The notes beneath the pieces are model-generated. The model was not told the DNA's origin. It was given only the letters and a program-made list of their open reading frames with translations, and ran no database searches. Shown here in pieces: positions 1 through 33,845 of a stretch of 33,845 nt of DNA (positions are counted from its first letter, which is position 1; every line of letters begins with the position of its first letter). The translations under genes were made by a program, and so were the position numbers. This DNA is from Bacillota bacterium (GTDB lineage: Bacteria; Bacillota; UBA4882; UBA10575): positions 1 through 33,845 of the forward strand of contig DUNX01000102.1 in NCBI GenBank assembly GCA_012839115.1, in the 5' to 3' direction.

Positions 1-87
1 ACAGGACCGGAAGCAGTCTTTACCCTCCGGGAGATCTTGGGGCAGAGACTGAAACCGGCTGGAGCCGGGACGGTTTTTGAGTTTTAA
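1..87 (+). CDS. C-terminal tail of an unidentified protein (partial)
   Basis: Frame 1 is open from the first base to a TAA at 85-87 and gives 28 residues ending in GTVFEF. The codon use resembles the neighbouring genes (GC-rich third positions), so this is probably the 3' end of a gene that starts outside the window. The tail is too short to assign to a family. No convincing terminator follows it; the DNA downstream becomes AT-richer. Confidence 0.45.
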   Translation, partial: TGPEAVFTLREILGQRLKPAGAGTVFEF

Positions 88-391
88 GAGAGATTTTGCA
101 GGAAAGTTTCTCTAGAAAAAAGGAAGAGGATTTTGGTTGTCAACGGAAAAAAAGTCATTGAAAAATTGGCGCCCATCTAAAATTGATCGCCCTGCGGTTA
201 TTTTGGGAAAGGAGGGAGTTGACAATGCCGGGACGGTTCCACACCAAATTGGAGTTCCCTGTTTACGAATGAATTGCCCTGATTGTGGGAGCCCGATGAC
301 CAGAAGGTAAACTTTTTCATGTACAAAGCTGTTTGTAACGGTATCTGCTCGTCGCGAAGGCGCGAACAGAGAAAAAGAGAGGGGGTAACCT
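88..391. other. 304-bp intergenic region with two possible mini-ORFs
   Basis: No long reading frame is convincing here. Two 15-codon frames have good SD sites. One is TTG 133 to TAA 178-180, behind AAAGGAAGAGG. The other is ATG 225 to TGA 270-272, behind AAAGGAGGG at 208-216 with 8-nt spacing, encoding MPGRFHTKLEFPVYE. They could be leader peptides for the membrane-protein gene at 392 or chance. A TTGACA occurs at 219-224 but no good -10 follows at the right distance. A small CGCG-AAGG-CGCG hairpin lies around 352-363. Confidence 0.3.
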
Positions 392-1069
392 ATGGAAAAA
401 CTCTCACATGTACGGGAAGAACTTTGTGCCCACTTGCCGTACACCATCTTCAGTTCTGCTTTTGGCTTGATTGTAATGGGTATTCTAAGTTTTGTCGCTT
501 TTTTCTTTGACGAAACACGGTTTCCGGAGGCATCCGCCGGGTTGTTCCATATCTTCCATCCGGTGCACGCCCTTTTGAGCGCCACGGCTACCACGGCCAT
601 GTTTTGGCGCCATGAGAAAAAGCTCTTCAAGGCGGTACTTGTCGGTCTTTTTGGTTCCGTAGTAATCTGCGGGATCAGTGATGCTTTCATCCCCTTTATC
701 GGGGGGCGCCTATTGGGAGTGGCCATGGAGCTTCATATTTGCCTCTTTGAACACCCGGGACTCCTTCTCCCCTTTGCGGGCGCCGGCGTTTTCATTGGGA
801 TTATTGCCCCGGCGGTAATCAAGGAGACTACGGTTTTTTCCCACGCCACCCACGTATTTATCAGCAGTATGGCCTCCATCCTCTATTTGGTTTCTTTTGG
901 TTTAACCGGGTGGATGGAGCATTTCGGCATGGTCTTTTTCTTTACCATCCTGGCGGTATTGATTCCTTGCTGCATCAGTGATATTGTCTTTCCTTTGCTT
1001 TTTTGCGGAGCCACGAACCATAAAGACCATTGCCCGCCCGCCCATGAAGACCCGGGAGTCGCCGGCTAA
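392..1069 (+). CDS. Putative metal-related polytopic membrane protein with a duplicated CxISD motif
   Basis: 225 residues with about six hydrophobic segments, so an integral membrane protein. I do not recognise a named family. Two halves share a motif with identical spacing: C93-x-I-S-D97-x3-P101 and C193-C-I-S-D197-x3-P201, exactly 100 residues apart, each at the end of a hydrophobic segment. Histidines sit in or near membrane segments (H53, H56, H59, H74, H115, H121, H151, H154, H177). The C-terminal tail NHKDHCPPAHED is His/Cys-rich. Together this suggests an internally duplicated metal transporter or sensor, by inference only. The start follows a GAGAGGGGG SD at 377-387. The next gene (DUF5320) has its own strong promoter 9 bp after this stop. 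Confidence 0.75.
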   Translation: MEKLSHVREELCAHLPYTIFSSAFGLIVMGILSFVAFFFDETRFPEASAGLFHIFHPVHALLSATATTAMFWRHEKKLFKAVLVGLFGSVVICGISDAFIPFIGGRLLGVAMELHICLFEHPGLLLPFAGAGVFIGIIAPAVIKETTVFSHATHVFISSMASILYLVSFGLTGWMEHFGMVFFFTILAVLIPCCISDIVFPLLFCGATNHKDHCPPAHEDPGVAG

Positions 1070-1076
1070 AAAAGTT

Positions 1077-1133
1077 ATTGACATATGCCCATAAAGGGAG
1101 TATAATATAATTGACATATGCTCATAATTCAAT
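1077..1133. promoter_or_regulatory. Tandem palindromic operator, two copies 33 bp apart
   Basis: An 18-bp sequence, ATTGACATATGCYCATAA, occurs at 1077-1094 and 1110-1127 with one mismatch. The copies are offset by 33 bp, about three helical turns. The second copy extends to a 24-bp imperfect palindrome at 1110-1133 of form ATTGA-nn-TATG-nn-CATA-nn-TCAAT. Copy one covers the -35 box and copy two covers the predicted transcription start, which is a typical repressor layout. The regulator is unknown; the DUF134 protein at 9442 is one candidate because DUF134 and DUF5320 genes often occur together. Confidence 0.75.
1078..1106 (+). promoter_or_regulatory. Near-perfect housekeeping promoter of the DUF5320 gene
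   Basis: TTGACA at 1078-1083 and TATAAT at 1101-1106 are separated by exactly 17 bp, matching the vegetative sigma consensus at all twelve positions. The predicted start of transcription is near 1113, giving a leader of about 36 nt before ATG 1149. Such a strong promoter normally needs repression; see the overlapping operator copies. Confidence 0.92.
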
Positions 1134-1148
1134 AAAGGAGGGGAGATT

Positions 1149-1526
1149 ATGCCGTTTGGAGATGGTACCGGACCAATGGGCTATGGCCCCATGACCGGCC
1201 GGGGCGCCGGGTACTGCGCCGGCTATCCGGTTCCGGGGTATATGAACTCGTGGGAAGGATACCGTGGTTTTGGCCGGGGGCGTGGCCTTGGTTGGGGCCG
1301 CGGTCGCGGCCGTGGTTGGCGGAATATGTACTACGCCACCGGTCTTCCCGGTTGGGCCCGTAGCGGCGGGGTATGGCCGGTAGTTCCACCGGCTGGCGCG
1401 CCCGGCTTTGCTCCTTCCCAGGAAGCCGAATTCCTTAAAAATCAGGCTTCCTTTCTGGAACAGGAGTTGGCTGAGGTTAAGAAGAGGCTTGCACAGTTGG
1501 CAGAGGATAAAGAAGAGGAAGAATAA
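1149..1526 (+). CDS. DUF5320 domain-containing protein (Gly/Arg-rich)
   Basis: 125 residues. The N-terminus has the GDGTGPMGYGPMTGRGAGYC signature of DUF5320 proteins, followed by a Gly/Arg/Trp-rich stretch (about residues 35-58) and a Pro/Ala linker. Residues about 91-125 form a charged heptad-like helix, probably a coiled coil, ending in a poly-acidic tail. These small proteins are common in anaerobes next to NifX/MTH1175-like iron-molybdenum-cofactor proteins and DUF134 regulators; their function is not established. The start is set by an AAGGAGGGGA SD at 1135-1144, just before ATG 1149. It is a single-gene unit between its own promoter and a terminator at 1582. Confidence 0.88.
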   Translation: MPFGDGTGPMGYGPMTGRGAGYCAGYPVPGYMNSWEGYRGFGRGRGLGWGRGRGRGWRNMYYATGLPGWARSGGVWPVVPPAGAPGFAPSQEAEFLKNQASFLEQELAEVKKRLAQLAEDKEEEE

Positions 1527-1581
1527 GACCTAACAGGCCTGCGGGCGCCGTGGGGCGCTATACAAACGCAGTACACGTGCA

Positions 1582-1612
1582 AAGACCGGTAACAAGACCG
1601 GTCTTTTTTTTT
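1582..1612 (+). terminator. Rho-independent terminator after the DUF5320 gene
   Basis: A perfect 9-bp stem, AAGACCGGT (1582-1590) with ACCGGTCTT (1597-1605), encloses the loop AACAAG. The right arm runs into nine T residues at 1604-1612. Confidence 0.93.
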
Positions 1613-1706
1613 GCCCATGTGTCTCCCACAGCCATGGGCGGGCTGGGGCTGCGTGGCCATGAGCCTCCCCGCAGCACTGGGCGGGCAGTTTCCCTCCATT
1701 GAACTT

Positions 1707-2411
1707 CTATTCGCTCCAGAAGATATCAAAGATTCCCAGGCGTTTAAGGCGCTTGACCACATCCCGGGCGGTGGGTTCGGCGAATTTCTTCAGGATATTC
1801 GCCATATGCGTCCGCATGGTTGAGGGGGCGATATGCCGGATCTCCGTAATCTCTTTTTGGGTTTTCCCCTCCGCCAGCAACCGCAGTAATTCGAGTTCGG
1901 TGGGGGTTAAGCGGTAGACAATGTTTAAGGTGGAGACCAGGGCGGCCCGTTCGGCGCGCATGGCCTGGAATTCCTTACGGATTAATTCGGCGATCCGCGG
2001 CCGGATCGGTGACATCCCCCGCGCCGCGGAGCGTACCGCCTCCAGGATTTCGGCAACGGAGGCATCTTTCAGCAGGTAGTCGACGGCGCCGGCCTCGAAG
2101 GCGTTGAAGACGGTTTCGTCATCGGCGAAGTGAGTCAGTACTACGCAGCGGATTTCCGGGGCTTTTTGCGAAAGGATTTCGATGGCTTCCACACCGGCCC
2201 GTGGGGTTTCCATCTCCAGATCCATTAAGACCACGTGCGGGGTGGATTGATTGCGTTCGTAGGCGTTCAGGGCCGTTGCCACCGCTTCTTTACCACTGCC
2301 AACCGCGGCTATTATCTCCATATCCGGTTCGTGATCGAGTACCGTCTGGAGGTACTCCCGGATCGGCAACATATCATCGGCAATGACCACACCGATTTTG
2401 GTCTCTCTCAT
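1707..2411 (-). CDS. NarL/LuxR-type two-component response regulator
   Basis: 234 residues from the chosen start. The receiver domain (about 5-125) has acidic residues D12/D13, phosphoacceptor D64 in VVLMD, T93 and K115. The C-terminal LuxR-type helix-turn-helix (about 170-215) starts at LTPTELELLRLLAEGKT and contains the recognition helix around APSTMRTHMANIL. ATG 2411 is chosen because GGAGGTGG lies 8 nt upstream; an in-frame ATG at 2450 has no properly spaced SD. It is the last gene of a minus-strand block that begins with a histidine kinase (7606-9159), its probable partner, with the transporter genes between. Likely targets are the promoters upstream of the two binding-protein genes, by inference. 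Confidence 0.93.
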   Translation of the reverse strand: MRETKIGVVIADDMLPIREYLQTVLDHEPDMEIIAAVGSGKEAVATALNAYERNQSTPHVVLMDLEMETPRAGVEAIEILSQKAPEIRCVVLTHFADDETVFNAFEAGAVDYLLKDASVAEILEAVRSAARGMSPIRPRIAELIRKEFQAMRAERAALVSTLNIVYRLTPTELELLRLLAEGKTQKEITEIRHIAPSTMRTHMANILKKFAEPTARDVVKRLKRLGIFDIFWSE

Positions 2412-2471
2412 CTCTTTCTCCACCTCCGGTAGGTTGTCAGTCAAGACCATTCACCCCGGAACGGGGTGACT

Positions 2472-2568
2472 CCGTTCCAGCGTGACCCCGTTCCGGGGTG
2501 TTCTCCGTTCCGGGGTGACTCCGTTCCGGTGTGATCCCGTTCCAGCGTGACCCCGTTCCGGGGTGATC
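2472..2568. repeat. 16-bp tandem repeat, six copies
   Basis: Six consecutive units of consensus CCGTTCCGGGGTGAYC (one is 17 bp) fill most of the gap between solute-binding protein 2 and the response regulator. A near-palindromic half-unit precedes them at 2451-2469. Several unit junctions form CCCCG-TTC-CGGGG hairpins. Copies differ by one to four substitutions. Open frames across it merely translate the repeat and are not taken as genes. The array separates the response-regulator start from the upstream cistron by about 177 bp. Confidence 0.88.
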
Positions 2569-2588
2569 CGTAGGCACATATTTTGGCT

Positions 2589-4034
2589 TCAGTGGCCGGA
2601 AGAGAAGAAGCCCTTTGCCGCCGCAACCCATTCGTCGATGAGATCAGGTTTCAGGATATGGGTATGGGGGGTCTGCGGCGGTCCCAACCGGCCGGTTCGG
2701 CCATCGAATTCCGGGTAAGTGTTCCATCCCCGGTCGACCCAGGGATGGGCGGCAAAATACTCGTCCAACTGCCGGTTCCAGATCTCATCCACCTTTCGCA
2801 GTTCCGCTTCGAGGTCGCCCCCTTCCGCCAGAATGCACTGAAAAACGGTGCAGGGGCTGATCTCCGGCGCCTGCCAGCCGGGGAGGTGGGGGTAGGTGGC
2901 CAAATAATCCTGGTCCAAAGTACCGGCGAAGGCGGCAAAACCACTGTTTTGTGGGGATTCTTCCACATAGGCAAGGACTTTGGGGTCAAGGTCGATGTTT
3001 TTTGCTGCGGTCAGCATTTTCCCGCGGATTTCATAGCGGGCAAACCACTTTACTACCTCCCAGGCCTCCAATTTGTAGCGGCTTTGCTGGTTGATGTTCC
3101 AAAAACCGCCCAGCAGCATTGCCCGGGGCTTGCCGTGAAACTCCCCGTCATAGGTGGGGACGGGAGCGACTCCCCAGTCGTATTTTGCCGGGAATTGGTC
3201 GGCCAACACCCCAACATCCCAGGATTCAGCCATGAACATGCCAATCCGGCCCTGGGCGAATTGAGCCCGCAGCGCATCGTTGGTGAGGGTGGCGGCGCCG
3301 GGGAACAAGGAACCGTCCTCTTTCATCTCGAGGATCAACTGAAAAACCTTTAAGTATCCTTGCATGGCCCAGCGGCCGTTCTTCCAGTCCCAGTAGGCCG
3401 GGTCGCCATTGGCCTCCGCCCATTGGCTAGGCATCCACTCCAGGGGCCAGCAGTCCGCACCGCAGTAAGCAAAACCGTAGGCCGAACCTCCGCTGCTGTC
3501 CGTAATTTTCTTGGCAAACTCCCGGACTTCCCGGTAGGAACGGGGCGGCCGGTCCGGGTCCAGCCCAGCCTTGCGGAAAAGGTCTTTATTATAGATCAGG
3601 CGGGAGTTAAAGACTTGGGTGGGAACGGCATAAGCCCGCCCCTGGTAAGTGGTGAGGCCTTCGATCCAATACCAGTCGGGCCATTGTTCTTTCCATTCCG
3701 CAAAACCGGGCAGGTCGTCAAAGAAGGCAATCACCCCTGCCTCAAACGGGTTGGCATAGCCGGTGACAAACCCGCTGCTGTAGAGGTCCGGCCCTTCGCC
3801 CCGGTTTTGGGCGTTCTGAAAAATATCCCAGGCGTCGTCGCCAATGATTCTTAAGGATATTTCAATTCCTTTCTCCCGGCCGGTACTGCGGTTAAACTCG
3901 GCAACAAGGTTTTGCAGGTGGTCCGCCATATGGCGGTGATGGGTCCACATGGCCAGTTTCACCGGTTTGGCGCCGGCGCCGGTGGTAAAGACGAAGACAA
4001 AGACCAGAAGAAGCAGGGCGGTTCGATAGCGCAT
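2589..4034 (-). CDS. ABC sugar transporter solute-binding protein 2 (family 1 type)
   Basis: 481 residues. A signal peptide is clear (residues 1-22, MRYRTALLLLVFVFVFTTGAGA), with an A-x-A-like cleavage site and no lipobox cysteine. The body has the layout of family 1 extracellular solute-binding proteins: an N-terminal lobe starting KLAMWTHHRHM, an aromatic-rich middle (PDWYWIEGLTTYQGRAYAVPTQ reads like a carbohydrate cleft), and GRIGMFMAESWDVGVL in the hinge half. ATG 4034 follows GGGAGGGG. It has its own promoter at 4107-4135, so it can be made apart from the permeases. Being next to the response-regulator gene, it may serve sensing as well as uptake, as XylFII does with LytS in clostridia; that is inference. 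The substrate is unknown. Confidence 0.9.
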   Translation of the reverse strand: MRYRTALLLLVFVFVFTTGAGAKPVKLAMWTHHRHMADHLQNLVAEFNRSTGREKGIEISLRIIGDDAWDIFQNAQNRGEGPDLYSSGFVTGYANPFEAGVIAFFDDLPGFAEWKEQWPDWYWIEGLTTYQGRAYAVPTQVFNSRLIYNKDLFRKAGLDPDRPPRSYREVREFAKKITDSSGGSAYGFAYCGADCWPLEWMPSQWAEANGDPAYWDWKNGRWAMQGYLKVFQLILEMKEDGSLFPGAATLTNDALRAQFAQGRIGMFMAESWDVGVLADQFPAKYDWGVAPVPTYDGEFHGKPRAMLLGGFWNINQQSRYKLEAWEVVKWFARYEIRGKMLTAAKNIDLDPKVLAYVEESPQNSGFAAFAGTLDQDYLATYPHLPGWQAPEISPCTVFQCILAEGGDLEAELRKVDEIWNRQLDEYFAAHPWVDRGWNTYPEFDGRTGRLGPPQTPHTHILKPDLIDEWVAAAKGFFSSGH

Positions 4035-4080
4035 GAAACCCCTCCCGTCCTTTTTTGCCGGCTTTTCCTAAAAGGTGAAA

Positions 4081-4105
4081 GGGTCACCCGGGATGCCGGT
4101 GACCC
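4081..4105. promoter_or_regulatory. Inverted repeat over the predicted transcription start of solute-binding protein 2
   Basis: A perfect 8-bp inverted repeat, GGGTCACC (4081-4088) and GGTGACCC (4098-4105), with a 9-bp spacer, lies immediately downstream of the -10 box of the minus-strand promoter at 4107-4135. It is placed like an operator; it would also form a hairpin at the very 5' end of the mRNA. Confidence 0.55.
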
Positions 4106-4106
4106 T

Positions 4107-4135
4107 ATTATATAAATTTAGTTACAATTTGTAAA
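4107..4135 (-). promoter_or_regulatory. Promoter of the solute-binding protein 2 gene
   Basis: On the minus strand TTTACA (4135-4130) and TATAAT (4112-4107) are spaced by exactly 17 bp, with AT-rich DNA around them. The predicted start is near 4100, giving a leader of about 65 nt. Confidence 0.78.
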
Positions 4136-4207
4136 TGTTTTAACTTCGCATCCGTACGCGCTGCGCATATACGTGTCGCGCGCGTTGCACGCCACGCACG
4201 TGTGCGA

Positions 4208-5116
4208 TTATTCTTTAATACTGCCGGATAAGCCCTCCAAAAAATGCCTCTGGAAGAGGAGGAAAAAAATGATGGGGATGAGTATGGCAATGAACCCGGT
4301 GGCGATCATGGCGTCGTAATCCTTGGCGATGGTGATACTATCCATTACCTGCAGTTTAATCGGCAGGGTATGCAGATTTTCGCTGCGCAAAAGGATCATT
4401 GGGATTAAGAAATCATTCCAGACATTCCGGAATTGATAGATCGCCAGGGCGGCAAGGACCGGTTTTCCCAGGGGAAGAACTAACCACCACCAGATCCGGA
4501 ATTTGCTGGCGCCGTCCACCACGGCCGCTTCGATCAGTGATAACGGCAGCCGTACATAGTACTGGCGCAACAGGAAAACGCCAAAGGCGGAAGTGGCATA
4601 GAGCAGGATCAAGCCAAGATGCTTGTTGTACAGTCCGTAACTCTGTATTACTTTGAATAACGGGGCGAGCATGGTCGTTATGGGCAGCATCATTGTTGCC
4701 AGGATACAGTAGAAAATAATGTCCCGCCCCGGAAATTTCAAGAGGGCAAAGGCATAGGCGGCAAGGGAACAGACCAATAAGGTCAGGATGATGGCGCCCA
4801 CCGTGATCAGAACGGAGTTGAAAAACCCCTGGTGCATCTGGTAACGGTTAATCGCCACCTGAAAAGAGGAGAGCGAATAGCTCCGGAAAGTCTCCCAGGG
4901 TGGCGCCTGTAAAATCCTGGGCGGAACATTAAAAATCTCCACTTTTGGCCGGAAAGAGGTGTCAAAGAGCCAAAACAAGGGAGCAAGGTAGAACAAGGCA
5001 ATAAAACCCATTGCCCCGATGGCCAATCCACGCTGGATTTTTTTCTCTCTTATCTTCTCGGCAAGCCAAGAAGCTTTTTTCCTTTCCAGCGCCGGTTTGG
5101 GTAACACCATCATCAC
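4208..5116 (-). CDS. ABC sugar transporter permease, MalG type
   Basis: About 302 residues with six membrane segments, the usual size for this family. The ATPase-contact loop (EAA motif) is seen as EAAVVDGASKFRIWWWLVLP, followed by GKPVLAALAIYQF and WNDFLIPMIL, typical of carbohydrate uptake family 1 permeases. The start is GTG 5116 or the ATG three bases later; both follow AGGAGG at a workable distance (6 or 9 nt). It lies 13 bp behind the MalF-type permease gene and must share its transcript. No cognate ATPase gene is in the window, so a shared MsmX/MsmK-type ATPase elsewhere is expected. Confidence 0.94.
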   Translation of the reverse strand: MMMVLPKPALERKKASWLAEKIREKKIQRGLAIGAMGFIALFYLAPLFWLFDTSFRPKVEIFNVPPRILQAPPWETFRSYSLSSFQVAINRYQMHQGFFNSVLITVGAIILTLLVCSLAAYAFALLKFPGRDIIFYCILATMMLPITTMLAPLFKVIQSYGLYNKHLGLILLYATSAFGVFLLRQYYVRLPLSLIEAAVVDGASKFRIWWWLVLPLGKPVLAALAIYQFRNVWNDFLIPMILLRSENLHTLPIKLQVMDSITIAKDYDAMIATGFIAILIPIIFFLLFQRHFLEGLSGSIKE

Positions 5117-5129
5117 TAAAGACCTCCTT

Positions 5130-6077
5130 TTATTCGTTGTCCGCCTGTCCCAGGCCGATCACGCGGATTTGCAAGAGACTGACAGCCAGGATAATGAGGA
5201 AGAGGATCCACCCGGCGGCAGTGGCGTAGCCAAACCGGAATTTATTGCGGAATGCGTGATAATAGATATACGGGATCCCGGTCATGGCCTTCATCCCCGG
5301 GCCAAAGCCGGCGTTCGGAAAGAGCATGAACGAGTATTCAAACTGCATCAAGCCACCGATGGCCGACATTACAGAGACAAAGGTCAAGGCCGGCCGCAAC
5401 AAGGGGATGGTGATCTGCCAGAGGGTCCGGAAAGGCGATGCCCCGTCCAAATTGGCCACTTCGTAAATGGTGGGGTTAATCGACTGCAGGGAGGCAAGAA
5501 GGTAGACCATATGATAGCCGGTCCACTGCCAGAAGGAGACCACAATCATCAATAACAGGCTGAGATTGGGCTCATAGAGCCAGTTAATCTTTTCAGAGAA
5601 ACCCAAAATCCCCAAAAACCAGTTGACCATCCCGGTATCCCGCAGGAACATCATGCGGAAAAGCAGGGCGGCGACTACTGTATTCATCAGAACCGGCACA
5701 TAAAAAGAGGCCCGCAAAGATCCCCGTAACCGCCCAAAGATTTTACTGTTCAAGATGACCGCCAGGATCAGAGCGACCGGGATCTGTGTGGCCAGGCAGC
5801 CAAAGGTATAGAGGAAAGTACGGCCAATGGCCGGCCAAAAATCCTGTTTGTCGGCGATCAGTTCGGCGAAATTCTCAAAACCGATCGGATCACCGGGATT
5901 AATCCCTTGCGCGTCCGTGAAGGCCAGCCGGACTCCGGAGATGTAGATATAAAGGTTAAGGGCGGCCATTAAGGCCAGGAAGGGCAGGATAAAAAGATAG
6001 GGTTCAACCTTGGAAAACAGGATTTTTTTCTTCTGGCGCCTGCTGCGCAAGACGGCAATGGAACTCACCGGTTTCAA
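5130..6077 (-). CDS. ABC sugar transporter permease, MalF type
   Basis: 315 residues. A basic N-terminal tail (RSRRQKKK) precedes six membrane segments; the first is about residues 25-48. The EAA loop is seen as YEVANLDGASPFRTLWQITIP. FENFAELIADKQDFWPAIGRT fits the region after helix one in MalF/UgpA-type permeases. The gene starts 154 bp after solute-binding protein 1, behind a hairpin-rich gap, and is followed by its MalG-type partner. ATG 6077 is preceded by AAAGGAG with 9-nt spacing. Confidence 0.94.
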   Translation of the reverse strand: MKPVSSIAVLRSRRQKKKILFSKVEPYLFILPFLALMAALNLYIYISGVRLAFTDAQGINPGDPIGFENFAELIADKQDFWPAIGRTFLYTFGCLATQIPVALILAVILNSKIFGRLRGSLRASFYVPVLMNTVVAALLFRMMFLRDTGMVNWFLGILGFSEKINWLYEPNLSLLLMIVVSFWQWTGYHMVYLLASLQSINPTIYEVANLDGASPFRTLWQITIPLLRPALTFVSVMSAIGGLMQFEYSFMLFPNAGFGPGMKAMTGIPYIYYHAFRNKFRFGYATAAGWILFLIILAVSLLQIRVIGLGQADNE

Positions 6078-6087
6078 CTCCTTTGTT

Positions 6088-6127
6088 ACGACGGCAGGGA
6101 AGCAAGATCCTGCTTCCCTGCTGTCGT
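6088..6127 (-). other. Large intercistronic hairpin between binding protein 1 and permease genes
   Basis: An 11-bp perfect stem (6094-6104 with 6111-6121) has the six-base loop AGATCC and is extended by ACGAC (6088-6092) with GTCGT (6123-6127) across one mismatch: 16 pairs in all. No T tract follows on the minus strand, so it looks like an mRNA-stabilising or attenuating element of the malE-malF kind rather than a full terminator. Confidence 0.7.
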
Positions 6128-6173
6128 CTGCTCAGTTGTTCCTGGAATGTCTGTCCTTTCAGGAGGATGATTC

Positions 6174-6227
6174 GCGCACGCGGTGCGCAGCGCACGAGAG
6201 TGCGCGGCACACGTGCGTGCGCGTGCC
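6174..6227 (-). repeat. Array of three GCGCAC/GTGCGC hairpins after solute-binding protein 1
   Basis: Three adjacent hairpins start five bases after the stop of the solute-binding protein 1 gene: 6206-6210 with 6223-6227 (GGCAC/GTGCC), 6190-6195 with 6200-6205 (loop GAGA), and 6174-6179 with 6183-6188 (loop GCG). The last two share the same GCGCAC/GTGCGC arms. The whole run is alternating purine-pyrimidine, including 20 perfectly alternating bases at 6207-6226. Confidence 0.7.
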
Positions 6228-6231
6228 GGTA

Positions 6232-7497
6232 TTACTTAAGACGCTTCAAAGCGCGGGCCTGTGCTTCTTTCAGGCCTTTTTCCACAGTGGTGTTACCTGC
6301 AGCGATCTCGGTGAACTGGGTATTGAAATCAATGGAGACCGCATCCCAGAAGATGTCGCCTGTGTTGATCCAGGGAACCTCCTTGGCCAACTCAACTTGG
6401 AGCAAGCCCAATTTTTGCCCGCCGAACCGGGAATCGGGCTGTTTAAAGACTTCATGATCCCAGACTGAGGAGAGCGGGGGGAGCATTTTCGCGTCTTTAA
6501 ACCGGACATGCAGGTATTCTTCGTCATATTGCATGTATTCGATAATTTTGTAGAGTCTGTCGGGTTTCTTGGCCAGCCTGGTGATGGCCATGAAGGACCC
6601 GCCCCAGGATGAGGTCCGCGGTCCGCCTTCCTTATAGAGCGGCAGGTCTCTGACGCGGAATTCGTATTTCCCGGTCTCCACTGCGGCATCCACTTGGCTA
6701 ATCCACCAGTCGGGGCTGGTATAAGAGGCCATTGTTCCGTTGGCCAGCAAGGCGCCGAAGTTGCCCCAATCCCAGTTGCACATTACTCCGGAATTGATCT
6801 TGTCAATCCACCATTTCACAAACGCCTGCATTTCCTGGGTATCGAGCGTGGGTTTCCCTTTGTCGTCCAGGACCTGGATCCCGGTCTGCTGCCAAATCAT
6901 CCACATGGTGGCCGCCAACCCGGCCGCGTCGTAGGGCAAGGCATAGACCTGTTTTTCGGCGTACAATTTCTCCGCAGCCTTAAAGAACTCGTCCCAGGTC
7001 TTAATCTTGGCCATATCAACACCAACGGACTTCCAGATTGTGTCGTTGTAAACCAGGACAACCGGGTGCACATCGTGGGGAAGCCCGTAGACATGACCAC
7101 CGTAAGTGGTCCAGGCGACACGGCCCTTTGGTACCTTGGGGAAGACCCGGGATTTCTTGACGTATTTGTCTAAAGGAATGACCAGGCTATTTTTGGGGTT
7201 GGCATCGAGGATCTGGTTTTGTTCAATCCGCCATTCAATGATATCCGGGTAATCAACACCGGCCATCATTGTTGCCTGTAATGTTTCGACAAATGCGTTC
7301 TCGGGGACATTTTCAATCACAAGACTGATACCAAATTTCGCTTCGATCTCTGCTTTTCTGGCTTCCCACTCCTCAATGTTGTTCGCGGCAAAACTCCAGA
7401 GAACCACTTTGTCCTTTGCCAGGAGCCCGTTACCGGCAAAGAGGGCAAGGCCCAAAACCAGTGTCAGCAGAACGATTGTCAGTTTCCTCCGTGACAT
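6232..7497 (-). CDS. ABC sugar transporter solute-binding protein 1
   Basis: 421 residues. The signal peptide spans residues 1 to about 27 (MSRRKLTIVLL...GNGLLA), with an A-type cleavage site and no lipobox cysteine. The mature part begins KDKVVLWSFAANN, and YGLPHDVHPVVLVYNDTIWKSVGVD is the usual first-lobe crossover of family 1 solute-binding proteins. WDWGNFGALLANGTMASYTSPDWW in the second half supplies likely sugar-stacking aromatics. The SD AAAAGGAGGAGG is strong, ATG 7497. It is the first transporter gene after the histidine kinase and probably the major binding protein; the hairpins downstream could keep its mRNA more abundant than that of the permeases. Confidence 0.93.
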   Translation of the reverse strand: MSRRKLTIVLLTLVLGLALFAGNGLLAKDKVVLWSFAANNIEEWEARKAEIEAKFGISLVIENVPENAFVETLQATMMAGVDYPDIIEWRIEQNQILDANPKNSLVIPLDKYVKKSRVFPKVPKGRVAWTTYGGHVYGLPHDVHPVVLVYNDTIWKSVGVDMAKIKTWDEFFKAAEKLYAEKQVYALPYDAAGLAATMWMIWQQTGIQVLDDKGKPTLDTQEMQAFVKWWIDKINSGVMCNWDWGNFGALLANGTMASYTSPDWWISQVDAAVETGKYEFRVRDLPLYKEGGPRTSSWGGSFMAITRLAKKPDRLYKIIEYMQYDEEYLHVRFKDAKMLPPLSSVWDHEVFKQPDSRFGGQKLGLLQVELAKEVPWINTGDIFWDAVSIDFNTQFTEIAAGNTTVEKGLKEAQARALKRLK

Positions 7498-7505
7498 AAA
7501 AAATC

Positions 7506-7599
7506 CTCCTCCTTTTAATAATATTTTAACAATCTACTCCTATTATCCAATGGGAGGCCGATTTTTGCCAGAGGGATTTTTCTTCAACAAAAGGAGGAG
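7506..7599 (-). promoter_or_regulatory. Inverted repeat able to mask the SD site of solute-binding protein 1
   Basis: AAAAGGAGGAG, the SD core of the binding-protein gene (minus strand, 7516-7506), is perfectly complementary over 11 bases to an upstream minus-strand CTCCTCCTTTT (7599-7589). Only transcripts running through from the histidine kinase gene contain both arms; a transcript from the candidate promoter at 7523-7550 would lack the upstream arm. Confidence 0.5.
7523..7550 (-). promoter_or_regulatory. Candidate promoter of the solute-binding protein 1 gene
   Basis: On the minus strand TTGGAT (7550-7545) and TAAAAT (7528-7523) are spaced by 16 bp in an AT-rich gap. The predicted start lies almost on the SD site, giving a leader of about 19 nt. 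The match is moderate. Confidence 0.4.
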
Positions 7600-7605
7600 T
7601 CTTTC

Positions 7606-9159
7606 TCAATAATTCACAGAGTTGTCGAGTTTTTCTCGGCAACGCAGTACTACTTCGACGGTGGTGCCTTCGCCCGGGGTGGTGAAAAGGTTGAGGAAGC
7701 CCTGGTGCGCCTTGATGACCCGGTGGCAATAGGCAAGCCCCATCCCCCAATTGGTCTTTGAGGATTTGGTGGAGAAAAAGGGACGGAAAATCTTTCGCAC
7801 GTTTTCCCGGGAGATCCCAGGCCCATTATCGGTTATTCTGATATAACCCCATTCATACTCTCGCCCGGTTTCCACGATAATCCGGGGGGGAGAGTTCCCG
7901 TTGTTTTTTTGTTTTACCGCGTCGACGGCGTTTTGGACCAGGTTCTCCAGGACGGAGACCAGGTGTTCCCGGTCCCCCCAAACATAGACCGGTTCCCCCG
8001 GCGACTCCTGGATGGTAATGCCGGCAAGACGCCCGGCACACCTGTGCCTGGCCTCTTCCCATATTTCATTCCAGGACAAAACCGCCGTTTTTACTTGTAG
8101 CCTTCCGGATTGGACATAGAGGATATCCAGGTGCGACAGGGTTTCAGTGCAGATCTCCCGGACCCATTGGATTTGCTGGTGTATTTTTTCCATCTTTTCG
8201 TCGTCGGGCGGCGGCAATTCGGGAGCGACCATATTTACCGCCGTTTGAATGGCGAAAAAGCGGTTTTTGAAAGTATGTAAAGCCAGGCGGACAGCTCTGT
8301 TGGCCATGGTGATCTGGCGGTCGAGGTCAAGGGGGCCGATCCGCCAGGTTCCCAAAAAACCGTATTTAATGATGGAGAGCATCACCGCGCCCAGCGCCGC
8401 CAGGCCGGCAAAGGGAAGGGCCTGCAGGTAAGTGGTGTCAAAGATCGGATAATCGACAACCGGCAGCAGGGTGGTGGCCAGGGAAAAGGCATTGAAGATA
8501 CTGGCCGGCCCCAGCCCGAACAGGACCACGGAAAAGATGGAGAGGATGCCGCAGCCGATGGCGACCCCCAGCGCTTGGGCGCGCTTTTGCAAAATCAAAG
8601 TTGTTGCCATTAACCGGAAGATCCGGAAGAGAGAATAGGATAAAAGGGAAATAACCGTCCATAGGGCCGCGGTATCCATCAGGCGGAGGGAATTTTCCCA
8701 TTTTCCCCGCGCCGGGGTCCCCAGGAGCGCCGCTCCTTTTTTGAAAAGATGAAAAAGGCGCAAAGGGTCGTAAGCCCACAACAGAAGGCCGGCCACTGCC
8801 AGAAAGAACCCGGCTGTCACATAGTGGCCCGGCCTCCATTTTTTGATTGTGTACGAAATAGCAAACCCAACCACGGAGATGACAAACCAGATCATACTCC
8901 AAAGGCGGAAACGGATAAAGGCGTCCAGGGGAAAATGGGCTAACAGGCGCCAGGCCCAACTCGGCTGGTCCAGAGGGATAATAAACATAAACCCTTCCAG
9001 TTGGTAATTGCCAAACCTTGCTATGTATCCGGTTAACCCAAGGATACAGCAGCCAAAGGCAAAAAGGATCATTCCCAGCCAGATCGCCTGGTACCCCCGG
9101 GGTACTCTGGCCAGCATAAAGAGGGCAAAGACCAGGAATAAAATGGCGATAAGCGGCAT
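7606..9159 (-). CDS. Membrane sensor histidine kinase
   Basis: 517 residues from ATG 9159. The first 270 or so residues hold about seven or eight hydrophobic segments with no large external domain. The transmitter follows: the phosphoacceptor is H295 in LALHTFKNRFF, the N box ENLVQNAVDAV, G1 DNGPGI (D444) and G2 NWGMGLAY complete the ATP site. ATG 9159 is preferred, with a GAGG SD seven bases upstream; a GTG at 9171 lies directly on the AGGAGG and is too close. It heads the minus-strand block that contains two binding proteins, two permeases and a NarL-type regulator. It probably senses the sugar indirectly, via a loaded binding protein or membrane state. The gap to the next gene is 108 bp. 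Confidence 0.93.
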   Translation of the reverse strand: MPLIAILFLVFALFMLARVPRGYQAIWLGMILFAFGCCILGLTGYIARFGNYQLEGFMFIIPLDQPSWAWRLLAHFPLDAFIRFRLWSMIWFVISVVGFAISYTIKKWRPGHYVTAGFFLAVAGLLLWAYDPLRLFHLFKKGAALLGTPARGKWENSLRLMDTAALWTVISLLSYSLFRIFRLMATTLILQKRAQALGVAIGCGILSIFSVVLFGLGPASIFNAFSLATTLLPVVDYPIFDTTYLQALPFAGLAALGAVMLSIIKYGFLGTWRIGPLDLDRQITMANRAVRLALHTFKNRFFAIQTAVNMVAPELPPPDDEKMEKIHQQIQWVREICTETLSHLDILYVQSGRLQVKTAVLSWNEIWEEARHRCAGRLAGITIQESPGEPVYVWGDREHLVSVLENLVQNAVDAVKQKNNGNSPPRIIVETGREYEWGYIRITDNGPGISRENVRKIFRPFFSTKSSKTNWGMGLAYCHRVIKAHQGFLNLFTTPGEGTTVEVVLRCREKLDNSVNY

Positions 9160-9441
9160 GGGTATCCTCACCCTCCTTCCCCCGTAATATTTCGTTATTT
9201 TCCACCGTATTCCTGCCGGAAATTTCCGCCGCAGCTATAAATAGGTGCAAGCACCGCTTCTTGCTGCGGCTTTGGCTGGATACCTTTTTGCGTGCGGCTT
9301 GGGCTGCGCATCTGTGCCTGCGTTTGGTTTTTCAGGAGAAAAGGGGAGTGGGACCGGTAGTTTTGCCGGGAAGCCGCAAGATTTGTTTTTGCTGCGCAGA
9401 TCCGGTATAATCAAAGGGAAAAGAGAGAAGGGGTGAGAGGA
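9160..9441. other. Divergent intergenic region between histidine kinase and DUF134 genes
   Basis: 282 bp with no convincing gene; a 63-codon frame at 9245-9436 lacks an SD and family signature. The right side holds the DUF134 promoter (9383-9411). No clear promoter for the kinase is seen on the minus strand. Two short GC-rich pieces share the word CTGCG (around 9264 and 9391) without forming a clear palindrome. Confidence 0.5.
9383..9411 (+). promoter_or_regulatory. Promoter of the DUF134 gene
   Basis: TTGTTT (9383-9388), a 17-bp spacer and TATAAT (9406-9411); the -10 is perfect. The predicted start is near 9418, about 24 nt before GTG 9442. The tandem operator seen at the DUF5320 promoter is absent here. 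Confidence 0.65.
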
Positions 9442-9912
9442 GTGGCCAGGCCACCAAAGGAGCGCCGTGTGGAGTACCTGCCGGCGGTAACGGTCTTTAA
9501 ACCCGCCGGTCTTCCCAAGGCCGCCCTGGAAGAAGTCGTTCTAACCGTAGAAGAGTTGGAAGCCGTGCGCCTTAAGGATCTGGAAAGAATGGAACAGGAA
9601 GATTGCGCCGCGAAAATGCGGATTTCCCGCCCGACCTTTCAGCGGATTTTAGGGACAGCCCGCGCCAAGATCGCGGATGCGCTTATTAACGGCAAAGGAC
9701 TGCGGATCGAGGGCGGTAATTACCAACTGGCCGGCGGCAGGTTTCAGTGCCAGGCCTGTCTTTCTTATTTTGATCTTACCTTTCCGCACGGGCGTCCTGT
9801 GGAAAAATTGGTCTGTCCCCGTTGCGAGCACCCGCAACCCCGCCGGGTGGAAGGCGGGGCCGGTCCCGGCCGCCGTTCCCGGGGCCGCCATGGTAGGAGA
9901 GGTCCCGGATGA
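9442..9912 (+). CDS. DUF134 family DNA-binding protein
   Basis: 156 residues from GTG 9442. MARPPKERRVEYLPAVTVFKP is the typical DUF134 opening, VVLTVEELEAVRLKDLERMEQEDCA leads into a sigma-70 region 4-like helix-turn-helix (MRISRPTFQRILGTARAKIADAL). A zinc-ribbon-like CxxC (CQAC) and a second CxxC (CPRC) follow in the C-terminal third, before an Arg/Gly-rich tail. GTG 9442 is chosen over GTG 9433 because AAGGGG lies 8 nt upstream and the product then matches the family start. The family is a presumed transcription regulator of anaerobe gene sets that include DUF5320 and NifX-like proteins; the target is unproven. The stop overlaps the start of a 16-codon ORF (ATGA). Confidence 0.9.
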   Translation: MARPPKERRVEYLPAVTVFKPAGLPKAALEEVVLTVEELEAVRLKDLERMEQEDCAAKMRISRPTFQRILGTARAKIADALINGKGLRIEGGNYQLAGGRFQCQACLSYFDLTFPHGRPVEKLVCPRCEHPQPRRVEGGAGPGRRSRGRHGRRGPG

Positions 9913-9959
9913 ACCCTTATTACTATCCTCTTTACCAGGGGTATCCTCTTTATTCCTAA
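9909..9959 (+). CDS. Tyrosine-rich 16-residue peptide coupled to DUF134
   Basis: ATG 9909 overlaps the TGA of the DUF134 gene (ATGA). AGGAGAGG at 9895-9902 is a full SD six bases upstream. The product is MNPYYYPLYQGYPLYS, with six tyrosines in 16 residues, and ends at TAA 9957-9959. A strong SD, coupling and biased composition argue for translation. It is too short to name; tyrosine-rich peptides of this look occur among spore-coat components, which is only an analogy. Confidence 0.5.
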   Translation: MNPYYYPLYQGYPLYS

Positions 9960-9984
9960 TTCCCGGTTTTAAATTTCTATGGCT

Positions 9985-10017
9985 CCGCGGTTTTTAATCT
10001 CTCCGCGGTTTTTTTAT
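9985..10017 (+). terminator. Probable terminator after the DUF134 unit
   Basis: CCGCGG (9985-9990) can pair with CCGCGG (10003-10008) across a 12-base AT-rich loop, followed by seven T residues (10009-10015). The stem is short (6 bp) but all GC. It lies between convergent genes; on the minus strand there is no T tract, so it serves the plus strand. Confidence 0.6.
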
Positions 10018-10033
10018 TTCCCCGGTCTCTCTT

Positions 10034-11350
10034 TTACTCGACAAAAGCCTGGTAAATCGCGCGGATTGACTCTTCAAAATCTTCGGTGGCCACCCCGACA
10101 ATGATATTGATCTCACTTGACCCCTGATCGATCATGCGCACATTGATCCCGGCATTGGCCAGTGCGGTAAAAAGCCGGGCGGCAATACCGGGGGTGTAGG
10201 CCATACCCCGTCCAACCGTGGCGATCACAGCCATATTGGGAAAGACCTCAAGAGAATCAGGGTTAAACTGCTCCCTGATGGCTTCCAGAACGGGTTCGAG
10301 TTTCCCGTCCAATTGCGAATCGGCGATCATCACCGAAATGGTGTCGATCCCGGACGGCATGTGCTCAAAGGAGATCTCATGCTCTTCGAGGATGGAAAGG
10401 AGCCGCCGGGCGAAACCCAATTCCGAATGGATTAAGGCTTTCTCCAGGGCGATAACGGTAAAATCTTTGCGTCCGGCGATGCCAGTAATGGTCCCTGGCT
10501 GGGTTAGGGGTTCATCGTCGCTGACAATAAGCGTGCCGGCGGCGTCCGGGTCGTTGGTATTCCGGATCCATACCGGGATGCCGGTCTCGCGTACTGGGAA
10601 AATAGCCTCGTCATGCAGGACGCCGGCGCCCATATAGGCGAGCTCGCGCAATTCACGGTAGGTGATCTTCTCAATCGGTTTCGGGTTTTTGACGATCCGG
10701 GGATCCGCCATCAGGAAACCGGGGACATCGGTCCAGTTTTCATAAACTTCCGCCTGGACCCAGCGGGCAATAATGGCCCCGGTGATATCCGAACCGCCGC
10801 GGGGGAATGTCTTAATCCCACCGTCGGGCAGTGTGCCATAAAATCCGGGGATAACAGCCCGCGGGTGTTGCGCCAGGCGGGCGGCGACCGCTTTTCCGGT
10901 ACGCCCGGGGTCGTAGGTTCCATTGGCATTAAAAAAGATGATCTCCGCCGGGTCGACAAAATCATACCCTAAAAGTTCAGCCAGGATCAGCCCGCCGAGG
11001 AATTCCCCCCGGCTGGCCGCGTAATCGGCTGTCGCTCCGGCGGCGATTTTCGTTTTAATCTCTACCAAGCGGTCCCGGAGCTCAAGGGATAACCCCAGCT
11101 CACGAGTAATTTCCAGGTAACGGTTGGCGATGAGGGTAAATATATCGTCAAAAGGCCTGCCCTGCCGTACGCGGTCATGACAAAGATAAAGGAGATCGGT
11201 GATTTTTTGGTCGTCGGGGTGACGCTTGCCCGGAGCGGAATTGATAATGTAACGCCGTCCCTTGTCGGCGGAGATGATCTCCTGTACCTTCCGGAATTGT
11301 CCGGCGGAGGCCAAAGAGGTCCCGCCGAATTTGGCCACTTTGATACTCAT
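10034..11350 (-). CDS. lysC: Aspartate kinase (aspartokinase III-like)
   Basis: 438 residues. It phosphorylates L-aspartate, the first step toward lysine, threonine, methionine and diaminopimelate. KFGGTS (residues 7-12) is the ATP-site opening, INSAPGK the following strand, FPRGGSDITGA the substrate/nucleotide loop. Two C-terminal ACT domains follow (about 300-365 and 370-438), with FTVIALEKALIHSELGFARRLL and MAVIATVGRGMAYTPGIAARL. The length and architecture fit a monofunctional lysine- or threonine-sensitive enzyme like B. subtilis YclM. ATG 11350 follows AGGAGAGGA at 7-nt spacing. It is a single-gene unit, convergent with DUF134 and divergent from the CotS cluster. No lysine riboswitch is visible upstream. 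Confidence 0.95.
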   Translation of the reverse strand: MSIKVAKFGGTSLASAGQFRKVQEIISADKGRRYIINSAPGKRHPDDQKITDLLYLCHDRVRQGRPFDDIFTLIANRYLEITRELGLSLELRDRLVEIKTKIAAGATADYAASRGEFLGGLILAELLGYDFVDPAEIIFFNANGTYDPGRTGKAVAARLAQHPRAVIPGFYGTLPDGGIKTFPRGGSDITGAIIARWVQAEVYENWTDVPGFLMADPRIVKNPKPIEKITYRELRELAYMGAGVLHDEAIFPVRETGIPVWIRNTNDPDAAGTLIVSDDEPLTQPGTITGIAGRKDFTVIALEKALIHSELGFARRLLSILEEHEISFEHMPSGIDTISVMIADSQLDGKLEPVLEAIREQFNPDSLEVFPNMAVIATVGRGMAYTPGIAARLFTALANAGINVRMIDQGSSEINIIVGVATEDFEESIRAIYQAFVE

Positions 11351-11390
11351 GCCACTATCCTCTCCTGTTCCGTGCGTGCTGAAATTCTTG

Positions 11391-11418
11391 TAACGCGGCG
11401 CATTAATACGCCGCGTTA
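11391..11418. other. Perfect 10-bp GC-rich hairpin between divergent genes
   Basis: TAACGCGGCG (11391-11400) and CGCCGCGTTA (11409-11418) enclose CATTAATA. It lies 40 bp upstream of the aspartate kinase start and about 190 bp upstream of the CotS-like gene, with no T tract. It may be an operator or a leader hairpin. Confidence 0.5.
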
Positions 11419-11606
11419 TGTACGGTAGAAAGCGCCGGACTTTATGGGTACCGTGCTTCTTTTTATATTAAGTTTTCCCATTCCGGATGTCAAGGGGTTC
11501 TGCAGGTATTTGTGTTTTAAGGCCGGTCCCAGCCTTCAAACAAACGAATATATTAAATTATCCGGCGGATTAAAGCGCATAGACGCGATTATGCAAAAAG
11601 GCAGGG

Positions 11607-13055
11607 ATGACGATGGGCAAGAAGTCGGCCAGGAAAAGGGTGACGTCGGACCTACGCGCAGGTGTGCGCGGGCGCGAAAAGGTTTCTACCACCGAAAAAA
11701 AGAAAAAACCACCGGCTCTGACTAGAGAGCAGATAAAAAAGATCGCGCAGAGGAGAGGAATTTCCAAGGCTTTCCTGGAAAAACAGAAGATCTTGGAAAA
11801 ACAAAAGGTCCTGGAAAAGATCTTGGAAAGTGAAGAGAAGAAAAAAAAGAAGGATAAAAAAGCCGGGCATCCGGCTGCCATAAAAAGCAGCCTTTCCAAA
11901 AAGGAAAAGGCGAAGAAGAAGGATAATCGCAAAGGGGAAAAAAGGAAAAAAAAGGATACAACAGGAGAGAAAAAGAAGAAGGAAGAACTTTTCCCAGCCT
12001 CTTGGGAGAAGTTGGAGGGTTATGTTCCACCACAGCTGGAAAAGGCCGCTGACCGTGTTTTAGCCCATTATGATCTAAAAGTCAAGAGCAGGATGGTGGT
12101 GGCCACCAAGCCGGTGAAAGGCGGGGCCATCTGGCAGGTGGCCACGGAAAAAGGCCGTCACTACAGCCTTAAATTGTTACACCGGCGGCCGGAAAGAAGC
12201 TTATTCAGTATCTGGGCACAAGAGTATCTGGTGAAGAAGAAGGCCCGCGTCCCGGCTTTTCTCCCCACTGAGGACGGGCGGTTATTTGTGGAACTGGGGA
12301 AGAAACTCTGGATCGTCTGCGAGTGGATCGAATCGCTGAGAGAAGCCGGAAAGGACCTGAAGGGCGCCCAGGCCATCTGTTACGGCCTGGGGGAATTTCA
12401 CCGTCTTTCTCGCGGTTACCAACCGCCGGCGGAGGCCGAGTATTCTTCAAGGCTAAACCGGTGGCCGGATTATTACGAAAAGGTCATCACCAAGTTCGGC
12501 TGGTTCCGCCGGTTGGGCGAGGCCTATCATGATACTCCCGCCGGACCGGAGTTACTCAAGGCATTGGCGGTCTTCGAAAAACAGGCCCGCGAAGGATTAA
12601 CCCGTTTACAGCGTTCACCCTATGCCCGTTTGGCAGCGCGCGGGGAAAAATATTGGGGCCTTGCCCACCAGGACTATGGCTGGGGTAACGCACAAATTGG
12701 TCCCGGAGGGGTATGGGTCATCGACCTTGACGGGGTCATTTTCGATCTCCCCATTCGTGACCTGCGCAAATTAATCGGCAGCAGCATGGATGAAAAATGG
12801 GATCTCCAGTGGGTAAAAGGGATGATCAGCGCTTACCACGAGGCGAACCCGATCGAACCTGACCTGTACGAGGTTTTTTTGATTGATCTGGCAATGCCAA
12901 ACGAATTCTACCAGTTCATTAAGGAAGTGGTCTATGATCCGGTCACTTTTTTAAATGCCCAGACCAAAAATGAGTTGAGAAGAATGCTTGAACGGGAAAA
13001 AAGCAAACGCTCGGTTCTGGAGGAGTTAAGCGACTGGAAGGTGGGAAAAAAATGA
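11607..13055 (+). CDS. CotS-like spore-coat kinase-fold protein with Lys-rich N-terminal extension
   Basis: 482 residues. Residues from about 140 on are a protein-kinase/aminoglycoside-phosphotransferase fold like B. subtilis CotS: LAHQDYGWGN carries the catalytic loop (about D356), and VWVIDLDGVIFDLPIRDL supplies the metal-binding Asp (about D373-D375). The first 135 residues or so are unusual: very Lys-rich (KKKKKDKK, KGEKRKKKD) with a tandem LEKQKI-LEKQKV-LEKILE helix and long A-rich codon runs. The extension could bind polyanionic glycan or DNA; that is inference. Start ATG 11607, or ATG 11613, both near AAAAAGGCAGGG. Its stop overlaps the glycosyltransferase start (ATGA), as expected for a coupled CotS-CotSA pair. 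Confidence 0.85.
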   Translation: MTMGKKSARKRVTSDLRAGVRGREKVSTTEKKKKPPALTREQIKKIAQRRGISKAFLEKQKILEKQKVLEKILESEEKKKKKDKKAGHPAAIKSSLSKKEKAKKKDNRKGEKRKKKDTTGEKKKKEELFPASWEKLEGYVPPQLEKAADRVLAHYDLKVKSRMVVATKPVKGGAIWQVATEKGRHYSLKLLHRRPERSLFSIWAQEYLVKKKARVPAFLPTEDGRLFVELGKKLWIVCEWIESLREAGKDLKGAQAICYGLGEFHRLSRGYQPPAEAEYSSRLNRWPDYYEKVITKFGWFRRLGEAYHDTPAGPELLKALAVFEKQAREGLTRLQRSPYARLAARGEKYWGLAHQDYGWGNAQIGPGGVWVIDLDGVIFDLPIRDLRKLIGSSMDEKWDLQWVKGMISAYHEANPIEPDLYEVFLIDLAMPNEFYQFIKEVVYDPVTFLNAQTKNELRRMLEREKSKRSVLEELSDWKVGKK

Positions 13056-14188
13056 ATGTCCTCATGATTGCAACGGAAAAATTGCCGGTACCGCCGGTCC
13101 GCGGCGGCGCCATCCAGGCCTATATCACCGGGGTTGCGCCAATCCTCGCCCGCCACCACCGGCTAACCATCCTTGGGCGGACGGACCCGGCGCTTCCCAA
13201 ACGTAACACAGAAGGTAATATCACCTATGAAAGGGTGGAGAGTGACGGGTCGTTCAAGACATATAAAAAGTCGGTTACCGCCTTTCTGAAAGGGAGATCT
13301 TACGACCTGATCCATATTTTTAACCGTCCCCGGCTGGTGCTCCCGGTCGCGGAAGCCATACCCGGGGCCAGGATCATTCTGAGCATGCATAATGATATGT
13401 TTATCCCGCGGAAGATCGCTCCGGACGAAGGCGCCAAGGTTATTGAGCAAGTAGAACGGATCATCACGGTCAGTAATTATGTGGGCCGTACCATCCAGGC
13501 CATGTACCCCCAGGCTGCGGGGAAACTGCGTACCGTTTATTCAGGGGTTGATCTGGAGAGGTTTTCTCCTGCCGCCACCGGGGAAGCGCAGGAGATCCGG
13601 GAGACATTACAGAAAAAACACCAGTTGCAAGGGAAGAAGGTCATCCTCTTTGTAGGCCGCCTCTCACCGAAGAAAGGCGCGGACATTCTCATCGAGGCCG
13701 TGCAGATCCTGGCGAAAAAGGATTACAAGATCGCGCTGGTGCTGGTGGGGAGTAAGTGGTACGGGGAGAACAAGAGAACGGCATATGTCGCCTACCTCCA
13801 GGCCCTGGCCCAACGTTCCCGGGTGCCGGTGGTGGCCACGGAATTTGTGGCGCCGGAAGAGATCCACCACTGGTATTGGACGGGGGATATTTTTGTCTGC
13901 CCCTCCCAGTGGCAGGAACCCCTGGCGCGGGTTCTCTACGAGGCAATGGCTTCCGGACTGCCCATTGTCACAACAAAACGGGGCGGGAATACGGAAGTCA
14001 TCAGCGGTAACGGGCTGGTGGTGGAGAACGCGGAGGACCCGGGGGAATTCGCTGAAAAGATCGCTGTTCTTTTGGATAACCCGGATTTATGCCGGCAAAT
14101 GGGGGAGAAAGGCCGGGCCTTTGCCGAAAGAAAATTTGGCTGGGCGCGGGTGGCCAGGGAGATTTTGGTGGTCTGGGGTAACCCGTGA
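13052..14188 (+). CDS. Family 4 glycosyltransferase, CotSA/YtcC-like
   Basis: 378 residues with GT-B fold hallmarks: N-terminal VPPVRGGAIQAYITGVAP, linker VYSGVDLERFSP, nucleotide-side strand VILFVGRLSPKKGADIL, and the donor-binding EPLARVLYEAMASGLPIVTT with GGNTEVI. It transfers a sugar from a nucleotide donor, presumably to the spore-surface glycan. It overlaps the CotS-like gene by 4 bp and precedes the UDP-sugar dehydrogenase and epimerase genes. This set matches the B. subtilis cotS-cotSA/ytcABC locus, though the gene order differs. A strong terminator follows at 14238. Confidence 0.92.
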   Translation: MNVLMIATEKLPVPPVRGGAIQAYITGVAPILARHHRLTILGRTDPALPKRNTEGNITYERVESDGSFKTYKKSVTAFLKGRSYDLIHIFNRPRLVLPVAEAIPGARIILSMHNDMFIPRKIAPDEGAKVIEQVERIITVSNYVGRTIQAMYPQAAGKLRTVYSGVDLERFSPAATGEAQEIRETLQKKHQLQGKKVILFVGRLSPKKGADILIEAVQILAKKDYKIALVLVGSKWYGENKRTAYVAYLQALAQRSRVPVVATEFVAPEEIHHWYWTGDIFVCPSQWQEPLARVLYEAMASGLPIVTTKRGGNTEVISGNGLVVENAEDPGEFAEKIAVLLDNPDLCRQMGEKGRAFAERKFGWARVAREILVVWGNP

Positions 14189-14237
14189 GTATGCCGTGCA
14201 GGGGATAAACTCCGGTTTTGCGCGCGGCCTTGCTATA

Positions 14238-14267
14238 AAAACCGCTTTTCAGCGGTTTTCTTTTTTT
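14238..14267 (+). terminator. Rho-independent terminator after the glycosyltransferase gene
   Basis: A perfect 9-bp stem AAAACCGCT (14238-14246) with AGCGGTTTT (14251-14259), loop TTTC, then C and seven T residues. It separates the cotS-cotSA pair from the dehydrogenase-epimerase pair. Confidence 0.93.
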
Positions 14268-14353
14268 CGCCCGGGAAAATCTCCCTTTGGCTCGGAAAAA
14301 CCGGCGGGCTTACCCCATAGTATAGATAAATCAAAAGTTCAAGGGAGATTACA

Positions 14354-15700
14354 ATGAAAATTGCCGTCATTGGTTGTGGTTATGTAGGACTGGTCACAGC
14401 AGCCTGCCTGGCGGGGTTTGGCCACACGGTCACCGGGGTGGAAAAGGACCCGGCAAAGGTCAACGCTTTAAAAGAGGGGTCGATCCCTTTTTATGAAGAA
14501 GACCTGGCGCCGCTGGTCGCCGGCGGCCTGCGGAAGAGAAAACTCCTTTTCCTGGAGAAAATCGATGAGAGTATTGCCGGGGCGGAAGTAATCTTTATTG
14601 CCGTGGGCACCCCGTCCCTCCGGAACGGCGCGGCGGATCTGCAACAAGTATTCAAGGCCGCAGGGGAGATTGCCCCTTACCTCAAAAAGTATACGGTGAT
14701 TGTGAATAAATCAACCGTCCCCGTGGGCACGGCCAAACGGGTGTGGGAGGCAATCAAGGAAAATCTCACCCGGGAAATCCCTTATGATGTGGTCAGTAAC
14801 CCGGAGTTTCTCCGGGAGGGTAAAGCCGTCAACGATTTTTTCCAGCCGGACCGGGTGGTCGTGGGAACCGGCAGTACCAGGGCACAGCAGGTCATGAAAA
14901 AGGTCTACGCCCGGTTGATCGCCGATGGAACCCCGTTTATCTGGACGACTCCGGAAGCGGCCGAGTTGATTAAATATGCGGCCAATGCCTTCTTGGCCAC
15001 GAAGATCTCCTTCATCAACGAAATTGCCAACCTTTGCGAAGCCGCAAGCGTGGACATTGATACGGTAGCCCGGGGTATGGGCCTTGACAAGCGAATCGGG
15101 GGGGAGTTTCTGCGGGCCGGTCCCGGTTACGGCGGTTCCTGTTTTCCGAAAGACACCAGAGCCCTCGTTCATATTGCCCGCAGCTACGGACAGCGGGTCC
15201 TTATTGTTGAGACCGCGGTTAAAATTAATGAACAGCAGAAAGGCCGTATGGTAAAGAAGATCCGGGGCGCCACCGGCGGTCTCAAAGGGAAGACCATTGC
15301 CCTTTTGGGCATGGCTTTTAAACCCGGTGTCGACGATCTCCGGGAGTCGCCGGCGGTTGCCATTGCCGAACGGCTGTTGGCGGCCGGCGCCAGGCTTCAG
15401 GTCCATGACCCCATGGCGCTGGGAAGGGTAAAAGAGGTCTTTGGGGCCAGGATAAACTGCTGCCAGGACCCGTACGCAGCGGTCACCCGTGCCGACGCCC
15501 TGGTAATCGCCACCGATTGGCCGGAATACCGGAAGCTTGATCTGGCGAGGGTTAAAAAGCTGATGAATACCGGGGATACCCCGGTCTTGCTTGACCTGCG
15601 CAATATCTTTACCCCGCAAGAGGTGCGTGGTTACGGCTTCCGTTATCAGGGCGTAGGGAGAGGCTGGAAAGGTGAACCGGAAAATGGCCTTGAAAAATAA
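14354..15700 (+). CDS. UDP-glucose 6-dehydrogenase (Ugd/TuaD/YtcA-like)
   Basis: 448 residues. It oxidises UDP-glucose to UDP-glucuronate in two NAD+-dependent steps. The N-terminal Rossmann motif is IGCGYVGLVTAACLA. NKSTVPVGTAKRV and the NPEFLREG loop are family signatures, the catalytic cysteine is C263 in GPGYGGSCFPKDTRAL, and GMAFKPGVDDLRESPA opens the C-terminal domain. The length is typical. ATG 14354 follows AAGGGAG. GDP-mannose dehydrogenase is an alternative, but pairing with an epimerase and similarity to YtcA favour UDP-glucose. It overlaps the epimerase gene at its 3' end, so the two are coupled. Confidence 0.94.
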   Translation: MKIAVIGCGYVGLVTAACLAGFGHTVTGVEKDPAKVNALKEGSIPFYEEDLAPLVAGGLRKRKLLFLEKIDESIAGAEVIFIAVGTPSLRNGAADLQQVFKAAGEIAPYLKKYTVIVNKSTVPVGTAKRVWEAIKENLTREIPYDVVSNPEFLREGKAVNDFFQPDRVVVGTGSTRAQQVMKKVYARLIADGTPFIWTTPEAAELIKYAANAFLATKISFINEIANLCEAASVDIDTVARGMGLDKRIGGEFLRAGPGYGGSCFPKDTRALVHIARSYGQRVLIVETAVKINEQQKGRMVKKIRGATGGLKGKTIALLGMAFKPGVDDLRESPAVAIAERLLAAGARLQVHDPMALGRVKEVFGARINCCQDPYAAVTRADALVIATDWPEYRKLDLARVKKLMNTGDTPVLLDLRNIFTPQEVRGYGFRYQGVGRGWKGEPENGLEK

Positions 15701-16706
15701 CCCGCCTGGCGCTATGCCAAAAAAACACGGTTTTTCCGGAAGGAAAATTTTGGTTACCGGCGGCGCCGGTTTTATCGGGTCCCACCTTTGCGAGGCCTTG
15801 CTGGCGCACGGGGCTGAAGTTATCAGCCTTGATAATTTCAGTGACAATTACGCGCCGGCCTTAAAAAGGAAGAATATCAGCGGGCTGCTGAAAGCGGCCG
15901 CGTTCTCTTCTTACCATGGCGATATCAGAGATTATCTCCTGCTGGAGAAGATAAGCAGGCGCCATGCTGTAACCGATATCGTTCACCTTGCCGCCTTGGC
16001 CGGGGTCCGTAAATCGCTCCTGGATCCCCTCGAATATGTTGATGTTGATATCAAAGGCACGGTAAACCTCTTGGAATTTGCGGTAAAGCACGGGATTAAG
16101 CGCTTTATTTTTGCCTCCTCTTCCTCTGTCTACGGCGCCGGTCCCCTGCCTTTCCGGGAGACAGACCGGGTGGACCGGCCGCTCTCTCCTTATGCTGCGG
16201 CAAAGCGGGCCGGGGAACTGTTTTGCCGGGTTTACCACGAGCTTTACCAGATCCCCGTGGCCTGCTTGCGTTTTTTTACCGTCTACGGCCCGCGGCAAAG
16301 GCCCGACATGGCCATTCATTTCTTTACCAGGCTGATTGCCCAGGGTCAAAAGGCGCCGGTCTACGGGTTTGGCAAGGTAAAAAGAGACTTTACCTACATC
16401 AGCGATGTGGTCGACGGGATCATGCGCACCCTTTTAGCGCCTTTTTCCTACGACCTGTTTAACCTAGGCAGTGCCGAGGCCACCTCTGTCAACCGGCTAG
16501 TGGCGATGATCAGTAAAGAATTGGGGAAAAAGCCGTTGCTTACCCATTATCCTTTGCAGCCGGGAGATGTCCCGGCAACCTTGGCCGATTTGGGTCATTC
16601 CTATGAAATTCTTGGTTATAAGCCCAAGGTTTCTTTGGCTGAGGGGATCAAAAGGTTCGTCGCCTGGTTTCGCCGGCGCGGCTGGGAATACGCCTGGCAG
16701 AATTGA
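15684..16706 (+). CDS. NAD-dependent sugar-nucleotide epimerase (UDP-glucuronate 4-epimerase, YtcB-like)
   Basis: About 340 residues of the extended short-chain dehydrogenase family. The NAD motif is VTGGAGFIGSHLCEAL, catalytic Ser lies in SSSSVYG, and Tyr/Lys in PYAAAKRAGE (YxxxK). CLRFFTVYGPRQRPDMAIHFF is characteristic of uronate epimerases. With the dehydrogenase just upstream, conversion of UDP-glucuronate to UDP-galacturonate is likely. ATG 15684 is chosen (AAAGGTG nine bases upstream); GTG 15672 is possible. It overlaps the preceding gene by 17 bp. A GC hairpin follows at 16721. Confidence 0.92.
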   Translation: MALKNNPPGAMPKKHGFSGRKILVTGGAGFIGSHLCEALLAHGAEVISLDNFSDNYAPALKRKNISGLLKAAAFSSYHGDIRDYLLLEKISRRHAVTDIVHLAALAGVRKSLLDPLEYVDVDIKGTVNLLEFAVKHGIKRFIFASSSSVYGAGPLPFRETDRVDRPLSPYAAAKRAGELFCRVYHELYQIPVACLRFFTVYGPRQRPDMAIHFFTRLIAQGQKAPVYGFGKVKRDFTYISDVVDGIMRTLLAPFSYDLFNLGSAEATSVNRLVAMISKELGKKPLLTHYPLQPGDVPATLADLGHSYEILGYKPKVSLAEGIKRFVAWFRRRGWEYAWQN

Positions 16707-16720
16707 CTCGTGTCCTGGAT

Positions 16721-16746
16721 TATGGCGCGCGGGTGCGCGCGCCATA
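16721..16746 (+). terminator. GC-rich hairpin after the epimerase gene, weak terminator
   Basis: A perfect 10-bp stem TATGGCGCGC (16721-16730) with GCGCGCCATA (16737-16746), loop GGGTGC, stands 15 bp after the stop. Only a short T run (TTTAATGTTG) follows, so termination is likely but not certain. Confidence 0.5.
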
Positions 16747-16753
16747 TTTAATG

Positions 16754-16781
16754 TTGTGAAATAGGGAATTTGATCTATAAT
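16754..16781 (+). promoter_or_regulatory. Candidate promoter upstream of the YjbQ gene
   Basis: TTGTGA (16754-16759), 16-bp spacer, TATAAT (16776-16781), followed by more TA-rich sequence. It is the only good promoter-like sequence in this gap. Confidence 0.45.
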
Positions 16782-17039
16782 ATATAATATATCTTGGTGA
16801 GCCAATCCCGTTCTCACGCACCGGTTGTTCACGTGCGTTCCCTTTCCAGTATTTTTGAGCCGGACCGGTTCGCGCGCCCGTTTATTTGCATGCGTGTTGC
16901 CATTTTGACCCTCTGACCCACAGCTTAGGAGTCCGGATACCCGGTATTCATATGCGCGTGTTGTTGTTTCCGGAGAGACAAGTTCATGCCCGTAATGGCA
17001 CGGAGTAAGTAAAAGAAGAAAGAACACAAGAGAAGGGGG

Positions 17040-17447
17040 ATGATTCAGATCTGGCACGAGTTGAGTTTTTCCACAAGAAGGCAGGTGGATTTTTACGAAA
17101 TCACCGGTGCACTCCAGGAGGACCTTCGCCGGAGCAAAGTCCAAAACGGGGTGGGATTTTTGCTCGTCCCGCATACTACTGCTGGTCTGACCATCAATGA
17201 AAACGCCGATCCCGATGTGGTCCATGACCTGATTGTTGCCCTTGACCGGCTGGCGCCCGCCTCCGGTGAGTACCGGCATAGGGAGGGAAACTCGCCGGCG
17301 CATATAAAAGCCTCTTTAATGGGGCCTTCCCTGACCTTGCCGGTTGTCGACGGCGAGCTCCGCCTGGGGACATGGCAAGGGGTTTACCTTTGTGAATTTG
17401 ACGGTCCCCGCCGCCGTCGTTTATTCGTCAAATGGCAGGAAGGGTAG
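17040..17447 (+). CDS. YjbQ family protein (UPF0047; secondary thiamine-phosphate synthase)
   Basis: 135 residues, the usual length. Family signatures are PHTTAGLTINENADPDV, HREGNSPAHIKASLMG and LGTWQGVYLCEFDGPRRR; the conserved His residues form the presumed metal-dependent active site. Members have weak thiamine-phosphate synthase activity in E. coli; the physiological role is unsettled. ATG 17040 sits directly behind AAGGGGG, a tight but workable SD. The stop is immediately adjacent to the TTG start of the RseC-like gene, so the two are probably cotranscribed. Confidence 0.92.
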   Translation: MIQIWHELSFSTRRQVDFYEITGALQEDLRRSKVQNGVGFLLVPHTTAGLTINENADPDVVHDLIVALDRLAPASGEYRHREGNSPAHIKASLMGPSLTLPVVDGELRLGTWQGVYLCEFDGPRRRRLFVKWQEG

Positions 17448-17984
17448 TTGAATACTTACATAGCCTTGCCCGTAAGCTTTATCGCAGTGGCGGAAGAGGA
17501 GAAAGGGGGAAAAGAGAATTTGGGGAGGGAGAACGGGTATCTGCGGGCCGAAGCCCGCGTGACTGCCGTGGGAAAAAATACGGTCCGGGTCCGTTTTCGT
17601 CGCTCATCCGCCTGTGCCACATCTTGCAAAAATTGCGGGGGTTGCAGCATAATGGGGAATCTTGAGACCGAGGTTTCCCTCCCGGCTCCTCCTGGACGCT
17701 GTCTGCAACCGGGCGACCGGGTGTGGGTGGGGATGGAGAAATCCGGTTTTCTCCGGGGTATTTTCTTGCTCTACCTGGTTCCGCTTATTTTTTTCTTTGG
17801 CGGGTACGCAGCGGCAGACTACCTCTTTTCCCGCCTGGGCCTTTCCGGACTGGGGGAGGCCGGAGGGGCGCTGGCCGGTTTTTCCCTAATGGCTTTGGCA
17901 TTCCTTCTCATCAGGAAGCTTGACCGCCGCCTGGCGGGTACCGGCCGTTACCGGTTGCTGATCATCGATGACAGGGAGAAATAG
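17448..17984 (+). CDS. RseC/MucC-like redox-associated membrane protein
   Basis: Up to 178 residues. The N-terminal soluble domain has the RseC pattern (ARVTAVGKNTVRVRFRR) and a cysteine cluster C56-x3-C60-x2-C63-x2-C66 that could hold an iron-sulfur cluster. GDRVWVGMEKSGFLRG leads into two membrane helices (about 104-125 and 137-158). RseC proteins act in the SoxR-reducing system with Rnf-type complexes in proteobacteria; here no Rnf genes are nearby, so the role is unknown. The start is uncertain: TTG 17448 has AGGAAGGG close upstream, and internal GTG 17487 or TTG 17520 would give a shorter N-terminus closer to the family. Confidence 0.8.
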   Translation: MNTYIALPVSFIAVAEEEKGGKENLGRENGYLRAEARVTAVGKNTVRVRFRRSSACATSCKNCGGCSIMGNLETEVSLPAPPGRCLQPGDRVWVGMEKSGFLRGIFLLYLVPLIFFFGGYAAADYLFSRLGLSGLGEAGGALAGFSLMALAFLLIRKLDRRLAGTGRYRLLIIDDREK

Positions 17985-18105
17985 GGAGGAAAGGAAAGAT
18001 TTTAAACTGGAAAAGGAAAAGATGGGAAATAAATATTCTTAAGCATCTGGAATCCATAAATTTGCCGGTATTTATCACTGGCGCCGGCCAATTTTTTGTG
18101 GTAGA

Positions 18106-18121
18106 TTGACATCGATGACAA
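18106..18121. promoter_or_regulatory. LacI-type operator upstream of the LacI-family gene
   Basis: TTGACATCGATGACAA is a 16-bp palindrome with a central CG, symmetric at 14 of 16 positions, the shape expected for LacI/GalR repressors. It lies 19 bp before ATG 18141, consistent with autoregulation. An 11-bp match to its core (CATCGATGACA) occurs at 17963-17973 inside the end of the RseC-like gene, 143 bp upstream, and may be an auxiliary site or chance. Confidence 0.6.
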
Positions 18122-18140
18122 ACTGCCCCGGAGGGATAAA

Positions 18141-19208
18141 ATGGCTACTATTTACGATGTGGCGAAAAAAGCCGGTGTTTCTCCAAAGACGGTTTCCCGC
18201 GTGATTAATGGCAACAGGCATGTGCGCGAAGAGACAAAAAATAAGGTTTTGGAAGCCATCCGCCTGCTTGATTATTATCCCCATGCCATCGCCAAAAGCC
18301 TTAAACAGAAGACCACCAATAATGTGGGTTATGTTGTTCCTTACGGTTCGGATTTTGTTTTTCGCGACCCGGGCCAGTTGGAACAGTTAAAAGGCGCCCA
18401 TAATGTCCTCACCGGCGAAGACTACAATTTGATTCTCTCGGTCCCCAATAGCGGCCGGGAAGCGCTTTTTGAAGTCAACAGGCTCTTGAAGCATAGGGAA
18501 GTGGACGGGTTGATCCTTTACGCCATGGAGGGAGTGGAAACCCTAGCCAAGGATTTTGAGGAAAAGGGTTTATCCTATGTTTCATTGGGGAAATGTTACC
18601 CGGAGCAGGAATATAATTTTGTGGAGATCGATGCTCCTTCCGGCGGGTATTTGGCCACAAAGTACCTGCTCAGCCTGGGACACCGCTGGATTGGGTTTAT
18701 TACTGAACCGGCGCGGTTTTTGGCCCCCGATAAACAAAGCATGATTGCGGGCTGTTTGAAAGCCTATGCAGAGGCGGGTTTGGAATTCCCCCACCACCTG
18801 GTATTGGAGGGGGACTATACCGTGAACTTTGCTGAACAGGCCGCAGGATGGTTTTTAAGCAAGGATCCAGGTCCGACAGCGATCTTTTGCGCCAGTGACC
18901 CGATGGCCTGGGGGCTTATGAGGGGACTACGCAAGGAGGGGTTGACCCCCGGCGTTGAAATCGACCTTATGGCCGGGGATGATCTCCCTTTCAGCAGGGC
19001 TATCGAACCGGATCTCAGTGCCGTCAATTCCAGACTCCATGAACTTGGCGCCGAAGCCGCCGAGATGCTCTTGGTTATCCTGCGAAAGAAGCGGGAGATT
19101 GGAACAAGGGCGAAGCTTCCTGGGCGCTATCTCCGGAGTGAACTGGTGATCCGCGGGACGACCACCGGGCATGCTGCCAAAAGGGAAGCAGCCGGTCTCC
19201 GCCGGTGA
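18141..19208 (+). CDS. LacI-family transcriptional regulator
   Basis: 355 residues. The N-terminal LacI helix-turn-helix is textbook: ATIYDVAKKAGVSPKTVSRVINGNRHV, then the hinge helix region with HAIAKSLKQKTTN. The rest is a periplasmic-binding-protein-like sensor domain (VGYVVPY, REVDGLILYAMEG, TAIFCASDPMAWGLMRGL, VNSRLHELGAEAAEML). ATG 18141 follows GGAGGG at five bases. The next gene on the same strand is cellobiose phosphorylase, so cellobiose or a related disaccharide is a plausible inducer. No second obvious operator copy was found directly in front of the phosphorylase gene. Confidence 0.95.
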   Translation: MATIYDVAKKAGVSPKTVSRVINGNRHVREETKNKVLEAIRLLDYYPHAIAKSLKQKTTNNVGYVVPYGSDFVFRDPGQLEQLKGAHNVLTGEDYNLILSVPNSGREALFEVNRLLKHREVDGLILYAMEGVETLAKDFEEKGLSYVSLGKCYPEQEYNFVEIDAPSGGYLATKYLLSLGHRWIGFITEPARFLAPDKQSMIAGCLKAYAEAGLEFPHHLVLEGDYTVNFAEQAAGWFLSKDPGPTAIFCASDPMAWGLMRGLRKEGLTPGVEIDLMAGDDLPFSRAIEPDLSAVNSRLHELGAEAAEMLLVILRKKREIGTRAKLPGRYLRSELVIRGTTTGHAAKREAAGLRR

Positions 19209-19334
19209 CTTCGCAACTGTACCTAATGATTTCACACCTGTACCGCCCGGCGCCTGCGCTCCGACTCCCGGTAACGGGTAACGGGCAATCAGCCCTTTTC
19301 TGGGCAATATAAAATTTGAAAGGAGATTACCGCC

Positions 19335-21773
19335 TTGCAATTCGGTTATTTTGACGATGCCAACAGAGAGTACGTGATCACCACCCCACAGACGCCTTTC
19401 CCCTGGATTAATTACCTGGGAACACAGGATTTTTTTGGACTGATCTCCCATACCGGCGGCGGTTATTGCTTTTACAAGGACGCCCGGTTACGGCGGATTA
19501 CCCGGTACCGGTATAATAATATGCCGCCGGATTCCGGCGGGCGTTATTTTTACCTTTATGAAGGCGGGAAAGTCTGGTCGCCCGCCTGGCGCCCGGTCAA
19601 GGCCGGGCTGGACCATTTTGAATGCCGTCACGGTCTGGGCTATACGAAGATCCAGGGGAGCAAAGACCGGATCAAGACGGAGATCCTGTTCTTTGTCCCA
19701 CCGGACCGGAATTGCGAGGTACACCGGGTCCGCATCACGAACCTGCGGGAGACCGCCGCTTCGCTAAAGCTTTTTTCTTTGGTGGAATTCTGTCTCTGGA
19801 ACGCCTTTGACGATATGACCAATTACCAGCGGAACCTGAACACCGGCGAAGTAGAGGTGGAGGAGGGCGTAATTTACCACAAGACCGAGTACAGGGAACG
19901 CCGGAACCATTATGCTTTTTACGGGGTTAACCACCAGCCTGCCGGTTTTGATACTGACCGGGAGACGTTTTTCGGGCCGGATAACGGGTTTGCGGAACCC
20001 CGGGCGGTAAAAGAGGGAACCCCCGGCAATTCGCTGGCGGAGGGTTGGTCGCCCATTGCCGCCCATTGCTTGGAGGTAAACCTCGCCCCCGGGGAGTCCC
20101 GGGACCTCATCTTTGTTCTCGGTTACGCGGAGAACCCTCCGGAAGAAAAATGGGAGAAACCCGGAGTGATCAATAAAAGCGTCGCCCGGCGCATGCTTGA
20201 GGAGTTTTCCAGTAGCGCCCGGGTGGAAGAGGCCTTGGAGGAATTGAAAGGTTACTGGCAGGAGCTTCTGTCGGTGTTCGAGGTCCAGACCCCGGATGAC
20301 AAGTTCAACCGGATGGTGAATTTCTGGAATCCCTACCAGTGTATGGTCACTTTTAACCTGGCCCGCAGCGCCTCGCTGTTTGAGTCGGGGATCAGCCGCG
20401 GGATCGGGTTTCGCGACTCGAACCAGGATTGCCTGGGGGCGGCGTGCCTCATCCCTGACCGGGTCAGGGAACGGATTCTGGATTTGGCGGCCACCCAGTT
20501 TCCGGACGGCAGCGCCTACCACCAGTACCAGCCGTTGACAAAAAGAGGGAATGCCGATGTTGGCAGCGGTTTTAATGATGACCCGCTCTGGCTCCTCTAT
20601 TCGGTGATCGGGTATATCAAAGAGACCGGCGATTATAGTATCCTCGAGGAAGAGGTGCCTTTTAATAACAACCCGGAGCAAGTCGCCACCCTGCATGAGC
20701 ATTTGCGCCGGTCGTTGCAGCATGTCCGGGACAACCTGGGCCCCCACGGCCTGCCGTTGATTGGCCGTGCCGACTGGAATGACTGCCTTAACCTGAATAC
20801 CTTCTCCGACGACCCGGATGAATCGTTCCAAAGCGGCAAATTCCGGGGAGGGCGGACGGCGGAGTCGGTCTTTATCGCCGCAATGTTTGTTGAGATTACC
20901 GCGCAATACGCGGAGGTCTGCCGGCGTTTGCACTTGGAAGAGGAGGCGGCGGCAGTGGAAGAAGAGGGCCGGCGGATGCGGGAGACGGTGATGAAGTACG
21001 GTTTTGACGGCGAGTGGTTTCTCCGGGCTTATGACGACAGCGGGCGCAAGGTGGGGAGCAAGGAGAATAAGGAAGGGCGGATCTTCCTCGAACCGCAAGG
21101 CTTTTGCGTTATGGCGGGGATCGGTATGGAGGACGGGTCGGCCTTGAAGGCCCTGGAGTCGGTGAAAAAACACCTTGCTACCGACTATGGGATCGAACTG
21201 CACGGCCCGGCCTTTACTTATTACCGCCGGGAGATGGGGGAGATCACTTCTTATCCGCCGGGGTATAAGGAGAATGCCGGGATCTTCTCTCATGCCAATC
21301 CCTGGGTGATTATTGCCGAGACAAAGCTGGACCGGGCGGAGGAGGCCTTTGCCTATTACCGGAAGATTACCCCTGCCTACCGGGAAGATTCTCTTGACCT
21401 GTATAAAATGGAGCCGTATGTCTATGCGCAGATGATTGCCGGTTCCGCTGCCCGCCGGCACGGCGAGGCGAAAAACTCCTGGCTGACCGGGACCGCCGCC
21501 TGGAGTTATGTGGCTGCTACCCAATACTTGCTGGGTATCCGCCCGGATTTTGACGGGCTGGTGGTGGATCCCTGCCTCCCGGCGGGGCTTAAGGAGGTCC
21601 GGGTTTTCCGGAAGTTCCGCGGGGCCGAGTACCGTATTCATATCAATAACCGGCGTTCCGGCGCGTACCGGCTGGTGGTCAATGGTAAGGAGATCCAAGG
21701 CAAGACCATTCCGCCGGCGGCGGCCGGGGAGACGGTAGAGGTTTACTGCGAGACAGGAAGCAGCAGGGTGTAG
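19335..21773 (+). CDS. Cellobiose phosphorylase (glycoside hydrolase family 94)
   Basis: 812 residues, matching the roughly 811 of clostridial cellobiose phosphorylases. It cleaves cellobiose with phosphate to glucose 1-phosphate and glucose in the cytoplasm. The N-terminus [27 protein letters not shown] and [16 protein letters not shown] are close to the Clostridium thermocellum enzyme as remembered. The (alpha/alpha)6 domain carries RDSNQD and GRADWNDC, where D483 is the likely general acid. Chitobiose phosphorylase is a related alternative, judged less likely. The start is TTG 19335: AAAGGAG lies nine bases upstream and the product begins exactly where the family does. It follows the LacI-family gene by 126 bp and no signal peptide is present. 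Confidence 0.93.
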
Positions 21774-21899
21774 TGTAGAGTAGGGAGGACTGACGGTTTT
21801 TTGCCGGATTGCCGGCAGACACGGCGGCGCGCGCGTATGCGCGCGAATCACCGGCGCATGACGTCGTTACTCGGTGCGGGCGGTGCTCGAAACCGGCGT

Positions 21900-22034
21900 G
21901 GTCACCGGGAAACCGGGACCAAGGAATCCGGCCGAGCTGCTAAGGCTCGGTGGGAAGGAAACCGGGTATGGGCCAGCCGGCAATCCGGCAAGGGCAGCCC
22001 CCCGGCGCGCTGGGGTTGAGCGCCGGGCTGGGCC
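21900..22034. ncRNA. Candidate structured RNA, strand uncertain
   Basis: Four stable hairpins occur in about 130 bp. 21900-21920: GGTC/GACC and CCGG/CCGG with one bulged A and a GAAA tetraloop. 21932-21950: CCGAGC/GCTCGG. 21976-21989: GCCGG/CCGGC with loop CAAT. 22001-22027: CCCGGCGC/GCGCCGGG. GGGCCAGCC (21970-21978) can pair imperfectly with GGCTGGGCC (22026-22034), closing hairpins three and four into a multibranch structure. The GAAA loop favours the plus strand. No match to a known RNA was recognised. Confidence 0.35.
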
Positions 22035-22104
22035 TATTTTGGGTGCTTTATTCCAACGGGGCACTTGAACACGAACGACGCTGGTCTCCAACGGCATGCT
22101 TTAG

Positions 22105-22146
22105 GTACGAGTGACGAGCGACGAGTACCGAGTACCGAGTGCCGAG
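22105..22146. repeat. Heptamer tandem repeat, six copies
   Basis: Six consecutive 7-mers of form NNVCGAG (GTACGAG, TGACGAG, CGACGAG, TACCGAG, TACCGAG, TGCCGAG) end exactly at the SpoIIP stop codon at 22147-22149. It is a degenerate microsatellite, three copies with an ACGAG core followed by three with a CCGAG core. Confidence 0.85.
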
Positions 22147-23259
22147 TCAGAGCGAGAAGCTCTGCAGGGTTGCGGCGGGATCGAGGTACGAGGCGAGGAT
22201 TTCGGCGAAGAGTTCTGCGGAGTACAAGGCTTCTTCCAGGGTGGATTTTTCATTGCCGATCTCCACCAGGACTGCTTTTTCATGCAGGTGCTGGTTGTAG
22301 CGGGCATCGGCGAGGATCACCCGGTGGGCCAGATCCGGATAAGCACGGTTTATCGCATCCACCAGTTCCATGGCGAACTGGTGATTTTTTTCCCATTTTG
22401 GGTGCTGGAGGCCGAGACGGTCGGTTCCCACCACCAGAACGATCTTTGCCGCCGGGCGGTTCCGGATCATGACCCGGTGTTCCAAACCGGGAGTTGCATC
22501 CCGGTGGATGTCGAGGATGACATCAAGCTCCGGATGGCGTTCCAGGTACTCCTCGACGGTTGTCAGGGAACGCTGGTAGGAATCTCTGAATGGGTAATGA
22601 TCATGGATGGTGTCACAATGCAGGACAGGGATCCGGTATTTGCTTTCCATCGTCTCCGCCAGGTGCTTTCCTACGAGGACAATATCGCCCTTCCCGTTAA
22701 ACTGGTGGGTTTTGCCACTGGCCGGAAGGTATGATTCGGAAGTGTGGGTATGAAAGATTAAGACCCGGGGCCCGGCTGTTGGTTTTTCTATCTCCCGGGG
22801 CGGGGCGGGCGCCGGGGAGGGAATGGCCGGGACAGGTCTTTCCGGAGGTTTTTTCCCGCCGGCCGGAGGTTGCAACCGGGAGACTCCGGCGCCGGATACG
22901 GGGACCAGGTTTTTTTTCTGTTGATAAAAGGTGGTTACCGGCAGTTGCACCCGGAACAACTCCTGCGGGGTTGGATGTCTGATGCCAACCAAGAAATAGA
23001 GGAAGAGATCAAGTTTTCTTTGTTCCAAGACGAGATCCGGATCGGATTCGGTAATAACCTGCTGGAATCCGGGAATAGTGCTGGTAAAAAAAACTCCGGC
23101 CAGCCGGGAATCAAAGTGAAAATAGCGGCGGAAAAAAACAGAATCACTGGAAAATAAAAGAACACCGGTGAACAGGGTTAAAGTGGCCAGGCTCAGAAGG
23201 AGGAGGGTATCGGTGTTTTTTTCCGGGCGCAAAGGGACCTTTTTTGGGGTCTTCTCCAT
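22147..23259 (-). CDS. spoIIP: Stage II sporulation protein P (cell-wall amidase/endopeptidase)
   Basis: 370 residues from ATG 23259. SpoIIP degrades peptidoglycan during engulfment of the forespore, in complex with SpoIID and SpoIIM. One membrane anchor is visible (about residues 19-37), then a Pro-rich linker (about 135-165) and the amidase domain with FHTHTSESYLP, VILDIHRDA and AVLVEIGNEKSTLEEA, the zinc-site and catalytic motifs of the family. ATG 23259 is preferred because GGAGGG lies four bases upstream; the in-frame ATG 23289 has no SD. The gene is a single minus-strand unit; in B. subtilis spoIIP is under sigma-E, but no sigma-E box was confirmed here. Confidence 0.95.
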   Translation of the reverse strand: MEKTPKKVPLRPEKNTDTLLLLSLATLTLFTGVLLFSSDSVFFRRYFHFDSRLAGVFFTSTIPGFQQVITESDPDLVLEQRKLDLFLYFLVGIRHPTPQELFRVQLPVTTFYQQKKNLVPVSGAGVSRLQPPAGGKKPPERPVPAIPSPAPAPPREIEKPTAGPRVLIFHTHTSESYLPASGKTHQFNGKGDIVLVGKHLAETMESKYRIPVLHCDTIHDHYPFRDSYQRSLTTVEEYLERHPELDVILDIHRDATPGLEHRVMIRNRPAAKIVLVVGTDRLGLQHPKWEKNHQFAMELVDAINRAYPDLAHRVILADARYNQHLHEKAVLVEIGNEKSTLEEALYSAELFAEILASYLDPAATLQSFSL

Positions 23260-23566
23260 TTTTCCCTCCGGTTTTTGCGAGGTTTTCATTCTTTTAAGAA
23301 TATGCGCCGGTTGGCAATTTTAGCACAAGAAGTTGCGGAGAAAAATTTAGTCTTGCAGGAAAAGACCGGGGCGTACCGGATAAGACCGGGGCGCACAGGA
23401 TAAGTTTGCACAGGAAAAGCTAAGACAGGGTGAGGAGGAAAAACGGAGAAAAAAATCCTTGTATGAAATGCCTGCAGGACAAAGAGGCGGAGTTCTGCGC
23501 GCACAGGGGGAGGAGGAAATAAAGGGCAAAATGTCGAAAGGAACAGAACTTAAGGAGGGGAAAGAA
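23260..23566. other. 307-bp divergent region between spoIIP and rex
   Basis: It holds a 20-bp tandem duplication (23362-23401) and several purine-rich SD-like sites on the plus strand before the chosen rex start. No confident promoter for either gene and no palindromic Rex operator (TTGTGAA-TTCACAA type) was found. The rex frame stays open back to TTG 23459 but that stretch reads as low-complexity leader. Confidence 0.45.
23362..23401. repeat. 20-bp tandem duplication
   Basis: AAGACCGGGGCGTACCGGAT (23362-23381) is followed directly by AAGACCGGGGCGCACAGGAT (23382-23401), two mismatches in 20. A decayed third copy (AAGTTTGCACAGGA) follows. Confidence 0.85.
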
Positions 23567-24196
23567 GTGGGCGGGCGGAAGGTTCCGGACGTTGTTGTCC
23601 GGCGTTTACCTCTTTATCTACGGGTTCTTGAAGAACTGGATGTAGAGGAAACGCCGATTATTTCCTCACATGAACTGGGAGAACAGAGCGGCGTCACCCC
23701 GGGTCAACTGCGCAAGGATTTAAGTTTTTTCGGCGTCTTTGGCAAGCAGGGGGTTGGCTACAATACCCTCTATCTCAGGGAAGAACTACGCCGGATTCTC
23801 AGGTTGAATCAGCAGGTAAACGTGGGATTAGTGGGAGTCGGCAATTTGGGAATAGCATTAATCCATTATCATAAACCGCAGGAAGACCCCAATGGGAACG
23901 GGCTCAGACTTGTAGCCGCTTTTGATATTGACCCGCAGAAAATAGGTAAGCGTCTCTCGGATGTCCCCATTTATTCTGTGGCGAAACTCCCGGAGATGAT
24001 TCGCCAGTTAAACATCTCCATCATCATCCTGGCGGTACCTGCGGAGGTAACCGAGGATATTTTCCACCTTTGTATAGAAAGCGGGGTCCGGGCGTTTTTG
24101 AATTTTGCCCCGGGGAAACTCTCCGCGCCCGGCCATGTCCGGGTCCATACTACCGATGTGACCTTGGAATTGGAGAGCCTGGCCTATTATCGTTAA
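23567..24196 (+). CDS. rex: Redox-sensing transcriptional repressor Rex
   Basis: 209 residues from GTG 23567, the normal size. Rex binds DNA when NADH is low and controls fermentation and respiration genes. The winged-helix part starts KVPDVVVRRLPLYLRVLEEL and contains SSHELGEQSGVTPGQLRKDLSFFG. The Rossmann part has VGVGNLGIALIHY, the fingerprint for NAD(H), then AAFDIDPQKIG and AVPAEVTEDIFHLCIESGV. GTG 23567 follows AAGGAGGGG with six-base spacing and gives a family-like N-terminus. ATG 23531 and TTG 23459 would add unconserved residues. A hairpin with a T-rich tail follows at 24228. Confidence 0.95.
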   Translation: MGGRKVPDVVVRRLPLYLRVLEELDVEETPIISSHELGEQSGVTPGQLRKDLSFFGVFGKQGVGYNTLYLREELRRILRLNQQVNVGLVGVGNLGIALIHYHKPQEDPNGNGLRLVAAFDIDPQKIGKRLSDVPIYSVAKLPEMIRQLNISIIILAVPAEVTEDIFHLCIESGVRAFLNFAPGKLSAPGHVRVHTTDVTLELESLAYYR

Positions 24197-24227
24197 GTAC
24201 AAGCAGAAAGAAAACCCCTGTCCGAAG

Positions 24228-24262
24228 CGGGCGTGTGCGCCCGGTGGGCTCTTTTGTTTTTC
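24228..24262 (+). terminator. Probable terminator after rex
   Basis: CGGGCG (24228-24233) pairs with CGCCCG (24238-24243) over loop TGTG; a nine-base spacer GTGGGCTC then leads into TTTTGTTTTT. The stem is short and the T run is not immediate, so efficiency is uncertain. Confidence 0.45.
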
Positions 24263-24300
24263 AAGCAACTTAGAGCCGGTAGAAGCCGGGAATAGAAGAA

Positions 24301-24358
24301 AAACCAAGCCAAGAGAGGTTAAGCTAAGAAAAGCTAAGCCAAGAAAAGTCAAGCAAGA
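24301..24358. repeat. Degenerate purine-rich tandem repeat before the Gx-transporter gene
   Basis: Units related to AAGCTAAGAAA and AAGCCAAGAAA alternate with a period of about 15 bases. It is almost free of T on the plus strand and likely unstructured. It sits just upstream of the SD for the next gene. Confidence 0.6.
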
Positions 24359-24396
24359 CTAGGAAGACATGTAAAGGAGCAGTTGATCTGAGAAAT

Positions 24397-24927
24397 TTGC
24401 AGACCGGGACTCTGGTCAGGCTGGCCATGTATACAGCCTTGGGCCTTACCCTGAATTTGCTCGAAACCTATCTCGTCCCTCTGGGCCTGGTGATTCCGTT
24501 GCCTGGCGCCAGGATCGGCCTGGCCAATCTTGTGACTGTGGTGGTACTTTGCACCGAAACTCCGGGTTTTCTCTGGGCCGTTACTTTTTGCCGGATTTTT
24601 CTCGCCTCTTTGTTGACCGGGACGTTTTTGGCGTTGCCTTTTGCCCTTAGCCTGGGCGGAGGGATAGCCGCCCTGTTGGTCATGGGCGGTGTACGGCGTT
24701 TGGCGCCGGGGCTTTTTAGCCCGGTGGGCCTCAGTATTTTGGGGGCGGCCGCCCATAACTGCGGGCAATTGCTCGTTCTTCACCTGCTCCTCCCAGGTAC
24801 GGGAGTGTTCGTCTTTTTGCCGTGGTTGCTTCTCCTGGCTATCCCTTCCGGTTGGCTCAACGGGTTTTTGGCGGTGAAGATCATAAAAAGGTTACCGGGG
24901 GTGTATGACCCTTATGCCGGAACTTGA
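24397..24927 (+). CDS. Gx-transporter family membrane protein (heptaprenyl diphosphate synthase component I-like)
   Basis: About 176 residues with five or six hydrophobic segments. LVRLAMYTALGLTLNLLETYL, IPLPGARIGLANLVTVVVL and SLGGGIAALLVMG are typical of the Gx transporter family (formerly annotated as heptaprenyl diphosphate synthase component I), related to the membrane parts of ECF vitamin transporters. The substrate is unknown. The start is not settled: TTG 24397 is 17 bases from AAAGGAG (24373-24379), whereas an in-frame CTG 24388 is only 8 bases away and adds LRN. The 3' end overlaps recD2 by 23 bp, so the genes are coupled. Confidence 0.85.
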   Translation: MQTGTLVRLAMYTALGLTLNLLETYLVPLGLVIPLPGARIGLANLVTVVVLCTETPGFLWAVTFCRIFLASLLTGTFLALPFALSLGGGIAALLVMGGVRRLAPGLFSPVGLSILGAAAHNCGQLLVLHLLLPGTGVFVFLPWLLLLAIPSGWLNGFLAVKIIKRLPGVYDPYAGT

Positions 24928-27091
24928 GGGTATTATCGAACGGATTGTTTTTCAAAATGAAGAAAGCGGTTTTACCGTTGCCCGGCTGCAGGTAGAGAAG
25001 GATCTGATCACTGTGGTCGGCCTTCTTTCCAGCATCCATCCGGGCGAGGAGGTAAAACTCAACGGCAATTGGGATATTCATCCCTCTTACGGCCAGCAGT
25101 TCACGGTGGAGAGTTATGAAGTGTTGCCGCCGGTAACCCGTCAGGGGATCCAACGTTATCTGGGTTCCGGGTTGCTCAAAGGGATCGGCCCGGTGACCGC
25201 CGAAAAAATCGTGAAAAAATTTGGCCTTGCCACTCTGGAGGTTATCGAAAAAAAACCGGAAAGACTCGAAGAGGTGGAGGGGATTGGCCCCCAGAAAGCG
25301 GCGAAGATTATCCAGGGCTTGCAAGCCCAGAAGAATATGCGCCGGGTGATGGTTTTCCTGCGCGGTTTGGGAATAACACCGGCCCTGGCGGCAAAGATCT
25401 ACCGCTATTATGGGGAGAAAACGGTGGAGGTTATCAGGGGTAACCCTTACCGCCTGGCACAGGACCTTTTTGGGGTCGGTTTCCGGACCGCCGACCGGAT
25501 CGCGCGCTTGACCGGGAGAACCGACCCGGCCGCTCCGGAACGGGTACGGGCGGGGCTCATCTACTATTTGGAACGTCATGCCGATGACGGGCATGTTTTC
25601 GCCGTTGAAGAGGAGTTTCTGCCGCGAACCGCCACAGAACTGGGGGTCTCCCTTGAGGATCTCCGGGTGGCCGTGGAGAACCTGGCCCGGAGCAATGAGA
25701 TACGCCGGGAGGAAGGCCTCCTTTATCTGGCCGCTTTGTACCAAAATGAACGGGGGGCCGCAGAAAAACTGGTGGCTTTAACACGGGGCTTTGCCGGCTG
25801 CGCTAAGAAAAAGCTTTCCATTGATGAAGAATTATTGCAGATGGTGGCTGAACTCGCCCCGGAACAACGCCGGGCGGTGGAAACCGCTTGCCGCGAGGGG
25901 ACGCTGGTGATTACCGGCGGGCCCGGAACAGGCAAGACCACGACAATCAAGAGCCTTTTGCAACTCTTTCACCGTCACGGGTTGGCGGTGGTTTTGGCGG
26001 CTCCTACCGGGCGGGCGGCCAAGCGGCTGGCAGAAGCGGCCGGAGATGAAGCCAAAACCATTCACCGGCTGTTGGAATTCGGGTATACTCCCGGTTCCGG
26101 CTTTCGTTATGGCCGGGATGAAAAACGGCCGCTCGAAGCGGATGTGGTAATCATCGACGAGGTTTCCATGGTCGACCTGCCTCTCTTCTACCGGCTGCTC
26201 AAAGCGGTTCCCCTGGGCGCCCGGTTGATTCTCGTCGGGGACCAGGACCAGTTACCCCCGGTCGGCCCGGGTTCGGTTTTACGCGACCTGATTGCCTCGG
26301 GAATTTTGCCCACCGTCCGCCTGCGGACCATCTTCCGCCAGGCCGAGGCGAGTAAAATCATTACCAATGCCCACCGGATCAACCAGGGACAGCTTCCGGA
26401 GGTCAAGAATGCCGCTGATTTCTTCTTCATTAAGGTGGAAGACCCGGAGGCGATCACCCGGGAGATTATCAGCCTGGCCGCAACACGCCTGCCCGGTTAT
26501 TTAAATTGCGACCCCATCGATGATATCCAGGTCCTTTCCCCAATGCGGAAATCCGTCAGCGGGGTGGACCACCTCAATATTTTACTCCAGGAAGCGCTTA
26601 ACCCCCCGGCTGCCAACCGGCCGGAACTGGCATACGGGGGGAAGACTTTCCGGTTGGGCGACAAGGTTATGCAGGTACGGAATAATTATCAGAAGATGGT
26701 CTTCAACGGTGATATGGGCCGCATAATCCAGCTGGATCCGGAAGAGGAACAGCTGGTGGTGGGGTTTCCGGAAGGACGGGAAGAACGGCAGGTCGTTTAT
26801 GAAGATGCCGACCTTGACGAATTGGTCCTTTCCTATGCAATTTCTGTCCATAAAAGCCAGGGCAGCGAATACCCGGTGGTCATAATGCCTTTGACCACCC
26901 AACACTACCTTTTACTCCAGAGAAACCTCTTGTACACCGGCGTCACCAGGGCAAAAAAGATGCTGGTTCTTGTTGGCACCTGGAAAGCCCTTTCCATTGC
27001 AGTAAAAAACGACCGGATTGAAAACCGCAACTCCCGCCTGGCGCAGGTTTTGCGCAGGCTGGCGGAGGAAGAAAAAACCGGGGGCGGGTAA
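24905..27091 (+). CDS. recD2: RecD2-type ATP-dependent DNA helicase
   Basis: 728 residues, normal for RecD2. It is a 5'-3' superfamily 1B helicase acting in DNA repair without RecBC. The N-terminal OB-like and helix-hairpin-helix region (about 75-165) shows LLKGIGPVTAEKIVKKFG and LEEVEGIGPQKAAKIIQGL. Walker A is GGPGTGKTTT (K344), Walker B VIIDEVSMVD (D418/E419), followed by LVGDQDQLPPVGPGSVLRDL and, near the end, SYAISVHKSQGSEYPVV and LLYTGVTRAKKMLVLVG (motifs V and VI). ATG 24905 lies behind GGGGGTG; ATG 24914 is possible. It overlaps the preceding gene and is 3 bp from comFA, so the run to comFC is one operon. Confidence 0.95.
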   Translation: MTLMPELEGIIERIVFQNEESGFTVARLQVEKDLITVVGLLSSIHPGEEVKLNGNWDIHPSYGQQFTVESYEVLPPVTRQGIQRYLGSGLLKGIGPVTAEKIVKKFGLATLEVIEKKPERLEEVEGIGPQKAAKIIQGLQAQKNMRRVMVFLRGLGITPALAAKIYRYYGEKTVEVIRGNPYRLAQDLFGVGFRTADRIARLTGRTDPAAPERVRAGLIYYLERHADDGHVFAVEEEFLPRTATELGVSLEDLRVAVENLARSNEIRREEGLLYLAALYQNERGAAEKLVALTRGFAGCAKKKLSIDEELLQMVAELAPEQRRAVETACREGTLVITGGPGTGKTTTIKSLLQLFHRHGLAVVLAAPTGRAAKRLAEAAGDEAKTIHRLLEFGYTPGSGFRYGRDEKRPLEADVVIIDEVSMVDLPLFYRLLKAVPLGARLILVGDQDQLPPVGPGSVLRDLIASGILPTVRLRTIFRQAEASKIITNAHRINQGQLPEVKNAADFFFIKVEDPEAITREIISLAATRLPGYLNCDPIDDIQVLSPMRKSVSGVDHLNILLQEALNPPAANRPELAYGGKTFRLGDKVMQVRNNYQKMVFNGDMGRIIQLDPEEEQLVVGFPEGREERQVVYEDADLDELVLSYAISVHKSQGSEYPVVIMPLTTQHYLLLQRNLLYTGVTRAKKMLVLVGTWKALSIAVKNDRIENRNSRLAQVLRRLAEEEKTGGG

Positions 27092-27094
27092 CAA

Positions 27095-29146
27095 ATGCTG
27101 GTCCGGCCATATTTTCTCACCCTTCTTTTCTCCGGGGACGGGGAACCGGTACCGGTCGTCTCTCCCGATCCCGGCCTGGAGAAGGAGTGGAGCAGAGGCA
27201 CGGATTATTATAAGGTGATCGCCTGGGAACGGCCGTTTCCTTTATGGTTGGCGGAAGCGATCTGCCAGGAACTGGCCTCTCTCTTGACGGTTGGTGGTCG
27301 CGGGCGCCCGTTTTCCCCCTCAAAAACAGGACGAATAATCTGTAAAATAGCACGGAACCGGGGTTGGCAAGGAACGGGCCGTTGGTTTGAACCGCCAGAC
27401 CGGCCGGTTTTTCCTGGCCTTTTTGGGAAAAGGGATAGTTTTGCCCGCCTGCTCCCGCAGGTTCTGGCCGGCCGGTTGTATTCCCTGCGGGAGATTGCGG
27501 GTTCGTTGTCCCGGATGGGACTGGCAGTGATGGAGGGGGCCTTGGAATTCCTAGTTCATCTCGAAGTTTTAGATGGCCGGGTGGAACGTTTAGCCGGTGT
27601 GGGATTGACTACAGACGGCCGTTTCCGGTGCCGGCGTTGTGGTGAAGAACACCGGATCCTGGAAGATTTTTACCCGGAAGCCCCCCTGCCCTGCCGGGTC
27701 TGCGGGTCGTGCCTGGCTTTGGGCCCCGTGACCAGCCTGCAACCCCTCTATTGCCGGCGGGGAGCGTTATTGGCGGTGGCTTCCCCGGTTTCCCCGAAGG
27801 GAACTGCCCAGGTAAGCCCCGGGGAAAGCCGCGAAGAGAGTCCCGGGGAGAGCTTCAAGGAGAGCCCTCAGGAGAATCTCAGGGGAAGTCTTGGGGAAGG
27901 CCCCGGGGAGAGTCTTGGGGAAAGCCGCCAAGAGAGCCCCGGAGTGAGCTCAGGAGAGAGAGTCCAGGAGCCAGGGGAGAGTCCCCAGGAGAGCTCCGGA
28001 GAGAGCCTCCTGGAAAGCCCGGGGGAGGGGATCCGGCAAGTCTCCGCAACCAGTGAATTACCGCTGGTTTTGCCGGAATTGACGCCCTGGCAGAAGGCGA
28101 CGGCCCGGGAAGTTCTTGCTTTTTGGGAGCGGGAGGAGTTGCGGTCTTTTTTGATCTGGGCGGTCTGCGGGGCCGGCAAGACCGAGGTGGTCTTTTTCGC
28201 AATCCACCGGGCGTTGAGTGAAGGAAAAAGGGTCCTATTGACGGTCCCACGCCGGGAGATCGCAAAAGACCTGGGCAAGCGGGTGGAGGACTGCTTCCCC
28301 GGATTGGAATTCACCCTCCTTTATGGCGGGAAGAAACAGGAACGCCCCGGCGGCGGCCTGGTGGTGGCTACCACCCATCAACTCCTCAGGTTTACTCCCT
28401 TTTTTCACCTGGCTATCCTCGATGAGGCCGATGCTTATCCTTACCGGGAGAACAGGATGCTCACCGGTGCGCTGGCCAATGCGCTCTTGCCCGGGGGAAA
28501 ATTAATCTACATGACCGCCACCCCTGATGAAGAATGGCGAAGGAAGGCCGTCCGGGGCGAAATCGGCCTTTCCCGTCTGGTTCTGCGACACCACGGTCAT
28601 CCCTTACCCGTGCCGGTCCTTTGTAAACACCCCCTGCCGCCGGCAGAAGCGGAAAATTGGCTACCACCGCCGGAGGTGCTCTCCTTTCTCCGGCAGGCCG
28701 GGGAGAAAAACCGCCAGGTTTTGCTTTTCTTCCCCACGGTCCGGTTGACCGAAAAGGCGGGCCGTGCCCTCAAAAATGCCGGGCTGTTACCGGCTGTCGA
28801 TTTTATCCACAGCCGGGATGAGCATAAAGACCGGAAGCTTCAGGCTTTCGACTGCGGCCGCCTGCAGGTCCTGGCCACCACCACCCTGCTGGAGAGGGGT
28901 CTGACCTTTCCCCGTCTTGATGTAATCGTTCTTTACGCCGACCGGGAGGAGATTTTTACCACAGAGACCTTGGTCCAGATTGCGGGGAGGGTGGGCCGGA
29001 GCAGTGCGGCTCCATTTGGTGAGGTGATCTTCATTGGGGAACAAATCTCCCGGCCGATGGAGAAAGCACGGCTCTGGATCGCCGGGATGAACAAAGAAGC
29101 CGAAAAATTGGGTTTTTTGAAACAGGGGACAAGCCATGGCAATTAA
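27095..29146 (+). CDS. comFA: ComFA-like DNA-import helicase with an internal SxxE repeat
   Basis: 683 residues, far longer than the roughly 460 of B. subtilis ComFA. ComFA is the ATPase that pulls single-stranded DNA into the cell in competence. The N-terminal 165 residues are an extra domain of unknown role. A four-cysteine zinc motif follows (CRRCGEEH ... CRVCGSC, about 173-210). Residues 241-311 are a low-complexity repeat of S-x-x-E tetrads. The helicase core has CGAGKTE (K362), DEAD at D443-D446, MTATP, and the C-lobe QIAGRVGRS. The start ATG 27095 is 3 bp after recD2. The comFC start overlaps its end by 11 bp. Other family members in some Clostridia also carry the N-terminal extension, as far as remembered. 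Confidence 0.9.
   Translation: MLVRPYFLTLLFSGDGEPVPVVSPDPGLEKEWSRGTDYYKVIAWERPFPLWLAEAICQELASLLTVGGRGRPFSPSKTGRIICKIARNRGWQGTGRWFEPPDRPVFPGLFGKRDSFARLLPQVLAGRLYSLREIAGSLSRMGLAVMEGALEFLVHLEVLDGRVERLAGVGLTTDGRFRCRRCGEEHRILEDFYPEAPLPCRVCGSCLALGPVTSLQPLYCRRGALLAVASPVSPKGTAQVSPGESREESPGESFKESPQENLRGSLGEGPGESLGESRQESPGVSSGERVQEPGESPQESSGESLLESPGEGIRQVSATSELPLVLPELTPWQKATAREVLAFWEREELRSFLIWAVCGAGKTEVVFFAIHRALSEGKRVLLTVPRREIAKDLGKRVEDCFPGLEFTLLYGGKKQERPGGGLVVATTHQLLRFTPFFHLAILDEADAYPYRENRMLTGALANALLPGGKLIYMTATPDEEWRRKAVRGEIGLSRLVLRHHGHPLPVPVLCKHPLPPAEAENWLPPPEVLSFLRQAGEKNRQVLLFFPTVRLTEKAGRALKNAGLLPAVDFIHSRDEHKDRKLQAFDCGRLQVLATTTLLERGLTFPRLDVIVLYADREEIFTTETLVQIAGRVGRSSAAPFGEVIFIGEQISRPMEKARLWIAGMNKEAEKLGFLKQGTSHGN
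27815..28027 (+). repeat. 12-bp in-frame minisatellite coding for SxxE tetrads in comFA
   Basis: Seventeen four-residue units plus one three-residue unit (PGE, after the thirteenth) run from S241 to E311. Common units are SPGE, SLGE, SPQE and SSGE. At the DNA level this is a degenerate 12-bp repeat, AGYCCCGGGGAG-like. It lies between the zinc-binding and helicase domains and should form a flexible, acidic linker. Confidence 0.9.
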
Positions 29147-29957
29147 CCTGTTTAGAAAAGAGAAACTTTTGCCGATAGAAAAAATAGAAGGTTTGTTCAC
29201 CGCAGCCGTATCCGCCCTCTGCGATTTGGTTTTTCCGCCCCAGCCGTTTTGTCCGGCGTGCGGCAGGGAGTTCCAACCGGTCTACCCCCGGCTTGCTTTC
29301 TGCCGGGCTTGTTTGGAACGCTTTCCCCTCCTGGCACCGCCCCTTTGCCCCCGCTGTGGACGCCCCTGGCAGGAAGGGGATACCACAGCAAGGCATGGGC
29401 TTGCCGCTTCGTGCCGGCATTGCCGGGGGGAAAAACGCTACTACCAGCAGATGAAAGCGGTTGCGGTCTACGAAGGATATATGAGAGAGATCCTTCAGGC
29501 TGTGAAGTATGGTTTCCGTCCTGATTTAGCCACGGCAGTAGGTTCACTCCTTGCCGTGGCAGTGGAGAACGATCCGGTGTATGACCGGATCGATGCGGTG
29601 ATCCCCGTACCGTTGCCTCCGGAAAGACTGGCGGCCCGGGGTTATAACCAAGGGCTTTTACTGGCCAAACCAGTGGCTGCAGCGTTACGGGTGCCCGTCT
29701 TCACGGAGACGCTGGTCCGTACGAGGTTTACGAAGAGCCAGAGCGGACTCGGGCGTCGTGAACGCAAGACAAACGTGGCCGGGGCTTTTCTCGTTGTCAA
29801 CTGCCGGGAGGTGGCCGGGAAGCGGCTGTTACTGGTGGATGATATTTGTACAACAGGTTATACCCTTTCCGAGTGCGCCCGTGTATTGTTACTGGCCGGA
29901 GCCCGCCGGGTGGAATGCCTGACCGCTGCCTTAGGGGTGCCGGACGAGACGAGATAG
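29136..29957 (+). CDS. comFC: ComFC-like competence protein (phosphoribosyltransferase fold)
   Basis: 273 residues. Two zinc-ribbon cysteine pairs precede the core (CPACGREF, CRAC; CPRCGRPW, CRHCRGEK, about 39-98). The phosphoribosyltransferase-type domain follows with VIPVPLPPERLAARGYNQ and the PRPP-binding loop LLLVDDICTTGYTL. ComFC works with ComFA in handling transforming DNA in Bacillus. It overlaps comFA by 11 bp. B. subtilis has comFB between the two genes; here it is absent. Confidence 0.94.
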   Translation: MAINLFRKEKLLPIEKIEGLFTAAVSALCDLVFPPQPFCPACGREFQPVYPRLAFCRACLERFPLLAPPLCPRCGRPWQEGDTTARHGLAASCRHCRGEKRYYQQMKAVAVYEGYMREILQAVKYGFRPDLATAVGSLLAVAVENDPVYDRIDAVIPVPLPPERLAARGYNQGLLLAKPVAAALRVPVFTETLVRTRFTKSQSGLGRRERKTNVAGAFLVVNCREVAGKRLLLVDDICTTGYTLSECARVLLLAGARRVECLTAALGVPDETR

Positions 29958-29998
29958 GAATCAGAATAGAAATTTCAGAAAGATGAAGGGGCGGTTTT

Positions 29999-30220
29999 AT
30001 GATTTTACGAAACTGCCGGCGTTGCGGGAAATTGTTTTCCTTTTTCAATCATGAAGTCTGCCGGGAATGCCTTCCTGAGGAACTGGCGGATTTTAACAAG
30101 GTCCGGTCTTATCTGGAGAAAAACCCCAAGGCCACCCTTTTTGAGATTGGCAGGGAGACAGGGGTTGAACGCTCGGTGCTGTATCGTTTTTACCGCTCAG
30201 GGCGTTTGTCAGGAAAGTAA
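29999..30220 (+). CDS. YvyF-like flagellar-region protein (TIGR03826 type)
   Basis: 73 residues. An N-terminal zinc-ribbon pattern CRRCGKLFSFFNHEVCRECL is followed by a helix-turn-helix-like stretch (TLFEIGRETGVERSVLYRFYRSGRL). Proteins of this kind sit between comFC and flgM in Bacillus and Clostridia, and the function is not settled; a regulatory role is likely from the fold. ATG 29999 follows GAAGGGGCGG. It is shorter than YvyF of B. subtilis, which is about 140 residues. Confidence 0.85.
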   Translation: MILRNCRRCGKLFSFFNHEVCRECLPEELADFNKVRSYLEKNPKATLFEIGRETGVERSVLYRFYRSGRLSGK

Positions 30221-30242
30221 CTTTTTTGCAACAAAATATATC

Positions 30243-30269
30243 TAAACATTCAGCGCCAGGGACCGATAA
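30243..30269 (+). promoter_or_regulatory. Sigma-28 (SigD/FliA) promoter of the flgM-flgN-flgK-flgL operon
   Basis: TAAA at 30243-30246, a 15-base spacer and ACCGATAA at 30262-30269 match the flagellar sigma consensus TAAA-N15-GCCGATAA with one mismatch. It lies about 60 bp before the flgM start, the normal position for a class III flagellar promoter. Confidence 0.85.
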
Positions 30270-30330
30270 ATAATATGAAAGAGAAGGTCTGTTTTCGCGG
30301 CGTTATTTCGGGGTAAAGGAGCTGTATGTA

Positions 30331-30645
30331 ATGATTATCTCCAGCCAGCAGGTGAAGTCGATTATTAAGGCTTACGGTGTTTCTGGTACTCGAAAAAACC
30401 TCCCTGAAGAGGAAAAGACGGCTGTTTCCCGCAAAGATTCATTGGAAATTTCCCGGGAGGCGAAAGAATTGAGTACCATACGGCAGATTATTAACAAGAC
30501 ACCGGAGGTGCGTTCGGAAAAAGTCGCCACCATCAAAGAGGCCATCGCCAACGGCACCTATCAGGTGGACAGCAATGAGGTTGCCCACAGGATGATCGTC
30601 CGGAGCCTGGTAGACCGGATTGTCGCAGGTGAGCAAGATGAATAG
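30331..30645 (+). CDS. flgM: Anti-sigma-28 factor FlgM
   Basis: 104 residues. FlgM holds the flagellar sigma factor inactive until the hook is complete and it is exported. The C-terminal part is typical: VSRKDSLEISREAKEL, IRQIINKTPEVRSEKVATIKEAIANGTYQVDSNEVAHRMI. ATG 30331 follows AAAGGAG. It overlaps flgN by 8 bp. The sigma-28-type promoter just upstream gives the expected autoregulation. Confidence 0.95.
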   Translation: MIISSQQVKSIIKAYGVSGTRKNLPEEEKTAVSRKDSLEISREAKELSTIRQIINKTPEVRSEKVATIKEAIANGTYQVDSNEVAHRMIVRSLVDRIVAGEQDE

Positions 30646-31078
30646 TGATAACACTAATGATAATATTATTAGAGAATACCGTGAAGGCTTGCAGGCCCAG
30701 ATCGGGATCCTGGAAACCCTTTACCGCCTGGCCGGACGGAAGCGGGAGGCTTTGCTTAAAGAAGATCTGAAGGCGTTGCCGGGAATAATCCAAGAGGAAG
30801 AAGAGGAACTGGCCAAGTTTAAATCCCTGGGAACCCTTGACGAAGAAGTACCCGGGGAACCGGCGCCGGGGATCAGGGAACTCCTGATGGAGAGGGAGTT
30901 TTTGGCCCGGCAGATCCGGGAGATGAACTTCTTTAACCACGAATTGATTGAAGATTCCCTTGCCTATATCCGGTTTTCCCTCCAGCTTTTCCAGGGGCAG
31001 CCCGACTCGTCCCTTTACGGAACCGGCGGTATAAAAGAAACGCCCACCGTCAATTCATTGATTGACATGAGAGGGTGA
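30638..31078 (+). CDS. flgN: FlgN-type flagellar chaperone
   Basis: 146 residues from ATG 30638, chosen for its AGGTGAG SD; TTG 30620 is the alternative. The product is almost wholly helical and acidic (EEEEELAKFK, MEREFLARQIREMNFFNHELIEDSLAYI), as in FlgN/YvyG chaperones that escort FlgK and FlgL to the export apparatus. The identity rests largely on position between flgM and flgK. It overlaps flgM. Confidence 0.85.
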   Translation: MNSDNTNDNIIREYREGLQAQIGILETLYRLAGRKREALLKEDLKALPGIIQEEEEELAKFKSLGTLDEEVPGEPAPGIRELLMEREFLARQIREMNFFNHELIEDSLAYIRFSLQLFQGQPDSSLYGTGGIKETPTVNSLIDMRG

Positions 31079-31083
31079 AAAAA

Positions 31084-32508
31084 ATGCGTTCCACATTTGG
31101 CGGTTTGGAAGTAGGACTGCGCGCGTTACGTGCACAACAGCTTGCTCTGGAGATTACCGGACATAACATCGCCAACGCCGACACCCCCGGTTATTCCCGG
31201 CAGGTGGCAAATTTGACGGCCACGAGACCTTACACCATACCATCCTTTCAACGGCCGGCCACTGCCGGGCAGATCGGAACCGGGGTGGAGGTCGCGGAGA
31301 TCCTGCGCATGCGGGATGAATTCGTCGACGTCCAGATCCGTAAGGAAAGTACCAATCAGGGACAGTGGAAGGCACGCCAGAGTAACCTGGAACAACTAGA
31401 AGTGATTCTGAACGAACCCTCCGACGAAGGAATCGCCGCTCATCTCAATAAATTCTGGAAAAACCTTCAGGAATTGTCTTTCCGTCCCGAAGATATGGCC
31501 ATCCGCTCGGTGATCCAGCAGACGGGGATTGTTTTTACAGATATGCTCCGTCATACCTATAGCCAATTACAAACCCTCCAGCGGGATATCGACGGTCAGG
31601 TAAAGATTATTGGGGGAAGGATTAACAGCCTGGCCCAGCAGATCGCCGCCCTGAATGACGAGATTGGGAAGGTAACCGCTGTGGGTGACAACCCCAACGA
31701 TCTCCTGGACAAGCGGGAACTCCTCGTCCAGGAACTGGCCGGTCTGACCAACATCTCTGTCCAAACCGACCATCTGCAGAGGTATACCATTACCATTTCC
31801 GGGTCGTTGCTGGTCTCGGGGGACCACAGCAATTCCCTGGACTTTGTCGCGAACCCGGAACGGGAAGGTTTAGTCGATGTGGTCTGGGCGGAAACCGGCC
31901 ACCGGGTGGACCTGCGCGGCGGCGAACTCAAAGGCTTGCTGGAGATGAGGGACGAAGAGGTCGCCTTTAACATGAACGCGCTCAATGAGTTTGCTGCCAC
32001 ACTGATTGAAGAGTTTAACCAGGTACACGCAGCCGGGTATGGGCTGAACGGCTCGCACAATTTGGCCTTTTTCAGTGGAACCGGCGCTTATGACATCGGA
32101 ATTACCATAGAGATTATGAATGACCTTAATAATATTGCCGCTTCCATCGACGTCGGAGGAGGGGCGGGGGCGCCGGGGAACGGGGATAACGCCATACGCC
32201 TGGCCAAGGTGCTCAACAACGACTTTTTGATGAACAACGGTACCGCCACCCTTACCGATTACTATGAGACGCTCATTGTCAGGCTGGGCATTAACGCGGA
32301 AAAAGCCAACACAATGCTGGAGAATAAAAACGCCCTTATCCACCACCTGCAAAACCGGCAGGAGTCGGTGGCCGGGGTTTCTTTGGATGAAGAAATGGTT
32401 AATTTGATAAAATTTCAAAACAGCTATAGCGCGGCTTCCCGGATGATCACCGCTGTGGACGAAATGTTGCAGATCCTGATCGCCAATACCGGTATTGTCG
32501 GCCGGTAG
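31084..32508 (+). CDS. flgK: Flagellar hook-associated protein 1, FlgK
   Basis: 474 residues from ATG 31084 (SD GAGGGTGA); GTG 31075 is the alternative. It forms the first junction ring between hook and filament. The N-terminal axial motif is LALEITGHNIANADTPGYSRQ, the central part has GRINSLAQQIAALNDEI and PNDLLDKRELLVQELAGL, and the C-terminal D0 helix has LDEEMVNLIKFQNSYSAASRMITAVDEMLQ. The length is usual for Bacillota. The stop overlaps the CG-alternating tract 32508-32522. Confidence 0.95.
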   Translation: MRSTFGGLEVGLRALRAQQLALEITGHNIANADTPGYSRQVANLTATRPYTIPSFQRPATAGQIGTGVEVAEILRMRDEFVDVQIRKESTNQGQWKARQSNLEQLEVILNEPSDEGIAAHLNKFWKNLQELSFRPEDMAIRSVIQQTGIVFTDMLRHTYSQLQTLQRDIDGQVKIIGGRINSLAQQIAALNDEIGKVTAVGDNPNDLLDKRELLVQELAGLTNISVQTDHLQRYTITISGSLLVSGDHSNSLDFVANPEREGLVDVVWAETGHRVDLRGGELKGLLEMRDEEVAFNMNALNEFAATLIEEFNQVHAAGYGLNGSHNLAFFSGTGAYDIGITIEIMNDLNNIAASIDVGGGAGAPGNGDNAIRLAKVLNNDFLMNNGTATLTDYYETLIVRLGINAEKANTMLENKNALIHHLQNRQESVAGVSLDEEMVNLIKFQNSYSAASRMITAVDEMLQILIANTGIVGR

Positions 32509-32522
32509 CGCGCGCGTGCGCG
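32508..32522. repeat. CG-alternating tract between flgK and flgL
   Basis: Fifteen perfectly alternating purine-pyrimidine bases (GCGCGCGCGTGCGCG) begin inside the flgK stop codon, followed by AAGCGCTTTT. It resembles the tracts at 4152-4206, 6174-6227, 16721-16746 and 21827-21845. Confidence 0.7.
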
Positions 32523-32566
32523 AAGCGCTTTTGCCGGTAAAACGGGTTAGATAAGGGGTGAGAAAA

Positions 32567-33433
32567 ATGCGGGTGACCGAGAACACCATCAACCGAAGGG
32601 TATTGCGGGATATCAACAGTTCCCTCCGGCGTTTGGACCGCAATTACCTGGAGCTTTCTTCCGGAAAACGGCTTCATTATCCCTCCGATGACCCGGTAAG
32701 CCTGGCCATCAGTTTGAAGCTGCGCAATGGCCTCAGGGAAATAGAACAGTACAAACAGAATGGGGAGAACGCCATCGCCTGGCTGAAGACCACCGACTCC
32801 TTGCTTGATGAGTTGACCAAAGTCATGCACCGGTTGAAGGAGATTGCGGTTTACGGGGCCAACTCGACCCTCCCGCAGAGTTCCATGGACGCCTTGGCGA
32901 TCGAAGTCAATGAACTCAAGAACCACATATGGCAAGTCGCCAATACCAGGCATGAAAACCGTTATCTTTTCGCCGGGCAACAGACCAAAACACCTCCTTA
33001 TGACGATAGCTTCAATTACCAAGGTGATAACCGGCCCCTGCTGGCGGAGGTCGGAACCGGCGTGCTGTTGGAGTATAGCGTCCCCGGCCCGGAGGTCTTT
33101 GGCGACATCTTTAACGAGCTTGATGATTTGGAAGCCCATCTCAGGAATATGGAACATGAAAGCGTCTCCGGGGATTTGGGCGTGCTGGAGCAACGGCTGG
33201 ACCAGATTCTGATTGTCCGTGCCGCACTGGGCGCCAAGGCCAACCGTTTGGAAAGGAATATTGAGCGCCTGGATATTATGGATGTTAATTACAGCGGGCT
33301 GCTGAGTAAGAATGAAGACACGGATATCGCTGAAGCGGTGATGCGCCTGAAAATGCACGAACACGTTTACGAAGCGGCGCTGGCGACCAGCGCCCGCATT
33401 CTCCAAACCACATTAGTCAACTATCTGCGCTGA
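32567..33433 (+). CDS. flgL: Flagellar hook-associated protein 3, FlgL
   Basis: 288 residues from ATG 32567 (AGGGGTGA five bases upstream); GTG 32558 is the alternative. It forms the second hook-filament junction ring. The flagellin-like N-terminus is MRVTENTINRRVLRDIN with LSSGKRLHYPSDDPV; the middle has NTRHENRYLFAGQQTKTPPY, and the C-terminal helix ends MRLKMHEHVYEAALATSARILQTTLVNYLR. It is followed by fliW. Confidence 0.95.
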   Translation: MRVTENTINRRVLRDINSSLRRLDRNYLELSSGKRLHYPSDDPVSLAISLKLRNGLREIEQYKQNGENAIAWLKTTDSLLDELTKVMHRLKEIAVYGANSTLPQSSMDALAIEVNELKNHIWQVANTRHENRYLFAGQQTKTPPYDDSFNYQGDNRPLLAEVGTGVLLEYSVPGPEVFGDIFNELDDLEAHLRNMEHESVSGDLGVLEQRLDQILIVRAALGAKANRLERNIERLDIMDVNYSGLLSKNEDTDIAEAVMRLKMHEHVYEAALATSARILQTTLVNYLR

Positions 33434-33465
33434 TCCGGGAGAACCGATGTTAAGGTGGGAACAGA

Positions 33466-33845
33466 ATGAAAATTAATACAAAATTCTATAACGAAATTGA
33501 AGTGGCGGAGGAAAAGATCTTCTTTTTCCCCCAGGGCCTGCCGGGCTTTCCCGGCGAACGCCGCTTTGTTTACCTCCAGGAAGAAGAGGGCTTTTTTGGC
33601 TGTCTCCAGTCGGTCGATAATCCGGAAGTAGCCTTTATTGTCATTACACCGTACGAGGTCTGCCCGGGTTACGAAATCGAGCTGGATGATACGGCAACGG
33701 AAGAATTGGAACTGACTGCGGCAGAAGACGCCTTGCTCTTGGCGATTGTCACCATTCCGCCGGGCCGCCCGGAGGATGCCACCGTCAACCTTCAGGCGCC
33801 GTTGGTTCTCAATACCGCCCGCCACCGCGGGAGCCAAGTGATTAT
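33466..33845 (+). CDS. fliW: Flagellar assembly factor FliW (3' end missing)
   Basis: 126 codons up to the window edge, of about 145-150 expected. FliW binds flagellin and releases CsrA when flagellin is exported. MKINTKFYNEIEV, FFFPQGLPGFPGERRFVYLQ, GCLQSVDNPEVAFIVITPY and VNLQAPLVLNTARHRGSQV are typical. ATG 33466 has AAGGTGGGA upstream. csrA is expected next. Confidence 0.93.
   Translation, partial: MKINTKFYNEIEVAEEKIFFFPQGLPGFPGERRFVYLQEEEGFFGCLQSVDNPEVAFIVITPYEVCPGYEIELDDTATEELELTAAEDALLLAIVTIPPGRPEDATVNLQAPLVLNTARHRGSQVI

Follow-up and report, generated by a model that had tools for sequence, protein, structure and literature searches.

A probable decayed copy of a dispersed ~212-nt hairpin repeat behind a phosphorylase gene in a Bacillota bacterium

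We analyzed a 33,845-nt stretch of DNA from a Bacillota bacterium (contig DUNX01000102.1 of assembly GCA_012839115.1; hereafter, the window), in which a preliminary description, made from the sequence alone, had singled out a cluster of hairpins at 21900-22034 as a possible undescribed structured RNA. Rather than a free-standing RNA, the cluster is part of a damaged, composite copy of an element present many times over, and the element is probably a dispersed, mobile hairpin repeat of about 212 nt, whose family is placed in sense just behind genes. The family occurs in multiple copies, and compensatory change maintains its fold, which comprises a basal helix (P1), a rod, and a 3' hairpin. The copies are found 3' of genes that are unrelated to each other, mostly in the direction of the gene, and the one copy examined for lineage specificity is lineage-specific. 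In the window copy, a second repeat, module I, substitutes for a portion of the rod, and the remainder of both has been lost.

Results

Folding of the gap between the phosphorylase gene and spoIIP

The hairpins lie between 2 convergent, Pfam-confirmed genes, a GH94 phosphorylase (19335-21773, + strand) and spoIIP (22147-23289, - strand), and the gap flanked by them (21774-22146) has the 373 bp given for it earlier. Folding of 21900-22034 (-76.5 kcal/mol; z = -2.9; 2 of 200 shuffles equally good) reproduced the four reported hairpins, at 21900-21920, 21927-21955, 21972-21995, and 21997-22033, the first with the GAAA loop and bulge described for one of them (a bulged A), and added a fifth small hairpin of 3 bp at 21962-21971. 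The longer-range pairing said to close two of the hairpins did not appear in this fold; 21868-21875 pairs with 21961-21968 only once upstream bases are added, in the fold of 21795-22034 (z = -4.8; 0 of 200 shuffles as good), and this pairing is the join between two unrelated repeats. The frame 21900-22034 also omits the partner of the third hairpin, in that 21976-21992 pairs with 21800-21816, both in the extended fold (21795-22034) and in models R1 and R2. For the gap as a whole, the fold of either strand is better than those of shuffled sequences (z = -3.8, 0 of 100; z = -2.9, 1 of 100). None of the Rfam 15 families reached its gathering threshold anywhere in the window, and the suggested likeness of some short words to cobalamin riboswitches was not upheld, with no cobalamin match either in Rfam 15 or in a permissive search of 21700-22200.

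The intact element, its copies, and covariation

Nine other contigs of the same genome (G000) have matches to the gap sequence, in two modules, and at the matching places the outer frame is the same and the contents differ. An intact copy was found in the sister genome G001 between the same two genes (model R1, 211 bits, L070 1166-1380; the window copy scores 23 bits). The intact element is about 212 nt long and leads from P1 (17-19 bp, TTTGCCGGATTG.../...CAATCCGGCAAG) through a long interrupted rod, with GATATACnnnnGTATTATC or variants as its ending, to a separate 3' hairpin, CCGGCGC/GCGCCGG, which carries GGGGT in its loop. Conservation begins sharply at TTTGCCGGAT and drops past GCGCCGG, where clade-specific extensions are found.

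Model R1 gave 102 matches in 23 of 31 genomes, from 1 to 23 per genome; many copies per genome and a shared fold, the properties by which dispersed stem-loop repeats are recognized, were both present. Several contigs stop inside element copies, as is expected of repeats. At E 1e-6, model R2 matched 33 of the 398 genomes searched within the phylum, under strict filters and with a small number of candidates scored in each genome. All full-length matches above 100 bits in that search came from families f1 and f5; outside these, most matches comprised the inner rod only (about 20-137 of the model), and a few were full-length but weak.

The main alignment, A5, contains 45 of the 102 R1 matches, from two families, after exclusion of short, truncated, or unfetched ones. 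In A5, which was aligned to the model and is biased towards the model structure, pairing is seen in 95.4% of paired cells, and double or compensatory changes in 37 of 52 pairs; none of 500 shuffles reached any of the five measures, and pairing falls to 32-52% when partners are slid out of register. An alignment of 20 copies made with MAFFT only gave two-sided change with pairing kept in 31 of 52 pairs (alignments A1 and A3 consist of 10 and 20 chosen copies, respectively). Covariation among homologues, which the preliminary description had proposed as a check, is accordingly positive for the family that contains the window copy. A CCCC/GGGG pseudoknot candidate in the 3' hairpin is nearly invariant, so that covariation is uninformative on it. 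Rfam placed no family on the element in 15 copy-bearing loci, its sole match being a tRNA, and the open-licence literature in PubMed Central gave, among the matches listed, no description of the family, its motifs, or its kind. The repeat family looks real and unnamed. The proposal of an undescribed structure holds for the family, by its covariation and lack of an Rfam match, and does not hold for 21900-22034 as a unit.

Of two copies in G016, a genome of the same order, one (L103) retains P1, the base of the rod, and the 3' hairpin and has a longer, different distal hairpin, and the other (L143) retains the frame with the rod mostly gone. Judging from this pair, the frame of the element seems to tolerate a swap of its apical part.

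Anatomy and decay of the window copy

The window copy consists of the following parts.

21800-21816, + strand: 5' strand of P1 (TTTGCCGGATTGCCGGC) and 5' edge of the element, 26 nt past the phosphorylase stop codon; the sharp 5' edge is conserved in other copies.
21828-21845, + strand: additional GC hairpin that interrupts the base of the rod as an insertion, seen in the alignment, the sequences, and the fold; absent from the intact G001 copy and present in the C88 copy.
21847-21890, + strand: 5' arm of the rod, with 3' arm and apex missing; near-identical to the intact G001 copy as far as GGTGCTCGA.
21891-21970, + strand: 5' fragment of module I, with the 3' half missing, identified by its C88 match; complete copies run on into the 3' arm.
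21900-21920, + strand: hairpin 1 (GAAA loop), formed locally by the module I arm that has lost its partner; intact module I pairs these bases with its 3' arm.
21927-21955, + strand: hairpin 2, likewise a local fold of bases that intact module I pairs with its 3' arm.
21976-21992, + strand: 3' strand of P1, within hairpin 3 (21972-21995); pairs with 21800-21816, and the equivalent pairs covary in the family (helix 1).
21997-22033, + strand: hairpin 4, the 3' hairpin of the element, core CCGGCGC/GCGCCGG with a GGGGT loop, from the fold and an R1 match (21996-22026, 23 bits); conserved helix 9 of A5.

Model R2 matches the window copy over 21800-22029 (53.2 bits). In a pairwise alignment with the G001 copy, the outer flanks are near-identical, and the rod apex and 3' arm are swapped for about 80 nt of other sequence. 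Helix 9 shows two-sided change in just 2 of its 7 pairs in A5.

The replacing sequence belongs to module I, with window positions 21883-21970 matching the module I copy of contig C88 at 98%. There are 13 near-complete copies of this second repeat, in three congeners, and the module I part of the query had no match in other genomes among 101, in a search that scored only a few candidates for each genome. A single rod is the fold of the C88 copy (-139 kcal/mol, z -7.4); double changes occur in just 6 of 76 pairs of the 13-copy alignment, the sequences being too alike. All but one of the 13 copies sit after the GGGCGG arm of the core, and the remaining one (G002 contig C157) has an inverted arrangement. 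A further long-hairpin repeat of G000 (L329, L332, L335, and L338) has the module I apex GGCTTACGGGACCTCCtTGTCCCGGAAGCC on other arms.

Module I replaced part of the rod and also lost its own 3' half, which makes hairpins 1 and 2 local folds of an arm left unpaired, hairpin 3 one half of P1, and hairpin 4 the sole conserved hairpin. As drawn, 21900-22034 is the debris of two nested repeats and a poor candidate for a small RNA; the window copy is a case of ordinary decay, and the earlier interpretation, while partly correct where the family is concerned, is wrong about this segment as a unit. In the more distant relatives whose spoIIP locus was examined, R1 had no match there.

At 22104-22149 of the window and on contigs C117, C131, and C134 of the same genome, element copies and some gene ends are followed by short repeats in near-tandem order, with the pattern ACGAGYR (CGAGCAACGAGCGACGAG). 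The sequence CGAGCAACG is complementary to CGTTGCTCG of the rod 5' arm.

Placement of the copies behind genes

An upstream ORF is present for 41 of the 45 A5 copies and, by a simple greedy method of ORF calling, has the same direction as the element in 38 of the 41; the three antisense copies are L131, L139, and L141. Gaps between tandem genes contain 29 sense and 2 antisense copies (p = 5e-7), counts that are not fully independent because the copies are related, and other gap types contain 8 copies (convergent) and 1 copy (divergent). The median distance from stop codon to element is 58 nt (37 copies within 300 nt). Pfam confirmed 31 of the 37 upstream ORFs scanned, which range from SecY and Hsp70 to shikimate kinase (the remaining one of the 38, L091, is the GH94 locus), and homology among the 38 upstream genes is confined to 1 pair. 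The window copy, with its short distance from the phosphorylase stop codon, fits the placement of the family. The suggestion of a 3' element of the phosphorylase message accordingly fits insofar as the family sits in sense just behind genes, and fails insofar as 21900-22034 differs from the conserved structure.

Two kinds of signal were sought around the copies. Past the 3' hairpin there is no U-run, the T count of any 6 nt near the element end being 4 or fewer in 42 copies, and intrinsic terminators are neither rarer nor commoner near copies (6 of 37) than at controls (9 of 69), although the detector has little power, finding few even at control gene ends. Without a U-run or a signal over controls, the element was rejected as an intrinsic terminator. 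Likewise, an own promoter was rejected, there being no promoter-like enrichment upstream of 42 copies (mean score 7.29, against 7.26 in shuffles).

RNA or DNA as the folded form

The paired positions of A5 contain 45 G-U pairs and 32 A-C mismatches, not counting pair 1-226 at the edge, where 36 copies have U-G. For a comparison under identical treatment (MAFFT and automatic fold for both), we used 6S RNAs from the same genome group: the G-U:A-C ratio was 38:22 in 38 element copies, those of the 45 in A5 that passed a length filter, and 31:5 in 30 6S RNAs (Fisher p = 0.02), the element count resting on 34 pairs because the automatic fold missed P1. Of the same 38 copies, 28 have a + strand that folds better than their - strand, compared with 30 of 30 6S RNAs. 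Inner rods of other families (n = 22, from 28 rows of alignment A4) gave 8:25, or 8:5 without the two apical pairs, which hold 20 of the 25 A-C cells. By the G-U:A-C counts, Watson-Crick pairing has been maintained with little preference for either strand. On this sequence evidence, such pairing would suit a hairpin of DNA and an RNA equally well, and the better + strand fold would suit RNA. A separate non-coding RNA, one of the readings first offered, is not supported, given the absence of a promoter signal upstream of the copies and a G-U:A-C ratio below that of 6S RNA.

A wider family of inner rods

By itself, the inner rod is found again in several phyla. By record titles, the rod-apex pattern occurs, among the matches listed, in Acidobacteria, Deltaproteobacteria, Rokubacteria, Nitrospirae, Spirochaetes, Clostridia, and others. 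Model R2 gave 30 matches in 28 of 40 apex-pattern loci, 21 of them at least 97 nt long, and at E 0.001 found 2 to 49 matches each in nine genomes, which had been chosen for already having a match. Orientation bias is weaker than for the full element (tandem 30 to 11, convergent 13, divergent 14), as counted over the 68 placeable ones of 119 pattern matches, the others lying at a locus edge (30) or inside an ORF of more than 150 codons (21). On 17 inner-rod loci, Rfam placed no family on the rod and matched other RNAs only; annotation pipelines would therefore pass over a structure that is present in several phyla.

Some inner rods lie between tRNA genes (L154, L155, L170, and L171), and L171 has two in the 16S-23S rRNA spacer. 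Locus L107 (G023) contains three within about 1.1 kb (580-712, 1380-1475, and 1476-1622), two of which are directly adjacent.

Mobility and candidate movers

At locus L109, the element is present in G009, and the same gap is without it in G004, G007, G003, and G008; no element was seen in the first part of the longer gap of G006. This is the sole empty-site locus compared, and its flanks are too diverged to show a junction or target duplication. For 25 of the 45 copies, the copy closest in sequence lies within the same genome. Copies L090 (G003) and L091 (G001) are 95.8% identical, although they come from different genera and lie behind different genes (for a LolA-like protein and GH94, respectively), a hint of transfer or of recent exchange between copies.

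The Y1 transposase (PF01797) was found in 6 of 16 genomes, with a partial match in G002 and none in G000, G001, and G009. Reverse transcriptase (PF00078) occurs in 6 of 29 genomes, including G021 and G024, and was not found in G000, G001, G002, G009, G013, G015, and G025, although such a partner may have been active in the past. None of the 29 genomes has an integron integrase (TIGR02249) above the cut-off; weaker, Xer-like or tyrosine-recombinase matches to this model occur in 29 of 29 genomes and in 14 of 14 control genomes. REP/RAYT, reverse transcriptase, and integron integrase were thus rejected as movers, being absent or below cut-off in the genome of the window.

Explanations considered

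In the reading that we consider probable, that of a mobile hairpin repeat, copies would spread through a folded single-stranded form with the help of some enzyme, structure would count more for spread than end sequence, and insertion or survival would be largely restricted to the 3' ends of genes. Read-through from such a gene would turn the element into a rod-like 3' UTR, which may be a barrier to 3' exonucleases; in the window copy, just P1 and the 3' hairpin would remain of the element. The element may be a parasite that is tolerated at this position, or it may have a selected function in the 3' UTR. The same sense position close after stop codons, the compensatory change in the fold, and the better-folding + strand in 28 of 38 copies would also be explained if the ~212-nt element were a selected, cis-acting 3'-UTR RNA, the folded rod of which protects the upstream mRNA at its 3' end or defines that end, with spread being secondary. 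We regard this as a tentative and rather unlikely alternative: the element is not conserved behind the same gene (four orthologous gaps are empty, and the 38 upstream genes include 1 homologous pair), its G-U:A-C ratio differs from that of equally treated 6S RNA (38:22 against 31:5, p = 0.02), the 3' hairpin has no U-run behind it (never more than 4 T in 6 nt, 42 copies), and intrinsic terminators are no more and no less frequent around the copies (6/37) than at controls (9/69). A duplicated gene for a trans-acting small RNA or riboswitch would account for a conserved structure without a known family, yet it is very improbable considering the many copies per genome, the upstream promoter score (7.29, against 7.26 in shuffles, 42 copies), and a window copy that has lost most of the rod.

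Two further alternatives were considered. P1 can be taken as a terminal inverted repeat, and the element is multi-copy and lineage-specific, as would be a MITE moved by an ordinary transposase that recognizes such repeats; however, a conserved 3' hairpin lies outside P1, and the sense bias is strong, which is unusual for MITEs, leaving little probability for this origin. Sense hairpins behind unrelated genes, with Watson-Crick pairing kept, also recall attC-like sites for site-specific recombination at the 3' ends of gene cassettes. Against such sites, for which we see hardly any likelihood, are the dispersal of the copies, the absence of an integron integrase above the cut-off in 29 genomes (despite weaker Xer-like matches in all 29), and element ends at which no attC core sites were seen. 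A broader conjecture, to which we give a low probability, extends the mobile hairpin reading to a very widespread class of structure-recognized mobile hairpins, in which the inner rod would spread by some enzyme as folded single-stranded DNA and one bacterial class would have made from it the 212-nt element, which would land almost exclusively in sense behind genes. The family offers a testable case: a hairpin-moving system may aim at the 3' ends of genes, or hairpins of this kind may be retained because they serve as portable 3' ends for mRNAs. It is the family, with its sense placement and its mover, more than the window copy, that deserves attention.

Relationship to known systems

The 6S RNA (RF00013), our control, has a similar length and also a rod-like fold; it differs from the element in having one or two matches per genome, an excess of G-U pairs (31:5), and a better + strand in 30 of 30 cases. 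The attC site of integrons is a folded hairpin that lies in sense directly behind genes. The element likewise is a sense hairpin at gene 3' ends (38 of 41 copies), but it is longer, dispersed rather than in arrays, and unaccompanied by an integrase above the cut-off.

Among repeats, REP palindromes (GTAG- and CGTC-tagged) are described, in the available part of the report, as 20-40 bp intergenic sequences proposed to act in mRNA stabilization or termination (PMC3733652). The element shares with them the nature of an intergenic palindromic repeat, whereas its ~212 nt with sharp edges lie outside the 20-40 bp range, and the Y1 transposase that goes with REP/RAYT systems is absent from G000, G001, and G009. 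Excerpts from work on Geobacter and Pelobacter genomes report families of intergenic palindromic multicopy sequences (PMC2700814, PMC2996986, PMC3543383), of which Geobacter class 4, with four CCYTC repeats on one strand and two on the other (PMC2700814), is a possible published relative of the inner rod. Compared by that published description, as far as the excerpt gives it, 0 of 119 inner rods fit the CCYTC count, and identity with class 4 was rejected on this ground. Finally, stem-loop-containing repeat families of bacterial genomes are, according to the accessible portions of 2 reports, dispersed and multi-copy and fold as stem-loops (PMC2267715, PMC1590033), all of which applies to our element. 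Compared in form, the element differs from what those portions describe in its 212-nt multi-part fold, strong covariation, and sense bias. Dispersed hairpin repeats are known, and what is notable here is a large, covarying, sharp-edged one placed in sense behind unrelated genes.
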